From Brevibacillus sp. (GTDB lineage: Bacteria; Bacillota; Bacilli; Brevibacillales; Brevibacillaceae), in the NCBI GenBank assembly GCA_017656235.1, contig JACDOF010000004.1:62001-126000 (forward strand): a stretch of DNA of 64,000 nucleotides, in the 5' to 3' direction. A program made the position numbers and the translations under genes. Positions 1-64,000 of the stretch are shown here, piece after piece. Numbering within the stretch: the first letter of the stretch is position 1; every line of letters starts with the position of its first letter. The notes beneath the pieces were generated by a model. That model was not told where the DNA came from. It made no database searches and worked only from the letters and a program-made list of their open reading frames with translations.

Positions 1-1
1 G

Positions 2-502
2 TACTGCACACCGGAGCAGCTGGAAGAGCTGACGCAGATCATTCGCCAAAAAGGGAATCTGGTCATCCACACGATTGACACAGAAGTGATCTCCAAAGAA
101 GAGGCGTATGCGGAATTGTCGAAAACGAACTTCCTCATAGAGGCCCGTACCATCCGCTCCGGACAGGTGCTGGAGTTTGACGGAGATATCCTGATTCTTG
201 GCGACGTCAACCCTGGCGGGACGGTGAAAAGTACGGGCAGTATTTACGTCATGGGCAGCCTGCGCGGTGTCGCTCATGCTGGCATCAACGGGGATACCGG
301 CAAGGTGATCGCCTCATCCTCGCTCCAGCCGACCCAACTGCGGATCGCCGAGGTGATCAGCAGACCCGGTGACGAGTGGGTGAATGCGAAGGGCGTCGCC
401 GAGTTTGCTTATTTGGAAGATGGAAAAATGCTGGTAGCCAAGATGAGCTACCTGCATCGCGTCAGGCCGGACTTCGGATGGAAAAAAGCGTTCGGCTTGT
501 AG
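2..502 (+). CDS. minC: Septum site-determining protein MinC (5'-truncated by window edge)
   Basis: MinC is the FtsZ-polymerisation inhibitor that MinD recruits to the membrane so that division does not occur at the poles. About 166 C-terminal residues are visible, open from base 2. They cover the end of the N-terminal domain and the whole right-handed beta-helix C-terminal domain, with the family signatures FDGDILILGDVNPGG, GSIYVMGSLRG and VAHAG. minD begins 18 nt downstream, so the two are co-transcribed. The true start and any upstream mreBCD genes lie outside the window. Identification is firm; only the N terminus is missing. Confidence 0.95.
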   Translation, partial: YCTPEQLEELTQIIRQKGNLVIHTIDTEVISKEEAYAELSKTNFLIEARTIRSGQVLEFDGDILILGDVNPGGTVKSTGSIYVMGSLRGVAHAGINGDTGKVIASSSLQPTQLRIAEVISRPGDEWVNAKGVAEFAYLEDGKMLVAKMSYLHRVRPDFGWKKAFGL

Positions 503-520
503 GAAGAGGAGGTAAGCGTA

Positions 521-1315
521 TTGGGCATCGCGATTGTCGTAACTTCAGGCAAAGGTGGAGTAGGCAAAACGACGACTTCAGCAAACATTGGGAGTGCGCT
601 GGCACTTCTCGGTCAAAAAGTATGCATGGTCGATACGGATATAGGACTCCGCAACCTTGATGTGGTGATGGGTCTGGAGAACCGCATCCTGTACGACCTG
701 GTCGATGTGGCGACAGGAACGTGCGCGCTGCAAAAGGCGCTGATCAACGACAAGCGCTTTGAAAATCTGGCCCTGCTGCCTGCCGCCCAAACCAAGGATA
801 AAAGTGCCGTTACCCCGGAGCAGATGGAAGAGATCATTACGCAGCTAAAGCGCGAATATGATTATGTCATCATCGATTGTCCCGCTGGAATTGAGCAGGG
901 CTTCCGGAACGCAGTCAGCGGTGCGGACCAGGCGATTGTCGTCACCACACCGGAGAAGGCGGCAGTGCGCGACGCCGACCGGATCATCGGGTTATTGGAA
1001 AGAGAAAAGGTGGGTATGCCCAAATTGGTCATCAACCGAGTCCGTGCGCACATGGTGAAAAGCGGCGACATGCTGGATGTGGAAGACATTCTGGGAGTTC
1101 TGGCCATTGACTTGATCGGTGTCGTGCCTGATGATGAATATGTGATCAAGTCGGCCAATTCCGGGGAGCCGGCTGTGATGAATCACGAATCACGTGCTTC
1201 GCTTGCTTATCGCAACATCGCGCGACGCCTGCTTGGGGAGTCGGTTCCGCTGCTGCCCTTGGAAGAAAAGAAAGGCGTTTTCAGCAGGATGCGCAAATTT
1301 TTGGGATTGACATAA
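521..1315 (+). CDS. minD: Septum site-determining ATPase MinD
   Basis: Membrane-associated ATPase that carries MinC to the membrane for division-site selection. The 264-residue product has the deviant Walker A motif GKGGVGKT at residues 10-17, with the signature lysine K11 and the P-loop lysine K16, then DTDIGLRNLD and the Walker B-like VIIDCPAG. It ends in a short amphipathic segment (FSRMRKFLGL) of the type that serves as membrane-targeting sequence. The start is a TTG with a strong GGAGGT ribosome site 7 nt upstream. It follows minC closely. A weak terminator-like hairpin separates it from rodA. Confidence 0.96.
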   Translation: MGIAIVVTSGKGGVGKTTTSANIGSALALLGQKVCMVDTDIGLRNLDVVMGLENRILYDLVDVATGTCALQKALINDKRFENLALLPAAQTKDKSAVTPEQMEEIITQLKREYDYVIIDCPAGIEQGFRNAVSGADQAIVVTTPEKAAVRDADRIIGLLEREKVGMPKLVINRVRAHMVKSGDMLDVEDILGVLAIDLIGVVPDDEYVIKSANSGEPAVMNHESRASLAYRNIARRLLGESVPLLPLEEKKGVFSRMRKFLGLT

Positions 1316-1365
1316 GTGGCGATTGGCAGAGGAATGAATGCGCCAAACTGTCATCAGGGAACACG

Positions 1366-1396
1366 GAACAGGGGATTTCGCTCCTGTTTCTTTTAT
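1366..1396 (+). terminator. Possible terminator after minD
   Basis: A GAACAGG/CCTGTTT hairpin is followed by the T-rich tract TCTTTTAT, in the gap between minD and rodA. The stem is short, so termination is probably partial and rodA may still be read from the min operon. Confidence 0.45.
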
Positions 1397-1416
1397 GTCC
1401 AGAGGAGGGGGATAGT

Positions 1417-2547
1417 GTGGATCTGGAGAAGCGTCACCTGAAAGAACTGGACTGGACGATCCTGCTGATTCTGGTCGGATTGGGCGCTTACAGTTACTTG
1501 GGGATATCCGGATCAGCGGCGGGTCTTGAGACCGCCCAGAAACAGGTGGTGTGGTATGTACTCGGCTTTATCGTACTCGGTGCCAGCCTGCTGATTGACT
1601 ATCAGCTGTACAAAGGTCTGGCCTACCTTTTGTACGGAATTGGCATTGTGCTGTTGATTGGCGTTCTGTTTACACCTCCGATCAACAATGCCACCAGTTG
1701 GTACGATTTGGGGCCTGTGTTGTTTCAACCGTCGGAAATCATGAAGCTGTTCATCATCCTGGCTACCGCCCGTTATTTGGCCAAACAGAGCGAAAACCCG
1801 GATCGGTTCAGCAAGTTTTACCATCTGTTTCCTCCTGCTCTTCTGGTCGGTGTCCCGCTTGTTCTCGTCCTGATTCAACCTGATTTGGGTACGGCGATGG
1901 TTTACGTGGGCATTCTCGCCTCCATGCTCGTCGTCGGCGGGATACGCCTGCGCCATGTCCTGTACCTGGGGTCGATGGTCGGAAGCTTCTTTGCGGGCAT
2001 GACCTTGCTGTACTTCTACCACAAGGAGCTGTTTTTCAAGATCATCAAACCTTATCAGTGGGACCGGATTGTCTACTGGCTGAACCCCGACCTTGAGGCA
2101 ATGGGGAGAGGGTTTCAATTGAAGCAGTCACTGATTGCAATCGGTTCGGGCCAGTTGATGGGAAAAGGAATGAACACCGCGACACAAGCCAGCTACGGTT
2201 GGGTGCCGGTGGGCGAAAGCGATTTTATCTTTACCGTGATCGCTGAGCGGCTGGGGTTCGTCGGTGCCGGAGTCATGATGATGCTCTTTTTCTTCCTGGT
2301 TTACCGGATGATTCGGATCGGCATGGAAGCCAAAGACGCCTTTGGCTCTTACGTGGTGGCGGGAGTTGTCGGCATGATCTCCTTTCAAGTGTTTGAGAAC
2401 ATCGGCATGACGATTCAACTGATGCCGATTACGGGGCTGCCGCTGCCATTTATCAGCTATGGGGGCAGTTCCCTGCTCAGCAACTTTTTGATCGTCGGCA
2501 TTGTCCTCAATATCGGAATGCGCAAGCAGAAGCTGATGTTTGACTAG
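1417..2547 (+). CDS. rodA: SEDS peptidoglycan glycosyltransferase RodA
   Basis: Polytopic membrane glycosyltransferase of the FtsW/RodA/SpoVE (SEDS) family that polymerises lipid II during cylindrical growth. The 376-residue protein has about ten hydrophobic segments and the family motifs IQPDLGTA, PVGESDFIF and PLPFISYGGSS near the C terminus. Adjacency to minCD favours RodA over FtsW or SpoVE. The chosen start is a GTG about 7 nt after AGAGGAGGGG; another GTG overlaps it two bases upstream in a different frame. In B. subtilis minD is followed directly by spoIVFA, so rodA and cspA sit in an inserted position here. Confidence 0.92.
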   Translation: MDLEKRHLKELDWTILLILVGLGAYSYLGISGSAAGLETAQKQVVWYVLGFIVLGASLLIDYQLYKGLAYLLYGIGIVLLIGVLFTPPINNATSWYDLGPVLFQPSEIMKLFIILATARYLAKQSENPDRFSKFYHLFPPALLVGVPLVLVLIQPDLGTAMVYVGILASMLVVGGIRLRHVLYLGSMVGSFFAGMTLLYFYHKELFFKIIKPYQWDRIVYWLNPDLEAMGRGFQLKQSLIAIGSGQLMGKGMNTATQASYGWVPVGESDFIFTVIAERLGFVGAGVMMMLFFFLVYRMIRIGMEAKDAFGSYVVAGVVGMISFQVFENIGMTIQLMPITGLPLPFISYGGSSLLSNFLIVGIVLNIGMRKQKLMFD

Positions 2548-2583
2548 GGCCTGCTGACACCGCGCGAAGTTACAAAATCAGGC

Positions 2584-2612
2584 GTGACAAAATGCGAAAG
2601 GTGTGCTATGAT
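2584..2612 (+). promoter_or_regulatory. SigA-type promoter of the cspA leader
   Basis: GTGACA, a 17-nt spacer, then TATGAT, placing the transcription start near 2619. It lies about 200 nt before the cspA start codon, so the transcript carries a long untranslated leader. Confidence 0.75.
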
Positions 2613-2618
2613 CTTATG

Positions 2619-2818
2619 TAAGTTAACCATTTTACTGGTCCAAGTGATTTGATGGATTGGCTGATTTGACCGTACAGGCAAGAGATGTCACCATGTGATC
2701 AAATCTCTTGCCGTGTGCGGTTTTTTCGTTACCAGCAAGTTGTCGAGGGGAAAAAGTAAAAGGGTTAACGCACTATTAGCTCCGCTAGACGGCGGAATTG
2801 TGTAGGAGGTTTATTTAC
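2619..2818 (+). promoter_or_regulatory. Structured 5' leader of the cold-shock gene, possible attenuator or sRNA
   Basis: The roughly 200-nt leader contains a near-perfect 17-bp hairpin (2670-2720) followed by six T, which reads as an intrinsic terminator. The segment 2622-2635 (GTTAACCATTTTAC) is complementary at 13 of 14 positions to 2756-2769 (GTAAAAGGGTTAAC). A long-range helix could therefore enclose the terminator hairpin. Either a short RNA of about 110 nt ends at the terminator, or the element controls read-through into cspA. I do not recognise it as a known riboswitch class. Confidence 0.6.
2670..2726 (+). terminator. Intrinsic terminator inside the cspA leader
   Basis: Arms 2670-2686 and 2703-2720 pair over 17 bp with a single bulged G and are followed by TTTTTT at 2721-2726. 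The loop is 16 nt (2687-2702). The stem is far stronger than needed for simple leader folding. Confidence 0.75.
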
Positions 2819-3019
2819 ATGCAACAAGGTACGGTAAAATGGTTTAACGCTGAAAAGGGATACGGCTTCATCCAGGTAGAAGGTGGAGATGACGTATTCG
2901 TTCACTACAGCGCGATCCAATCGCCAGGTTTCAAGACCCTCGAAGAAGGCCAACGGGTAGAGTTTGAAATCGTACAAGGCAACCGCGGTCCGCAGGCAGC
3001 CAACGTCATCAAGCTGTAA
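2819..3019 (+). CDS. Cold-shock protein, CspA/CspB family
   Basis: Single cold-shock domain of 66 residues, the normal family length. It binds single-stranded RNA/DNA as an RNA chaperone through the RNP1 motif KGYGFIQV and the RNP2 motif VFVHYSAI, both intact. The start ATG is set by TAGGAGGT 8 nt upstream; an upstream in-frame extension (MCRRFIY) is rejected because it would overlap that ribosome site. It is monocistronic, with its own promoter, a long structured leader and a strong terminator. Which paralogue (cspB, C or D) it corresponds to cannot be decided from sequence alone. Confidence 0.95.
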
Positions 3020-3035
3020 TCGGAAGCAAACCATG

Positions 3036-3065
3036 AAGCAGTCTCCAAGCGAGACTGCTTTTTTT
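3036..3065 (+). terminator. Terminator of the cold-shock gene
   Basis: AAGCAGTCTC and GAGACTGCTT form a perfect 10-bp stem with a 5-nt loop, followed by a T run. Confidence 0.9.
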
Positions 3066-3154
3066 GGTGCCTTTTTGGAAGGAGCCGTCGCCCGCATAAA
3101 GCAGGTGTACAAGTCATAGGATGATACCAACGTCCAGTGGGAGGAGAGATGGCC

Positions 3155-3946
3155 ATGTTCGATGAAGTGGAACGCGTACGTGAGCGGCGGCGGGAGAGGG
3201 TGGAACAGATTCGTTTACAGGGGCGGGACAGCCTGCCTCCCTATTTGCACGAAGTAAGCGATCCGATTGAGGAGGCGTATGTGCCAGGGAACAACTACGG
3301 AAGGCTTTGGCCCAACGAAACACGCCCGCCGGGAACGCCGAAGCAGGAGAGACTGGGTATGCAGCTGCTGGGATCGCTGCTGCTGGTTGGAGCGGCCTGC
3401 CTGCTGTTTCAGTCGTCGATCCCCTTTCCTCCTTCATGGAAAGAAACGGCACGTGAGGTGATGACACGCGACTTCAACTTTGAGGGAGTGGCAGTCTGGT
3501 ACGAGTCTCGCTTCGGCACGCCACCCAGCGTCCTTCCTGTCCTGACGCCCCAACCCTCGACGATTCCAGCGGCATCAGAAAAACCGCTTGCGACCTGGCA
3601 GTTTCCGCAGGAGTGGCGGCTGGTCAAGCCATACGACCCGTCCAGTGCCAAGTTGGTCATCGACGTAGGAGAGGAAGGGGGGGTGACCAATGGCGAAACC
3701 GGATGGGTCACATATGTGGGGGAGAAGCCGGGTTTTGGGACCACCGTGGTGGTGAGACTAGCTTCTGGACGGGAAGTGTGGTACGGCAACTTTGAACAGG
3801 TGAACGTGACGGTTAACGATTGGGTTAACCCGGGGGATGTATTGGGACGGGCCAAGGCATTTAGCGGGAAAGCACGATATCTGTATCTGGCGCTTCTGGA
3901 GAAAGACCAGTTTGTCGATCCGATGGACGTGATTGAGCTTGAGTGA
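3155..3946 (+). CDS. spoIVFA: Stage IV sporulation protein FA (SpoIVFA-like, degenerate M23 domain)
   Basis: Mother-cell membrane protein that holds the SpoIVFB protease inactive until a forespore signal arrives. The 263-residue product matches the B. subtilis length. It has a charged N terminus, one membrane span near residues 70-92 and an extracytoplasmic LytM/M23-like C-terminal domain. The catalytic histidine motifs of active M23 peptidases are absent: the usual H-x-H region reads VWYGNFEQV. This fits a regulatory rather than hydrolytic role. ATG at 3155 lies 8 nt from GGGAGGAG; ATG 3149 is too close to it. The stop overlaps the spoIVFB start region. Confidence 0.85.
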   Translation: MFDEVERVRERRRERVEQIRLQGRDSLPPYLHEVSDPIEEAYVPGNNYGRLWPNETRPPGTPKQERLGMQLLGSLLLVGAACLLFQSSIPFPPSWKETAREVMTRDFNFEGVAVWYESRFGTPPSVLPVLTPQPSTIPAASEKPLATWQFPQEWRLVKPYDPSSAKLVIDVGEEGGVTNGETGWVTYVGEKPGFGTTVVVRLASGREVWYGNFEQVNVTVNDWVNPGDVLGRAKAFSGKARYLYLALLEKDQFVDPMDVIELE

Positions 3947-4778
3947 GCGTCGGATGTTCGGCATCCGGCTGCGCATTCATCCCTTGTTTTGGCTGGTGGT
4001 CGGACTTTCGGCAGCAGCCGGATACTTTGTGGAGACCCTGACGTTGTTCGTGATCGTGATCATTCACGAATTGGGACACATTGCAGCCGCGCGAGAGTTG
4101 GGATGGCAGATCAACGAGATTCAGCTTTTGCCGTTTGGCGGGGTAGCGGAGCTTGATGATGAACTGGCGGTTGATCCGCTGGAGGAAATCGTCATCGCCG
4201 TCGCGGGGCCGTTTATGAACGTGGCCATGGTAGCTTTATCCCTGCTCTTTTGGAAAACGGGCATCTGGTCCAGGGAATGGACTGATTTTTTTATTACCAG
4301 CAACTGGTTGATCGCCGGATTTAACCTGCTTCCGGTCTGGCCGTTGGACGGCGGGCGCATCGTACAGTCGCTGCTCTGTTATGGTCTGCCTTATCGCTGG
4401 GCGGTGCTTGGTTCACTTGGCGCAAGCAGTTTGCTTGCCGGTACCATGTTGGGAATCGGTGTGCTTCAACAGCATATCCAGTTGGTTGCCGTTTCCACGT
4501 ACCTGGCTGTCATCAATGCCAAGGCATTTGTCCGCTTCCCTTATCACTTTGTGCGCTTCCTGATCGGCAAACATGCCGCATGCGGCGGCAGGTATCGTCA
4601 CATACGCCCGGTGCGGGTGGAGCCGACGGCGACACTTCTGGAAGCTGTGCAGCACCTGCGGAAAGGGCAGTTTCATCTCTTTCATGTAAGCGGCAGAGGC
4701 ATCGTCGATGAACGGCAGGTATTGCAGGCTCTGCTTTTTGAAAAACGGTATCAGGAACCGATCACTTACCTGTTTTGA
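3933..4778 (+). CDS. spoIVFB: Intramembrane metalloprotease SpoIVFB (S2P family)
   Basis: Site-2 protease that cleaves pro-sigma-K in the mother cell. It is hydrophobic with several spans, with zinc motif HELGH at residues 45-49 and the second metal ligand in WPLDGG (Asp139), both intact. The C-terminal part from about residue 215 resembles the CBS-type ATP-sensing domain of SpoIVFB. The start is uncertain: TTG 3933 and TTG 3939 overlap the spoIVFA stop, while ATG 3954 would give a protein beginning MFGIRLRIHP. Overlap with spoIVFA supports translational coupling of inhibitor and protease. Confidence 0.9.
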   Translation: MSLSERRMFGIRLRIHPLFWLVVGLSAAAGYFVETLTLFVIVIIHELGHIAAARELGWQINEIQLLPFGGVAELDDELAVDPLEEIVIAVAGPFMNVAMVALSLLFWKTGIWSREWTDFFITSNWLIAGFNLLPVWPLDGGRIVQSLLCYGLPYRWAVLGSLGASSLLAGTMLGIGVLQQHIQLVAVSTYLAVINAKAFVRFPYHFVRFLIGKHAACGGRYRHIRPVRVEPTATLLEAVQHLRKGQFHLFHVSGRGIVDERQVLQALLFEKRYQEPITYLF

Positions 4779-4844
4779 GGGGCTTGGCACACTCCTTTAC
4801 CAGCGTGGTACAATGAGAGCAATCCCTGTGAGGAGGCGCCGAAG

Positions 4845-6350
4845 ATGAAGCAGATTGTTGTCGACAGACGGGCCAACCAGACGCGGATTGCCTTGCTGGA
4901 AGGCGGAAAGCTGGTGGAGTTGTCGGTAGAGACGGCGGAACCGGACCGGATCGGCAATGTCTACCGCGGCCGGGTCACAGACGTGCTGCCGGGGATGCAG
5001 GCCGCATTCGTCGATATCGGGTTTGAGAAAAACGCCTATTTGTACATAGATGACATTGAACCGCTCGACCGCCGTTCGGCAGCAAGTGGCGGGAGCCGGC
5101 AGGGGATTCGGCAGCTTGTGCAGCGCGGCGCGGAACGGCTGGTCCAGGTTGTCAAAGAAGGCATTGGCGACAAGGGACCGCGGATTACGACCAGAATCAG
5201 CATCCCCGGTCGCTATCTGGTTTATCTGCCGGATGGGCGCGAGGTGACGGTTTCGCGGCGGATTGAGGACGGGGCAGAGCGAACAAGGTTGGTACAGCTT
5301 GTCAGCGGTTTGAAAACAGCAGAGGAAGGAGTGATTCTGCGGACAGCCGCCGCCGCGGTATCGGAAGCGCAGCTCTCCGCAGAACTGGCGGCGCTCAGGG
5401 CGGCATGGAAACAGGCACTTGAGCGGACCAGGGAGGTCAAATCGCCCTGTCTGGTATTCCAGGCAGCGGACATGGTGCTTAGAACCGTACGGGATCTGCT
5501 CACACCGGAAGTGGATGAGCTGCTTGTCGAAGACGGAGCGGCCTATCGCCGAATCAAGGAGGAAGTTTCCTCCTATGCTCCGGAACTGGTCAACCGGGTG
5601 ACGCTCTATCGCGGGAAACAGCCGCTGTTTGAAGCTCTGGGCATCGAGCGGGAGTTGGACAAGACGCTGAAGCGGCAGATCTGGCTGAAAAGCGGCGGAT
5701 TTATCGTGATCGACCGCACGGAGGCCATGACCGTGATAGACGTCAATACAGGCAAGTTTACCGGTAAAAGCTCACAGCAGCTGGAGGAAACGGTTACCGC
5801 AACCAATCTGGAAGCAGCTGTTGAGATTGCCCGCCAGATCCGCTTGCGTGATCTTGGCGGCATGATCCTCATCGACTTTATCGACATGCAGAGTGAAAGC
5901 AACCGCGCGCAGGTGCTCAAGAAACTGCAGGCGGAAGTGGCCAAAGACAGGACCTCTACCTACGTATACGGGATAACCCGGCTCGGCTTGGTGGAGATGA
6001 CCAGAAAAAAGGTGCGGCAGAGCCTGAGTGAAGCGTTGACGATGCCCTGTCCTGCCTGTGGCGGGAATGGACGAATCCTGTCCACAGCGGAACTGGCCAG
6101 AAGGCTGGAGACAGAACTGACCGGCCTGGTCAAAAACCAGGGAGCGGAGGCGGTGATTGCCGAACTGCCTGCTTCGCTGCACGAGCGCTATACGGAAAAC
6201 GGAGGCAGGGAATGGAGACGGTTGGAGCAGGAGCTTTCGTGCACCCTTTACCTGCACAAAGCCGAATGGATGAGGCCGGATCAATACCACATCCGCTACG
6301 CCGGAACTGAGGCGGAGGCGGACCGGAACAACTTATCAACATCCCCTTGA
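4845..6350 (+). CDS. rng: Ribonuclease E/G family endoribonuclease
   Basis: 5'-end-dependent endoribonuclease of the RNase E/G family, acting in rRNA/mRNA processing. The 501 residues start with an S1-like RNA-binding segment (VYRGRVTDVLPGMQAAFVDIG), followed by the catalytic core with acidic residues in DRTEAMTVIDVNTG and GGMILIDFIDM, then a zinc-link-type CPACGGNG motif. Length matches RNase G rather than the longer RNase E with its C-terminal scaffold. GAGGAGG precedes the ATG. B. subtilis lacks this enzyme and uses RNase Y and J, so its presence helps separate this genome from that group. It lies directly upstream of rplU, a common arrangement. Confidence 0.92.
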   Translation: MKQIVVDRRANQTRIALLEGGKLVELSVETAEPDRIGNVYRGRVTDVLPGMQAAFVDIGFEKNAYLYIDDIEPLDRRSAASGGSRQGIRQLVQRGAERLVQVVKEGIGDKGPRITTRISIPGRYLVYLPDGREVTVSRRIEDGAERTRLVQLVSGLKTAEEGVILRTAAAAVSEAQLSAELAALRAAWKQALERTREVKSPCLVFQAADMVLRTVRDLLTPEVDELLVEDGAAYRRIKEEVSSYAPELVNRVTLYRGKQPLFEALGIERELDKTLKRQIWLKSGGFIVIDRTEAMTVIDVNTGKFTGKSSQQLEETVTATNLEAAVEIARQIRLRDLGGMILIDFIDMQSESNRAQVLKKLQAEVAKDRTSTYVYGITRLGLVEMTRKKVRQSLSEALTMPCPACGGNGRILSTAELARRLETELTGLVKNQGAEAVIAELPASLHERYTENGGREWRRLEQELSCTLYLHKAEWMRPDQYHIRYAGTEAEADRNNLSTSP

Positions 6351-6376
6351 CGTAAAGCAGACTTCTGTGGTATCCT
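6347..6376 (+). promoter_or_regulatory. SigA-type promoter of rplU
   Basis: TTGACG, an 18-nt spacer and TATCCT. The -35 box overlaps the stop codon of the RNase G gene. Confidence 0.6.
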
Positions 6377-6382
6377 ACTGTT

Positions 6383-6533
6383 TGTTACGCAGATATGCTT
6401 GTCACCTCAAGCATACTGTAACCGCTCGAAACAGGTAATTCAAGCTGGCGAGGCAGTCCGCCCCTTTTCAGGTAATCGCGGAATGACAGCCACACCTGCA
6501 GAGGCGAGTCTGAGTATAGGAGGTGCTATTCTG
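6383..6533 (+). promoter_or_regulatory. L21 (rplU) mRNA leader
   Basis: About 150 nt of untranslated leader precede rplU. It contains the hairpin TATGCTTG/CAAGCATA at 6394-6415 and a second structured part ending in the TAGGAGGTG ribosome site. Position and length fit the Firmicutes L21 leader, through which ribosomal protein excess is thought to repress its own operon. The match is by position and general structure, not by a covariance model. Confidence 0.5.
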
Positions 6534-6845
6534 ATGTACGCAATCATTGAAACTGGCGGTAAACAGTACAAAGTAGAAGAGGGTACTGTGCTCTACATCG
6601 AGAAACTGCCGAATGCCGAAGGAGAGAGCGTAACCTTTGACAAGGTGCTGCTCGTGAGCAAAGATGGCAAAGTGACAGCCGGTTCTCCGACCGTTGCAGG
6701 TGCCACCGTTACCGGCAAAGTGGAAAAACACGGCAAAGGCGCAAAGATTATCGTCTACAAGTACAAAGCAAAGAAAAACTACCGCCGTAAACAAGGCCAT
6801 CGTCAGCCGTACAGCAAAGTTGTGATTGAAAAAATCAACGCCTGA
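6534..6845 (+). CDS. rplU: 50S ribosomal protein L21
   Basis: Large-subunit protein that binds 23S rRNA. The 103 residues begin [17 protein letters not shown], the L21 signature, and end in the basic [17 protein letters not shown] segment. ATG 6534 follows TAGGAGGTG with normal spacing; the longer in-frame reading from 6399 is leader sequence. It is the first gene of the conserved rplU-prp-rpmA operon, with prp 10 nt downstream. Confidence 0.98.
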
Positions 6846-6855
6846 TGGTGAACGT

Positions 6856-7212
6856 ATGATAGAAGTCACCGTACGTCGGATGAGGCAGGACATCAGCGAG
6901 ATCGAAATCAAGGGACATGCCAACGCCGCGGAATACGGCAAGGACATTGTCTGTTCCGCGGTATCGGCAATCACCTTCGGCATGCTGAACGCCGTGCATC
7001 AGAACCTGGGCATCGTCCCGGATGTTGAGCAGGCAGATCAGGGAGGCGGGTTTCTCCGCTGGCGTGTCCATCATGTTGACGACGAGACACTCCAAGAGAA
7101 ACTGCAACTGCTTGCGGAAAGCATGGTGATTTCGTTCCTGGCTGTTGCAGACCAGTACGGACAATACGTTACGGTTATTGATACCAAATACCAAGGAGGT
7201 GCATCACGATGA
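6856..7212 (+). CDS. prp: Ribosomal-processing cysteine protease Prp (YsxB family)
   Basis: Small cysteine protease that removes the N-terminal extension of L27. In 118 residues it carries the catalytic histidine in [14 protein letters not shown] and the catalytic cysteine in [10 protein letters not shown], both intact. It lies between rplU and rpmA as in other Firmicutes. Its substrate sequence is present in the next gene. The final codons overlap the rpmA start (ATGA), indicating coupled translation. ATG 6856 is chosen because an upstream in-frame start would overlap the L21 coding end. Confidence 0.93.
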
Positions 7213-7508
7213 ACATGCTGTTTACTGTGGATTTGCAGTTTTTTGCATCCAAAAAAGGGGTAGGTTCCACCAAGAACGGTCGTGACTCCATTGCGAAACG
7301 GCTGGGCACCAAGCGCGGTGACGGTCAATTCGTGAAGGCCGGCAACATTCTGGTTCGTCAACGCGGCACCAAGATTTACCCTGGTGTTAATGTGGGAATC
7401 GGCGGCGACGACACGCTGTTTGCCAAAGTGGACGGTATCGTTCGTTTCAAGCGCTTGGGCCGTGACCGCAAACAAGTGGTCATCGAACCGGTTACTGCAC
7501 AAGCGTAA
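7209..7508 (+). CDS. rpmA: 50S ribosomal protein L27 with Prp-cleavable N terminus
   Basis: Large-subunit protein whose N terminus reaches the peptidyl-transferase centre. The 99-residue precursor begins [17 protein letters not shown]. The hydrophobic extension ending in LQFF is the known Prp cleavage signal in Firmicutes, and the mature protein would begin ASKKG. The rest ([28 protein letters not shown]) is typical L27. AAGGAGGTG precedes the ATG and a strong terminator follows. Confidence 0.98.
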
Positions 7509-7523
7509 AAGTTATACAACCAG

Positions 7524-7551
7524 AACCCAGCCTGGCGCTGGGTTTTCTTTT
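7524..7551 (+). terminator. Terminator of the rplU-prp-rpmA operon
   Basis: AACCCAGC/GCTGGGTT stem with a 5-nt loop, then TTCTTTTT. Confidence 0.88.
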
Positions 7552-7627
7552 TGTCGCTGTTGTGATGTGCTACAATAGGAAAATAGTGATGAAATGTGGA
7601 GAAAATAATCCTTATCAGGTGGGGACG

Positions 7628-9501
<1,874 letters not shown>

Positions 9502-9513
9502 CAGAAACACCTT

Positions 9514-9639
9514 CTCTTATCTAGAGCAGGCTGAGGGACTGGCCCGATGAAGCCCGGCAGCCGACCAGCCGACGCACTGTCAGCAGTGCGCGGCCGGCAC
9601 GGTGCTAATTCCTGCAGGAGTATTCCTGAGAGATAAGAG
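9514..9639 (+). promoter_or_regulatory. SAM-I (S-box) riboswitch aptamer
   Basis: The S-box consensus is clear: P1 arms CTCTTATC (9514-9521) and GATAAGAG (9632-9639), the core CTGAGGGACTGGCCCGATGAAGCCCGG, and GGTGCTAATTCC before the last helix. Bases 9635-9642 (AAGAGGTT) can instead pair with AACCTCTT at 9752, giving the antiterminator expected of this class. With SAM bound, P1 forms and the terminator at 9752 closes. The first plus-strand gene beyond is pheB at 10119, so the likely target is the pheB-hom-thrC-thrB operon; this is an inference. Confidence 0.93.
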
Positions 9640-9650
9640 GTTGCAGCAGA

Positions 9651-9733
9651 CAAAGCGAGTTCTGACAGGAGAGCGGCCATTTTCCGCACAAACTGGAGTG
9701 AAGAGGAAAATGGCTGCTTCTCCCTATCCAGAC
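9651..9733 (+). repeat. Intergenic repeat, copy A (with internal hairpin)
   Basis: Bases 9651-9670 (CAAAGCGAGTTCTGACAGGA) are identical to 16168-16187, and GGAAAATGGC... at 9705-9733 matches 16185-16213 at about 24 of 29 positions. Between these two blocks copy A has 34 extra bases which, with the second block, form a hairpin (GCGGCCATTTTCC pairing with GGAAAATGGCTGC). It lies between the SAM aptamer and its terminator. Confidence 0.6.
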
Positions 9734-9751
9734 ACCCTTTCTCTACACGCT

Positions 9752-9782
9752 AACCTCTTTTCTCCCGGGAAAAGAGGTTTTT
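9752..9782 (+). terminator. Riboswitch-controlled terminator
   Basis: AACCTCTTTTC and GAAAAGAGGTT form an 11-bp stem with a 6-nt loop, followed by TTTTT. The 5' arm is complementary to the 3' strand of riboswitch helix P1, which completes the S-box expression platform. Confidence 0.88.
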
Positions 9783-9783
9783 C

Positions 9784-9945
9784 TTATTTGTCGGTGTCAT
9801 CCGCCGCAAGGCAGCCATTGGTCCCTTCTGTTCCGGGGCTTAGATGCTCGTCTATTGCCTGGCCAAACTGGTCAAGATCGCCAGGCTTGGCCGGCGGATA
9901 GTTGTTGCGGCGCTGCGACTTGTCCATTTTGCCGCGTCCAGCCAT
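9784..9945 (-). CDS. Small hypothetical protein (53 aa), antisense to the riboswitch read-through
   Basis: A 53-codon reading frame on the minus strand begins MAGRGKMDKSQRRNNYPPAK and ends in an acidic tail (LAADDTDK). It is hydrophilic, with no membrane segment or motif I recognise. The support is a near-perfect ribosome site, AAGGAGGTGA, 5 nt before the ATG. Its stop lies one base beyond the T-run of the SAM riboswitch terminator, so any read-through of the riboswitch makes RNA antisense to this gene. No clear promoter was found upstream. Function unknown. Confidence 0.6.
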   Translation of the reverse strand: MAGRGKMDKSQRRNNYPPAKPGDLDQFGQAIDEHLSPGTEGTNGCLAADDTDK

Positions 9946-10049
9946 CACGCTCACCTCCTTGTTGTACGCTTTAATCTGTGCAAAATCAGGCCTGCCGATG
10001 TAAACGACAGCCGTGTTGCAAACTTTTCATAATTTTTCACGTTTGGGGG

Positions 10050-10078
10050 TTGTCATCGATGCAGGGGTTCGCTATAAT
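10050..10078 (+). promoter_or_regulatory. SigA-type promoter of pheB-hom-thrCB
   Basis: TTGTCA, a 17-nt spacer and TATAAT. It would allow transcription of the operon independently of the upstream SAM riboswitch. Confidence 0.75.
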
Positions 10079-10118
10079 GTCTCCCATAGGTAAACAAATG
10101 TATTCTACAGGAGGACAC

Positions 10119-10565
10119 ATGACCAGGCGGGAAGAGAAGTATTTTCTCATTCGCTCCGATATCTTGCCGGAGTCGATCGCCAAGACGATCGAGGCCAAGA
10201 AGCTGCTGGAGTCGGGAGAAGCAGATACGGTGAATGAGGCAGTGGAGCGCGTCGGTTTAAGCCGCAGTGCCTTTTACAAGTATAAAGACGGCATTTTCCC
10301 GTTCAATGCGATGATGAGCGAAGAGATCATGACCATTACCTTTTCGCTGGAGCATCGTTCGGGGACTCTGTCCAAGGTGCTGCAGTTTGTGGCGGAGAGA
10401 GGCGGCAACATCCTGACGATCAACCAGACGATTCCGCTGCAGGGGATTGCCAACATCTCCATGTCAATCGACATGGCTCATCTCACCGTGTCGAGTACGG
10501 ATTTTCTGGATCAGCTTCAACAGATTGACGGCGTCCGACGGGCCATGATTGTTGGACGCGGGTAG
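10119..10565 (+). CDS. pheB: ACT domain-containing protein PheB (UPF0735)
   Basis: 148-residue protein of the PheB/UPF0735 family, linked by context to aromatic and aspartate-family amino-acid metabolism. The N-terminal half contains a helix-turn-helix-like segment (TVNEAVERVGLSRSAFYKYKDG). The C-terminal half is an ACT domain (LSKVLQFVAERGGNILTINQ) that normally senses an amino acid. No catalytic function is established for the family. GAGGAC precedes ATG 10119. It lies 30 nt before hom and follows obg as in B. subtilis. Confidence 0.88.
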   Translation: MTRREEKYFLIRSDILPESIAKTIEAKKLLESGEADTVNEAVERVGLSRSAFYKYKDGIFPFNAMMSEEIMTITFSLEHRSGTLSKVLQFVAERGGNILTINQTIPLQGIANISMSIDMAHLTVSSTDFLDQLQQIDGVRRAMIVGRG

Positions 10566-10595
10566 GATGGTCAGGAGGATAGGAGGACGAGAGAA

Positions 10596-11897
10596 ATGGA
10601 TAAACAGGTTGTCAAAGTGGGTTTGATGGGGTTAGGTACGGTCGGAACGGGGGTGGTACGGATCATCCGCGGTCACCAGGAAGATCTGCAGAAGCAGACA
10701 GGTTTGGCGATCGAGATCCACAAGATCCTCGTGCAGAATTTGCACAAGACAAGAAGCGTCTCCGATCTTGACGGGCGTATTACCACCGATGCCAATGACC
10801 TCTTGTACGACCCGGAAATCGATGTGATTGTGGAAGTGATCGGCGGCATTTTCCCGGCCAAAGACTACATATTGACGGCTTTGGAGCAAGGAAAGCACGT
10901 CGTCACCGCCAACAAGGATCTTATGGTACTGCACGGTGGAGAGATTCTGCAAAAAGCACAGCAAAAAGGCTGTGACGTCTTTTACGAGGCGAGTGTCGCC
11001 GGCGGGATCCCCATCCTGCGTGCGCTTGTTGAAGGGTTCTCATCGGATCGCATCACGCGGATGATGGGGATCGTCAACGGCACCACCAACTACATCCTGA
11101 CCAAGATGAGTCAGGAGGGGGCGGACTACGAAGAAGTTCTGAAGGAAGCACAGGCACTGGGCTACGCCGAAGCGGACCCCACATCGGACGTCGAAGGGCT
11201 TGATGCGGCCCGCAAGATGGCCATTCTGGCAACGCTCGGCTTCCGTGTGCCGATGAACCTGGATGATGTGGAAGTAAAAGGAATCAGTCAGGTGAGCAAA
11301 GAGGACATCGCATACGGAAAACAGATGGGTTACGAGATGAAGCTGCTGGGGATTGCCCGTCGCGATGACGATGAAATTGAAGTGAGTGTCCAGCCGACGA
11401 TGGTTCCTGCATCCCATCCGCTCGCAACCGTAAACGGCGTGTTCAATGCGGTCTATGTGCACGGGGAGGCGGTTGGCGAAACCATGTTTTACGGGCCGGG
11501 TGCAGGTGAGCTTCCTACTGCTACGGCTGTCGTGTCAGACCTTGTAACGGTGGTGAAAAACATGAAATTGGGTGTGAACGGACGAGGTATGGTTGCTCCG
11601 TACAAAGAGAAAAAACTGAAAGACGACCAGAAAAAAGTGTCGAAGTACTTCCTTCGGTTGATCGTTGCCGATCAGCGCGGCGTACTGGCGCAAATTACGC
11701 AGCTGCTGGCCGACAACGACATCAGCCTGGATCAAGTGCTGCAGCAGCCCTACAACGGCGGACAGCAGTCGGAAATCATCATGGTGACTCACCATGCGGC
11801 GAAGAGCAGCATGGATACGGTGCTCGCCGCGCTTTCCGACATGCCGGTGATTCACGAGCTGAAAAGCTGCTACCGGGTGGAAGGGGGCGAGATGTAA
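10596..11897 (+). CDS. hom: Homoserine dehydrogenase
   Basis: Reduces aspartate semialdehyde to L-homoserine, the branch point to threonine and methionine. The 433 residues comprise the NAD(P)-binding motif [13 protein letters not shown], the catalytic domain ([26 protein letters not shown]) and a C-terminal ACT domain from about residue 352 ([19 protein letters not shown]), which usually mediates threonine feedback. Its stop shares a base with the thrC start. A SAM riboswitch about 1 kb upstream on the same strand would make sense for homoserine supply to methionine. Confidence 0.96.
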
Positions 11898-12997
11898 TGT
11901 CTCACTCCGCCGGGACATTTCGACATGCGGCGCGGCAGTCCGGTGTGATCGCCCGCTACCGCTCGTTTTTGCCCGTAACCGAAAAAACGCCGGAATTGAC
12001 CCTGCATGAGGGCAGCACGCCGCTGATTTACGCACCCAATCTTTCAAAACAGTTGGGAGTAGAGCTGTACTTTAAATACGAAGGACTCAACCCGACCGGT
12101 TCGTTCAAAGACCGCGGGATGGTCATGGCGGTGGCCAAAGCGGTGGAGGAAGGGAGCACGACGATCATGTGTGCATCCACCGGAAACACTTCGGCTGCCG
12201 CTGCCGCCTACGCGGCACGGGCGGGATTGCGCTGTATCGTCCTGATCCCCAATGGCAACATCGCATTGGGCAAGCTGGCCCAAGCTGTCGTGTACGGGGC
12301 GGAAGTGATCGCCATTGAAGGAAACTTTGACGAAGCTCTGCGCATTGTGCGGGAAATTACGGCCTCTGAACCGATTACGCTGGTCAACTCCGTCAATCCC
12401 TATCGTATTGAAGGGCAGAAGACAGCAGCGTTCGAAGTTTGTGACGATCTGGGGAAAGCACCTGACATCCTCGCGATTCCGGTTGGCAATGCCGGCAACA
12501 TCACGGCCTACTGGAAAGGATTTAAGGAGTATCGGGAAGCAGGAAAGATCGAAAGCGTGCCGAAAATGTACGGCTTTCAGGCGGCAGGTGCGGCACCGTT
12601 GGTTCACGGTCAGACAGTGCCAAATCCGGAGACGATCGCCACGGCGATCCGCATCGGCAACCCTGCCAGCAAGGACGGGGCGCTCAACGCGATCAGGGAG
12701 TCCAACGGTCACATTGATGCGGTCACTGACGAAGAGATTCTGGAGGCATACAAACGATTGGCGAGCGCAGAAGGGATCTTCTGCGAACCGGCATCAGCCG
12801 CTTCCCTTGCCGGGGTGATCAAGCTGCGCAAAAGCGGCAAGCTGCCGGAGGGTCTGACGATCGCCTGCGTACTCACCGGCCACGGACTAAAAGATCCCAA
12901 CATCGCATTAAACGCGGTGGCTGTCGAGCCACGTACCGTACCGGCCAGCCGGGAAGCGGTGATGGCGATAATCCGGAAAGGAAAAGCCAATGAGTAA
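11897..12997 (+). CDS. thrC: Threonine synthase
   Basis: PLP enzyme converting O-phosphohomoserine to threonine. At 366 residues it belongs to the shorter bacterial class. The PLP lysine is K71 in [11 protein letters not shown], and the phosphate-binding loop is [12 protein letters not shown]. The start ATG overlaps the hom stop (TAATG), so translation is coupled. The first 15 residues are longer than in many homologues, which start close to [20 protein letters not shown], but no better ribosome site lies nearer. Confidence 0.95.
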
Positions 12998-13946
12998 GAA
13001 CGGAACGGACCAGGTTGTGCGGGTTCGGGTCCCGGCCAGCACTGCCAATCTGGGGCCGGGTTTTGACGCCATCGGCATGGCCTTTCAATTGTATACGACA
13101 ATCACGATGCGACTCGCTGACACGACGGAAGTTCGCCCGCTGAGTGCGGAACTGGCCCAACTGCCGACAGGCAAAGAGAATCTCTTGTACCGCGCAGCTG
13201 CCTCTTTGTTCCGGGAGGCCGGATACCCTGAGCCGGAATTGTACATCGAAGTGGACAGTGAGATACCGCTTACCCGCGGTCTTGGGAGCAGTGCGGCGGC
13301 GCTGATTGGCGCTTTGGCAGGGGCCAACCGCCTGGCAGGCGCTCCCTTTAGCCGTGAACAGCTGTATGCGATCGCGGCCAGATGGGAGGGGCATCCGGAC
13401 AACGTGGGTGCCTCCCTGTTTGGGGGTGTCGTGGTGGCAACCATGCCGGAGACGGAAGAACGCCTTGCTCCGATTCCGTATGTTCGCCTGCCGGTTCCGG
13501 CCCAACTGGAGACGTTGGTCGTGATCCCCGAATTTGAACTGCCGACGGAAAAGGCGCGTTCTGCCCTGCCCGAGCGCTATGATCGGAGAGACATGATCTA
13601 CAATGTCGGCCGCAGCAGCCTGCTGGTCGCCGCTCTGGCACAGGGGCGGCTTGATCTACTGAGCCAGGCGATGCGCGACCGCTTGCACCAACCATACCGC
13701 TGTCCGCTTGTCCCCGGGCTGAGCGAAATGCTCCAACAGGCCGCGGAAAACGGCGCGCTCGGTGCTGCTCTCAGCGGTGCGGGACCGACAATCCTGTTCT
13801 TCTATACCGGTGAGGAACAGCAACAACGCTTGCTTTCCTTCGTGGAACGGGTGATGTCCGCTCACACTGTCGGGTACCGGACGATGGTCTTGCTTCCCGA
13901 CCAAACTGGTGCAACAATTGACGTGATCGAACCGTTTGGCGCATAA
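12990..13946 (+). CDS. thrB: Homoserine kinase
   Basis: GHMP-family kinase that phosphorylates homoserine for ThrC. The 318 residues contain [18 protein letters not shown] at the N terminus, the ATP-binding [12 protein letters not shown] loop and the C-terminal [13 protein letters not shown] motif. The start overlaps the thrC end by 8 bases. hom-thrC-thrB order is the classical Bacillus threonine operon. pheA follows after 42 nt without a terminator, so read-through is likely. Confidence 0.96.
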
Positions 13947-13988
13947 TATACAGATATACAAGAATCGCGCCAAAAGGGATAGGAGAGA

Positions 13989-14867
13989 ATGATGAGAAAC
14001 AAGATCGCTTATTTGGGACCGGCCGGCACATTTACAGAGGAAGCAGCCCGCGTGCTGCCGTTGGCGGATGTCCAGTACATCCCGCATGCCAGTATCATGC
14101 ACGCCCTCGATGCGGTAGCCAATGATGAGGCACACTTCGCGGTCGTCCCGATCGAGAACTCCATCGAAGGTTCGGTCAACTCTACCCTGGATTGTCTGAT
14201 CCACTCCTTGGAACTGCCGATCCTGGCCGAGGTGGCTTTGCCGATTACCCAGCATCTGGTGGTTGCCCGACGGGAGGAGCCTCTGCCGCTGTCGGCGATT
14301 ACCAAGGTACTTTCCCATCCGCATGCGGTTGCGCAGTGCCACCACTTTCTCAATCAGCATCTGCCGCAGGTGGAGATCGAGTATACCAACAGTACGGCCA
14401 TGGCGGCGCAGCTCGTCAGCCAACACCCGGAAGAAAGATGGGCCGCGATAGCCACCCGTTTGAGCGTTGAGATTTATCCGCTGATGTTTGTGCGGAACAA
14501 CATTGAAGATTTCCCCAACAACTATACCCGCTTTGTCCTGGTCGGCAAGCAGCCGGTGAAGCTGCCGAAGACAGAAGCAGAAAAGACGACGATCCTGGTT
14601 ACCCTTCCGGAAGATTTTCCCGGTGCGCTCTATCAGGTTTTGGCTGCCTTCGCTTGGCGCAAGATCAACCTCTCACGGATCGAATCACGCCCGACCAAGA
14701 AGGGATTGGGCAGTTACCACTTTGTGATTGACATTGAACAGAGGATGGATGAGGTTCTGCTGCCTGGTGCCTTTGCCGAGATCGAAGCGCTTGGATGCCA
14801 GGTTCGCCAGCTTGGTACGTATCCGGTCTATCTCAAGGAAAACACGTTGTCGGCGAATAAGGGATAG
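13989..14867 (+). CDS. pheA: Prephenate dehydratase
   Basis: Converts prephenate to phenylpyruvate for phenylalanine synthesis. It is the monofunctional 292-residue form: a PDT domain (YLGPAGTFTEEAA, PIENSIEGSVNSTLD, catalytic-region ATRLSVEIY) and a C-terminal ACT regulatory domain (residues about 200-280) with the ESRP motif of the phenylalanine-binding site. There is no chorismate mutase domain. Two adjacent in-frame ATGs (13989, 13992) follow ATAGGAGAG. It is the last gene of the run that starts at pheB and ends in a strong terminator. Confidence 0.96.
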   Translation: MMRNKIAYLGPAGTFTEEAARVLPLADVQYIPHASIMHALDAVANDEAHFAVVPIENSIEGSVNSTLDCLIHSLELPILAEVALPITQHLVVARREEPLPLSAITKVLSHPHAVAQCHHFLNQHLPQVEIEYTNSTAMAAQLVSQHPEERWAAIATRLSVEIYPLMFVRNNIEDFPNNYTRFVLVGKQPVKLPKTEAEKTTILVTLPEDFPGALYQVLAAFAWRKINLSRIESRPTKKGLGSYHFVIDIEQRMDEVLLPGAFAEIEALGCQVRQLGTYPVYLKENTLSANKG

Positions 14868-14877
14868 CATGCAGACT

Positions 14878-14909
14878 GCCGGGGGAGGTACCTGTCCCTC
14901 GGCTTTTTT
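14878..14909 (+). terminator. Terminator after pheA
   Basis: GCCGGGGGA and TCCCTCGGC form a 9-bp stem with one G-U pair, followed by six T. Confidence 0.88.
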
Positions 14910-14990
14910 ACGGAATTGTTGTGGGAGCTTTGACAGCGTATTTACGCATCACATGGCAGTGAATTGTTTTTACATTTGCGTTGAAAGTGA

Positions 14991-15019
14991 TTGACGAGTC
15001 AATCAGCCCGTTTTATAAT
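14991..15019 (+). promoter_or_regulatory. SigA-type promoter of ilvE
   Basis: TTGACG, a 17-nt spacer and a perfect TATAAT, 64 nt before the start codon. Confidence 0.85.
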
Positions 15020-15082
15020 CGTATCCATACTCAGAAAGTTTTGTCGATTTTACACATGGTGAGATGGTGGAGGGAGAACCAG

Positions 15083-15994
15083 ATGGCAACACAGTGGATC
15101 TATTTGAATGGAGAATTTGTCGAAAAAGAAAATGCCAAAATCTCTGTTTACGATCACGGCTTTCTCTATGGAGATGGCGTATTCGAAGGGATTCGCGTAT
15201 ACAACGGAAATATTTTTAAACTGAGGGAACATATCGAGCGTCTCTACGAATCAGCTCTGTCGATATTGCTGGAGATTCCAATGACCATTGAGGAAATGAT
15301 GGAAAAAGTAGTGGAGACGGTTCGCCGCAATGAACTTCGTGATGCTTACATCCGACTGGTCGTATCTCGCGGTACAGGCGATTTGGGACTTGATCCACGC
15401 AATTGCAAAGCACCCAACGTGGTGATAATTGTCGAACAATTGCAACTTTTCCCGAAGGAGCTGTATGAAAAAGGAATGCGGATCATCACTGTTCCGACGC
15501 GGCGCAACAAACCGGATGCGCTCAATCCCAAGATTAAATCACTCAACTACTTAAATAACGTGCTGGTGCGGATTGAAGCGCACCTGGCTGGTGTCAGCGA
15601 GGCACTCATGCTCAACAGTGAAGGGTACGTTGCGGAGGGCTCGGGCGACAATGTGTTCATCGTGAAAAAAGGGGTCCTTTACACTCCGCCGTGCTACGTT
15701 GGAGCACTGGACGGCATTACCCGCCAAACGATTATCGAAATCGCGCGGAAACTGGGGTACACCGTCAAGGAAGAGCCGTTTACCAGACACGACGTGTACG
15801 TGGCAGATGAGGTGTTCCTGACGGGAACGGCTGCCGAAGTGATCTCCGTGGTGGAGGTAGACGGTCGAAAGATTAAGGACGGCGTACCGGGACCGGTAAC
15901 AGCACACCTGTTGAGCGAGTTCCGCCGTTATGTGCAGGAAGACGGTGTGAAGGTGTACGAAGAGGAGAGCGGCGTCCTGCCCAAGATGGGATAA
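15083..15994 (+). CDS. ilvE: Branched-chain amino-acid aminotransferase
   Basis: Class IV PLP transaminase for the last step of leucine, isoleucine and valine synthesis. The 303 residues contain YDHGFLYGDGVFEGIRVY, the PLP lysine K152 in NPKIKSLNYLNN, and EGSGDNVFIV. ATG 15083 is set by GTGGAGGGAG. The frame is open 102 bases further upstream, but those codons overlap the promoter. D-amino-acid transaminase and aminodeoxychorismate lyase share this fold, but the motifs and length fit IlvE best. It is monocistronic, with its own promoter and terminator. Confidence 0.93.
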   Translation: MATQWIYLNGEFVEKENAKISVYDHGFLYGDGVFEGIRVYNGNIFKLREHIERLYESALSILLEIPMTIEEMMEKVVETVRRNELRDAYIRLVVSRGTGDLGLDPRNCKAPNVVIIVEQLQLFPKELYEKGMRIITVPTRRNKPDALNPKIKSLNYLNNVLVRIEAHLAGVSEALMLNSEGYVAEGSGDNVFIVKKGVLYTPPCYVGALDGITRQTIIEIARKLGYTVKEEPFTRHDVYVADEVFLTGTAAEVISVVEVDGRKIKDGVPGPVTAHLLSEFRRYVQEDGVKVYEEESGVLPKMG

Positions 15995-16008
15995 CCGAAA
16001 GGAATACC

Positions 16009-16037
16009 AGACGGCCTGAAATCGGGCCGTCTTTTTT
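16009..16037 (+). terminator. Terminator of ilvE
   Basis: AGACGGCC/GGCCGTCT perfect stem followed by a T run. Confidence 0.9.
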
Positions 16038-16167
16038 AACGTTCCCTGCGGATACGCCGTTTCGCTTGGCAGGTTGGCCAAACCGTTCGCTGGCGAAAAA
16101 CCGCCCGCACTCGTTTCCAGCGAGAGTTTTGGCACTCAACCAGTACCGTATGGCGCCCTGTTCGCCC

Positions 16168-16213
16168 CAAAGCGAGTTCTGACAGGAAAATGGCCGCCTC
16201 CCCCTCTCCAAAC
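16168..16213 (+). repeat. Intergenic repeat, copy B
   Basis: Shares 20 identical bases (CAAAGCGAGTTCTGACAGGA) and a further diverged block with copy A at 9651-9733. It is like copy A with the internal 34 bases removed. It sits in the 270-bp gap 16038-16306 between ilvE and the LysM gene, which otherwise holds short inverted repeats such as TCGCTGG/CCAGCGA (16089-16120) and no convincing gene. Confidence 0.6.
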
Positions 16214-16306
16214 TTGGGCTTAAGATCCCGCGTGAAGGGCTGTGAGCAAATTGCCTATGGGTGCATACCATGATAGGGATCTGGAACAAGGAAGGAGAGT
16301 ACGTGC

Positions 16307-17446
16307 GTGAAGATTCATATCGTCCAGGAAGATGACACCATGCGCAAGATCGCCAAACAGTACGGTGTTGATATGAGAGATTTGTTGCGCGTCAACAGTG
16401 AGGTGCAGGATCCCGATCGGCTTACGCCGGGAGTCAAGATCAAGATACCGGTCCGGCAGGTTCCTCTGCGTTCGCGGAGAGAGCAAATGGAAAAGGATGA
16501 TGTTCCGGCCAGGCAGCTCAATGAGGTGCCGGCTGAGATCTCCGAGGAGGAACCGCAAATCCCTTCTACCTTGCCCCGCATGATCGATCCAGAAACTGTA
16601 GAAGAGGAGATTCGACAAACAGAACGGCAGCAGCATTCGGAAAGGCAGCAGAAGGAGCCGCAAAACCAATCGAAAAAAGCGGAGCCGCGCGTTCAGCAGC
16701 AGCCGGAAGCGGGAGCACAGGTGAAAGCGGCGCCGCCGACAAGAAAAACGATTCCGGTTTCCTACAAGCCCGTGTATCCACCCCATGCACAAAAACGGAT
16801 GACACCAGCCCTTTCTCACCAGACGCCTTCCTACTATCCACCGCAAATGATGCCGCAGCCACATGGATCGTCCATGATGCCGTCGCTCATGATGCCGCAG
16901 CCACATGGATCGTCCATGATGCCATCGCTCATGATGCCGCAGCCATACAGTACGTCCATGATGCCGCCGGTGATGACGCCAGCCCTGATGATGCAGCTGC
17001 CACCGAATACGCCGCCGGTCATGCCGGCGCTCCCTTCGGTAAACATTCCATCGCATGTTTTTCCATTACCGCTGCTGCATCTTCCCGACGCTTCATCACT
17101 GATGATGGCGCAGTACGGACCGTCAATGATGGCGGGCCCCGAATACCTGTCCGGATACAGCGATCCGTACGACGATTACAGCAAACCAACAAGGGAAAAC
17201 AGGAAGCTGAGCACACAGGAAGGCAGCAAAGCCGCCCACCGGAAAGCATACGATATGGGCTCTGATGAATCGTATCAGGTGCCTTGGCCTCACGGTTATC
17301 CGGCCGGGAATCCCTCTTTTGCCCCTGCACACCCTGGGATGAGCAGCACGATGTACCCCCCTCATCAGGCGATGCCGTATTTGCCCCGCCAAGAGGTGTG
17401 GCCGTCCTGGGAGGAAGGGTATGAAGAATCCTCTTCAAGCCAATGA
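16307..17446 (+). CDS. SafA-like LysM spore-coat morphogenetic protein
   Basis: N-terminal LysM domain (residues 1-48, HIVQEDDTMRKIAKQYGVD...LTPGVKIKIPV) followed by a long low-complexity tail rich in Met, Pro, Gln and Ser, 379 residues in all. In B. subtilis SafA has this plan: LysM targets it to the cortex-coat interface, where it organises the inner coat. Position after the pheB-pheA region also fits safA. The tail contains tandem copies of a 14-residue unit (MMPQPHGSSMMPSL). The start is a GTG after GGAGAG. A sigma-E-like -10 sequence, CATACCAT, occurs at 16264 without a well-spaced -35. SpoVID is less likely because its LysM is C-terminal. Confidence 0.8.
   Translation: MKIHIVQEDDTMRKIAKQYGVDMRDLLRVNSEVQDPDRLTPGVKIKIPVRQVPLRSRREQMEKDDVPARQLNEVPAEISEEEPQIPSTLPRMIDPETVEEEIRQTERQQHSERQQKEPQNQSKKAEPRVQQQPEAGAQVKAAPPTRKTIPVSYKPVYPPHAQKRMTPALSHQTPSYYPPQMMPQPHGSSMMPSLMMPQPHGSSMMPSLMMPQPYSTSMMPPVMTPALMMQLPPNTPPVMPALPSVNIPSHVFPLPLLHLPDASSLMMAQYGPSMMAGPEYLSGYSDPYDDYSKPTRENRKLSTQEGSKAAHRKAYDMGSDESYQVPWPHGYPAGNPSFAPAHPGMSSTMYPPHQAMPYLPRQEVWPSWEEGYEESSSSQ
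16847..16972 (+). repeat. Tandem 42-bp coding repeat (3 units)
   Basis: Three consecutive 42-base units at 16847, 16889 and 16931. The first two are almost identical and encode MMPQPHGSSMMPSL; the third is diverged (MMPQPYSTSMMPPV). In-frame repeats of this kind change copy number easily by slippage. Confidence 0.9.
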
Positions 17447-17455
17447 AGGCTGCGC

Positions 17456-18481
17456 ATGAACGAGGACTTTCTAACTGCCATTCAAAAGGCGTTCGGCTGC
17501 CAAATCCTCGGGGTGAAACCGCGTCGCAACGTATTGTTCCTGCGAACGGATAGGGGCAACTGGGTTGTCAAGGAGTACAGGGATCTGCAAAAAGCGCAGT
17601 GGGTTACACATATGTCCCAAGTCCTTTTCGGAAACGGGTTTACCCGGACGGTCAGTTACCAAAGCAGCAAGGATGGCGAGCTTGTTTTTCCATATGGCGA
17701 CCGCTTTTATACCGTAATGAAAGAAATTAACGGCAGAGAGGCGAAATACACATCGGTTTACGATGTGATGCAGGCCGCCCGCACCCTGGCTCATTTTCAT
17801 TGCGCCGCGAGAGGACTCCCTCCATTTTCGCAGCCGCTTGGCTGTAGGCCGCCGCTCTTGGAAAAATGGGAAACGCGATTGGCTGATTTTATCCGCATCA
17901 CCGATAGAATCCACGTGCGAGGGCCTGTCAACCGGCTGGAGGCGGTGATCCAACATGTTGCGAGGGATGTTATACAGGATGCGCGGGAAGTCCTCGACCA
18001 ATCCCGCCACATGCCGATGATTACCGAGATGCACCGGGCTATGCAGGAGGGAACCATTGCCCATCGGGACGTAGCCAGTCACAATTTTTTATTGACACCT
18101 GGCAATGAGTGCTACCTGATTGATCTTGACACGGCCTATTTTGATATGCAGTTGGTCGATTTGGTTCAGTTTCTCGGTCGGCTCATGTTGATGCAGGAAT
18201 ACCGGATAGGTGTTTTCATTGAGGTGCTCAACACCTACAGCAGGGTGATCCCGCTCAATGAGCACCAAATCCGCATGATTTACCGGTTGATGCGGTATCC
18301 GGAAAATATTTTGCGCGAGGTAACCGGTGTGTACAATCGGCGCCCCGGCTACCGTGCCCGCGGCGCGTTACAACTGCTGCAGTTGGAGAGACAATACTGG
18401 CGGCAGCGCAGCCATTTCCTTACGGCTGAACACCTCGTGGTGGGAAGTGGACCGTTCTGGCAAAAGTCCGCCACGATATGA
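17456..18481 (+). CDS. CotS/YsxE/YutH-family spore-coat kinase-like protein
   Basis: 341-residue protein of the CotS family, which adopts an aminoglycoside-phosphotransferase/kinase fold and is found in spore coats. The N-terminal lobe has a lysine strand (NWVVKEYRD). The catalytic-type motifs HRDVASHNFLL (HxD...N) and YLIDLDTAYFD (metal-binding IDxD) look intact, so a real phosphotransferase activity cannot be excluded; no substrate is established for the family. It lies 9 nt after the LysM gene and is surely co-transcribed with it, in the mother cell if sigma-E controls the pair. B. subtilis pairs spoVID with ysxE in the same way. Confidence 0.82.
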   Translation: MNEDFLTAIQKAFGCQILGVKPRRNVLFLRTDRGNWVVKEYRDLQKAQWVTHMSQVLFGNGFTRTVSYQSSKDGELVFPYGDRFYTVMKEINGREAKYTSVYDVMQAARTLAHFHCAARGLPPFSQPLGCRPPLLEKWETRLADFIRITDRIHVRGPVNRLEAVIQHVARDVIQDAREVLDQSRHMPMITEMHRAMQEGTIAHRDVASHNFLLTPGNECYLIDLDTAYFDMQLVDLVQFLGRLMLMQEYRIGVFIEVLNTYSRVIPLNEHQIRMIYRLMRYPENILREVTGVYNRRPGYRARGALQLLQLERQYWRQRSHFLTAEHLVVGSGPFWQKSATI

Positions 18482-18490
18482 ACTGACATA

Positions 18491-18525
18491 CAAAAAGCTG
18501 ATGACCGCTGGCCATCAGCTTCTTC
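18491..18525. terminator. Bidirectional terminator between convergent genes
   Basis: AAGCTGATG/CATCAGCTT stem with a T-rich flank in both directions (TTCTTC on plus, TTTTTG on minus). It serves the CotS-like gene and the convergent nucleotidase gene. Confidence 0.75.
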
Positions 18526-18538
18526 ATTCCGGCATGAA

Positions 18539-20749
18539 TCAGTTGTCAAAGGCGCCCTCAAGCACAGAGGCAGGCAGGTAAAGACGGTCGCTGACAATCT
18601 TTGCCGTCACCTCAACCGCACGGCCGTTGATGAACGCCTGTTTCGTGCCGAGCGTATACTCCAGCTTCACCTCGCCTTTGCTCAGGGTTACGAGTCGGGT
18701 GGAGAAGTCGTAGGAGACCTCTACACCATTTTTTTCCGCGGTGGCACGTACAGGTACCAGTTCTTCCTGCGTACCGTCCGTATCGGACAGAGTGATTTTG
18801 TACTTGGCAAAACCGGTGTCCAGCGTCTCCAGATAAGTAATGTCGGCCATCTCTTTGGCGTACTTTTCGGCATTTGGCGATGTTTCAAATGTAACCAGCG
18901 GATTGCCGGCAATCGGTGCAAACGACCAGTTGTTGTCTGCCGACGGGTTGATCGTCTTTTCTGCCATCAGGTAATTTATCACGATTTGGCGGCTTTCGTC
19001 CGGAGAGTCAATCACGATATTACTGCCATCCAGTCCAGGGAAGTTTCCTCCGCCGCCGGCCCGGTAGTTGTTGGTGACGACAATAAACTTCTGGTCGTCT
19101 TCCACCGGTCTGCCATTGTACGCGAGGTTTGTGATCCGGTTTGCAGCGGGATTGACCAGATTTCCGTTCAGATCGTACCGTGGAGGCTGTGTTACGTCAA
19201 TTTGATAGGTAACCCCGTCTATAACGTCAAAGTTGTAGGTGGGGAAGCTGGTATTGATCAGGGGCTGTTCCTCTTTTTTATTCGGGTCGATTTGGTTGAA
19301 CTGCCCGGCAGAACGTTCCAGCCACTCTTTCACCGCTGCCCCGTCTACCAGTACCGCTTTCAATGTATTGGGATAAATGTAGAGATCGGACACGTTTTTC
19401 ACCGCGATCGTACCGGCGGGGATGTCGGTGTAGTAGTTGGCGCCGCCGCGGCCGCCCGCTTTAAACGGTGCACCGGCGGACAAGACCGGTATTCCTTCCA
19501 GTTCCGTCCCCTGGATGCTTTTTTCCACGTACCATTTCTGGGCGTTGGTAACGATCTGAATCGATGGATCGTCATGCACCAGCGCAAAATAGCTGTTGAT
19601 GGGAGCTGTCGTGGTGGCAACCGGCCCGCGCACGTATTCCAGTGTCGCCTCGTGGTCTTCCTTAACTGCTTCCACGATTTCAGTGTCCGCTTCTACCAGC
19701 GGCACGATCGCCTGGCCCTCTTTTTTGGAAATCGGACGGGCTTCCGCTTGAGAATCCGTTACCTGCCACTTGCCGTCTGCTTTCGTCAAGGTCAGGTCAA
19801 TGATTCCCAGGTGGTCTCCCCAGAAGCCCGGTTCGACCGCAGGTACGCCATTGATCGTTCCTTTGACATTGTCTACGCCAGGTGCTCCTTCAAAAGCTGG
19901 ACCGGGGAAGACAACGTGGGAGTGGCCAAAGAGAATGGCATCGATGCCTTCCACTTTGCTCAACAAATAGGTGGCGTTTTCGTCGTTTCCTTTCATTTCG
20001 TGGCTTCCGAAACCAGAGTGCGGGATGGCAACAATAATGTCGGCACCTTTTTCCTTCATCTCGGGCACAAACTTCCTGGCGGTTTCGATGATGTCCTTGG
20101 CGATAACCTTGCCTTCCAGATTGTTTTTGTCCCACTGCATGATTTGCGGTGGAACAAACCCGATTACGCCCACATTCAGTACCTGTTCGTTGCCGTTTTC
20201 GTCCGTGAACGTCCTTTCCAGGATCAGGTAAGGCGTGAAATAGTTTTGGTCATTGTCTGGATTGTCATCGTGGTCGTCAATATATACGTTGGCGTTGACA
20301 TAGGGGAAATTGGAGCCTTTGAGGCTGGTTTGCAAGAAATCCAGACCGTAATTGAACTCGTGATTGCCGATGTTTCCGGCATCGTAGTCAAGCAGATTCA
20401 TCGCTTTATAGACGGGATGTACCTCGCCGTCCTTAAGCGGATCCACTTTGGCCACGTAGTCGCCAAGCGGGTTTCCCTGAATCAGGTCGCCATTGTCAAA
20501 CAGCATGCTGTTGGCTGCTTCCGCCCGCGCCTGTTTGATCAGTGTCGCCGTCTTGGCCAGTCCGAATTCGTCTGTCATCGTGTCCTTGTAGTAGTCGTAG
20601 TTGACAAGGTTGACATGGATGTCTGTGGTCTCCATCAGCCTCAGTTTGAGCGTCACCGGTTGGTCCGCAGCCTTCGCCGCTGCCGGCAGGACGAAGCTGC
20701 CCAGCAGCAGCGCAGAGGAAAGGAAACTGTTCAGCCACTTCTTCTTCAA
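18539..20749 (-). CDS. Secreted bifunctional 2',3'-cyclic-nucleotide phosphodiesterase/3'-nucleotidase
   Basis: 736-residue exported metallophosphoesterase of the UshA/CpdB/YfkN family, scavenging phosphate and nucleosides outside the cell. An N-terminal signal peptide (residues 1-27, ending AAAKAA) is followed by the metallophosphoesterase domain with TTDIHVNL, NGDLIQGNP, GNHEFNYG and FGHSHVV, then a 5'-nucleotidase C-terminal domain (about residues 375-600, TNNYRAGGGGNFPGL). A final segment (about 680-736) resembles the copper-amine-oxidase-N stalk domain. The start is TTG, 10 nt from GGAGGAGG. It has the opposite orientation to its neighbours and is probably monocistronic. Confidence 0.88.
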   Translation of the reverse strand: MKKKWLNSFLSSALLLGSFVLPAAAKAADQPVTLKLRLMETTDIHVNLVNYDYYKDTMTDEFGLAKTATLIKQARAEAANSMLFDNGDLIQGNPLGDYVAKVDPLKDGEVHPVYKAMNLLDYDAGNIGNHEFNYGLDFLQTSLKGSNFPYVNANVYIDDHDDNPDNDQNYFTPYLILERTFTDENGNEQVLNVGVIGFVPPQIMQWDKNNLEGKVIAKDIIETARKFVPEMKEKGADIIVAIPHSGFGSHEMKGNDENATYLLSKVEGIDAILFGHSHVVFPGPAFEGAPGVDNVKGTINGVPAVEPGFWGDHLGIIDLTLTKADGKWQVTDSQAEARPISKKEGQAIVPLVEADTEIVEAVKEDHEATLEYVRGPVATTTAPINSYFALVHDDPSIQIVTNAQKWYVEKSIQGTELEGIPVLSAGAPFKAGGRGGANYYTDIPAGTIAVKNVSDLYIYPNTLKAVLVDGAAVKEWLERSAGQFNQIDPNKKEEQPLINTSFPTYNFDVIDGVTYQIDVTQPPRYDLNGNLVNPAANRITNLAYNGRPVEDDQKFIVVTNNYRAGGGGNFPGLDGSNIVIDSPDESRQIVINYLMAEKTINPSADNNWSFAPIAGNPLVTFETSPNAEKYAKEMADITYLETLDTGFAKYKITLSDTDGTQEELVPVRATAEKNGVEVSYDFSTRLVTLSKGEVKLEYTLGTKQAFINGRAVEVTAKIVSDRLYLPASVLEGAFDN

Positions 20750-20779
20750 AATGGAATACCTCCTCCAAGAAAATTAAAA

Positions 20780-20807
20780 ATTGTAAGACAACCTGATCGT
20801 AACACAA
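20780..20807 (-). promoter_or_regulatory. Possible promoter of the nucleotidase gene
   Basis: On the minus strand TTGTGT, 16-nt spacer, TACAAT. No clear Pho box was seen. Confidence 0.4.
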
Positions 20808-21096
20808 TTTTTGGGGAGGAGAAACGTTCGTGTTGGGAACAGAGCTGATCTTGTGTAGAAAGCCTGGATGGTTTGTCAGCGAAAGCAAGCAGGCAAAAAG
20901 TTCAGATGAATGCCGACTAATCGGGCTTCCTTGCTGATAAGCGGATCAGATACCGCCAGATCACGTTTCACAGATACTGTTTCCAATTGCTAAAATAGAC
21001 ATGCACTGTCGTGTGCGATCAATGTCTCTCACGTTCCTTTCACAACCCGATACCTGTCATACGTGGAGGGTCTCTTTGGGCCTTTCGAATCTCGCT
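20808..21096. other. Intergenic region between divergent genes
   Basis: About 290 bases between the nucleotidase promoter and the promoter proposed for L25. No open frame with a ribosome site, no strong hairpin and no sigma-B-type promoter were seen. Confidence 0.5.
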
Positions 21097-21124
21097 TTGT
21101 CAAACAAGTAGATTCAAGTATGAA
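21097..21124 (+). promoter_or_regulatory. Possible promoter of rplY/ctc
   Basis: TTGTCA, 16-nt spacer, TATGAA, 34 nt before the start codon. Confidence 0.45.
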
Positions 21125-21157
21125 AAAGGAAGGGAAGGAAAAAGGAGGAGAATGACG

Positions 21158-21748
21158 ATGAAAACAATCACGGCAGAACGACGCAAAAAAAGCGGATCGG
21201 GAGCAGCCCGCCAGATTCGCCGGGGCGGACGTATTCCCGGTATTCTGTACGGCGGCGGCAGCGATACGCAGCTGCTGCAGTTTGATGCCGCCCATCTGAC
21301 CGGAGCGATCCGTCAGCACGGCATCAATCGCCCGTACCGATTGAAAGTAGATGATCAGGAGTTTTACGTCATGATCCAAGAAGTACAACAGAAGCCGCTG
21401 GTTCCCGACATCCTGCACGTTGACTTTAAGAAGATTGATATAAACGCTCAGGTGGAGGTGACGGTTCCGCTGCACGTGGATGGTAGGACCGAAGAAGGAT
21501 TGGCCATTCTGCTGCTCCATGAGGTGACCGTCCGCTGCAAGCCAACCGAGATCCCGGCATCGCTAGCCGTCAGACTGGACGGGCTGAGGACCGGTGACAG
21601 CATTACCGCCGCTGAGCTGACTCTGCCACCAGGCGTGGAACTCTTGGAAGATCCCCATACCCCGCTGGTGACGGTAGAAGAGAATCGGGAGTTGGTAGAG
21701 GAGCTCGCCGCTGAACCAACCGGGGAACCGGCTCCCACGGCTTCATGA
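21158..21748 (+). CDS. ctc: 50S ribosomal protein L25/general stress protein Ctc
   Basis: 5S-rRNA-binding ribosomal protein of the long TL5/CTC type, 196 residues. An N-terminal L25 domain (RKKSGSGAARQIRRGGRIPGILYGG) is followed by a beta-rich C-terminal domain (about 95-185) and an acidic tail (EELAAEPTGEPAPTAS). ATG 21158 lies 7 nt from AAAGGAGGAG; ATG 21152 is too close. In B. subtilis ctc is sigma-B dependent, but no sigma-B promoter was recognised here. Its terminator overlaps the ribosome site of bofC. Confidence 0.93.
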   Translation: MKTITAERRKKSGSGAARQIRRGGRIPGILYGGGSDTQLLQFDAAHLTGAIRQHGINRPYRLKVDDQEFYVMIQEVQQKPLVPDILHVDFKKIDINAQVEVTVPLHVDGRTEEGLAILLLHEVTVRCKPTEIPASLAVRLDGLRTGDSITAAELTLPPGVELLEDPHTPLVTVEENRELVEELAAEPTGEPAPTAS

Positions 21749-21783
21749 CAGGTAGGCATTACTAGATGCCAAAAGGTATAAAG

Positions 21784-21835
21784 CCCCTTTGACTTGGCGA
21801 AAACTAGGAATAAAAACGCCAAACAAAGGGGTTTT
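21784..21835 (+). terminator. Terminator of ctc overlapping the bofC ribosome-binding site
   Basis: CCCCTTTG (21784-21791) pairs with CAAAGGGG (21824-21831), and TTGGCG (21794-21799) with CGCCAA (21817-21822), followed by TTTT. The 3' arm AAAGGGG is also the only ribosome site near the bofC ATG at 21839. Confidence 0.75.
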
Positions 21836-21838
21836 CCT

Positions 21839-22435
21839 ATGAAGCGATTGTTCCTGATGTTCTCTGTTGGAGCATTGCTGGCAAGCGGCGTGATATATGC
21901 GGTGACGATTGATCAAAGAGATTCTCAGAAAGAGTCGGCCGCAGGCGGCAAAGTGGCCGAATGGGCAGCGGCAGCAGACAGTCCGGCCCAACCGGTGTTG
22001 GCAAAGCCGGTGGAAGTTGTCCTGAATCGAACCTATCTCTGCGGGGTCAAAACGGAGGAGAAGCGACAGCTGTCCGGGACGTCGATCGAGCAGGTGCTGG
22101 CAGACCATACGGGATGGGAGATTGTCTCTGTGACGCCGGATCAAGTGGTGCTGCACAAGGCGGAGAACGACATTGCTCCGTCTTGCAAGGAAAACGGTTA
22201 TTTCGGATTATCCGAGGACGGCATGCTGACCCTTTTTAACGGGCTGCCCAGCGAAAAGAAGGTTGTACAGACGTTCTACCAGATCAACACGGAACGGATG
22301 GAAGCCAGCTTGTCCAGCGAAGAGGTGGAACTGTTGAAAAAAGGCATCCGCGTGCGTGATCTGGCCGAGTACAATAGTATTTTATCCACGTACGGGCAGT
22401 TTCAGACAGGCCCGGCAGAAACACCAGGCCACTAG
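21839..22435 (+). CDS. bofC: Forespore checkpoint protein BofC
   Basis: Secreted forespore protein that, in B. subtilis, inhibits SpoIVB and so restrains the signal that activates pro-sigma-K processing by SpoIVFB. The 198 residues start with an N-terminal hydrophobic signal or anchor (LFLMFSVGALLASGVIYAVT). The BofC N-terminal domain (VVLNRTYLCGVKTEEKR) and C-terminal domain (YFGLSEDGMLTLFNGLP) follow. ATG 21839 is chosen by the signal peptide and by AAAGGGG 7 nt upstream. That site lies in the 3' arm of a strong hairpin, so translation may need a promoter inside the stem or opening of the fold. Confidence 0.88.
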   Translation: MKRLFLMFSVGALLASGVIYAVTIDQRDSQKESAAGGKVAEWAAAADSPAQPVLAKPVEVVLNRTYLCGVKTEEKRQLSGTSIEQVLADHTGWEIVSVTPDQVVLHKAENDIAPSCKENGYFGLSEDGMLTLFNGLPSEKKVVQTFYQINTERMEASLSSEEVELLKKGIRVRDLAEYNSILSTYGQFQTGPAETPGH

Positions 22436-22486
22436 TATTGTGGAAGAAAATAGGATAGACCGGCTCCCCTTGCGGACATGCAGCTC

Positions 22487-22515
22487 AACCGGTACTTTGC
22501 CGGTTGCCTTTTTTT
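22487..22515 (+). terminator. Terminator of bofC
   Basis: AACCGG/CCGGTT stem followed by GCC and seven T. Confidence 0.75.
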
Positions 22516-22742
22516 CTGTTTCGGTCATTTCGTTCACAAGTGCTTTTCCATTGCTCTGGGTACATGAAAAGAAAAGCGAACCCATACGCTTGAGAACGAC
22601 TTGGTTTCAACAATTCTGTTGGCGTTACGATGGTTCTGAATGTTCCGTTTGTGACGGATGTTGGCTGGTAGTGCGTTTGCAGTTGGATTGGTTCAATCCT
22701 CAATTCCTGCTGTCTGGTACACGAAAACCATCCTCTCCTCAC
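22516..22742. other. Intergenic region before the two-component system
   Basis: This stretch runs from the bofC terminator to the promoter proposed for the kinase gene. It contains no frame with a ribosome site and no strong hairpin; I see nothing specific in it. Confidence 0.5.
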
Positions 22743-22772
22743 TTGCCCGCATCTTTTACACAAGGGTACAAT
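22743..22772 (+). promoter_or_regulatory. Possible promoter of the glnK-like/glnL-like operon
   Basis: TTGCCC, 18-nt spacer, TACAAT, about 60 nt before the kinase start. Confidence 0.45.
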
Positions 22773-22834
22773 AAAAAGTATGGATTAAAGAGCTCGTTCC
22801 TTCTGGCTGGCTCCATCTGGATACGGCATGTGGC

Positions 22835-24100
22835 ATGGGCTGGGGAGGGGTACTCATCGTTCGGTGGCTGATGATTGTCCTGGGCGTGATGGTGGCGACG
22901 GCGGTAGCCGGCGAGCTGAAGATGAGTCCGTTTCACGGACACTTCCGAATCAGCCTGGGCAGTGCAGTTTTCTTTTTCCTGTTACTCTTGTCCAAACCTC
23001 GTTTTTTGCCATTGGTCGGCGTGCTGGTCGGTCTGTTCGTTTGCCTGTTTCGAATGAGTGTGGACGTGTTCAGCGGGGTTGCCAATTGGGGCCAAAGCTA
23101 CCTGACACACTTTCCGGCGGCATGGTATTACGTGGCGTTTGTCGTCTTCCTTTCTTTGATTGGGTATCACCGTTTTTTTTCGTCACCGCTGCTGCTTGGA
23201 GTGATTGGTGGGTTGGTCGATTTTGGGTCCAACCTGGTGGAACTGTTTGCGCGCATGTTGATTGAACAGCGGCCCATCTCCTTGCTGGACGATGCACCGG
23301 TTTTGTTACTGGTCGGCCTGCTGCGCAGTTATCTGGTTGTGGGTACTTACAACATGCTGGAAATACGCCAGCTGCGGGCAGTCAGCCGGGAGCAGCAAAA
23401 ACGGATGGAGAAGCTGCTGCTCATCCTCTCCGAACTTTACGAAGAACGGCTCTACCTGCAGAAGTTAATGGGCCAGGTGGAGCAAATAACCGCCGACAGT
23501 TACCAATTGTACCGCAAGCTGACCGGAGATCCGCGGGCAGCAGAAGCACTGCGGTTGGCAGAAGAGGTGCACGAGGTAAAAAAAGATGCACAGCGAATCG
23601 TTGCCGGGCTGTCCAAACTGATCAGACAGGAAAATCTGGCCGAGCAGCTTTCGCTGCACGATGTAGTCCAATTGGTGAGCAAGGCAAACAGCAAGTATGC
23701 CGAACATTTGGGCAAGAGCGTTCAGATTCAGGCCAACATTCAGGGTTCCTGGGAGACTCACCACTTTTATTCGCTTTTGTCGCTGCTCAACAACATTGTG
23801 GCCAACGCGGTGGAAGCGATCAAAGAGGAAGGTGTGATCGTGATCGACGTTTTTGCCTATGATGACGAGGTCTGGTTTGAAATCAGCGACGATGGACCGG
23901 GAATCGTCAAGAGTGACTGGGAGCTGATCTTCCAGCCGGGGTACACCACCAAGTATGACCAGGTTGGAAACGCTTCCACCGGTATTGGTCTGGCCCATGT
24001 GATGTCAACCTTGCAGGAACTCTCCGGCAAGATTGAAGTGGGTGAAAGCAAAATGGGCGGTGCGCTGTTTCGAATCATCATTCCGAGCAGTTCCTTGTAA
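22835..24100 (+). CDS. Membrane sensor histidine kinase, GlnK (YcbA)-like
   Basis: 421-residue kinase with about six N-terminal membrane segments (residues 5-170), a coiled-coil linker (LRAVSREQQKRMEKLLLIL) and a cytoplasmic kinase core. The H box is weak but present as EEVHEVKKDAQRIV. The N box is NNIVANAVEAI, G1 is SDDGPGI and G2 is GIGLAHVMSTL. This layout and the YcbB-type partner downstream match B. subtilis GlnK, which senses glutamine, but no glutaminase or glutamine transporter lies nearby. The start is uncertain: ATG 22835 has no good ribosome site and ATG 22871 is the next. Confidence 0.75.
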   Translation: MGWGGVLIVRWLMIVLGVMVATAVAGELKMSPFHGHFRISLGSAVFFFLLLLSKPRFLPLVGVLVGLFVCLFRMSVDVFSGVANWGQSYLTHFPAAWYYVAFVVFLSLIGYHRFFSSPLLLGVIGGLVDFGSNLVELFARMLIEQRPISLLDDAPVLLLVGLLRSYLVVGTYNMLEIRQLRAVSREQQKRMEKLLLILSELYEERLYLQKLMGQVEQITADSYQLYRKLTGDPRAAEALRLAEEVHEVKKDAQRIVAGLSKLIRQENLAEQLSLHDVVQLVSKANSKYAEHLGKSVQIQANIQGSWETHHFYSLLSLLNNIVANAVEAIKEEGVIVIDVFAYDDEVWFEISDDGPGIVKSDWELIFQPGYTTKYDQVGNASTGIGLAHVMSTLQELSGKIEVGESKMGGALFRIIIPSSSL

Positions 24101-24115
24101 TGAAAGGGGGATTCA

Positions 24116-25027
24116 ATGACCACCTTTTTTCTGATGGATGACGATGTGGCCGCCAGACGGATGCTGAGCGCGTTGATTGAAGATCACGATCTCGGCACTG
24201 TTATCGGGGAAGCGTCAGACGGCAGAGGGGCGGAATCGCAGGTGCTGCGGCTTGCTCCGGATGTACTGGTTGTCGACTTGTTGATGCCCAACCAGGACGG
24301 CATCGAGACAATCCGCAGGTTGAAAGAAATGGGATACACCGGGAAGATCGTGATGCTGTCGCAGGTAGAACACAAAGAGATGGTGAGCGAGGCCTATCAA
24401 AACGGTGTCGAGTACTACATTCAAAAACCGATCAACCGGATTGAAGTGGTGACGGTACTGCGCAAAGTGATCGAACGGATACAGCTTGAGGCGTCGATTC
24501 AGCAGATTCGGCAGTCGCTTTCCTGGATCGAACAGGATGCGCCCCGGCAGCAAAAAGCGCCTGTCTCCATCGCCGACCTGGTTCGGTCCGCGCTGTCCAA
24601 CCTGAGTGTGTTGGGAGAAGCGGGAGGGCGTGATCTCATCCGCATCGTTGAATATCTGGTGGAACGTGGGCACGAGTTTGACGAGCACCAACTGCCGCCG
24701 CTCAAAGTGCTGTACGCGGCTATCCTGCCGCCGGGTCTGTCAGCCGAACAGGCCGACAAAGAGACCAGGGCAATCGAACAGCGCGTGCGGCGAACCGTGG
24801 CACAGGCGCTTCTCAATGTCGCTTCGCTGGGCCTGACCGATTATACCAACCCGATTTTTGAACAGTATGCCACCAAGTACTTCGATTTTGTCGATGTGCG
24901 GCAGAAGATGCGGGAAATCGAGACGGAAGAGCCTCACTCGCGGGTCAGATTAAACCTGAAGAAGTTTTTGTACGCCTTGTATCTGGATGTCCTGCAGCAA
25001 TTGGCCGAACAGACGGGCAGCGGCTAG
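24116..25027 (+). CDS. Response regulator with YcbB domain, GlnL-like
   Basis: 303-residue regulator. The N-terminal receiver domain has acidic pocket MDDD, the phospho-aspartate in DVLVVDLLMPNQDG and the switch lysine in YYIQKPINRIEV. A C-terminal YcbB-type domain (about 150-300) replaces the usual winged helix; in B. subtilis GlnL this domain binds DNA or mediates antitermination-type control of glsA-glnT. It lies 15 nt after its kinase with GAAAGGGGG before the ATG. The target genes cannot be inferred from this window. Confidence 0.8.
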   Translation: MTTFFLMDDDVAARRMLSALIEDHDLGTVIGEASDGRGAESQVLRLAPDVLVVDLLMPNQDGIETIRRLKEMGYTGKIVMLSQVEHKEMVSEAYQNGVEYYIQKPINRIEVVTVLRKVIERIQLEASIQQIRQSLSWIEQDAPRQQKAPVSIADLVRSALSNLSVLGEAGGRDLIRIVEYLVERGHEFDEHQLPPLKVLYAAILPPGLSAEQADKETRAIEQRVRRTVAQALLNVASLGLTDYTNPIFEQYATKYFDFVDVRQKMREIETEEPHSRVRLNLKKFLYALYLDVLQQLAEQTGSG

Positions 25028-25055
25028 GAAGCCTCGGTGGGAAAAGGGGGGCTAA

Positions 25056-25087
25056 ATGGCACATATCATCCGTCTCCTTTGTGCCAT
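25056..25087. repeat. Inverted repeat upstream of the 63-aa gene
   Basis: ATGGCACA (25056-25063) and TGTGCCAT (25080-25087), perfect 8-bp arms separated by 16 bases. There is no T run, so it is more like an operator or weak hairpin than a terminator. Confidence 0.55.
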
Positions 25088-25125
25088 ACTGTAGCCATAC
25101 GGCGTGAAAAGGAGGAGTTTGTCGC

Positions 25126-25317
25126 GTGTCTTCGATGCCGCGAGGAAGTTACAAAGACCAATTCCACCAACGCTTGTATGTTCAGTTGAACCAGGGGCAT
25201 GACAAGCTGGATTACCGCCGCATCAACCGGATTCAGGATGAGATGCGCGCGACCGTGGACGAGTATGCCCACATGCAGCACGACAAGGCTGATGCACTGG
25301 GATGGAACAAACACTAG
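25126..25317 (+). CDS. Small hypothetical protein (63 aa)
   Basis: Highly charged small protein beginning MSSMPRGSYKDQFHQRLYVQ and ending ADALGWNKH, predicted mainly helical, without membrane span or cysteines. The GTG start has an excellent ribosome site (AAAAGGAGGAG, 8-nt spacing); an ATG three codons later is further from it. It follows the GlnL-like gene by about 100 nt and a weak terminator follows it. I do not recognise the family. Confidence 0.65.
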   Translation: MSSMPRGSYKDQFHQRLYVQLNQGHDKLDYRRINRIQDEMRATVDEYAHMQHDKADALGWNKH

Positions 25318-25331
25318 CGAACGCCGTATGG

Positions 25332-25356
25332 CCTGGCCCTCTGGGGTCAGGTTTAT
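25332..25356 (+). terminator. Weak terminator after the 63-aa gene
   Basis: CCTGGCCC/GGGTCAGG with one G-U pair, followed by TTTATT. Confidence 0.5.
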
Positions 25357-25409
25357 TCAGTTTCTACACTGCCTTGGGCAGCCTTGAACCACCCTGGGGG
25401 AAATGCATG

Positions 25410-25438
25410 TTCGCTTTTTGCGCAAATTATGGTACAGT
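25410..25438 (+). promoter_or_regulatory. Possible promoter of the ruv cluster
   Basis: TTCGCT, 17-nt spacer, TACAGT, about 30 nt before ruvC. The match is weak. Confidence 0.3.
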
Positions 25439-25468
25439 AAAAACGAGTACAGAAGTGGAGAGTGGAGC

Positions 25469-25969
25469 ATGCGCATCTTGGGAGTGGATCCGGGGATTGC
25501 GATCGTCGGGTTTGGTATCATTGAACAGCAGGGGAGCCAACTGCGCCCTGTCCAGTATGGCAGTATCCAGACAGAAGCGGGACTGCCGGTGCCGCTTCGA
25601 CTGCGGCAGATTTTTGAATCGATGCAGCGCCTGCTGGAGACGTATCGGCCGGATGAAATGGCAGTGGAGAAGCTGTATTTTAACCGCAACGTGACCAATG
25701 CCTTTACCGTCGGACAGGCCAGAGGTGTGATTGTGCTGGCCGCGGAGTTGGCCGCCATCCCGGTCTGCGAATACACGCCCATGCAGGTAAAACAGGCGGT
25801 AACCGGCTGGGGCGGCGCTGAAAAGCGGCAGATTCAGGAGATGGTTCGATTGCTGTTGTCGCTTAAAGAGACTCCCAGACCGGACGACGTGGCAGACGCG
25901 CTGGGTGTAGCCATCACCCACGCCAACAGCAGGGGTTATTCTCGGATGGCAGGCGGTGCTGACCGATGA
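25469..25969 (+). CDS. ruvC: Holliday-junction resolvase RuvC
   Basis: Dimeric endonuclease that cuts Holliday junctions after RuvAB branch migration. The 166 residues retain the four acidic catalytic positions: D7 (GVDPG), E67 (AVEKLYF), D140 and D143 (RPDDVADA). ATG 25469 follows GTGGAG; the upstream in-frame extension lacks a ribosome site. B. subtilis has no RuvC and uses RecU, so the gene marks a different Bacillales lineage. It overlaps ruvA by 4 bases (ATGA). Confidence 0.95.
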   Translation: MRILGVDPGIAIVGFGIIEQQGSQLRPVQYGSIQTEAGLPVPLRLRQIFESMQRLLETYRPDEMAVEKLYFNRNVTNAFTVGQARGVIVLAAELAAIPVCEYTPMQVKQAVTGWGGAEKRQIQEMVRLLLSLKETPRPDDVADALGVAITHANSRGYSRMAGGADR

Positions 25970-26577
25970 TTGATTTTGTGGAAGGAACAATTGACTATAT
26001 CGAAAGCGACTTCATCGTGGTGGCAGCGGCGGGACTGGGCTATCGGCTGTTTTGTCCCAACCCGTATGCTTTTGCTGCCGACCAGGGCCAGATCAAACGG
26101 CTGTTTACCCATCAGTACGTGAGAGAAGACGCCATCTATCTGTACGGCTTCTCGAAACGGGAGGAGCGGGATTTGTTCCGCCGGCTGCTGGACGTAAGCG
26201 GCCTCGGCCCCAAGGGAGCGCTGGCCATCCTGGCGGCGGCTCGGCCGGAGCAGATCGTCGCAGCCATTCAACAGGAAAATGTGCAGTACCTCACCTCATT
26301 TCCGGGGATTGGCAAGAAGACGGCGCAGCGGATGATTCTCGACCTGAAAGACAAGTTGAAGGGAATGACACCTTCCGCCTTTGCGGTTTCGCCGCCCGCC
26401 TCCGAAACGGGAGGACTGGGGGCAGCACTTGGTGAAGCGCTGGATGCGTTGGGAGCGCTGGGCTATACCGATGGCGAACTGCAGCGGATAAAGCCCGCGC
26501 TGAAGGAACAGGCCCAGCAGGGGGCTGGCGTGGAGCAGCTGATCAAACAAGGGCTGGCGCTGTTAGCGAGGGGATAA
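25966..26577 (+). CDS. ruvA: Holliday-junction DNA helicase subunit RuvA
   Basis: Tetrameric junction-binding protein that loads RuvB. The 203 residues show the N-terminal OB domain (MIDFVEGTIDYIESDFIVV), two helix-hairpin-helix motifs (VSGLGPKGALAIL and FPGIGKKTAQRMI), and domain III for RuvB contact at the C terminus. The start overlaps the ruvC stop and ruvB begins 3 nt after it, a tight ruvCAB operon. Confidence 0.96.
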   Translation: MIDFVEGTIDYIESDFIVVAAAGLGYRLFCPNPYAFAADQGQIKRLFTHQYVREDAIYLYGFSKREERDLFRRLLDVSGLGPKGALAILAAARPEQIVAAIQQENVQYLTSFPGIGKKTAQRMILDLKDKLKGMTPSAFAVSPPASETGGLGAALGEALDALGALGYTDGELQRIKPALKEQAQQGAGVEQLIKQGLALLARG

Positions 26578-26580
26578 GGG

Positions 26581-27579
26581 ATGGAAGACCGCTTGATTAC
26601 AACACATATGCGATTGGAAGACGAGAGAATGGAGGGAAGTCTGCGACCCCGTTTTCTGTCCGAATACATCGGGCAGCAGCAGGTAAAGCAGAATTTGAAA
26701 GTGTTTATTGAGGCGGCCAAAATGCGGCGCGAAGCACTGGACCACGTTCTCTTGTACGGACCCCCCGGCCTGGGAAAGACAACCCTTTCCCAGATTATCG
26801 CCAACGAGTTGGGAGTCAACATTCGCATCACATCTGGTCCGGCAATTGAGCGTCCCGGCGACCTGGCGGCGATCCTGACCAACCTTCAGGAAGGAGACGT
26901 CCTGTTTATCGACGAGATCCACCGACTCAACAGGAGCGTAGAGGAAGTGCTCTACCCCGCGATGGAGGATTTCGCGTTGGACATCATCATCGGAAAGGGT
27001 CCGAGTGCGCGCAGCGTACGGCTGGATCTGCCGCCGTTTACCTTGATTGGTGCGACCACCCGTGCCGGTTTGCTCTCCTCGCCGCTGCGCGACCGTTTCG
27101 GCGTGGTCAATCGCTTGGAGTATTACTCCGTGGAAGAACTGGCGTTTATCGTCTGCCGTGCCGCCGATATCCTGCAGATCGGCATCCAGGAGGATGGAGC
27201 GATTGAAGTGGCCAAACGCTCTCGCGGCACCCCGCGGATCGCCAATCGGCTGCTCAAACGGGTGCGCGACTTTGCGCAGGTACAGGGAGAAGGGATCATC
27301 ACCCAAGAGATCGCACGGGAAGCATTGGTTCGCCTGCAGGTAGACACACGCGGCCTGGATCACATCGACCACAAGCTGATCTTAAGCATTATCGACCACT
27401 TTGCGGGAGGACCGGTAGGGCTTGACACGATAGCCGCTACCATCGGGGAAGAAGCGCAAACCATCGAAGACGTATGCGAGCCGTATCTGCTGCAAATCGG
27501 GTTCTTGCAGCGCACACCGCGCGGGCGGGTCGTGACGCCAAGCGCATATCAGCATTTCGGACGGGAGATGAAAGCGTGA
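26581..27579 (+). CDS. ruvB: Holliday-junction branch-migration ATPase RuvB
   Basis: Hexameric AAA+ motor. The 332 residues carry Walker [11 protein letters not shown], Walker [11 protein letters not shown], sensor-1 GATTRAGLL, arginine-finger region SPLRDRFG and a C-terminal winged helix ([14 protein letters not shown]). Spacing to ruvA is 3 nt, and its last bases overlap the GTG of the DUF2905 gene. Confidence 0.97.
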
Positions 27580-27794
27580 ATCCGACAGCCAAACTGCTTG
27601 TCGTAATCGGTGCTGTGCTGATCGTTGCCGGCCTGATCTGGCAGTTCGGGGGACGGTACCTGCCGTTCGGCCGACTGCCCGGGGACATCGTCGTAGAGAA
27701 GGAGAATGTACGGTTTTACTTCCCGATCGTTACCTGTATCATTATCAGTATCTTGCTGACGCTCGGCAGCTATCTGTTCCGGTTGTTCAAGTAA
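27576..27794 (+). CDS. DUF2905 membrane protein
   Basis: 72-residue protein with two membrane segments ([16 protein letters not shown] and [22 protein letters not shown]) separated by the conserved DUF2905 loop [17 protein letters not shown] 27576 overlaps the ruvB stop (GTGA), the usual translational coupling. The family often travels with ruvAB/queA in Firmicutes, but no function is known. A terminator follows. Confidence 0.85.
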
Positions 27795-27810
27795 AACACT
27801 GATAAAATGG

Positions 27811-27852
27811 ACAGTCCTCAGGCTGAGTCGATCCGCCGGGAGGACTGTTTTT
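27811..27852 (+). terminator. Terminator after the ruv cluster
   Basis: ACAGTCCTC/GAGGACTGT with a 20-nt loop, followed by TTTTT. Confidence 0.8.
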
Positions 27853-27965
27853 CGTTCCCGGTCGGTCGTAAGTCCCAACTTTTACTAGCCGGAAGGAGAA
27901 TGCGCGGTATTTGTCGAAACAAGCAGAACAAGCAGAATCAGCAACAAAGAAAGGAACGAACCGGG

Positions 27966-30065
27966 ATGAAGTTACGATTGGCGGGGATGAAAACCCTGCT
28001 GCTCACAGGGGCCATGTGTCTTGCTGCTTCCCTGTTTGGGCAGCCGGCTCAAGCGAGCGGCGAGACTATTCGGGTCGCCCTTTTCGTGGACACGGGTACT
28101 GGATATAGAGGTGTCGTCCCCTCGGTGACCCTTGGCAGCGCGGGCGGTTTGTCCGTTCGCCTGTCAGGAGCTGAGGGAGCGGTATCGCTGCCGCTGGGAG
28201 AGGTCAAACAGGCACGGTTTAGTCTGGATCGATTCAGTGTGATTGCCGCCCAAACGGGAGGATTGATGGAGGCCCAGCAGGTGGCCCAGAAGCTGAGCCA
28301 GCAAAAGCTGGATGCGTCGATCCAGGTGGAGTCGTTTGGCGGCAATACTGTCTACCAGGTTGTCAGCGGCTCATTTCGTACCTACGAGCAGGCGGCCAGC
28401 CATGCTCAGGCCGTCACCCAAGTAACGGGCATCTCACCCAAGGTGACCGGCCCATACCGGCTGGAAGCGGGAAGTTTTGCAACCCTGCAGGAGGCGCGGG
28501 ATTGGGAGCGCGCCTTTGAATTGTCCGGCATTCCGGCCCATACGGTCATCGTTGCGGCAAACGGGCAGCCCTCTTATGAGGTGTGGGTAGGGGACGAAGT
28601 GACGGAAGGGAAGCGGAATGAACTGGCCGCTGCCGCCGCTGCGCTCTATCCGGGCTTTACATATCAAAAACCGAATAATCAGGCATATGTACTGCTGAAA
28701 CAGGATGTGCTGACCGGTGGCGGACAGGCAGAAACGATTCCGCGGTACTCGTTTTCGTCTGCCGCCAAGCTGACAGTTCTGCCCAATGGCGGTCAACCTC
28801 CGCTGATCAAGGTGGAAGAGAGAGCGGGCCGCCAATACCGTGGTGTCATGGAGTTGTCGGAGTACAACGGGCACCTGACCCTTGTCAACGAACTGCCTCT
28901 GGAACAATATCTGTACGGGGTTGTCGGTTCGGAAATGGCCGCAGGCTGGCCGCTTGAGGCGCTCAAGGCACAGGCCGTACTGGCCCGTACCCGGGCACTC
29001 GGCCAGGGCAGCAAATACGGGATCGCTCACTTGTCCGATACGGTTCTGGAACAGGCTTACTATGGCTATGAAAGGGAAGCGGAAGACATTCGGCGTGCGG
29101 TCGATGAAACGGCGGGTGTTGTGATTCGTTACCAGGGGAAACTGGCGGAGGCGCTGTACTACTCCAACGCTGGCGGAATGACCGCAGACGGCGCAGAAGT
29201 CTGGGGGAACGCCATCCCGTATCTCAGACCAGTCGAGAGCAATGATGGATACCCCATGCTGACGGCCAAGACGTGGTACCTGGTTCAGCTGCTGGACGGC
29301 TCCATCGGCTACGTTCGTCACGATTTCGTCGACATGCTGCCGCTGAAAAACGAACTGGGCTTGCAGATCGGCCAGGTCAACACCGACAATCTCAACTTCC
29401 GCAACGGGCCAAGTACGACTTACCACCGCAGTTTGATGACACTTCCCGCGGGGACACAGGTGACGATTATCGCCCAGGTGCCGGAAGAAAATGCCTTCTC
29501 CTGGACGCGCGGCCCGTACAGCGCCAGCGAGATTACGGAAATGATCAATAAAAGTCAGCAGCAGAACAAGGCACCGGTGCTGTCGCGACCAGTCCGTTCG
29601 CTCGTCGTGACGGAGCGCGGTCCGTCAGGCAGGGTAATGGCCATGGAAGCCGATGGTGTGAGGCTGGCCGTCTCCTCGCCGGATGCGCACCGTTCCATCT
29701 TTCGTCAGGGTGAAAGCGGCCTGAGGAGCAGCAAGTTTGAGGTGGAACAAATGGGTTCGTTCGTGGTCCTCGGAGCTGGCGGGCGAAAGGCGCAGTTCCC
29801 TCAGGAATCAACAAGTGCCCTGCAAGCGATCGGCGCCAATGGAGCTGGTCCGGTGCCGGCCAATGGCGGCAGCGAGGATTTTCTTGTGTACGACGGACAA
29901 ATCTGGCGCGTCGCTTCACTCGTACCAAAATTTGTGTTTCACGGTTTTGGATATGGTCACGGGCTGGGACTGTCCCAGTTTGGCGCCCGGGCCATGGCTG
30001 AACAAGGGTATGACTACAGACAGATCTTGCAACACTACTACCATGATGTGACGATTGGACCCTGA
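27966..30065 (+). CDS. Large secreted SpoIID/LytB-domain protein with SPOR and SH3-like regions
   Basis: 699-residue exported protein. A signal peptide (residues 1-31, ending AQAS) is followed by a duplicated SPOR-like region (about 100-245, peptidoglycan binding) and a SpoIID/LytB domain (about 285-440). The latter carries [15 protein letters not shown], the glutamate region of lytic transglycosylases, and [11 protein letters not shown]. An inserted SH3-like segment ([15 protein letters not shown]) follows, and the SpoIID C-terminal block [14 protein letters not shown]. It is about twice the length of SpoIID and probably a paralogue that remodels cell wall. ATG 27966 is chosen for the signal peptide; ATG 27900 is an alternative but abuts its ribosome site. 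Confidence 0.8.
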
Positions 30066-30127
30066 CTGCCAGAACGGCAATCTGGCGTGTGGGTCCCGCG
30101 GCAGCAGGAATAAGGAGACAGATAAGC

Positions 30128-31156
30128 GTGGACGTACGACTGTTTGACTTTGACTTGCCGGAAGAGTTAATTGCACAGCAACCGCTGCCTGAACGAACCG
30201 CCTCCAGGCTGCTGGTGCTGCGGAAGGATACTGGTGAGCTGGCTCATCGCCGCTTTCGCGATTTGATCAGCTACCTGGACCCGGGTGATGTGCTCGTCTT
30301 AAACGACAGCCGCGTTCTGCCGGCACGGCTGATCGGGATCAAGCCGGATACGGGCGCGAAAGTGGAGGTGCTGCTGCTCAAAGCGCTGGGAGACGACCGC
30401 TGGGAAGTGTTGGTGAAGCCTGGCAGGCGAATAAAACCGGGCACACTGGTCGAATTTGGCGGCGGCATGCTGCGCTGTGAATGTGAAGCGGTGACGGAAG
30501 CGGGCGGGCGGATCGTCCGCTTTCACTATGAAGGGATTTTCTACGAGGTGTTGGATCGGCTTGGTTCCATGCCGCTTCCTCCGTATATTCACGCCCAATT
30601 GGAGGACAAGGAACGCTACCAGACCGTTTATGCGCGGGAACGAGGATCAGCCGCTGCTCCCACGGCCGGTCTCCATTTTACGGAAGCGTATCTGAAGGAG
30701 ATTGAGGCCAAGGGCGTACATTTGGCCTACGTCACCCTGCATGTCGGCCTTGGCACGTTTCGGCCGGTTAATGCAGACACGGTGGAAGAGCATCAGATGC
30801 ACGCCGAATACTATGAACTGCCGGCTGTCACGGCCGATTTGGTAAACCGCGCCAAAGAAGAGGGGCGTCGGGTGATCGCCGTCGGCACCACCTCCTGCCG
30901 TACTCTGGAGACGGTGGGCCGGCAGCATGCTGGTCGGCTTGCAGCCAGTTCCGGCTGGACCGATATGTTTATCTACCCCGGTTATTCGTTTCAGGTAATC
31001 GACGGATTGCTGACCAACTTTCACCTGCCCAAGTCGACGCTGGTCATGCTGGTCAGTGCGCTGGCCGGACGGGAAAACGTACTGGCCGCGTATCGGGAAG
31101 CAGTCCGGCAGCGGTATCGCTTTTTTAGCTTCGGAGATGCGATGCTGATCATATGA
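30128..31156 (+). CDS. queA: S-adenosylmethionine:tRNA ribosyltransferase-isomerase QueA
   Basis: Transfers the ribosyl moiety of SAM to preQ1 in tRNA, giving epoxyqueuosine, after Tgt has inserted preQ1. The 342 residues contain [10 protein letters not shown], the [11 protein letters not shown] block, PTAGLHFT and FIYPGYSF near the C terminus. The GTG start follows AAGGAGACAG. It is the usual partner of tgt, but here a strong terminator and an oppositely oriented small gene separate them. Confidence 0.96.
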
Positions 31157-31162
31157 AAAACA

Positions 31163-31195
31163 AAAAAGCCGCTCCTCACTGGAGCGGCTTTTGCT
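31163..31195 (+). terminator. Terminator of queA
   Basis: AAAAGCCGCTCC/GGAGCGGCTTTT, 12-bp perfect stem with a 5-nt loop, then GCTTTG. The same hairpin ends in A-rich/T-rich flanks on both sides and may also serve the minus-strand gene at 31205. Confidence 0.88.
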
Positions 31196-31204
31196 TTGTC
31201 GACC

Positions 31205-31366
31205 TTACGCCAGGTCTGCTTTTTTTACGGTTACACGTCCGTCCGGAAACAGCAGAACCACATCTGTGTCGGTCTCTTGAAGTACCATTCCCATGTGCGG
31301 GTAGATGTACTCCGTTCGATTGTTTTTTGCTCTCACTGCCACTTTTTGGCCGTACGAAAACATCAT
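31205..31366 (-). CDS. Small hypothetical protein (53 aa) between queA and tgt
   Basis: Minus-strand frame beginning MMFSYGQKVAVRAKNNRTEY and ending TVKKADLA. The pattern of short beta strands (VAVRAKN, MGMVLQ, DVVLLFPDG) suggests an SH3-like small barrel, but I do not recognise the family. A good ribosome site (AAGGAAGGTG, 6 nt) precedes the first of two ATGs. It ends beside the queA terminator. The regular codon structure and ribosome site make it a likely real gene; its function is unknown. Confidence 0.65.
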   Translation of the reverse strand: MMFSYGQKVAVRAKNNRTEYIYPHMGMVLQETDTDVVLLFPDGRVTVKKADLA

Positions 31367-32762
<1,396 letters not shown>

Positions 32763-32786
32763 GACCCATAAAGGAGGCATATCATC

Positions 32787-33080
32787 ATGCAAGGTTGGGA
32801 AGGTTTGCTGCCAATTATCATCATGTTTGTGATCTTTTACTTCCTCTTGATTCGCCCGCAGCAAAAGCGAAATCGAGAGCGGAATGCCATGCTGGCAGCA
32901 TTGAAAAAAGGGGATAAGGTAATTACGATCGGGGGCATTCACGGAACGATCCAGGATCTGGACGACAGCACCGTCACCCTGCGGATTGCACACAACGTCA
33001 ACGTTACCTTTGATCGCGGTGCGGTCAATTCAGTCGTTGGCTCTCTGGGCAGCACGACAGAAAAAGAGGAGAGCAAATAA
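32787..33080 (+). CDS. yajC: Preprotein translocase subunit YajC
   Basis: Single-span membrane protein that joins SecDF at the Sec translocase. The 97 residues comprise an N-terminal span (LLPIIIMFVIFYFLLIRPQQK), a basic linker and a small beta domain (KGDKVITIGGIHGTIQDL). AAGGAGG precedes the ATG. It is the last gene of the tgt-yajC unit. secD and secF lie 4.5 kb away. Confidence 0.95.
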   Translation: MQGWEGLLPIIIMFVIFYFLLIRPQQKRNRERNAMLAALKKGDKVITIGGIHGTIQDLDDSTVTLRIAHNVNVTFDRGAVNSVVGSLGSTTEKEESK

Positions 33081-33144
33081 CACAGCAGCCTACATATTCC
33101 CGTGTCAAACAGGCACAGGACCCGTACATAAGCGGGACTGCCGC

Positions 33145-33188
33145 AAGCAGACTGCACAGCTTCGCCGCATGCAGTCTGCTTGTTTTTT
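33145..33188. terminator. Terminator between convergent yajC and the TIGR04086 gene
   Basis: AAGCAGACTGC/GCAGTCTGCTT, 11-bp perfect stem, followed on plus by GTTTTTT. Confidence 0.82.
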
Positions 33189-33254
33189 ATGGTACTTGAT
33201 GTCTGCTCGAATCCGCATGACAAGCGTGTGCAGCGTCTCGGGGCCGACCGTGGA

Positions 33255-33626
33255 TTACCGACGGGTGGACATGTTTACACCGATCACGCCGCCCAGTGCA
33301 CTGATCAAAAACGCACCGATGATGTAAAGCAGGGTGATCGCCTGCATCGGGGCATCGAAGCCGAGAAAGCCGATCAACAGAACCAGGGAGAAATAGGCCA
33401 AACCGGTCAGTCCGCCGTAGTACCATCCTTTTCCTCCACAACGGCGGCCGGTGACAATTCCGCCGATCAACAAGCTGATCGTATTGATTGCATAGGTAAA
33501 GTACGGAAGCGTGTTCTCCCGCACTTCTGTAAAGGCCAACAGCATCGCCGTCAACAGTGCACCGATAAGGACGAGGCCAAAGGTAATCAATAGCCCGGTG
33601 AGGACAGACATCGTTGAGCTGCGCAC
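33255..33626 (-). CDS. TIGR04086-family membrane protein
   Basis: 123-residue protein with four membrane segments (SVLTGLLITFGLVLIGALL, YAINTISLLIGGIVTG, LTGLAYFSLVLLIGFLGF, LLYIIGAFLISALGGVIGV), the layout of the YrzE/TIGR04086 family found next to yajC and spoVB in spore formers. Function unknown. The GTG start has an excellent AAGGGAGGG site; the longer reading from 33665 would cross that site. Divergent from corA. Confidence 0.8.
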   Translation of the reverse strand: MRSSTMSVLTGLLITFGLVLIGALLTAMLLAFTEVRENTLPYFTYAINTISLLIGGIVTGRRCGGKGWYYGGLTGLAYFSLVLLIGFLGFDAPMQAITLLYIIGAFLISALGGVIGVNMSTRR

Positions 33627-33649
33627 GGCAAACCCTCCCTTATAGACAG

Positions 33650-33669
33650 ATAGATGTTTGTACATCTAT
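33650..33669. repeat. Inverted repeat in the divergent intergenic region
   Basis: ATAGATGT-TTGT-ACATCTAT, perfect 8-bp arms with a 4-base centre, between the TIGR04086 gene and corA. Either a hairpin in the minus-strand leader or an operator. Confidence 0.5.
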
Positions 33670-33702
33670 ATGAACGGCTTGCCAGGCTTATTCATTTGTT
33701 CA

Positions 33703-33731
33703 TTGAACGCGTGGCATATTTTTCGTATGAT
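33703..33731 (+). promoter_or_regulatory. SigA-type promoter of corA
   Basis: TTGAAC, 17-nt spacer, TATGAT; start codon 33 nt downstream. Confidence 0.65.
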
Positions 33732-33763
33732 GGATGAGGATACGAGTCAGGGGGGTGGAATCA

Positions 33764-34741
33764 TTGATCAAAACCTATTTTTACAATCACTCGGAGCAGA
33801 AGATGGTTCACGATGTCGACCTGACCAAAAAAGACGAGTGGCTCAAGTCACCGGAAGACTTGCTGTGGATTGACCTGTACGACGTTGGCAACGATGAACT
33901 GCAGTACATCGCCCGGATCTTTGATTTTCACCCGTTGGCTATCGAGGACTGTCTGCATGTAAGCCCGCGGGCCAAGGTGGACAAATACGACGACTACTAC
34001 TTTTTCGTTTTTCATGCCCTTCGCTACAACGAAGAGAGCGACACGGAAATCACCACGCTGGAATTGAACGTCTTCCTCGGTCCCAACTACATCGTGACCA
34101 TTCACAAATCGCCGATGAACACGATTGGACGGATTGCGTCGCAATGTCATCGCAACATGTCCTATATGAACCGTGGCCCGGATTACCTGTTGTATGCCAT
34201 CGTTGACGGCATTACCGACGAGTATTTTCCAATCATGGACAGGCTGAGTGTGCGGATTGACGAACTGGAAGACGAGATATACGAACACCAGATGGAAGAA
34301 ATTACAGAAGAGTTTTTGGCATTAAAAAGAACGATTATCCTGATTCGGCGGGTGATTCTGCCGCAGAAACGGATTTTTGCCAATGTGAACGGCCGCTATT
34401 CCTTTGACATCTCTGAAGAGAACGTTCCGTTTTACGTTGACTTGACCGACCATTTGGAGCGTATTGCCGATTCGACGGAGACATTCCGCGACCTGGTCAA
34501 CGGTGCACTCGAGACGTACTACACGATTATCAGTGCCAAAACGACCGAGACGATGCGCGTGCTGACGATCATCTCCACGATCATCCTTCCGCTTACGTTT
34601 ATCACCGGACTGTTCGGGATGAACACATTTGGCTGGCTGGGCGAAAGGGCAGAACCGGTCATGTTGGTCATTGCCCTGGCTATGATGTTTGTACTGACCG
34701 TCATCATGCTGTATGTCTTTAAAAGACGAAAGTGGATCTGA
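33764..34741 (+). CDS. corA: CorA-family magnesium/divalent cation transporter
   Basis: Pentameric channel protein. The 325 residues form a large cytoplasmic N-terminal domain (to about 265), a long helix, and two C-terminal membrane spans. The signature GMN lies at the end of the first span in LFGMNTFG. The start is TTG 33764 with GGGGGTGG 6 nt upstream; the extra ten codons before it would include that site. It is monocistronic, divergent from the TIGR04086 gene. Substrate could be Mg2+, Co2+ or Ni2+; Mg2+ is the default for the family. Confidence 0.92.
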   Translation: MIKTYFYNHSEQKMVHDVDLTKKDEWLKSPEDLLWIDLYDVGNDELQYIARIFDFHPLAIEDCLHVSPRAKVDKYDDYYFFVFHALRYNEESDTEITTLELNVFLGPNYIVTIHKSPMNTIGRIASQCHRNMSYMNRGPDYLLYAIVDGITDEYFPIMDRLSVRIDELEDEIYEHQMEEITEEFLALKRTIILIRRVILPQKRIFANVNGRYSFDISEENVPFYVDLTDHLERIADSTETFRDLVNGALETYYTIISAKTTETMRVLTIISTIILPLTFITGLFGMNTFGWLGERAEPVMLVIALAMMFVLTVIMLYVFKRRKWI

Positions 34742-34839
34742 ACAGAGAAAACATATGCTTCAAGGGAAATTTGGGTAGGCATACCTCGAATCGCTCGCTG
34801 GGACACTATGCGTGAGACTCCAATGGAGGTCGATCACGC

Positions 34840-35559
34840 GTGGAATTGATGACCATTTTGCTGCGGACCCTGTTCACCTACTTTTTTATTCTGCTGCTGT
34901 TGAGATTGATGGGGAAGCGCGAATTGGGCAAGATGTCCGTATTCGACGTGGTCATCTCGATCATGCTGGCTGAGATGGCTGTACTGGCGATTGAGGAGGC
35001 ACAAAAAGCGGCGATCAACTTTTACCTGCCGATGATCGCAATTGGTCTGTTGGAGATCGGCATGGCCTTTCTGTCTTTGAAAAGCAGGCGCATTCGCAAC
35101 TGGCTGGAAGGCAGCCCCTCCGTGCTGATCGAAAACGGTCAGATCCGCGAGCACGAGCTGCGGAAAAACAGGATCAATCTGGATGATTTGCTGATCCAGC
35201 TCCGCCAAAAAAACATCAGCAACCTGGCTGATGTCGAGTTTGCCATACTGGAGCCGACGGGCGAGTTGAGCGTTTTTCCCAAAAAGGAAGGGCAGCAGTC
35301 AATGCCAAGCGACGATCTAAAGGAGACTCCCGAAGTGCCTGTATCAACGGTTGCCTACAGTGGTCTGCCGATCCCCCTTATTCTGGACGGCAAGGTGAGG
35401 GAAGACGCATTAAAGCAGATTGGAAAAAATACATTCTGGCTTAAACAACAAATCCATAACCGGGGCATTCGCGAATTCCGGGAGATATCGTACTGCAGCT
35501 ACGATTCCGAAGGACGGTTGTACATCGACAAAAAAGACAAGCCCCGTCCCAACCGCTGA
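34840..35559 (+). CDS. DUF421 (YetF/YdfS-type) membrane protein
   Basis: 239-residue protein with three N-terminal membrane segments (residues 4-80), the family motif LLLRLMGKRELGKMSVFDVVISI, and a cytoplasmic DUF421 domain (IENGQIREHELRKNRINLDDLL) followed by a DUF1657-like region. Homologues are common in spore formers and some raise spore heat resistance; that role is not shown here. GTG start with GGAGGTCGAT upstream. Its stop abuts the stop of the convergent spoVB gene without a single spare base. Confidence 0.82.
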   Translation: MELMTILLRTLFTYFFILLLLRLMGKRELGKMSVFDVVISIMLAEMAVLAIEEAQKAAINFYLPMIAIGLLEIGMAFLSLKSRRIRNWLEGSPSVLIENGQIREHELRKNRINLDDLLIQLRQKNISNLADVEFAILEPTGELSVFPKKEGQQSMPSDDLKETPEVPVSTVAYSGLPIPLILDGKVREDALKQIGKNTFWLKQQIHNRGIREFREISYCSYDSEGRLYIDKKDKPRPNR

Positions 35560-37143
35560 TCATCTGCGGGGGAAAAAAAGGGCCAGCTGTTCCCCGATCC
35601 AGGGGATTCGCTGCACGTCCTGTTTGCCCAGGACCCGCATTGCGACCAGAAGGACGATGTACAGCAGTACACCTGCTGCCGAACAGATCAACAGCATGCC
35701 GCTCACAGGTGCATCGCTGAACCAGTGAACAGCCATGTACCAACTGGTATAGCCCATTGCCAGCATCGCCGCTCCAATCTTGCCAAATTCGGCCAACTGG
35801 ATGGTAAAGCCAATCATTTTGACCAGACTGGCAAAGTGAAGCATCGTAACCAGGGTTATTCCCACATTAAGGGCGATCACCGTACCGTGAATCCCCAATC
35901 CCGGTTGCGCGGTGGCGACAAACATGACACAGGTTTTGGCTATCGCTCCGACCAGGGTATTCCGAAAAACGGCTTTGGCCAAATCCAGCCCCTGCAGCGC
36001 CGCAGCCAACGGCGCCTGAAAGAAGAGGAAGATCGAAAAAGGGGCCATTGCCCTAAGCAGCACACCTACTTCTGCGTTGTCGTACAGGAGCGCACACAGC
36101 GGCTCGGCGAACACGTACAAAAGGACCGCACATGGGGCTCCGATCACCAGTGTGATTCGCATCGCCTGGTAAATGCGCCGATGTACCAGATTCGTTTTTT
36201 TTTCATAGGCGGCGGCTGCTACGGCAGGAACCAGCGAGATGGACAGCGAATACGTTAAGAACGTCGGAAACAATAGCAGGGGTACGGCCATGCCGGCAAA
36301 CTGGCCGTACAGCGTGGTTGCCTTCACCGTCTGATAACCGGCGAGGACCAGCGCAAACGGTACCAACAGCGGTTCCAATACGTAAGCTACAGAGCCGACA
36401 AGGCGGCTCATTGTGACGGGGAGCGAAACGCTGAACAACTGGCGTAAGCTCTCCTTGTTTTGTTGCAGTGCTGCGAGTACGGGTGATCGCGACCAAAATG
36501 TGGGGGTTGAACCTGAGCCTCCTTTTTTTAACTGCCAGAGGATGTACAAAAATCCACCCAGCTCCCCTGCAATGATGCTGGCCACCGCGCCTGCGGCAGC
36601 GTACTCGACGCCGCGGTCCATAAAAGGAGCAGCCAGCGCAACTACGCAGGACATGCGTACGACCTGTTCCAGAAGTTGTGAAGCGGCTGTTGGGGTCATG
36701 TTTTTCTTGCCCTGAAAGTAACCGCGCAGTACGGCGGAAATGCTGGCGATCGGAATGACCGGGATGGCGGCGAGGAGAACCACATGAGCCCTCGGGTCTG
36801 TGAACAGGTAGCTCATAATCAGTTGTGCCAGAAGCAATAGAAGCGTACAAATGAACAGGCTGAGCAGCGTGACGACAATCAGGGACAGCGCCAGGAAACG
36901 GCGGACCAGGCGCGGATCGCGCGCCGCATCTGCTTCGGCTACCTGCTTGGCGATTGCCACCGGCAGACCGAACGTGGCCAACGTGATCAAAAAGTACAAC
37001 AGCGGCACCACCATCTGGTAGAGTCCCATCCCTTCCGCTCCGATAATCCGGGAGAGGACGATCCGGTTCAGAAAACCGAGAATTTTGGTAATGGCGCCGG
37101 CAATGATCAGGATTACCGTGCCGTAAAAGAACGATTGTTTCAT
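35560..37143 (-). CDS. spoVB: Stage V sporulation protein B (MurJ/MOP-type flippase)
   Basis: Polytopic membrane protein of the MOP exporter superfamily needed for spore cortex synthesis, proposed to flip a lipid-linked precursor. The 527 residues (B. subtilis 518) contain about 14 membrane segments and begin MKQSFFYGTVILIIAGAITK. ATG 37143 is preferred; the 33 upstream in-frame codons lack a ribosome site. It lies convergent to DUF421 and divergent from comN, the conserved spoVB-comN-secDF neighbourhood. Confidence 0.9.
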   Translation of the reverse strand: MKQSFFYGTVILIIAGAITKILGFLNRIVLSRIIGAEGMGLYQMVVPLLYFLITLATFGLPVAIAKQVAEADAARDPRLVRRFLALSLIVVTLLSLFICTLLLLLAQLIMSYLFTDPRAHVVLLAAIPVIPIASISAVLRGYFQGKKNMTPTAASQLLEQVVRMSCVVALAAPFMDRGVEYAAAGAVASIIAGELGGFLYILWQLKKGGSGSTPTFWSRSPVLAALQQNKESLRQLFSVSLPVTMSRLVGSVAYVLEPLLVPFALVLAGYQTVKATTLYGQFAGMAVPLLLFPTFLTYSLSISLVPAVAAAAYEKKTNLVHRRIYQAMRITLVIGAPCAVLLYVFAEPLCALLYDNAEVGVLLRAMAPFSIFLFFQAPLAAALQGLDLAKAVFRNTLVGAIAKTCVMFVATAQPGLGIHGTVIALNVGITLVTMLHFASLVKMIGFTIQLAEFGKIGAAMLAMGYTSWYMAVHWFSDAPVSGMLLICSAAGVLLYIVLLVAMRVLGKQDVQRIPWIGEQLALFFPRR

Positions 37144-37244
37144 GAGGGGGCGTGGTCCTTTCTCTTGCGTAGTCAAGCTTATACTAGATGAATATGGACG
37201 TGCTGGTAACGGCATGACAACATTTGAAAGGGAGAGAAACAACG

Positions 37245-37499
37245 ATGACAGAGCGCCACGACATGAACCTGCAGGACCTCTACCTGCAGCTTTACGACCT
37301 GTGCGAAAGCAAAGCGGATGAGTTCGCTTTGCTCGGCTACGACAACATCACCCCCGAGGACATCTGGAAGTGTGTCTCTTCTTCCTATCGACAACTGCCT
37401 CCGCTGCACCAGATCGTCAATGACGTCCTGTCGCTGAAAGCAAACAAATACATGAACTGGCTGATGGTAAACATGTACAAGAGTACCGGCTCGATTTGA
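37245..37499 (+). CDS. comN: Post-transcriptional regulator ComN
   Basis: 84-residue soluble helical protein of the ComN/YrzD family; in B. subtilis it promotes accumulation of comE mRNA, acting with DivIVA at poles and septa. Sequence features: LQDLYLQLYDLCESKADEF and DIWKCVSSSYRQLPPLHQ. ATG 37245 is preferred over the upstream TTG 37224 because AAAGGGAGAG lies between them. The gene sits between spoVB and secDF as in B. subtilis. The secD promoter overlaps its stop codon. Confidence 0.85.
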   Translation: MTERHDMNLQDLYLQLYDLCESKADEFALLGYDNITPEDIWKCVSSSYRQLPPLHQIVNDVLSLKANKYMNWLMVNMYKSTGSI

Positions 37500-37525
37500 C
37501 ACGCTTTTTCCGGGTTGGCTATAAT
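37496..37525 (+). promoter_or_regulatory. SigA-type promoter of secD-secF
   Basis: TTGACA, 18-nt spacer, TATAAT; the -35 overlaps the comN stop. About 100 nt of leader follow. Confidence 0.8.
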
Positions 37526-37632
37526 GGGCGTGTTGGTTAGGAAGAGGTTCGCGCCTATAGCAGGTGCCGCGCTAACAGACAAAAGATTGTTGAGGGGACA
37601 AGCCCTTACAAGGGGAAAGGAGCATTACGGCA

Positions 37633-38871
37633 ATGATCAAGTGGAGCAGATTCGTGCTCTTCCTGCTCATCGTCGCCGTGTTGGCCGGTCTCATCGTGTC
37701 GACGACAAACCCTGTCGCGCAGCGCATTACACTGGGACTGGACCTGCAGGGCGGCTTTGAGATTTTATACCGGGTAGAGCCATTGGAAGAAGGGCAAAAC
37801 GTTACACCAGAGCTCCTGAAGGCAACGGCGGGAATGATCGATAAACGGGTTAACATCGGCGGCGTGGCCGAACCGGACATCGTGATCGAGGAACCGGACC
37901 GCATCCGTGTCAAACTGGCCGGCGTGACCGACCAGGAGAAGATGCGCGAACTGATTGGGCGGCCGGCCGTGCTGACCTTCCGCGATGAAACAGGCAGCAT
38001 CGTACTGAGGGGCAGCGACCTGGCACCAGACGGAGCATCTGTCGGGTTTGACGAGTATACGAGAGAGCCGGTCGTCATCCTGGAATTTAAGGATGCTTCC
38101 AAGTTCGCCGAAATCACACGCCAAAACATCGGCAAAAACCTGGCCATCTACCTCGATGAAGACATGCTGTACAATCCGCGAATCCAGGAAGTCATTCCCA
38201 ATGGACAAGCGCGGATTTCCGGCGGTTACACCGTTGAAGAAGCGACCGAACTGGCCGACATCCTCAACTCGGGTGCCCTGCCGGCCAAACTGGTTGAAAT
38301 GCAGGCTACCTCTGTCGGAGCCAGCTTGGGAGCCATGGCGCTGCAGAAGACGATCTACGCCGGATATGTAGGCGGCGCCTTGATCTTTTTGTTCATGCTG
38401 ATCGTCTACCGGATGCCGGGGTTGATCGCCAACATCACGTTGGCCGGGTTTATCTATTTCTGCCTGGTCGTGCTTGACTGGATGAATGCAACCCTTACCC
38501 TGCCGGGAATTGCCGGGTTTATCCTGGCGGTGGGGATGGCGGTTGATGCCAACATCATCACCTACGAGCGGATCCAGGAGGAGATCCGAAGCGGAAAAAC
38601 GATTTTGTCCGCTTTTCGTGCCGGTCAGCGCCGTTCGTTCGTGACGATTATCGACGCACATTTGACCACCCTGATCGCCTGTGCGGTTCTCTTCTACTTC
38701 GGAACCAGTTCGATTCAGGGATTTGCGATTATTCTTACGATGACCATCGTCGTCAGCATCATCACCAATGTCTTTGGCTCCCGTTTTCTGCTCTGGCTGA
38801 TTATCAAGGCCAACATGTTCAAGAAGCCGTTTTGGTACGGCGTGAAGGAGAGTGAAATCGGTGAGCTCTAA
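37633..38871 (+). CDS. secD: Protein translocase subunit SecD
   Basis: Proton-driven partner of SecYEG that pulls exported proteins across the membrane. The 412 residues have span 1 at the N terminus, a large extracytoplasmic P1 domain (LGLDLQGGFEILY...), and five C-terminal spans containing LPGIAGFILAVGMAVDANI. B. subtilis has one fused SecDF; here the two are separate genes. Start ATG 37633 with AAAGGAG upstream. It overlaps secF by 11 bases. Confidence 0.95.
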   Translation: MIKWSRFVLFLLIVAVLAGLIVSTTNPVAQRITLGLDLQGGFEILYRVEPLEEGQNVTPELLKATAGMIDKRVNIGGVAEPDIVIEEPDRIRVKLAGVTDQEKMRELIGRPAVLTFRDETGSIVLRGSDLAPDGASVGFDEYTREPVVILEFKDASKFAEITRQNIGKNLAIYLDEDMLYNPRIQEVIPNGQARISGGYTVEEATELADILNSGALPAKLVEMQATSVGASLGAMALQKTIYAGYVGGALIFLFMLIVYRMPGLIANITLAGFIYFCLVVLDWMNATLTLPGIAGFILAVGMAVDANIITYERIQEEIRSGKTILSAFRAGQRRSFVTIIDAHLTTLIACAVLFYFGTSSIQGFAIILTMTIVVSIITNVFGSRFLLWLIIKANMFKKPFWYGVKESEIGEL

Positions 38872-39799
38872 GCAGCAGGATACCGTAGTGAAGTTTGACA
38901 TCGTCAAGAATCGGCGGAGGTTTTTTCTCCTGTCCGGCTTGATTCTCGCGCTGGGGCTGCTCTCCGTGCTGATTTTTGGCCTTAATCTGGGCGTCGACTT
39001 CAAGGCGGGAACGCGCATTGATCTGTACATTGGAAAAGAGTTTCAGACCGCGGACATCGAATCTGTGATAAAGGAGGAAGTGAAAGACGTCTCCTTTAAA
39101 CCGGTAACCAAGTATGGCGATGGGGACACGTGGGCCACGACTACGTTTGAAAAGACGATCGAACCTGAGAAACTGCAGGCGATTGAAACAGCCCTAAAAG
39201 CGAAGTACGGGGACCAGGTCAGCAAGCAGGAATCAACCGTTAACCCGGAGATTGCCAGAGAGATGGCTGTTAAAGCGGGGCTGGCCATTTTGATCGCCTC
39301 AGTCGGCATCGTCATCTACATCGCCATCCGTTTCCAGTTCCTGTTTGGAATTGCGACGGTGATCGCGCTGCTGCACGACGCCTTTATCCCCATCGCGATG
39401 TTCTCCATTCTCAGGCTGGAAGTCGATTTGACTTTCATTGCCGCTGTTCTGACCATCGTGGGGTATTCGATCAATGACACGATTGTCATCTTTGACCGAA
39501 TCCGTGAAAACCTGCGGATCATGAAGGTGAAGACAGCGGAAGATCTGGAACACATGGTTAACGTCAGCCTGTGGCAGACGATGCGCCGTTCCATCTTCAC
39601 GGTGCTGACCGTATTTTTCACCGCCTTGGCAATTGCCCTGCTTGGCAGCGAAGGAATCCGCAACTTCTCACTGGCCTTGATCTTCGGTTTGCTGAGCGGC
39701 ACCTACTCTTCCATTTTCATTGCCGCACAGGTATGGGTCAGCTTGAAAAAACGGGAAATGGCCAAAAAGCGTTATTCACCGGCCCCGCAGGAAGGGTGA
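38861..39799 (+). CDS. secF: Protein translocase subunit SecF
   Basis: Companion of SecD, 312 residues, six spans with a smaller periplasmic loop; motifs FGLNLGVDFKAGTRI and VGYSINDTIVIFDRIREN. GTG 38861 is chosen because AAGGAG lies 10 nt upstream; GTG 38852 is only one base from it. Translation is coupled to secD by overlap. A strong terminator follows. Confidence 0.95.
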   Translation: MSSKQQDTVVKFDIVKNRRRFFLLSGLILALGLLSVLIFGLNLGVDFKAGTRIDLYIGKEFQTADIESVIKEEVKDVSFKPVTKYGDGDTWATTTFEKTIEPEKLQAIETALKAKYGDQVSKQESTVNPEIAREMAVKAGLAILIASVGIVIYIAIRFQFLFGIATVIALLHDAFIPIAMFSILRLEVDLTFIAAVLTIVGYSINDTIVIFDRIRENLRIMKVKTAEDLEHMVNVSLWQTMRRSIFTVLTVFFTALAIALLGSEGIRNFSLALIFGLLSGTYSSIFIAAQVWVSLKKREMAKKRYSPAPQEG

Positions 39800-39806
39800 G
39801 GACGCT

Positions 39807-39833
39807 GCCGCGGAATGAACCCGCGGCTTTTTT
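39807..39833 (+). terminator. Terminator of secDF
   Basis: GCCGCGG/CCGCGGC perfect stem followed by six T. Confidence 0.9.
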
Positions 39834-39912
39834 CTCTATTTGCATATAGTAAAAACAGCGAGGTTACCTCTGGGAGATAGGGGCCCGACAAGACGATCAA
39901 GGAGGAGGGGCG

Positions 39913-40854
39913 ATGGATAACCGCCAGGCACAGGCACAAGGGGCAGCATGGATCGGCATCATTGGCAATCTCCTGCTCGCGTTGGGAAAACTGCTGATCG
40001 GGTGGATGGCCGATTCCCGGGCGTTGATTGCCGATGCCGTCCACTCCGCATCCGATGTGGTTGGTTCTGTTGCGGTACTGATCGGACTCAAGGCCGCCGA
40101 GCGCCCGCCGGACAAGGATCATCCATACGGTCACGGAAAAGCGGAATCGGTCGCGGCGATTATTGTTTCTGTACTGCTTGCTTTTGTCGGCTTTGAGATT
40201 GGATACAGTTCCTTTGAGGCGTTCTTCACTCCCCTGCAGGCGCCGCAGATGCTTGCTGTTTGGGCGGCAGTTGTTTCCATGGTGGTAAAAGAAGCGATGT
40301 TTCGCTACAAGTACCGCCTGGGAAAAAAACTAAACAGCCAATCGCTGATAGCCAATGCCTGGGAACACCGTTCAGACGTCTACTCCTCGCTGGCGGCCCT
40401 GATCGGGATTGGCGGCGCGATTGTCGGCGACAGGCTGGACGTTCCCTGGATGGTTTATTTTGATCCTGCGGCAGGCATCTTCGTCTCGCTCTTGGTACTG
40501 CGAATGGCATACCATATCCTGATGGAATCGATTCACAGCACGCTCGATCACGTTCTTCACGACGAGGATGCAAGAGAGTTGGTGCAGGCGGTGGAAGGGG
40601 TACCCGGGGTGATTCGCGTCGACGAGTTTCGGGCCCGCGAACACGGTCACTATCTGATCGTCGATGTCAAGGTGAGCGTTGACCCGCACATCACGGTCGA
40701 AGCGGGACACCAGATCGGCAAGCAGGTCAAGCAGACGCTTATGGCCCATTTTCATCAGGTGCGGGACGTCTTCGTCCACATCAATCCCTGTGATGCCTCC
40801 TATCCATACGCCAGTCCCGTCAGCGATGAACAAAAGGGGGAGCAGGGGGAGTAA
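39913..40854 (+). CDS. Cation diffusion facilitator (CDF) family transporter
   Basis: Divalent metal/proton antiporter, 313 residues. Six membrane spans carry the transport-site motifs ADAVHSASD (span 2) and EHRSDVYSS (span 5), followed by a cytoplasmic metal-sensing C-terminal domain with histidines (REHGHYLIVDVKVSVD). GGAGGAGGGG precedes the ATG. Homologues export Zn2+, Fe2+ or Mn2+; the HxxxD/HxxxD-type site does not settle which. No metal-sensor gene lies nearby. Confidence 0.88.
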   Translation: MDNRQAQAQGAAWIGIIGNLLLALGKLLIGWMADSRALIADAVHSASDVVGSVAVLIGLKAAERPPDKDHPYGHGKAESVAAIIVSVLLAFVGFEIGYSSFEAFFTPLQAPQMLAVWAAVVSMVVKEAMFRYKYRLGKKLNSQSLIANAWEHRSDVYSSLAALIGIGGAIVGDRLDVPWMVYFDPAAGIFVSLLVLRMAYHILMESIHSTLDHVLHDEDARELVQAVEGVPGVIRVDEFRAREHGHYLIVDVKVSVDPHITVEAGHQIGKQVKQTLMAHFHQVRDVFVHINPCDASYPYASPVSDEQKGEQGE

Positions 40855-40875
40855 CCAGCCGCCGGATCCGTTCTA

Positions 40876-40904
40876 TTGTCAGTCAACGCCCCATTTTATA
40901 TAAT
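40876..40904 (+). promoter_or_regulatory. SigA-type promoter of recJ-apt
   Basis: TTGTCA, 17-nt spacer, TATAAT, ending 23 nt before the recJ start; the mRNA leader is therefore very short. Confidence 0.8.
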
Positions 40905-40927
40905 GGATGGGGATTGGAGGGCGGCCT

Positions 40928-43318
40928 ATGCTGAAAGCGAAATCACGCTGGCAATTGGCCACGTACGACGAACAACGCAGTGAAGAAATTGCCCGTGAAT
41001 GTCAGATTCCCCTGCTGTTAGCCCGTTTGCTGGTGATCCGCGGCTTCGATACGCCGGAGCGGGCTTCTTCCTTTTTACACGTGGGAGAGGATCAGTTTCA
41101 CGATCCGTTTTTGCTGGATGGCATGGAGCAGGCAGTCGCCCGGATAAGAGCGGCGATCGACCGGAAAGAGGCGATCTGTATATACGGCGACTATGACGCG
41201 GACGGTGTCAGTTCCACCACACTGATGATTCACCTGCTGCGTCAGTTGGGTGCCACCTTTAACCACTACATACCCAATCGGTTTACCGAGGGGTACGGGC
41301 TGAACCGGGACGCGCTGGAGCAGATTCATCGGCAGGGCTACAAGCTGATTGTGACCGTGGATACCGGAATCAGCGCCGTCGAGCAGGCAGCCTACGCACA
41401 GGCGTTGGGGCTGGATATGATCATTACCGATCACCACGAACCGCCGGAGCTGCTTCCGGAAGCGCTTGCTGTCATCAACCCCAAGAAGCCGGGTTGTACC
41501 TATCCATTTGACATGCTCGCCGGGGTTGGAGTGGCCTTCAAGTTGGCCCATGGCCTGCTCGGAGAACCCCCTCTGCACTTGGCTGATCTGGCCGCAATTG
41601 GCACGATTGCCGACCTGGTTCCCTTGGTAGACGAAAATCGTTTGCTGGCCATTTACGGACTGCGTCAGTTGAACCAGACCCGCAACGTCGGGCTGAAGTC
41701 GCTTATCCGCGTCTGTGGTTTGACTGAGCGGGAGCTGACTGCGGGGCATGTCGGATTTGCGATCGGGCCGAGGATCAATGCCGGAGGTCGTTTGGATACG
41801 GCAGAAGCAGCGGTCAGGTTGTTAACGGCGACAGACCCCCAGGAGGCGGATCACTGGGCCCGTACTCTCGACGAGATGAACCGGGAGAGGCAGGAACTGG
41901 TGCAGTCGATTGCGGAAGAGGCGGAAACCATCGTCCGTGAGCAGTTTCCCCCGGATAAAAACGCTGTTTTGGTTCTCGCTGCACCCGGGTGGAACGTCGG
42001 TGTCGTCGGCATTGTCGCCTCGCGAATGGTGGAAAAGTTTTACCGTCCGACGATCATCCTCTCCATCGATGAGGAAAAAGGTACGGCCAAAGGGTCGGCA
42101 CGCAGCATTGCCGGTTTTGACATGTATGAAGCCTTGAGTGCATGCAAAGAATGGCTGATGCACTATGGTGGGCATACGATGGCCGCCGGCATGACACTGG
42201 AGGTTGGGAAGATTGATGCGCTCAGGGAACGGCTCAATCAACTGGCCGCCGAGTGGCTGAGTGAGGAAGACTTTATCCCCCAAACCAAGGTCGACCTGGA
42301 GGTGACGCTTGAGCAGCTCGATCTGGACGTCATCGCCCAGTTGGAGCGGCTTGCCCCTTTTGGGATGGGAAATCCTACACCGCTGGTCATGCTGAGGGAC
42401 GTCAGCTTTGCCGAAATGCGCAGAATCGGCCGTGATGACAGCCACTTGAAATGCTTGCTTTGCGCAGGTGATCAGCAGTTGGATGCGGTCGGTTTCAATC
42501 TCGCTCACGTCACCGAGCAGATTGCGCCGGGAGCTCGCCTTAAGGTTCTTGGGGAACTGGCGGTAAACGAATGGAACGGCCGTCGGAAGCCGCAATTGCT
42601 CATCCGCGATCTGGCAGTCCCCCATCGTCAGGTGTTTGACTGGCGGGGCATGTCCGGGAAACTGCAGAAATGGCTTTCGCTTGCTGAATCAGATGATACG
42701 CTTACGGTCATGTTTGAGGAGACGAGCCGCCAGGAACTGCTGACCATATGGGGGGCGGATGTTTCCCGAAACAACGGCCTTCAGCCAGCACTGCTGCTGG
42801 TGGAGGAAACAGACTTCGTCCCCGATTTGACGCGCTATCGAACCTTGGTGCTGTACGACTTGCCGAAGCGACGTGTTGATTTGGAGCGGGTGATGGCCGG
42901 AGCCGATCATATCGAGCGAATCTACTGCCTGTTTGGCGATACGAACACCAGCTTTGATCAGCTTCATTTCCCGAGCCGGCAGCAGTTTAAAGAACTGTAT
43001 CAGGTCTTTTACCGGTACGGGGAGGTTCACAAAGGGCATCTGGACGCGCTGGCGCGCAAGCAGCAGTGGAAGCGTGCGCTGCTCGACAAGATGTTGGCCG
43101 TCTTTGTGGAGCTGTCCATCATCCTTGACCGGGAGACCCATTACCAGCTTCACCCCCGGCCGCCCAAAACGTCGCTGGAGTCATCCAAATTGTACAGGAT
43201 GTGGAAGGAACAAACAGACCTTCACGCCGATCTTATTCTTTCGTCATGCGAGTCGCTGACCAAGCTTTTGAATCAAACGGTGGCAAAGGCCGCCGTACAG
43301 GAGGCTACGACGGTATGA
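40928..43318 (+). CDS. recJ: Single-stranded-DNA exonuclease RecJ
   Basis: 5'-3' ssDNA exonuclease in recombination and mismatch/base-excision repair. The 796 residues comprise the DHH domain with [20 protein letters not shown] and ITDHHEPPE, the DHHA1 domain, an OB-fold, and the Firmicutes C-terminal extension (from about residue 560). ATG 40928 is set by GGAGG 7 nt upstream; the ATG at 40907 precedes that site. Its stop overlaps the apt start (ATGA). Confidence 0.95.
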
Positions 43319-43827
43319 ACTTCAAAGAACACATTCGTGTTATCCCGGATTTTCCTCAACCAGGTATACGTTTCAAGGATATTACCACACTGTTAAAAAA
43401 CGGCGAGGTTTACCGGGCGGCAATCGACCAGTTGGCTGCTTTTGCCCGCACACTGGAGATCGACGTGATCGCCGGTCCGGAAGCCCGCGGCTTTGTCGTC
43501 GGCGCACCGCTCTCGTATGCCCTGGGCGTCGGGTTTATCCCTGTTCGCAAGGCGGGCAAGCTGCCATATCAGTCTGTACAGGCCGATTACAGCCTGGAGT
43601 ACGGCAAGGATGCTTTGGCCATGCACGTTGACGCTGTACAGCCGGGGCAGCGCGTGCTGATTGCAGACGATCTCCTGGCAACCGGCGGCACGATTGGCAC
43701 CACCATCAAACTGGTGGAGCAGTTGGGGGCCAAGGTGGTGGGGGCGGCATTCCTGATCGAGCTGACCTACCTTGACGGACGCAAGCAGTTGGGCGACATT
43801 GCGGTTCACTCCCTCGTGCAGTACTAG
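43315..43827 (+). CDS. apt: Adenine phosphoribosyltransferase
   Basis: Salvages adenine to AMP using PRPP. The 170 residues show [22 protein letters not shown], the PRPP loop [13 protein letters not shown] and the adenine-binding region [11 protein letters not shown]. Translation is coupled to recJ by the ATGA overlap; the long in-frame upstream reading is recJ in another frame. recJ-apt-relA is the conserved Bacillus order. Confidence 0.97.
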
Positions 43828-43845
43828 CCTGAGAAACGTATGAAG

Positions 43846-43869
43846 AAACGGGCAAACGCCCGTTTTTTT
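43846..43869 (+). terminator. Terminator of recJ-apt
   Basis: AAACGGGC/GCCCGTTT with a 4-nt loop, then a T run. Confidence 0.9.
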
Positions 43870-43898
43870 CTATTCCATTCTTTGCTTCGACGAGAATC

Positions 43899-43927
43899 TT
43901 TACAATCGTTTCAACTTACAAGATAAT
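43899..43927 (+). promoter_or_regulatory. SigA-type promoter of relA
   Basis: TTTACA, 17-nt spacer, GATAAT, about 110 nt before the start codon. Confidence 0.6.
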
Positions 43928-44037
43928 AATATGAAATACGTTACCTGACAGAAGGAATAAAGCCAATTCATTCATGTACAAGCTGTAAAAGATGGTGGGT
44001 TGAAGTGATCAGTCTAGCGGAAGTAAGGAAGGGAACT

Positions 44038-46206
44038 ATGACAACGGGCATCGATGAGGTAATGAAAAAAGCGGCGAACTACCTGTCGGAAAAAGACATC
44101 CAGTTGTTGGAACGTGCCTACAGGTTCGCTGAAAAGGCGCACGAAGGACAAGTGCGCAAATCCGGCGTGCCCTACATCATGCATCCGATCGCTGTAGCGG
44201 AGATTCTCGCCGGCCTGCGGATGGACGCGGTGACGATCGCAGCAGGTTTTTTGCATGATGTCGTTGAGGATACGGAGATTACCCTTGACACCATTCGCGA
44301 AGAGTTTGGACCGGAAGTGGCCGCGCTGGTTGATGGCGTGACCAAACTGGAGCGGATCAAATACAAATCCAAGGAAGAACAACTGGCCGAGAATCACCGC
44401 AAGATGCTGGTGGCGATGGCCCAGGATATCCGCGTGATATTGATCAAACTGGCAGACCGTCTGCACAACATGCGAACCCTGCGGCACATGTCGGAAGAAA
44501 AGCAGCGGGAAATATCCGACGAGACCCTGGAAATCTTCGCGCCTTTGGCACACCGGCTGGGGATTGCTTCCGTCAAATGGGAACTGGAAGATACCTCACT
44601 CCGCTACCTGAAGCCGCAGCAGTACTACCGGATTGTCAACCTGATGCAAAAGAAGCGGGCGGAGCGTGAAGAATACATCGAGGAAGCGGCCCAGGCGATC
44701 AGGGAAAAACTGAAGGAACTGCATATCGAAGCGGAAATCTCCGGCCGGCCCAAACACATCTACAGTATCTACAAAAAGATGGTTCGGCAGAACAAGCAGT
44801 TTAACGAAATTTACGACCTGCTGGCACTGCGGATCATTGTCAACGACATCCGTGACTGCTACGCGGTCCTGGGCATTGTGCACACGCTGTGGAAGCCGAT
44901 GCCGGGCCGTTTTAAAGACTACATTGCGATGCCCAAGCCGAACATGTACCAGTCGCTGCACACCACCGTGATTGGCCCCAAGGGGGAACCGCTGGAAGTG
45001 CAGATTCGCACCTGGGAGATGCACCGCACGGCAGAGATCGGGATTGCTGCGCACTGGGCCTACAAAGAGGGCAAGGGTGTGGTCCAGGGCTCATTTGAAG
45101 AAAAATTGGGCAGCCTGCGCGAGATGATTCAGGGCGGCCAGGAAGAAGCGCCCAATGCCCGAGAGTTTATCGAGACGCTGAAGCAGGACCTGTTTTCGGA
45201 TACCGTATTTGTCTTTACGCCCAAAGGGGACGTGGTTGAACTGCCGAAAGGTTCGGTTCCCCTTGACTTTGCCTATCGGATTCACTCGGCAGTCGGCAAC
45301 CGCTGTATCGGCGCCAAGGTAAACGGCAAAATCGTGCCGCTGGATCACCCGCTGCGCACCGGTGACATTGTCGAAATTCTTACCTCCAAGCACTCCTACG
45401 GCCCTAGCCAGGACTGGTTGAAGATCGCCAAATCGGCCCATGCCCGCAACAAGATCAAGCAGTGGTTCAAAAAAGAGAAGCGGGAAGAAAACGTGGCCAA
45501 GGGACAGCAGCTGGTGGAAGCGGAGATCAAATCACGCGGATTTGACGTCAAAGAGGTCCTGACGGAGGAGAACCTGCTGGAAGCATCCGCCAAGTTTAAC
45601 TTCCAGGGGCAGGAAGACATGTTTGCCGCGGTTGGGTACGGTGGGATCAGTGCCGCGCAAATCGTTACCCGGCTGACCGAGAAATTGCGGCGGGATCGCG
45701 AGGAACAGCAGACGGTGGCCGACTACAAGCCGACCGGGACGACCCACCGCGGCCGACGAGACAGTGGTGTCCGGGTTAAAGGTGCCGATAACCTGCTGAC
45801 CCGGCTGTCCCGCTGCTGTACACCGGTCCCGGGAGACGATATCATCGGTTTCATTACACGTGGCCGGGGCATTTCGGTTCATCGCCGCGACTGTCCCAAC
45901 ATCATGTCCGAAAGCTGTTCAGAACGGCTGATCGATGTGGATTGGGAAGGGGATCACACCCAGAACTACGACGTTGACATCGAGGTTACCGGGCATGATC
46001 GCAGCGGTTTGCTGAACGATGTGCTGCAAACCGTTTCCGCGACCAAGACCAATATTACTGCCATCAGCGGCAAGGCTGACAAAAACCGGGTAGCCACGAT
46101 CCACATGACCATCTCCATCCACAACCTGGACCACTTGCAGAAAGTGGTGGAGCACATCAAGCGGATCAAGGACATCTATTCCGTCCGTCGAATTCTCAAC
46201 ACGTAA
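44038..46206 (+). CDS. relA: Bifunctional (p)ppGpp synthetase/hydrolase RelA/SpoT (Rel)
   Basis: Long RSH enzyme of the stringent response, 722 residues. An N-terminal HD hydrolase domain with an intact HDVVEDTE motif is followed by the synthetase domain ([21 protein letters not shown]), TGS domain ([27 protein letters not shown]), zinc-finger/helical region and C-terminal ACT domain. The intact HD motif indicates a bifunctional Rel. ATG 44038 follows AAGGAAGGG; GTG 44005 would add 11 residues without a good site. Own promoter; a moderate terminator follows. Confidence 0.95.
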
Positions 46207-46227
46207 CCCGCTATTACGCTCGTATCG

Positions 46228-46254
46228 GCAGGGCCTCATTCGGCACTGCTTTTT
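46228..46254 (+). terminator. Possible terminator after relA
   Basis: GCAGGGCC/GGCACTGC imperfect stem followed by TTTTTG. Confidence 0.55.
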
Positions 46255-46339
46255 GTGTGCAGCCGGTGACGTCCCGCGCTGCGGAAGCAACATCAGAATG
46301 GGGCAGAAAAATACGCCCGTACAGAAAAGAGGGAGACAC

Positions 46340-46777
46340 ATGCGCGTTGTGGTACAGCGAGCCAGGCAGGCCAGCGTGGAAGTGAACGGTGAAACCGTCG
46401 GCCGGATCGACCACGGCTTGGTGCTGCTCGTCGGCATCACACATGATGATACAGAACAAGACGTGGAATTTGTTGCAGACAAAGTAGCCAACCTGCGCAT
46501 ATTCGAAGACGAAGCGGGTAAGATGAACCATAGTGTACGCGAGACAGGCGGTCAAATCTTGTCCGTCTCCCAGTTCACCCTCTACGGTGACTGCCGCAAA
46601 GGGAGACGGCCCAACTTTATGGCAGCTGCCCGACCGGAGCAGGCCGAACCGTTGTATGAGCTGTTTAATCAAAAGCTGCGGGAGAGGGGCCTGGTGGTAG
46701 CGACCGGATGCTTCGGAGCCATGATGCAGGTGCACCTGATCAACGACGGTCCGGTCACGTTGATCGTGGAAAGTTGA
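46340..46777 (+). CDS. dtd: D-aminoacyl-tRNA deacylase
   Basis: Hydrolyses D-amino acids mischarged on tRNA. The 145 residues have the family motifs [10 protein letters not shown] and NDGPVTL, and the start [18 protein letters not shown] 46340 has GAGGGAG upstream; earlier in-frame codons lie in the relA terminator region. relA-dtd order is conserved in Bacilli. Confidence 0.96.
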
Positions 46778-46836
46778 CAAACATCCCGACGGAATGAGTG
46801 GCAATGGCTCGTGACAAGAGCCCCTTTGCCTGGCCG

Positions 46837-46871
46837 ACCGAGCGTAAATAAGGGGACGCTCGGTTTTTTTC
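46837..46871 (+). terminator. Terminator of dtd
   Basis: ACCGAGCGT/ACGCTCGGT perfect stem, then seven T. Confidence 0.9.
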
Positions 46872-46907
46872 TGCTCAATTCAGATGTACAAAAAAGGAAA
46901 AAATGGG

Positions 46908-46936
46908 TTGGAAAACAGTTCATATCGCAGTAAGAT
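46908..46936 (+). promoter_or_regulatory. Possible promoter of the S13 peptidase gene
   Basis: TTGGAA, 17-nt spacer, TAAGAT. Confidence 0.5.
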
Positions 46937-46984
46937 GGAAGGAAACAACCTATACATACACATGTCCATCGGGAGGGGAAAGAT

Positions 46985-49975
46985 TTGCAAAAACCGGGAA
47001 GCGTTTTCTTGACGTGGATGGTTGTCTGCCTGCTGCTGTTTCAAGCCGCAGCACTGCCGCAGACGGCCCGTGCAGCGGAACAGGCAGCAGAGCAGCAGCT
47101 GGCAGCCAACATGGAGAAACTGCTCGCCGATCTGGAGGAGAACCCCGAAAGCCAGGGAATGATGACGGGTATCGCTGTCTACAATCTGACGACCGGGCAA
47201 TACCTGTACACGCACAACGAAGACAAAGCGTTCATTCCAGCCTCCAATCTGAAGCTGTTGGTGACGCTGGCCGCACTTGACCGACTGGGGCCCGACTATC
47301 GCTTCAAGACGGAAGTATACGCTGACGGTAACCTGACGCCAGGCGGTGTACTGGAGGGCGATCTGGTCGTAAAAGGATACGGTGACCCTTCCTTCTCACC
47401 GGAAGATTTGAGCGAACTGGTGCAAAAACTGCGTGATGTCGGCATCAAACGGATTACGGGCAGCATCCGGGTAGATGAAAGCTACTTTGATGAAATCCGG
47501 TTGGGACCGTCCTGGATGTGGGACGACGAAGTGTACGCCTACAGTGCTCAACTGAGTGCGCTAACCCTGAATAAAAACGCTGTTACGCTGACAATCAGAC
47601 CGGATCGGCAGGTGGGTGAGCCGCCTGCGATTGAGGTTGACCCTGTCAATGACTACGTGACCATACAAAACGACGTGAAAATTGTGGAGGGAACGGACAG
47701 CGACTTGAGCTTCGAGCGGCCCCGTGCCCAGAACACGATCACCGTGAAAGGGACGATCGGCAAGGAGGCGGAGCCTGTTGAGGAACCACTGGCTGTCCAC
47801 GATCCGGCGCTGTTCGTGGGCAGCGCCTTGAAGCATCAGCTTGCTGCGGCGGGAATCGGGATATTGCCGCACGCGGCTGTGCAAAAAACAGAAATAAAAA
47901 CAGGCACGCCGCTTGTTACCCACTATTCGCAGCCGCTGACCGAACTGATCAAGGAATTGAACAAGGAAAGCGACAACTTCTATGCCGAAGCGCTGCTGAA
48001 AACACTGGGGGCGGTGCAGAAACAGACAGGCAGTTTCGCTGCCGGCAGCGAGGCGGTTATGGAGGTGCTGCGTGAAGCTGGCATCACGGCTGCTTATCAG
48101 CAGGTGGACGGTTCAGGTCTCTCCCGCCTCAATCTGATCACCCCGGCGCACATGATCAAGCTGCTGGCTTACGTACAGGAGAAGACTTACCGGGAGGCGT
48201 TTGAAGCTTCGCTGCCGATTGCCGGCGTAGACGGCACACTGGAGAATCGGTTCGTGGGCACGCCAGCAGAAAACAATCTGGCGGCCAAAACGGGCAGCAT
48301 GAGCGGAGTCAACTGCCTGTCCGGTTACGTGACAGCAGGAAACGGGGACAAACTGGCGTTCTCCATCATGGCCAACGGCATCTACAAGTCGACGTACGCC
48401 AGGACGCTGCAGGAGCAGGTTGGTGTCCTTCTGGCCAGCTATCCCGATCTCCCCGATCCTGAAGGAGACCGGCAGGTCGAGCGGCAGCAGTTTGTCCTCT
48501 CCGACCAGCTTGATCCGTTGATCGACGAATGGGAGCAGTCCGGAGCGGCTGTCGGTGTGATTGTCAAGTCGCTTGATCGATCGGACGATCAGGCTCTGCT
48601 CTATGCACACAATGCGGACAAACTGTTTACGCCAGCATCCAACGCCAAACTGCTGACCAGTATAACCGCGCTGCGGCAGTTGGGCGGGGAGTACCGTTTC
48701 AAAACGGAACTGTACACGGCTGGCCCGATTACGCCGGGTGGCGTTCTCACTGGTGACTTGATCCTTAAAGGATACGGAGACCCCACGCTGCACACCGAGG
48801 ACAGTCTCAAGGTTCAGGAGGGCGTTTCCATCGAAGAGATCGTGCAAACGATTCGGGACGCGGGCATCAAGGTGATTCAGGGGAGCATCGTGGTGGACGA
48901 TCGATACTTCGACGATCAGAGACTGGGACTTGGTTGGGCGTGGGATGACGAAAGCTATTCCTACAATGCGCAAATCAGCGCCCTCTCGCTTAACCGGGGA
49001 ACCGTGCGCCTTGACTACCGTCCGGGCGAACAAGCCGGAGAGAAGATTATCGTGTCGCTGACACCACAGACCAAGTATGTCCAGGTCATCAATGAGGCTA
49101 AAACGGCTGCCGCCGGTGAGAAAAACACCTTGAAAATCGAGCGGGAACGGGGACAGAACGTGATTCGGCTGAGCGGCAATCTTCCCCTTGATGCGGCAGC
49201 GGATTACGAGCCGATCACCGTGGAAGAACCGGCACTCTACACCGGTACGGTGCTCTCGGAAAAACTGCGCGAAGCGGGGGTCAAACTGACAAATGACCAG
49301 GTGAAAGCGGGAGAAGTGCCACCGGGCAGTACAAAACTGGCGGAATTTTCTTCCCTGCCGCTGAAAGACATCGTCAATTACCTGAACAAGAACAGTGACA
49401 ATCTGTATGCGGAGATGATCGCAAAGACGCTTGGCGCGGAGAAGAAGGAGGAAGGGAGCGCATCAGCGGGGATCGGGCTGATCTACGAGACAGCCGCTGC
49501 CCTTGGCGTCAGTGAAACCTTCGACCTCTTTGACGCCTCCGGCTTGACCCGCTACAATCTGGTGGCTCCGCGGCAATTGCTCGCTGCACTGGAGGGGATG
49601 GCCAAGCAAGCTGATCAGGAGGCTTTTCGCTTCTTTTACGACTCACTGCCAATCGCCGGAGTGGACGGCACGCTGGAGAAACGCATGAAAGGCACTCCGG
49701 CGGAAAATAACGTGCGGGCCAAGACAGGAACCCTTACCGGCGTGAGCAGTCTGTCAGGGTATGTGACGACACGGGACGGCGAACGACTCGTCTTTTCCAT
49801 CATGACGAATGGCCATATGGGTGATACGGATAAACTGAAGGAGTTGGAGGACCGATTGGCTGTGGCCTTGGCGCAATACCGCGGCGACAGGAGAATGTCA
49901 ATGCTGCTGCCGGTATTCCTGGAGATCACGCGGGGGTACTCTATGGAAAGACAACTCGCAACCATCACTTCTTGA
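46985..49975 (+). CDS. Double-domain D-alanyl-D-alanine carboxypeptidase (PBP4/S13, tandem duplication)
   Basis: 996-residue exported penicillin-binding protein made of two consecutive S13 (DacB/PBP4) domains. A signal peptide (residues 1-31, ARAA) is followed by domain 1 with S87-NLK90, SDN at 329-331 and KTG at 435-437, and domain 2 with S552-NAK555, SDN at 804-806 and KTG at 913-915. All three active-site motifs are complete in both copies, so both could be active in trimming or cleaving peptidoglycan cross-links. Typical DacB has one such domain of about 470-490 residues. TTG start after GGGAGGGGAAAG. Monocistronic. Confidence 0.9.
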   Translation: MQKPGSVFLTWMVVCLLLFQAAALPQTARAAEQAAEQQLAANMEKLLADLEENPESQGMMTGIAVYNLTTGQYLYTHNEDKAFIPASNLKLLVTLAALDRLGPDYRFKTEVYADGNLTPGGVLEGDLVVKGYGDPSFSPEDLSELVQKLRDVGIKRITGSIRVDESYFDEIRLGPSWMWDDEVYAYSAQLSALTLNKNAVTLTIRPDRQVGEPPAIEVDPVNDYVTIQNDVKIVEGTDSDLSFERPRAQNTITVKGTIGKEAEPVEEPLAVHDPALFVGSALKHQLAAAGIGILPHAAVQKTEIKTGTPLVTHYSQPLTELIKELNKESDNFYAEALLKTLGAVQKQTGSFAAGSEAVMEVLREAGITAAYQQVDGSGLSRLNLITPAHMIKLLAYVQEKTYREAFEASLPIAGVDGTLENRFVGTPAENNLAAKTGSMSGVNCLSGYVTAGNGDKLAFSIMANGIYKSTYARTLQEQVGVLLASYPDLPDPEGDRQVERQQFVLSDQLDPLIDEWEQSGAAVGVIVKSLDRSDDQALLYAHNADKLFTPASNAKLLTSITALRQLGGEYRFKTELYTAGPITPGGVLTGDLILKGYGDPTLHTEDSLKVQEGVSIEEIVQTIRDAGIKVIQGSIVVDDRYFDDQRLGLGWAWDDESYSYNAQISALSLNRGTVRLDYRPGEQAGEKIIVSLTPQTKYVQVINEAKTAAAGEKNTLKIERERGQNVIRLSGNLPLDAAADYEPITVEEPALYTGTVLSEKLREAGVKLTNDQVKAGEVPPGSTKLAEFSSLPLKDIVNYLNKNSDNLYAEMIAKTLGAEKKEEGSASAGIGLIYETAAALGVSETFDLFDASGLTRYNLVAPRQLLAALEGMAKQADQEAFRFFYDSLPIAGVDGTLEKRMKGTPAENNVRAKTGTLTGVSSLSGYVTTRDGERLVFSIMTNGHMGDTDKLKELEDRLAVALAQYRGDRRMSMLLPVFLEITRGYSMERQLATITS

Positions 49976-50030
49976 TCTCTTCTTAATCTCTTCCTGGTTG
50001 ACCCTTGGGATGGAGATGCAAGAAAAACAT

Positions 50031-50089
50031 GGGAGGCGCTGCATCCTTTGATCTTGGCTGACCGTTCAGGATGCACGCCTCCCGCTTTT
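50031..50089 (+). terminator. Terminator of the S13 peptidase gene
   Basis: GGGAGGCG-ct-GCATCCT pairs with AGGATGC-a-CGCCTCCC (15 bp, one internal loop), followed by GCTTTTG. Confidence 0.75.
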
Positions 50090-50130
50090 GTAGGCAGGTA
50101 AGATACATGCTGGTCTGTGGACAGTGTTCC

Positions 50131-50517
50131 TTACTGGCAGAAGTTGCTCTTTTGCCGTAACAGATGTTGAAGCTGTACGATGTAGATGTCCAGCTTCTGA
50201 CTTAATGCGACAACGGCATCGTCGGCAAAGCCTCTCTCTGCGACCATTTCCCGCAGCTGCAGGGATAACTCGTCGATGATTTTTCTCAGCTTCTTCTCAG
50301 CGGCGGTGACATCTGAGAGGGTTCCTAAGTGGGCTGCTGTCGGAGCCCGGTAGCTGGCGGGCTTTTTCTTCAGATAGAGAAATCGGAAATTTTTCCTGGT
50401 ATTTTGGTACATGTCCGTATTCATGTCGAACGAAGGAGTTTCTTCATACTTTATCACTTCTTCTGCTCCGTCGAAACGGTTGGTATTACAGGAGTGGTTG
50501 TGCATATGACAGATCAT
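50131..50517 (-). CDS. Spo0E-like aspartyl-phosphate phosphatase family protein
   Basis: 128-residue protein whose C-terminal 55 residues match the Spo0E family helical hairpin (IDELSLQLREMVAERGFADD and LSQKLD at 105-110, the conserved S-x-x-LD motif). Members dephosphorylate Spo0A-P and delay sporulation. The N-terminal 65 residues are an unusual extension; most relatives are 50-85 residues. ATG 50517 follows AAGGAAGGAG closely; ATG 50505 is the alternative and would give MHNHSCNTNR. It lies downstream of the peptide-signalling locus on the same strand, separated from it by a terminator. Confidence 0.7.
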   Translation of the reverse strand: MICHMHNHSCNTNRFDGAEEVIKYEETPSFDMNTDMYQNTRKNFRFLYLKKKPASYRAPTAAHLGTLSDVTAAEKKLRKIIDELSLQLREMVAERGFADDAVVALSQKLDIYIVQLQHLLRQKSNFCQ

Positions 50518-50624
50518 CTCCTTCCTTGCTACTACTTAACTTTACGGGATGTCTCAACCTTTATAAAGAAAAATAAAATTAGAAACCATTTGCAAGATTC
50601 GACTTTTGTCGACAGGTGAAAAAG
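50518..50624. other. AT-rich region upstream of the Spo0E-like gene, with 0A-box-like sequence
   Basis: Contains TTGTCGAC at 50606-50613 and, on the other strand, AGTCGAA at 50598-50604. Both resemble the Spo0A box (TTGTCGAA), arranged as an overlapping palindrome. No strong promoter could be fixed. Confidence 0.35.
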
Positions 50625-50651
50625 CAAAAAAAAGAGCGCTGTTTAGCGCTC
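50625..50651 (-). terminator. Terminator of the regulator/peptide operon
   Basis: On the minus strand GAGCGCT-AAAC-AGCGCTC followed by TTTTTTTT. It ends the transcript just after the peptide gene. Confidence 0.9.
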
Positions 50652-50678
50652 GGGGAGAGGAATATCTCAATATTGATT

Positions 50679-50813
50679 TCAATGCCCTGGGTCGTCTAAG
50701 AATAAAATAATTTCAGGTTTTTGATGTAGCCAGTTTTGCTGTTCACTAGACTGGGGAGGAAAAAGAAGAATCGTGACCAAAAGCAGCATTATGGCCGTCC
50801 ATTTGCTTCTCAT
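50679..50813 (-). CDS. Candidate secreted signalling propeptide (44 aa, Phr/NprX/AimP-like)
   Basis: Short minus-strand frame overlapping the 3' end of the RRNPP-type regulator by 68 bases in another frame. It encodes a basic start (MRSKW), a hydrophobic stretch (TAIMLLLVTILLF) and a polar tail (QKPEIILFLDDPGH), the plan of exported propeptides whose C terminus is the mature signal. AAAGGAGTG lies 11 nt before the ATG. A -10 box (TATAAT, 50868-50863) within an inverted repeat lies upstream, and a strong terminator follows the stop. The tail KPEII resembles KPDIV of NprX, which may be chance. Expression is unproven. Confidence 0.7.
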   Translation of the reverse strand: MRSKWTAIMLLLVTILLFPPQSSEQQNWLHQKPEIILFLDDPGH

Positions 50814-52134
50814 TAGAGTTTTTCACTCCTTTATAAAAATGTTTAAAAATGTTGTTAAGTCTATTATACACGTTAACAAGTTTTTCTAACAGTTCAAAAC
50901 TAATCGTCCTTCTTGACGTTACATGAAAGGACAGTATGTCACTTATACATTGAGTAATTTCCTTATACGCATTTACTTTCTCGTAGGCGGAGATACTGTT
51001 GAAGTAGGTTTCAATCGCTTCTTCAAACTGGCCGCACTTAATCAGGTACACTCCTTTTAGTCGGTAGTACCTGCCTATTTCATAATGTTTATATGGAGTC
51101 TTGGGATCAAAGGAAAGAATTTTCTCCTCGGCTTTTATGATCTGTTGAACCATTTTGATGTCATTGATGTGCAGTAATGCATCGATGAGATCATTTACTC
51201 GATGGATTCGTGTATCGTCTGTGGCTTCCTCCAAACATACCTTGAGGAGTGGGATGGCTGCGTCGTAGTTTCCTTTTTTTACGAGAATATTCGCTCTAAT
51301 TGGCTTTGCCCGTTCCACGACAAATGAATAGTTCGCCTTTACAAACATATCCACGTAAGTTTCTGCAGACTCATAATCACCTAACATGATATAAGAATTA
51401 CAGAGAGCTAGTGCCGCTCGTTCCTTTAGTTGGTTCGAGGTATGGTCTTCTTTTAGACCAGCCTGGCACAATTCAATACACTTTGCGTACTTTTTAATGT
51501 TGTGGGCGTGAAGCCCTAAGCGGAAGAAGAGAGTGATTCGCTCCTCTTGAGACAAAAAGTCGGTATAATGCAGAATCTCTTCCCCGGCCTGAAATGTTTC
51601 TTCCAGTCGTTTCATGTCAAGCCTTTCAATCAGGTATTTTTGCAGCAAAGCCTTGGCCAAAAAGCGCTGGATGCCGTGTTCCCGCGCGTATTTCACAATG
51701 AAGCTGTACAAGGCCAATTGCATCTCAACGTCCTGGACGGTACGGGTGAGGTTGTACAACCGCTCCAGCAGGGTACAGCTGTCCGCGTGGGGGGACTGCA
51801 CGAAGCGGTCCGCTACCTTCTGGACCAGCCGTACGTCTGCCAATTCAATCGCTTCCATGAGCAGTTCGTGCAGCACGTCAATGCGCTGATCGATTTCGAC
51901 GTAATGTTCAATGATTTCAGTCGAAGGAATGCCTAACGTTTGGGCGATTGGTCTGATCGTTTTCAATTCGGGGCGTTTTGTTTCGCCTGTTTCGATCTTT
52001 GAGATGACCCCTTTTCTGATGCCGGTTGCCTTTTCCAGATCAGACAGGGTGAGATTGGCTTGTTTCCGACGCTGCTGAATTCGTTCACCCAGCGTGGTGA
52101 ACAACAGCTTTTGTCCCTTCGTGTCCATCTCCAC
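50746..52134 (-). CDS. RRNPP-type peptide-responsive regulator (HTH plus TPR)
   Basis: 462-residue cytoplasmic protein. An XRE-type helix-turn-helix (residues about 15-75: LGERIQQRRKQANLTLSDLE, IRKGVISKIETGE) is followed by a helical array of TPR-like repeats to the C terminus (for example AALALCNSYIMLGDYESAET and YYRLKGVYLIKCGQFEEAIE). This is the plan of RRNPP regulators (PlcR, NprR, PrgX, AimR), which bind an imported peptide in the TPR groove. The GTG start has AGAGGGG 7 nt upstream; ATG 52128 is the alternative. The last codons overlap the putative propeptide gene. The gene is AT-richer toward its 3' end, hinting at separate origin. Confidence 0.82.
   Translation of the reverse strand: MEMDTKGQKLLFTTLGERIQQRRKQANLTLSDLEKATGIRKGVISKIETGETKRPELKTIRPIAQTLGIPSTEIIEHYVEIDQRIDVLHELLMEAIELADVRLVQKVADRFVQSPHADSCTLLERLYNLTRTVQDVEMQLALYSFIVKYAREHGIQRFLAKALLQKYLIERLDMKRLEETFQAGEEILHYTDFLSQEERITLFFRLGLHAHNIKKYAKCIELCQAGLKEDHTSNQLKERAALALCNSYIMLGDYESAETYVDMFVKANYSFVVERAKPIRANILVKKGNYDAAIPLLKVCLEEATDDTRIHRVNDLIDALLHINDIKMVQQIIKAEEKILSFDPKTPYKHYEIGRYYRLKGVYLIKCGQFEEAIETYFNSISAYEKVNAYKEITQCISDILSFHVTSRRTISFELLEKLVNVYNRLNNIFKHFYKGVKNSNEKQMDGHNAAFGHDSSFSSPV
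50852..50879. promoter_or_regulatory. Operator-like inverted repeat spanning a -10 box upstream of the peptide gene
   Basis: TTGTTAA (50852-50858) and TTAACAA (50873-50879) are perfect inverted arms separated by 14 bases. The spacer contains, on the minus strand, TATAAT (50868-50863). The -35 region is poor, as expected for an activator- or repressor-controlled promoter. A natural binding site for the regulator encoded by the same DNA. Confidence 0.5.
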
Positions 52135-52221
52135 GAGTCAGCCCCTCTTCTTCAATAATTTCCCATTTTTTCCTATCCTCAGTTTATCATAGAAAATGTT
52201 CGTTGTGAACAGGCCTGTCCG

Positions 52222-53001
52222 TTACTTCAGCAGGATGTATTCCCTTAGTGCCCCCAGTTCCGCGATTTTTTGGTGTATCTGTCGTACGTAGTACTCGTGG
52301 TCTGAGTCGACCGCGGCAGCCTGATCTATCGTTTTGAGGATGTGCTGGTAGTTGCTCATCCCCAGCGCAAACATCTTTTCGACGTACATGCGGTCTTGGG
52401 GAGTCAGACGTTTGTCCCGATAGGTCTTGAGGATCTCCACGGCAATGTTCCCCACTTCCTCCAACGAGTTGAGATAGAGGTATTCCGTGGCCGTGTCTTC
52501 CCCGCCGTGTTCGGTAATAAACCATAGGGGGTTTTTCTTCTCGAAGCTGCCCATCCGTTCGTAGGTAAGAAGCATATCCTGAAGAAGCTGCCGCTTTTTC
52601 TTTTCATCGCTGACCTTCCTGGCCAGATGGCGATAACTTTCCTTCAGGTGAGGCAGCATGGTCATGTAGATATCCATCAACTCATCGTGATTGATGAGGT
52701 TGAGATTATGCGCCTGATCAGTCAGGATCAGCTTATCCAGTTGGACGGCAATCTGTTCATAGGCATTAACCGCTTCTTCGTACTTTTCAAACTTGTACCA
52801 GCGTTCACCTTCGTGAAACAACTGGAGAATTCGCTCCTCCCGCAGCCGTTTCTCTTCCGAGATGCGCAGTTTTTCTGCCCGCTCTTCCGCATTTTTGGTG
52901 ACGATCTGCCCGGACAGATACCCTGTCGCAAGCCCTACGGCAATACTTGTCCCCAGATTGACGAGAAAACGAACCCAGCCGTTTTCGGTTGGCCTTGGCA
53001 T
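52222..53001 (-). CDS. Hypothetical membrane-anchored helical protein upstream of the RRNPP regulator
   Basis: 259-residue protein with one N-terminal membrane segment (FLVNLGTSIAVGLATGYLSGQIV, split here as residues about 10-32), a charged coiled coil (NAEERAEKLRISEEKRLREE), and a mainly helical domain with a TPR-like stretch (WYKFEKYEEAVNAYEQIA). I do not recognise the family. GGAGGTGG precedes ATG 53001; the reading from 53055 would cross that site. It is transcribed toward the regulator with an 87-nt gap, so the two could share a transcript. Confidence 0.75.
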   Translation of the reverse strand: MPRPTENGWVRFLVNLGTSIAVGLATGYLSGQIVTKNAEERAEKLRISEEKRLREERILQLFHEGERWYKFEKYEEAVNAYEQIAVQLDKLILTDQAHNLNLINHDELMDIYMTMLPHLKESYRHLARKVSDEKKKRQLLQDMLLTYERMGSFEKKNPLWFITEHGGEDTATEYLYLNSLEEVGNIAVEILKTYRDKRLTPQDRMYVEKMFALGMSNYQHILKTIDQAAAVDSDHEYYVRQIHQKIAELGALREYILLK

Positions 53002-53102
53002 CTCTCCACCTCCGCAATCGTACCTTCTCATGACGTCTTGTTCACTTCCATACATATGTCACAGCGGACAAACTATATCCTCCATCGCACATCTGTCTTG
53101 AA

Positions 53103-53163
53103 GAAAAAACACCTCTTCCGCCAGGTTACTGGGGAGGACCCAACACCTGTACGGAAGAGGTGG
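53103..53163 (-). terminator. Terminator of the amidase gene
   Basis: Minus-strand CACCTCTTCCG/CGGAAGAGGTG, 11-bp stem with a 31-nt loop, followed by TTTTTT. Confidence 0.78.
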
Positions 53164-53217
53164 TCTGCCTGTGACACGATTCAGTTGGTGGACATGGTCC
53201 GGGTCGATCCAGGCGGT

Positions 53218-55131
53218 TTACAAAGTCGGCTCCGTCTGGAAGTAGCGCACGATCCCCTTAAAGATCCCTTCTGCTGCCAGATCCTGATGTTTGGAGGAGC
53301 GCAGGCGCAATTCGTCCTGATAGTTGGACAAAAAGGCGATCTCCGCCAGAATGGAAACGACCGGGTTCTCCCGCAGAACGAAGTAATTGCCGTAGCGAGC
53401 GTTCAGGTTTTTGTAGTTGGTCGCCTTGACAATCTCGCTCTGCACCAGGGAAGCCAGCTTGCTGCTTCTGCCTTTATCGTAGTAGAAGACAATCGTCCCG
53501 CTGGTCAGTGAGTTTGGATGGGTGTTGTGGTGAATGCTCACAAACAAGTCCGCTTTGTTTTGAACGGCGATGTCGACCCGACTCTTCAAACTTACCTTGC
53601 GATCGTCGCTGCGGGTCAGGATGACGGTGGCCCCCGCCGCTTCCAGCTTTGCCTTGAGCAGTTTGGAGACCTGCAGATTGATCACTTTTTCCAAGGTTGA
53701 AAAGCTGGAGCCGGTAGCTCCGTTGTCTTCACCGCCGTGACCGGGATCGACGACAATCACTTTTCCCTTCAGAGCATTTTCCTTGACCACGTTGGGCAGC
53801 CCGCTGGCACTGACGATCCATCCAGCGACATAACCGAGGGTTCCATCGCCCAACCTGATTTGGAACCAGTCTCCTTCTGTCTTGACAATCGGGTAAACGT
53901 CACCAGCCTGTACACGGGTAACAATCGAGTTGTTCGTGCCAGGGCCGGAGCGGATGTTGGTATCGGGACTCATAATCGTTACAGTGGGCTGGCTCTGGTC
54001 AGCTTCAAAAGGGGTCGGCTCACTGACCAGCCAGCCGGCGACCCAGCCCACCTGTCCTTGCGGGGTTTTCACCTGATACCACTGGCCTTCTTGAGCGAGC
54101 ACGGTCAGGCTTGTCCCTTTGGCCAGCGTGGTCAGCCTTTCGCTCTCCGTGGTCGGTTGACTGCGCAGGTTGAGATTGTCCACGTCCACCGTCACCGTTC
54201 GCACCTGCTCCTGGTCTGCGGAAGGAGGCGAGGGGACTTCATTTGTTCCGCCGTTGTCGGCAGGCGGCGATGTCCCAGGGAGAGGAGAGTGGTTCGTGCC
54301 CGGACGAATCCAGCCGATCGCGCCGTCATAGGTTATCTGGTACCAGCCATTGCCCCGCGGAACCGCTTCGATGCTGTCGCCCGGACTCAACTGACCGATC
54401 ACCGGTGCCGTTTCTTCGTGGTTGTTGTGCACGTTGGTCATGGCTGACAGGGTAATGGTGACAGCCGTCGGCAGCGGCGCAGGGGAGAGTGGAGGTGCTC
54501 CGTCCGGCGCTGTGCCGCCGGTCTGGCTTTCCCCCTCTGTACCGCTGCCGGGGATGGCGGAACCGGGGACTGTGGAGCTGTCGGCAGGCGGCGTTGGCGT
54601 ACCTGCTGTACCTGTCTGCGGCGAATCGACCGGCTGTGGTGCTGAAGCGGGTGCCGCCGCTTCCTTGACCAGCCAACCGGCGACCCAGCCTGTCTCCGTG
54701 TCGGATCGTTTGATCTGTACCCACTGTCCGTTTTTGCTTACAACCGGATACGCTTTGCCTGGCTGGATCTGGCCGATTACGGCAAAGGTCTCGCTTGGAC
54801 CGGAGCGGACATTCAGATTGGTTACCGTACTTTCGATGTAGGATGCGGTCTCATCAGCAGCCGGCTTTACCAGCCAACTGGCCACCCAGCCCCTGCTGCC
54901 GTCAGGGAGCTGAACCTGTGTCCAGCTCTCTTGTTCGGACAGTACGGGCAGTGTCGTGTTTGCCGTCACACTGGAAATGACAGCGTGGTCAAGTCCGGGA
55001 CCGGAGCGAACATTCAGCTTGTCGACGGTAACCTGCACTTTCGCCGTACCCACCGCCCACGCGGGAGCAGCCGAGACCAAGGAGCCGAGCAAAGCGAGTG
55101 TAACTGCCAAACGCGCAAGTCGGGAGAACAC
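53218..55131 (-). CDS. N-acetylmuramoyl-L-alanine amidase with five SH3b domains
   Basis: 637-residue secreted cell-wall hydrolase. A signal peptide (residues 1-26, APAWA) is followed by five bacterial SH3 domains, each opening with a motif like TVDKLNVRSGPG (near residues 33, 101, 225, 316 and 385). A Pro/Ser/Thr-rich linker separates SH3 2 and 3. The C-terminal Amidase_3 domain has zinc motifs VDPGHGGEDNGATG, HHNTHPN and LAEIAFLSN. The third SH3 is diverged. GTG start after AAGGAAGATTG. The same relA-dtd-amidase-hisS neighbourhood in B. subtilis holds YrvJ, a similar multi-SH3 amidase. Confidence 0.92.
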   Translation of the reverse strand: MFSRLARLAVTLALLGSLVSAAPAWAVGTAKVQVTVDKLNVRSGPGLDHAVISSVTANTTLPVLSEQESWTQVQLPDGSRGWVASWLVKPAADETASYIESTVTNLNVRSGPSETFAVIGQIQPGKAYPVVSKNGQWVQIKRSDTETGWVAGWLVKEAAAPASAPQPVDSPQTGTAGTPTPPADSSTVPGSAIPGSGTEGESQTGGTAPDGAPPLSPAPLPTAVTITLSAMTNVHNNHEETAPVIGQLSPGDSIEAVPRGNGWYQITYDGAIGWIRPGTNHSPLPGTSPPADNGGTNEVPSPPSADQEQVRTVTVDVDNLNLRSQPTTESERLTTLAKGTSLTVLAQEGQWYQVKTPQGQVGWVAGWLVSEPTPFEADQSQPTVTIMSPDTNIRSGPGTNNSIVTRVQAGDVYPIVKTEGDWFQIRLGDGTLGYVAGWIVSASGLPNVVKENALKGKVIVVDPGHGGEDNGATGSSFSTLEKVINLQVSKLLKAKLEAAGATVILTRSDDRKVSLKSRVDIAVQNKADLFVSIHHNTHPNSLTSGTIVFYYDKGRSSKLASLVQSEIVKATNYKNLNARYGNYFVLRENPVVSILAEIAFLSNYQDELRLRSSKHQDLAAEGIFKGIVRYFQTEPTL

Positions 55132-55302
55132 GTCTCAATCTTCCTTTCTGCCTGCTTTTTCCTCCCAACACTTTTCGCGCTGTTGCCTGCAAATTCCTGC
55201 AATTGTCGACAAAAACTTGGCTTATTCGCTCCGGTCCACACTCTTATGGAGAGAGGGAAAAGCGGACAAGCTAATAAGAAATGAAAAAGGAGGGGGTTCC
55301 TG

Positions 55303-55476
55303 ATGCGTCAGGCGAAAAAGGCAGCCGAAACCAGGCAGGTGAATCGGCAGTTGTTCGCCGTCGACTTTCACGACTTTCTGGAAAAAGAAGCGGCGATGAG
55401 CGATGTGGAGCTTTCCCAGGAATTCCACATCAGTATCGGGGATGTTCGACTGCTGCGCAAACAGATTAACAGGTAA
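55303..55476 (+). CDS. Small HTH-like protein (57 aa)
   Basis: 57-codon gene beginning MRQAKKAAETRQVNRQLFAV and ending RLLRKQINR, with the helix-turn-helix-like stretch DVELSQEFHISIGDVRLLRK. It is preceded by AAGGAGGGGG with good spacing. It lies between the amidase (divergent) and hemZ. The position resembles that of small unknown proteins near yrvJ in Bacillus. It may bind nucleic acid, but no function is established. Confidence 0.7.
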   Translation: MRQAKKAAETRQVNRQLFAVDFHDFLEKEAAMSDVELSQEFHISIGDVRLLRKQINR

Positions 55477-55486
55477 TGATCGAGCG

Positions 55487-55516
55487 TTGACCGTCCTGCC
55501 CCGGATTCGTTACACT
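55487..55516 (+). promoter_or_regulatory. Possible promoter of hemZ
   Basis: TTGACC, 18-nt spacer, TACACT, just after the stop of the 57-aa gene. Confidence 0.55.
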
Positions 55517-55552
55517 GAGGGGTGAGCCAAGGGAAAAAGCAGGTGAAACCAG

Positions 55553-57067
55553 ATGATTGAGATCAAGAGCAGCGGTCATCTCTTCGAACGGGACATCATC
55601 CATATCCTGGCCTTGTTTTTCGAGGACCCCGAAACCGTGTTCGTAGAAGAGTGGCAGCATCCGGACGCGCTCAGAATCGAGCTGTTGCTCACGCGCCAGG
55701 AGTCTGGCACAGCCGCCACCGGCACCCTTTCTCACGGTGCCTATCATGACGAATTTCGTTACTTCCGCCCATTTCCCGTGCGGGGGGAAGAGGCTGAACG
55801 CAAAACTGCCAAACAGGCGATCAGCTATACCCTGCTCATGCTGTTGGAGCGCTACACCGGCGTTGAGCAGGGGTGGGGCATTCTCACCGGCATCCGCCCC
55901 ACCAAACTTTATCACAAGCTCCTTTCTTCCGGAATGAGCCACTCAGACATCCACCGGCACCTGCGAAACGATTACAATCTGCGTCCGGACAAACTGGCGC
56001 TGCTCAAGGAAATCGCCGCCCGGCAGCTAAGTGTCGTGCCGGACTTTTACACGATCGACCGGGAACTGTCCGTCTACATCGGGATTCCGTTTTGCCCGAC
56101 CAAATGTGCCTACTGCACGTTTCCGGCCTACGCCATTGAAGGCCAGAAGCAGCGGGTCAGCGGTTTTCTGGAAGGTCTGCACTACGAGATTCGCGCCATC
56201 GGGGAGTGGCTGAAGCGGCACGACATGCGGATCACCTCCATCTACTTCGGGGGCGGGACGCCTACCAGCATTACCGCAGAAGAGCTTGACGCGCTGTTTG
56301 TCACCCTGCATGAATCGTTTCCGCACATGGACAAGGTGCGGGAGCTGACGGTCGAAGCGGGCCGCCCCGACACGATTACGCCAGAGAAGCTGGCGGTGAT
56401 GAAACGGTGGCAGACGGATCGGATCAGCATCAACCCGCAGTCGTTTACCGACGAGACGCTGGTGGCGATCGGTCGGCACCATACCGTGGCGGAAACGTTG
56501 GATACGTACCGGCTGGCTCGCGACATGGGCGTAACCAACATCAACATGGACCTGATCATCGGTCTGCCGGGCGAAGGGCTGGCCGAAATCCGGCACAGTC
56601 TGGATCAGGTGGAAAAACTGATGCCGGCCTCGCTGACCATTCACACCTTGTCGTTTAAACGCGCCTCGGAGATGACACAGAACAAGGAGAGGTACAAGGT
56701 GGCCAACCGGGATGAGATCCGGCGGATGATGGCCTATGCCGCTGATTGGACCAGGGAACACGGGTATCAGCCGTATTACTTGTACAGGCAGAAAAACATC
56801 CTCGGCAATCTGGAGAACGTCGGCTATTCTCTTGCCGGCAAGGAAAGCATCTACAACATCATGATCATGGAAGAGGCGCAGACGATTCTCGGACTGGGTT
56901 GCGGCGCCGTCTCCAAGCTGATGGCACCCGGGTCGGGAAAACTGCTGCGATGGCCCAATCCCAAAGATCCGAAAACCTATAACGAAACCTATCGCCAACT
57001 GGTTGAACGGAAACTGCGCGACTTGGACGAAGTGTACTTCGGCAGCGGAGCGGCCAGGCACGGCTAA
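55553..57067 (+). CDS. hemZ: Radical-SAM coproporphyrinogen III dehydrogenase-like protein HemZ
   Basis: 504-residue radical SAM enzyme of the HemZ subgroup related to oxygen-independent coproporphyrinogen oxidase HemN. The 4Fe-4S cluster motif is C181-PTK-C185-AY-C188. SAM-binding GGGTPTS, EAGRPDTIT and GLPGEG follow, with an N-terminal domain of about 165 residues specific to HemZ. Whether HemZ truly oxidises coproporphyrinogen in Gram-positives is debated. GCAGGTGAAA precedes ATG 55553. Monocistronic; the hisS T-box transcript starts just downstream. Confidence 0.9.
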   Translation: MIEIKSSGHLFERDIIHILALFFEDPETVFVEEWQHPDALRIELLLTRQESGTAATGTLSHGAYHDEFRYFRPFPVRGEEAERKTAKQAISYTLLMLLERYTGVEQGWGILTGIRPTKLYHKLLSSGMSHSDIHRHLRNDYNLRPDKLALLKEIAARQLSVVPDFYTIDRELSVYIGIPFCPTKCAYCTFPAYAIEGQKQRVSGFLEGLHYEIRAIGEWLKRHDMRITSIYFGGGTPTSITAEELDALFVTLHESFPHMDKVRELTVEAGRPDTITPEKLAVMKRWQTDRISINPQSFTDETLVAIGRHHTVAETLDTYRLARDMGVTNINMDLIIGLPGEGLAEIRHSLDQVEKLMPASLTIHTLSFKRASEMTQNKERYKVANRDEIRRMMAYAADWTREHGYQPYYLYRQKNILGNLENVGYSLAGKESIYNIMIMEEAQTILGLGCGAVSKLMAPGSGKLLRWPNPKDPKTYNETYRQLVERKLRDLDEVYFGSGAARHG

Positions 57068-57099
57068 ATCGGGCAGAAAATATTTTAAAGCCGGGTTGG

Positions 57100-57128
57100 T
57101 TGACTCGTTCTCAGCGATTTGCTATGAT
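57100..57128 (+). promoter_or_regulatory. SigA-type promoter of the T-box/hisS-aspS operon
   Basis: TTGACT, 17-nt spacer, TATGAT. Confidence 0.75.
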
Positions 57129-57154
57129 TCGGTATATGTTTTTATGCGTATGAT

Positions 57155-57436
57155 CTGATGACGGGAAAGAGTAGCCGGGTACCGGATAGGCAGAGAGGAA
57201 GCGCCAATGGCTGCAAGCGCTTCTCTATTACGACTTGGCGAAAGACCTCCCGGAAGACCTGCGGCGAACGGGGCTTCTCAGTAGCCGTACGGCGTAGCCA
57301 CCGACGTTACCGGTGCAAAGTGGGACCAGCAGTTTTTCCTGCTGTCCAACCAGGGTGGCACCACGGGAGACAGGTGTATCGGACAACTCTCGTCCCTGAC
57401 ATGACCATTCATGTCAGCGGCGAGGGTTTTTTTCGT
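57155..57436 (+). promoter_or_regulatory. T-box leader of hisS-aspS
   Basis: tRNA-sensing leader of about 280 nt. Stem I starts near 57158 with the AGAGTA loop element (57167) and a distal AGAGAGG...TTCTCT helix (57193-57227) capped by the conserved ATGGCTGCAA-type loop. The T-box sequence AGGGTGGCACCACGGGAGA begins at 57351 and is followed by a terminator. Uncharged tRNA would stabilise the antiterminator. A GAC (Asp) triplet lies in the likely specifier region; no CAC (His) was found there, but I could not fold the stem with certainty. Confidence 0.9.
57387..57433 (+). terminator. T-box-controlled terminator
   Basis: CTCTCGTCCCTGACATG pairs with CATGTCAGCGGCGAGGG, followed by seven T (57427-57433). 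Confidence 0.9.
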
Positions 57437-57469
57437 ATCAGCACATGAACTTGAATGGAGGGGTTCCAG

Positions 57470-58744
57470 ATGTCCAGGATTCAGATTCCGCGCGGCACGC
57501 AGGACATCCTGCCGGGTACGGTGGAGATGTGGCATCATGTGGAGGAACAGATCCGCGAGATTTGCCGCCGCTATAATTACCAGGAGATCCGCACGCCCAT
57601 CTTTGAACACACCGAGTTGTTTCAGCGAGGCGTCGGCGAGACAACCGATGTGGTTGAGAAGGAGATGTACAGTGTCGAATCGCGCGGCGAGGACGCGCTG
57701 ACGCTGAGACCGGAGGGCACGGCTGGCGTGGTCCGTGCCTACGTGGAAAAGAAACTGTACGGCGCACCCACCCAGCCGGTGAAGCTGTACTACCTCGGCC
57801 CGATGTTTCGCCATGAACGTCCGCAAGCCGGCCGGCTGCGCCAATTTACGCAGTTTGGCGTAGAGGCGATTGGATCGCATGATCCCGCCATGGACGCGGA
57901 AGTAATCGCAGTGGCCTATCGTTTTTATGAACAACTGGGTCTGCGCGGTTTGACCGTTGAACTGAACAGTGTGGGTACACTGGAGGATCGGGCCCGACAC
58001 CGCGTCGAATTGTTGGAATATCTCAGTGCCCGTCGCTCCCAGCTTTGTCCGGACTGCCAGTCGCGGATTGACCGCAATCCGCTTCGTGTCCTGGACTGCA
58101 AGGTACAGAAGGATCAGGAGCTGACCAAGGATGCGCCTTCCATTCTCGATTATCTCAGTGAAGAATCGGCGGCTCATTTCGAGGCAGTCAAGCAGTACCT
58201 TGATTCTCTCGGCATTTCGTACAGGATAAACCCTCGGCTTGTGCGGGGACTTGACTACTACACATTAACGGCTTTTGAAATCAAGATGCAGGATATTGGT
58301 GCGGTGGAGACGCTTTGCGGCGGCGGCAGGTACAACGGACTGGTGGCTGAACTGGGTGGCGAAGACGTGCCCGGTATCGGCTTCGCGCTCAGCATCGAAC
58401 GGCTCCTGCTCGCCCTGGAAAAGACAGGGATCACGCTGCCGGTTCCGGAAGGCATTGACTGCTATCTGGTCACCCAGACACCGCAGGCGAAAGGCGTCAC
58501 GGTACGCCTGCTGGACCAGCTTCGGCAGGCGGGCATTGCTGCGGAGATGGACTACTTGGATCGCAAAATGAAAGGACAGCTAAAAGCGGCTGACCGTCTG
58601 AAAGCGCGGTACACCATAATCATCGGGGAAGCGGAGCTTGAGCGGGGGACGGCTGTCCTCAAATCGATGGACAGCGGCGACCAGGAAGAAGTGGCCCAGG
58701 ATCAACTGGTTGACGCTCTGTTGGGCAAACTGGGCGACAAGTAA
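57470..58744 (+). CDS. hisS: Histidyl-tRNA synthetase
   Basis: Class II aminoacyl-tRNA synthetase, 424 residues. It has motif 2 (MFRHERPQAGRLRQF), the histidine-specific motifs LVRGLDYYT and GGGRYNGL, motif 3 (GFALSIERL) and the C-terminal anticodon-binding domain (GIDCYLVTQT onward). ATG 57470 follows GGAGGGG; the in-frame ATG at 57455 precedes that site. First gene of the T-box operon, with aspS 61 nt downstream. Confidence 0.97.
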   Translation: MSRIQIPRGTQDILPGTVEMWHHVEEQIREICRRYNYQEIRTPIFEHTELFQRGVGETTDVVEKEMYSVESRGEDALTLRPEGTAGVVRAYVEKKLYGAPTQPVKLYYLGPMFRHERPQAGRLRQFTQFGVEAIGSHDPAMDAEVIAVAYRFYEQLGLRGLTVELNSVGTLEDRARHRVELLEYLSARRSQLCPDCQSRIDRNPLRVLDCKVQKDQELTKDAPSILDYLSEESAAHFEAVKQYLDSLGISYRINPRLVRGLDYYTLTAFEIKMQDIGAVETLCGGGRYNGLVAELGGEDVPGIGFALSIERLLLALEKTGITLPVPEGIDCYLVTQTPQAKGVTVRLLDQLRQAGIAAEMDYLDRKMKGQLKAADRLKARYTIIIGEAELERGTAVLKSMDSGDQEEVAQDQLVDALLGKLGDK

Positions 58745-58805
58745 CGAACGGCTTCAGCCGGAAAACCATACAGAGATGAATGAGGAAAGTGGAGGGTAAA
58801 GGAAA

Positions 58806-60584
58806 ATGGAATCAATCTACCGTACCGTCTTTTGCGGAGAAGTGGGGAAAGAGCACATCGGCAAGCAGATTACGCTCAACGGCTGGGTACAACGGCGCCG
58901 TGACCTGGGAGGCGTGATCTTCATCGACCTGCGTGATCGCAGCGGCATCGTGCAAATCGTGTTTAACCCTGAAGTAAACAAGTTAGCCTGGGAGAAGGCG
59001 GACAAGGTGCGCAGCGAATACGTGCTGTCTGTAACCGGGCAAGTAGTGGAGCGGGCACCGGAAGCAGTCAACCCCAAGCTGAAGACGGGCGAAGTCGAGG
59101 TGCACATCGAGGAAATCACGGTGTTAAATGAGGCCAAAACACCGCCGTTTTTACTGGAGGATGAGATCGACGTGGACGAGCAGGTGCGCCTCAAGTACCG
59201 CTACCTCGATCTGCGCAGGCCGGAGATGCAGCGGACGTTTATGCTGCGCAGCAAGGCGGCCAAAGCGTTCCGCGACTTTCTGGACGGCCGCGGCTTCCTC
59301 GAAGTGGAGACGCCGATGTTGACCAAGAGCACGCCGGAGGGGGCCAGGGACTACCTTGTGCCTTCCAGGGTTCATCCCAATCGTTTTTACGCGCTTCCGC
59401 AGTCACCGCAGTTGTTCAAGCAGTTGTTGATGGTCTCCGGTTTTGAACGTTACTACCAGATCGTGCGTTGTTTCCGCGACGAGGATCTGCGTGCCGACCG
59501 ACAACCGGAATTTACCCAGGTGGACATCGAGACCTCGTTTGTACCGATGGAAGAACTGCTGCCGATGATGGAGGAGATGATCGCATACGTCTTTAAAGAG
59601 ACCATTGGCGTGGACGTACCGATCCCGTTCCCGCGTCTCAGCTACGCGGAGGCGATGAGCCGCTATGGTTCGGACAAGCCGGATATTCGTTTTGGCATGG
59701 AACTGACCGATGTGACCGACATCGTGGCAACAAGCGGCTTTAAAGTTTTCGCCGACGCAGCCAAACGCGGCGGACAGGTAAAAGCGATCAACGCCAAAGG
59801 ATGCGGTCATTATTCCCGCAAGGAAGCGGACGATCTGCAAAAGTTCGCCGCCCGTTACGGCGCCAAGGGACTGGCTTATATCGGTCTGCAGAACGGCGAA
59901 CTGAAAGGGCCGATCGCCAAGTTCTTTACGCCTGAAGAGCTGGAGGCGATCAAACAGCGGCTCGCAGCCGAAGATGGAGACCTGCTCCTGTTCGTCGCCG
60001 ACAAGCCGAAAGTGGTGGCGGATGCCTTGGGTGCGCTGCGCACGAAATTGGGTCACGAACTGGGGTTGATCGACTACAGCCAGTTCGCTTTCCTCTGGGT
60101 CGTCGATTTTCCGCTGCTGGAATGGGATGAGGAGGCAGGCCGTTATGTTGCCCTGCACCATCCGTTTACCCGGCCCAAAGACGAAGACCTGCACCTGTTG
60201 GACAGCGATCCCGGTGCGGTGCGCGCTCAGGCGTACGACATGGTGCTCAACGGTTACGAACTGGGCGGCGGCTCGATGCGGATCTACAAAAGGGATGTTC
60301 AGGAGAAAATGTTCCGCGCGCTGGGGTTGAGCCAGGAGGAGGCGCAGGAGAAGTTCGGCTTCCTGCTTGATGCCTTTGATTACGGAACACCACCGCACGG
60401 CGGAATCGCCCTCGGTTTGGACCGGTTGGTCATGCTGCTGGCTGGCCGCAATAACCTGCGAGATGTGATTGCCTTCCCGAAAACAGCCAGCGCCAGCGAT
60501 CTGATGGTGGAAGCGCCGGGCGAGGTTTCGCCGGAGCAGCTGAAGGAACTGCATATCGACCTTGTACAGCCGGACGAAAAGTAG
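58806..60584 (+). CDS. aspS: Aspartyl-tRNA synthetase
   Basis: Class II synthetase of the bacterial type, 592 residues. The N-terminal OB anticodon-binding domain has [21 protein letters not shown]. The catalytic core shows motif 2 ([19 protein letters not shown]) and motif 3 ([11 protein letters not shown]), and a GAD insertion domain sits at about 290-410. GGAGGGTAAAGG precedes the ATG. Co-transcribed with hisS under one T-box, as in B. subtilis. Confidence 0.97.
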
Positions 60585-60704
60585 TTCTCCCATAAGTGCT
60601 GTCGTCCCGGTAACACTCCTCCCTGCACGTTTCGGCTGCAGCAGGGGTGCCGCGGGATGTGGAGAAACGAATCGGTACTATCTGAAGAAAGGTTGTTTGT
60701 GCAT

Positions 60705-61457
60705 ATGCTTCATCAATTTTCCCGCTGTGAATTAGCCTTCGGTCCCGAGGGCTTGCAAATCATGAAGAACAGTGCCGTTGCCGTACTGGGAATTGGCGGC
60801 GTCGGTTCGTTTACGGTGGAAGCACTTGCCCGTACAGGTGTCGGCAAGCTGGTGCTGGTGGACAAAGACGTGGTGGACATCACCAACATCAACCGGCAGA
60901 TTCACGCCACGCTGCACACCATCGGCCGGCCGAAGACGGAGCTGATGAAGGAGCGCATCGCTCAGATCAATCCGGAATGCGAAGTGGTAACACTGAACAT
61001 GTTTTACAGCGGCGAGACGGCCGAGCAATTGTTTGCTCACAAGCTGGATTACATTGTGGATGCCATGGACATCATGTCAGCCAAACTTCACCTCATTCAG
61101 GAAGCGAAGCGGCGCGGCATTCCGATCATCTCCAGCATGGGAGCGGCCAACAAGATGGACCCGACCCGCTTTGAAGTGGCCGATATATCCCAGACCAGCT
61201 ATGATCCGATCGCCAAGGTGATCCGCCGCGAACTGCGGAAAAAAGGGATCCATAAAGGCGTCAAGGTGGTCTATTCCAAGGAAATTCCGGTAACGATCCG
61301 TGAGGACGTACGAAATCAAATTGCCGATCCCTCTTCTCCCATCAGCAAGGCGCGCCGTCCACCGGCGAGCAACGCATTTGTCCCTTCCGTCGCGGGACTG
61401 ATTCTAGCCAGTGTCGTCGTCCGGGACTTGCTCGGATGGGTTCCGGCCAAAGGGTGA
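60705..61457 (+). CDS. tcdA: tRNA threonylcarbamoyladenosine dehydratase TcdA
   Basis: ThiF/E1-like enzyme that uses ATP to cyclise t6A37 of tRNA to ct6A. The 250 residues show the nucleotide-binding GIGGVGSFTVEALAR, DKDVVDITNINRQI, and the C-terminal PPASNAFVPSVAGL. ATG 60705 (MLHQFSRCEL) matches B. subtilis YrvM; GTG 60699 is better spaced from AAAGG and adds two residues. It lies after aspS as in B. subtilis. Confidence 0.93.
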   Translation: MLHQFSRCELAFGPEGLQIMKNSAVAVLGIGGVGSFTVEALARTGVGKLVLVDKDVVDITNINRQIHATLHTIGRPKTELMKERIAQINPECEVVTLNMFYSGETAEQLFAHKLDYIVDAMDIMSAKLHLIQEAKRRGIPIISSMGAANKMDPTRFEVADISQTSYDPIAKVIRRELRKKGIHKGVKVVYSKEIPVTIREDVRNQIADPSSPISKARRPPASNAFVPSVAGLILASVVVRDLLGWVPAKG

Positions 61458-61514
61458 GGCAGGTTTACCCGCATTACCAGACACAAGGCATATGACTGAA
61501 GTGACGTTCCAAGG

Positions 61515-61562
61515 ACCGCTTTGCTCTGTTCCGGAAGGATACGAGCGGGCGGTTTTCTTTTG
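61515..61562 (+). terminator. Terminator after tcdA
   Basis: ACCGC-tt-TGCTC region pairs with GAGC-gg-GCGGT, followed by TTTCTTTT. Confidence 0.65.
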
Positions 61563-61588
61563 CTCACAGCCTGCAGCAGTGTTATGAT
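61560..61588 (+). promoter_or_regulatory. SigA-type promoter of rarA-cymR
   Basis: TTGCTC, 17-nt spacer, TATGAT. Confidence 0.65.
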
Positions 61589-61631
61589 ATGAGGGGACAG
61601 ATCCTATTGGAATGGAAGGAATTCGGACGAT

Positions 61632-62957
61632 ATGGACTTATTTTCATTCGCGTATGAAGAACAGCAGGGCGGGAAACTGAAGCCGCTTGCGGCCCGTTTG
61701 CGGCCGCGCCGCCTGGATGAAATCATTGGTCAGTCTCATATTCTGGGGCCTGGCAAGCTCTTGCGCCGGGCCATTGAGGCCGATCAGCTTTCGTCGCTGA
61801 TCTTTTACGGTCCGCCGGGTACGGGCAAAACCACGCTTGCCAAAGTGATCGCCCGTACGACGAAGTCGCACTTCTCCGAAATCAATGCGGTCACGGCAGG
61901 AGTGGCCGACATCAGGCGGATCGTGGAGGAAGCGAAAGAGCGGTTGGTGATGAACAGTCAGCGAACAACGCTGTTTGTCGACGAGATACACCGCTTTAAC
62001 AAAAGTCAGCAGGATGCCCTGCTTCCCTATGTGGAGGAAGGGACGATTATCCTGATTGGCGCCACCACGGAAAATCCGTTTTTCGAGGTAAATGCGGCAC
62101 TGCTCTCCCGATCGCAAATCTTTCAGTTGTATGCACTGAGCGATCAGGAACTGGAACAGGTGCTGGAGCGGGCGCTGCACGACCGCGAGCAGGGATTGGG
62201 AGAACTGCCAATAGCCCTGGAGCCCGATGCACGTGACCACTTGATTCGCTACGCGGAAGGAGACGCCCGCCGTCTGCTCAATGCATTGGAGCTGGCTGTT
62301 GTGACCACTCCGCCTGGTGCAGACGGACGGATTGTCATTACCCTGGAGGTGGCCGTGGAGTCGATCCAGCGGCGGGCTGTACGTTATGACAAGAGCGGAG
62401 ATCAGCACTACGATACGATTTCGGCTTTTATCAAGTCGATTCGCGGTTCTGATCCGGATGCGGCGCTGTACTGGCTGGCCCGGATGATCGACGCCGGAGA
62501 AGACCCCAGGTTTATCGCCCGCCGTCTGGTCATTGCCGCCTCCGAAGACATCGGGAATGCCGACCCCCAGGCGATCACAGTGGCTGTATCCTGTTTTCAG
62601 GCGTTGGAGCTGGTCGGCATGCCGGAGGGAAGAATTCCGTTGGCCCAAGCGACCACATACCTGGCGACAGCGCCCAAGAGCAATGCCGCGTACGTCGGTA
62701 TCAATGAGGCGCTGGACGTGATTCGCGATCAGGGACACAGGCCGGTGCCAATACATCTGCGTGATCGCGCGTACAAAGGCGCTGCCAAGCTGGGGCACGG
62801 AGAAGGATACCTCTATCCACACGATTACCCCGATGGGTACGTGTCGCAGCAGTACCTGCCAGATGGCGTTGACTACACGTTTTACCGGCCAAAACCGATC
62901 GGCTATGAGCAGGAGATTCGCGCACGCCAAGCGATGCGCAGGAAGTCAGAGGGATGA
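61632..62957 (+). CDS. rarA: Replication-associated recombination ATPase RarA (MgsA)
   Basis: AAA+ ATPase related to clamp loaders and RuvB, acting at stalled replication forks. The 441 residues carry Walker A YGPPGTGKTTLAK, Walker B LFVDEIHRFNKSQQD, sensor 1 GATTENPFFEV and the C-terminal tetramerisation domain (GSDPDAALYWLARM and YLYPHDYPDGY). It sits upstream of cymR-iscS as in B. subtilis yrvN. Confidence 0.95.
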   Translation: MDLFSFAYEEQQGGKLKPLAARLRPRRLDEIIGQSHILGPGKLLRRAIEADQLSSLIFYGPPGTGKTTLAKVIARTTKSHFSEINAVTAGVADIRRIVEEAKERLVMNSQRTTLFVDEIHRFNKSQQDALLPYVEEGTIILIGATTENPFFEVNAALLSRSQIFQLYALSDQELEQVLERALHDREQGLGELPIALEPDARDHLIRYAEGDARRLLNALELAVVTTPPGADGRIVITLEVAVESIQRRAVRYDKSGDQHYDTISAFIKSIRGSDPDAALYWLARMIDAGEDPRFIARRLVIAASEDIGNADPQAITVAVSCFQALELVGMPEGRIPLAQATTYLATAPKSNAAYVGINEALDVIRDQGHRPVPIHLRDRAYKGAAKLGHGEGYLYPHDYPDGYVSQQYLPDGVDYTFYRPKPIGYEQEIRARQAMRRKSEG

Positions 62958-63044
62958 TTCGGTTTTTTCCGCAGCGAACAGCTTGCAAGCGGATGCCGCA
63001 GGCGTTTTTCTGAATAAAGTTGGGACAAAGGAGAGAGGTTACTC

Positions 63045-63464
63045 TTGAAGATTTCGACAAAAGGACGCTACGGTTTGACCATTATGATGGAACTGGCCAA
63101 CAATTACGGCAATGGACCCGTCTCCCTGAAAAGCATTGCCCAGCGGAACGATCTGTCCGAGCATTACCTGGAACAATTGATCGCTCCGCTGCGCAATGCC
63201 GGTCTGGTGAAGAGCATCCGAGGAGCGTATGGTGGTTACGTACTGGCCAAACCGCCGGAAGAGATTACTTCCGGTGACGTGATCCGCGTTCTGGAAGGGC
63301 CGATCAGTCCGGTGGAGTTCCTGGAGGAAGAAGACCCGGCCAAGCGCTATCTCTGGCTGCGGATTCGCGACAGCATTTCTGCTGTGCTCGATTCGACGAC
63401 ACTAAAAGATTTGATTACCTATCAGGATGACGGACGCACGGAAAGTTACATGTTTTATATTTGA
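63045..63464 (+). CDS. cymR: Rrf2-family cysteine-metabolism repressor CymR
   Basis: 139-residue Rrf2 regulator. The N-terminal winged helix reads MKISTKGRYGLTIMMELANN, LSEHYLEQLIAPLRNAGLVK and IRGAYGGYVLAKPP. It contains no cysteine at all, so it cannot bind an Fe-S cluster as IscR or NsrR do. That fits CymR, which works with CysK to repress cysteine uptake and synthesis. TTG start with GGAGAGAGG upstream. It lies before iscS, the conserved arrangement. Confidence 0.92.
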   Translation: MKISTKGRYGLTIMMELANNYGNGPVSLKSIAQRNDLSEHYLEQLIAPLRNAGLVKSIRGAYGGYVLAKPPEEITSGDVIRVLEGPISPVEFLEEEDPAKRYLWLRIRDSISAVLDSTTLKDLITYQDDGRTESYMFYI

Positions 63465-63544
63465 TCAATTACCAATTTATTCTATATGCCCTTGCCGTTG
63501 GCCAAGGGCAGGTTGACCATTATGGAAGCAGACAGGTGAACAAC

Positions 63545-64000
63545 ATGGCGATTTATTTGGATCACGCCGCCACCACACCGCTTCACCCGCGGGTGGCGGA
63601 GGCGATGCAGCCCTTTTTCACAGAGCATTTTGGCAATCCTTCCAGCATCCACGGCTTTGGTCGCCGCGCCCGTTCGGCACTGGAAGAAGCGAGAGAGACC
63701 ATTGCCCGTTCTATTGGCGCTGCGCCGAACCAGCTCGTCTTTACCAGTGGGGGTACGGAAGCGGACAACATGGCCCTGATTGGGGGAGCGATGGCAAACC
63801 GTGAGCGGGGGCGTCACATCATCACCTCGCAGGCGGAACACCATGCCGTACTCAGTGCCTGCGAATATCTGGAGCAGTTGGACTACGAGGTGACCTATCT
63901 GCCCGTAGACGAGACAGGCATGGTGCGCCTGTCTGATCTGGAAAGGGCGATTCGCCCCGACACTATTTTGGTGTCGATCATGTGGGGCAACAACGAAGTG
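63545..64000 (+). CDS. iscS: Cysteine desulfurase (3'-truncated by window edge)
   Basis: NifS/IscS-type PLP enzyme that supplies sulfur, here probably for tRNA thiolation since mnmA usually follows. 152 codons are visible from ATG 63545 (MAIYLDHAATTPLHP) to the window end (SIMWGNNEV). Seen: FGNPSSIHGFGR, FTSGGTEADNMAL and the cofactor-stacking histidine in AEHHAVLSACE. The PLP lysine and catalytic cysteine lie outside the window. In B. subtilis the equivalent is yrvO, followed by mnmA. Confidence 0.95.
   Translation, partial: MAIYLDHAATTPLHPRVAEAMQPFFTEHFGNPSSIHGFGRRARSALEEARETIARSIGAAPNQLVFTSGGTEADNMALIGGAMANRERGRHIITSQAEHHAVLSACEYLEQLDYEVTYLPVDETGMVRLSDLERAIRPDTILVSIMWGNNEV

Follow-up and report, generated by a model that had tools for sequence, protein, structure and literature searches.

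In the AimR-AimP (arbitrium) system the receptor gene is followed by the gene for its peptide, and NprR-NprX, PlcR-PapR, and Rap-Phr are likewise systems in which a receptor with tetratricopeptide repeats (TPRs) responds to an exported peptide signal. For Alo13 of Paenibacillus polymyxa, the receptor AloR is reported to activate spo0E and the peptide SHGRGG to shut it off, and a Spo0E-like gene is described downstream of the receptor in six Alo systems of that species, not in all Alo systems (PMC7425212). Two papers have described a further family of this kind. Bernard 2023 (PMC10075063) presents RRNPP cluster 8 as a computational prediction and mentions that a plasmid of B. laterosporus LMG 15441 bears one AloR and one cluster-8 system. 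PMC12700828, from 2025, describes subfamily 08 of the Paenibacillaceae as the sister of AloR, with an HTH plus nine TPRs, and with a DPG motif in its peptides that is common to the peptides of AimR. The number, the taxon, and the citation lead us to equate cluster 8 with subfamily 08; as this family is described in the parts of these sources available to us, it occurs on chromosomes, plasmids, and phages. No experimentally tested member of either was recognised in our literature search, in the parts of the sources that it covered.

The locus described here lies in a 64,000-nt stretch of Brevibacillus sp. DNA (the window). On the minus strand it carries a receptor ORF with an HTH and an array of nine helix-pair, TPR-type repeats (50746-52134; GTG start, 462 aa), a propeptide gene of 44 codons with an ATG start (50679-50813; translation MRSKWTAIMLLLVTILLFPPQSSEQQNWLHQKPEIILFLDDPGH), which runs in a different frame across the last 68 nt of the receptor ORF, and a Spo0E-like gene of 128 aa with the LSQKLD motif (50131-50517; PF09388, 32 bits against a cut-off of 23), the probable target of the pair. 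An earlier note on this DNA had described a 462-residue HTH and TPR regulator, a 44-codon frame overlapping it, a ribosome site, and a terminator, and all of these are confirmed in the sequence. As in Alo13, receptor, small propeptide, and Spo0E-like gene stand in a row, but AloP13 ends in SHGRGG and the window peptide in DPGH. What has been described of cluster 8 and subfamily 08, in the parts seen of those sources, is closer: a receptor with an HTH and nine repeats, a short propeptide downstream, and a widespread DPG motif. The window copy differs from these in the 68-nt overlap between propeptide gene and receptor and in the resident Spo0E-like gene alongside. We take the locus to be a self-contained RRNPP pair of subfamily 08 with a DPGH signal and the Spo0E-like gene as its most likely target, a reading to which we assign a probability of about 0.72.

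AloR was the first reading of the receptor because of the gene order and the Spo0E-like neighbour, which is an Alo feature present at this locus. AloR identity was rejected: against the AloR13 orthologue at locus L156, which stood for AloR13 in place of the ATCC 842 protein itself, the window receptor shows only 23% identity over 107 residues of the HTH region and thus falls short of the known-cluster rule of PMC10075063, which asks for no less than 30% identity with a mutual coverage of 80%. Aligned profile to profile with hhalign, the window family and AloR match distantly along their full length, with a probability of 97.8% and 17% identity in 396 columns, and by these comparisons the window receptor is a cousin of AloR, not AloR. 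Genuine Alo13 loci look different at the peptide end: a degenerate pattern for VSSHGRGG followed by a stop matched three of 392 Paenibacillales genomes, all three times at the end of an AloP13-like peptide, with at least one match for the reversed control pattern among those listed; L156 itself has a receptor, a peptide ending SHGRGG, and a Spo0E-like gene. A 23-residue fragment of the Alo13 propeptide found no match in 104 genomes of the family of P. tyrfis, an empty answer that is uninformative.

Plasmid pBRLA33 of B. laterosporus LMG 15441 encodes two receptors. One of them, RS22620, whose peptide ends HGVGG, shows 45% identity to the AloR13 orthologue; the other, BRLA_RS22615, shows 44.7% identity to the window receptor over 421 residues. 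Since RS22620 is the AloR-like one, RS22615 is assigned to cluster 8 by elimination, and by the same elimination the window pair, whose peptide ends LDDPGH and thus contains the DPG motif of subfamily 08, appears to fit this already predicted family. The earlier note had named no close match for the pair; this was wrong, because the family appears already to have been predicted in print, as cluster 8 in PMC10075063 and subfamily 08 in PMC12700828. The locus is real and had been read correctly in kind, but its family was already anticipated.

In the receptor, Pfam identifies an N-terminal HTH_3 domain (E 2.4e-12) followed by TPR_2 and TPR_1 matches, both above the Pfam cut-offs; Rap, according to PMC12700828, has lost the HTH. 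An AlphaFold2 model built with 68 family sequences has a pLDDT of 91.5 and consists of the HTH part and then 18 helices, by our own count nine pairs, the architecture described for subfamily 08. Compared by VIA-align, the model matches NprR-NprX (4gpk; Z 19.0, rmsd 7.4 over 292 residues), several Rap-peptide complexes (Z up to 17.6, for Rap 4gyo), AimR (5xyb; Z 16.7, rmsd 12.4), and PlcR (2qfc; Z 15.3), but unrelated TPR proteins match it equally well (TSK, Z 19.2; LGN, Z 18.7). Because TSK and LGN score like NprR, the fold is consistent with an RRNPP receptor but is no proof of kinship. A sequence search of the PDB returned HTH and other DNA-binding proteins together with engineered or consensus TPR proteins, and no chain of AimR, NprR, PlcR, or Rap was among the matches listed at E 0.01. 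The window receptor has the helical repeat fold in common with AimR, and PMC12700828 ascribes the DPG motif to AimR peptides; the window locus, however, is chromosomal and sits among seemingly housekeeping genes (ORFs read by eye). A promoter-like site recognised by consensus only, TTCACA-17-TAAACT, precedes the receptor (52181-52209, minus strand), and TTTACA and TAGAAT-like boxes stand before the receptor in many relatives. TTTACA was also considered as an operator before receptors and was rejected, as it resembles a promoter -35 box.

The propeptide has a basic N-terminus, a hydrophobic core, and a polar C-terminus ending FLDDPGH, the make-up of an RRNPP(A) propeptide; this signal-like character, here and in the relatives, was judged by our own hydropathy and charge rules. 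FLDDPGH is also the likely mature signal (codons 50682-50702, minus strand), a boundary that we place by the C-terminal conservation in 99 peptides. The ribosome site AAAGGAG (50826-50832, minus strand) stands 12 nt ahead of the ATG, a little farther than usual, and 27 nt past the stop lies an intrinsic terminator, GAGCGCTAAACAGCGCTC followed by T8 (50634-50651, minus strand). A terminator scan of the region is by itself little proof, since it returned six terminator-like sites against 4.3 in shuffles; GCGTTC-type terminator stems are found at the same place in relatives.

Relatives of the receptor were found at E 1e-20 in 28 of 59 genomes, the window's own genome counted, with up to 18 matches per genome if fragments are counted. 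All 28 belong to the same family, and none of the 24 genomes from other families of the class had a match at that threshold; in a wider draw, 27 of 398 genomes of the class had relatives at E 1e-30, again all in the same family. Relatives also occur in Paenibacillus tyrfis and on plasmids of P. larvae and P. thiaminolyticus. The 100 regions that we fetched, together with the window, L001, and L016, contain 106 receptor ORFs, partial and broken ones included. When start position, length, ribosome site, basic start, hydrophobic core, and tail all have to satisfy fixed rules, a qualifying short frame lies at the 3' end of 89 of these 106 receptors, but of only four of 279 control ORFs from the same loci (mechanical ATG-started ORFs of at least 150 codons, some of them not real genes). 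Two of the four control passes end HGVGG like AloP, one of them (L065) following the AloR-type receptor RS22620; a third, the EPDW peptide, belongs to a broken member of the family, and the last is seemingly unrelated. Of the 99 pairs recognised under looser rules, 90 have the start of the small gene in a zone that reaches from 4 nt ahead of the receptor stop to 60 nt past it.

The ends of these 99 downstream peptides are strikingly uniform: 90 finish in [DNE]P plus one or two residues, exactly DPGH in 22, against a mean of 3.6 and a maximum of 11 when tails are shuffled, a shuffle that keeps relatedness in. At least four of the nine peptides with other endings look like chance frames. The earlier note had proposed that homologous loci be examined for the short frame and for synonymous bias in it. 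The frame is present in most of them, as the count of 89 shows, and pN/pS, taken over 19 non-overlapping pairs of related small genes, comes to 0.36 in frame against 0.90 and 1.52 in the shifted frames; the window's own gene, which has no close orthologue in the set, lies outside these pairs. A receptor tree was made by a quick method from 103 rows, one for an AloR13 orthologue and 102 for receptors of the family. Along it the last peptide residue switches class 24 times, compared with a shuffled mean of 58.2, with near-copies adding to the clustering. Judged from these sequences, receptor and peptide evolve together. Given the recurrence of the short frame, the conserved C-termini, and the in-frame codon constraint, the small frame is not a chance one and the locus is an RRNPP receptor-pheromone pair, with export and binding as predicted properties; the same reading in the earlier note is thereby supported.

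The best clue to function is the Spo0E-like gene, which is absent from the earlier note. It lies directly downstream of the pair, with the terminator standing between. A Spo0E-motif ORF is found downstream of 16 of the 106 receptors and none is flagged for the other 90, a count by motif only, with Pfam checks for the window and two phages; by a rough estimate from the five Spo0E genes in the 3.6 Mb, chance would give such a neighbour to ~0.05% of loci, the copies not being independent. The window's own genome encodes one Spo0A, five Spo0E-like proteins, and ten SBP_bac_5 proteins, a plausible source of the binding protein for an oligopeptide permease. From its sequence, the Spo0E-like gene probably delays spore formation. 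We infer a working in which the propeptide would be exported and cut to a short C-terminal signal ending DPGH, which would be re-imported by an oligopeptide permease, bind the TPR groove of the receptor, and so alter the action of the HTH on DNA, the most likely target being the Spo0E-like phosphatase gene next door. Cell density would then set the Spo0E brake on Spo0A and hence on sporulation; with the sign borrowed from Alo13 (PMC7425212), high density would release the brake. By this analogy, density control of a sporulation brake is the likely role of the pair.

On its other side the pair is flanked by a 277-aa gene (52222-53055, minus strand), which together with the Spo0E-like gene borders a pair-less site in two congeners. 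Gene order in both congeners agrees with that of the window: hisS, hemZ, an amidase gene, the 277-aa gene, the Spo0E-like gene, a carboxypeptidase gene, and dtd, with names assigned from sequence and a Pfam check for Spo0E only. The pair is absent at this site in both: there is no room for it between the 277-aa gene and the Spo0E-like gene. Their Spo0E proteins show 60% and 49% identity to that of the window, and the Spo0E gene appears, on this comparison, to be older than the pair at this site. Within the window, 46985-49975 encode a 996-aa protein with, by eye, two seemingly tandem D-Ala-D-Ala carboxypeptidase/PBP4-type domains.

The closest receptors of the two congeners lie elsewhere, ~1.2 kb from a seeming methionyl-tRNA synthetase gene, and their mutual identity is ~77%, their identity to the window receptor only 50-52%. 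The window receptor falls, apart from them, in a 22-row clade (SH-aLRT 97) that otherwise draws on two further genera in the family, B. laterosporus belonging to one of them, and on the phages Sundance and SecTim467. Against this placement, no receptor in the set exceeds that of a congener in identity to the window receptor (51%), and the tree path lengths are alike, 1.11 to the congener receptor and 1.10 to the nearest row of its own clade. GC3 is 0.52 in the receptor and 0.42 in the propeptide gene, compared with 0.61-0.75 in six neighbour genes, and the low GC of the receptor is mostly in its 3' half (0.39 vs. 0.50 in the 5' half). Composition and receptor tree together suggest that the pair came from elsewhere, and we favour horizontal transfer, with loss from the relatives as the less likely course. 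The flanks show no trace of how an insertion took place, since no direct or inverted repeats of at least 9 nt are common to the two flanks (two stretches of ~200 nt). A 17-nt repeat of 82% identity (50706-50722 and 52154-52170), one copy of which lies inside the propeptide gene, was taken as chance. The same genome carries a second subfamily-08 pair (L035; G000:C1, 2563-3870) with a receptor 45% identical and a peptide ending VVDPGH; no Spo0E is flagged downstream of it.

The window receptor also has kin in phages, matching PHROG 32768 (function unknown) with E 5e-145. In phage Sundance (L139, 3998-5892), a receptor, a 48-aa propeptide-like frame ending NPGY, and a Spo0E-like gene are consecutive, and phage SecTim467 (L140, 3989-7332) has a subfamily-08 receptor whose overlapping propeptide frame, ending DDPGY, is unannotated, and in addition encodes a Spo0E-like protein and a receptor resembling AloR. 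PMC4909266 describes this stretch of SecTim467 as a putative transposable region common to B. laterosporus and reports an HHpred match of its receptor to PlcR-PapR.

Tandem boxes, TGTCGAC-AAA-AGTCGAA, lie upstream of the Spo0E-like gene (50598-50614, minus strand), and these TGTCGA-type boxes are largely kept in the alignment with the two congeners, most weakly in G002. We take them to resemble Spo0A (0A) boxes; from the sequence, either the receptor or Spo0A is a candidate binder. A matrix made from 12 sites picked by eye, with the 99% shuffle level as threshold, passes downstream of the propeptide gene at 10 of 16 loci with a flagged Spo0E and at eight of 70 without, and upstream of the receptor at six of 78. 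Each set began with 99 regions, of which 86 and 78, respectively, are non-redundant. The window site, left out of its own matrix, scores 15.3 bits against a 99% shuffle level of 11.0. The pattern TGTCGWAWTTTGTMRAACGTTTC with three mismatches has 22 sites in seven of 10 genomes vs. two for the reversed pattern; in 29 other genomes it is non-discriminating, with 16 sites in 13 genomes against 13 reversed (our own sums). It has no match at three mismatches in the window's own genome (G000), the window site falling below the pattern. TGTCGAA-type tandem boxes precede Spo0E-like genes at L158 and L174 with no receptor nearby, and boxes do so at L182 too, where a receptor could still lie close by because the contig ends 58 nt upstream. 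The other pattern sites inspected have unrelated genes as neighbours or coincide with the 3' end of an aminotransferase gene.

A bolder version of events is that a mobile module akin to those of the B. laterosporus phages inserted in front of the resident Spo0E gene and tied this sporulation brake to cell density, the tandem TGTCGAA element retained ahead of Spo0E-like genes in the family being the operator for subfamily-08 receptors. We offer this tentatively and hold it to be doubtful; if true, a conserved operator would have let new pairs plug into an existing regulon.

The rival that survives best accepts the pair as real but places its targets elsewhere, in itself or in trans, and makes the Spo0E-like gene a bystander under its own Spo0A-type promoter. 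The adjacency may indeed be chance, because 90 of 106 receptors have no flagged Spo0E downstream and the Spo0E gene appears to be the older one at this site; the gene and its boxes are conserved in the two congeners that have no pair there, and similar boxes stand before the receptor-less Spo0E-like genes of L158 and L174. We nevertheless consider this rival unlikely, since a Spo0E neighbour at 16 receptors and in two phages is far above the chance expectation, and Alo13 has been reported to control its neighbouring spo0E experimentally (PMC7425212). At L043, L045, and L112, which have no flagged Spo0E, genes with secreted-like starts (by eye) follow the propeptide, and such genes are possible alternative targets there.

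A subfamily-08 pair in working order could also have given way to one in decay, the receptor having run into the propeptide gene and signalling having been lost. The 68-nt overlap is unusual, overlaps of at least 20 nt being seen in six of 99 pairs, and seven of the 106 receptors have no propeptide frame even under the loose rules; yet neither window frame is broken, the small gene retains its ribosome site, signal-like core, DPGH end, and terminator, and other long-overlap pairs (L043, L054, and L066) also keep their [DN]PG ends. The receptor core is modelled with high confidence, and the overlap is created by the last 22 residues (441-462), a low-confidence tail with block-mean pLDDT of 35-53 (<50 for residues 448-462, within the overlap). 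We regard decay as very improbable. Scarcely credible is a last rival, in which the short frame arose by chance or encodes a secreted microprotein of some unrelated kind. The frame is short, overlaps a coding gene, and matches no family in Pfam, NCBIfam, or PHROGs, but the family-wide recurrence, the conserved C-terminus, and the codon constraint largely refute this rival.

Our preferred reading therefore remains a subfamily-08 receptor-pheromone pair acting most likely on the adjacent Spo0E-like gene. New here, as far as the sequence comparisons suggest, are the Spo0E neighbour, the pair-less congener sites with kept boxes, and the probable outside origin of the pair. Subfamily 08 is, in the parts of the sources covered, a computational prediction, and the locus provides a compact test case with one receptor, one peptide, and one probable target, for which the two congeners without the pair at this site are natural controls. 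The locus could reveal how control of a sporulation gene passes to a signalling pair.
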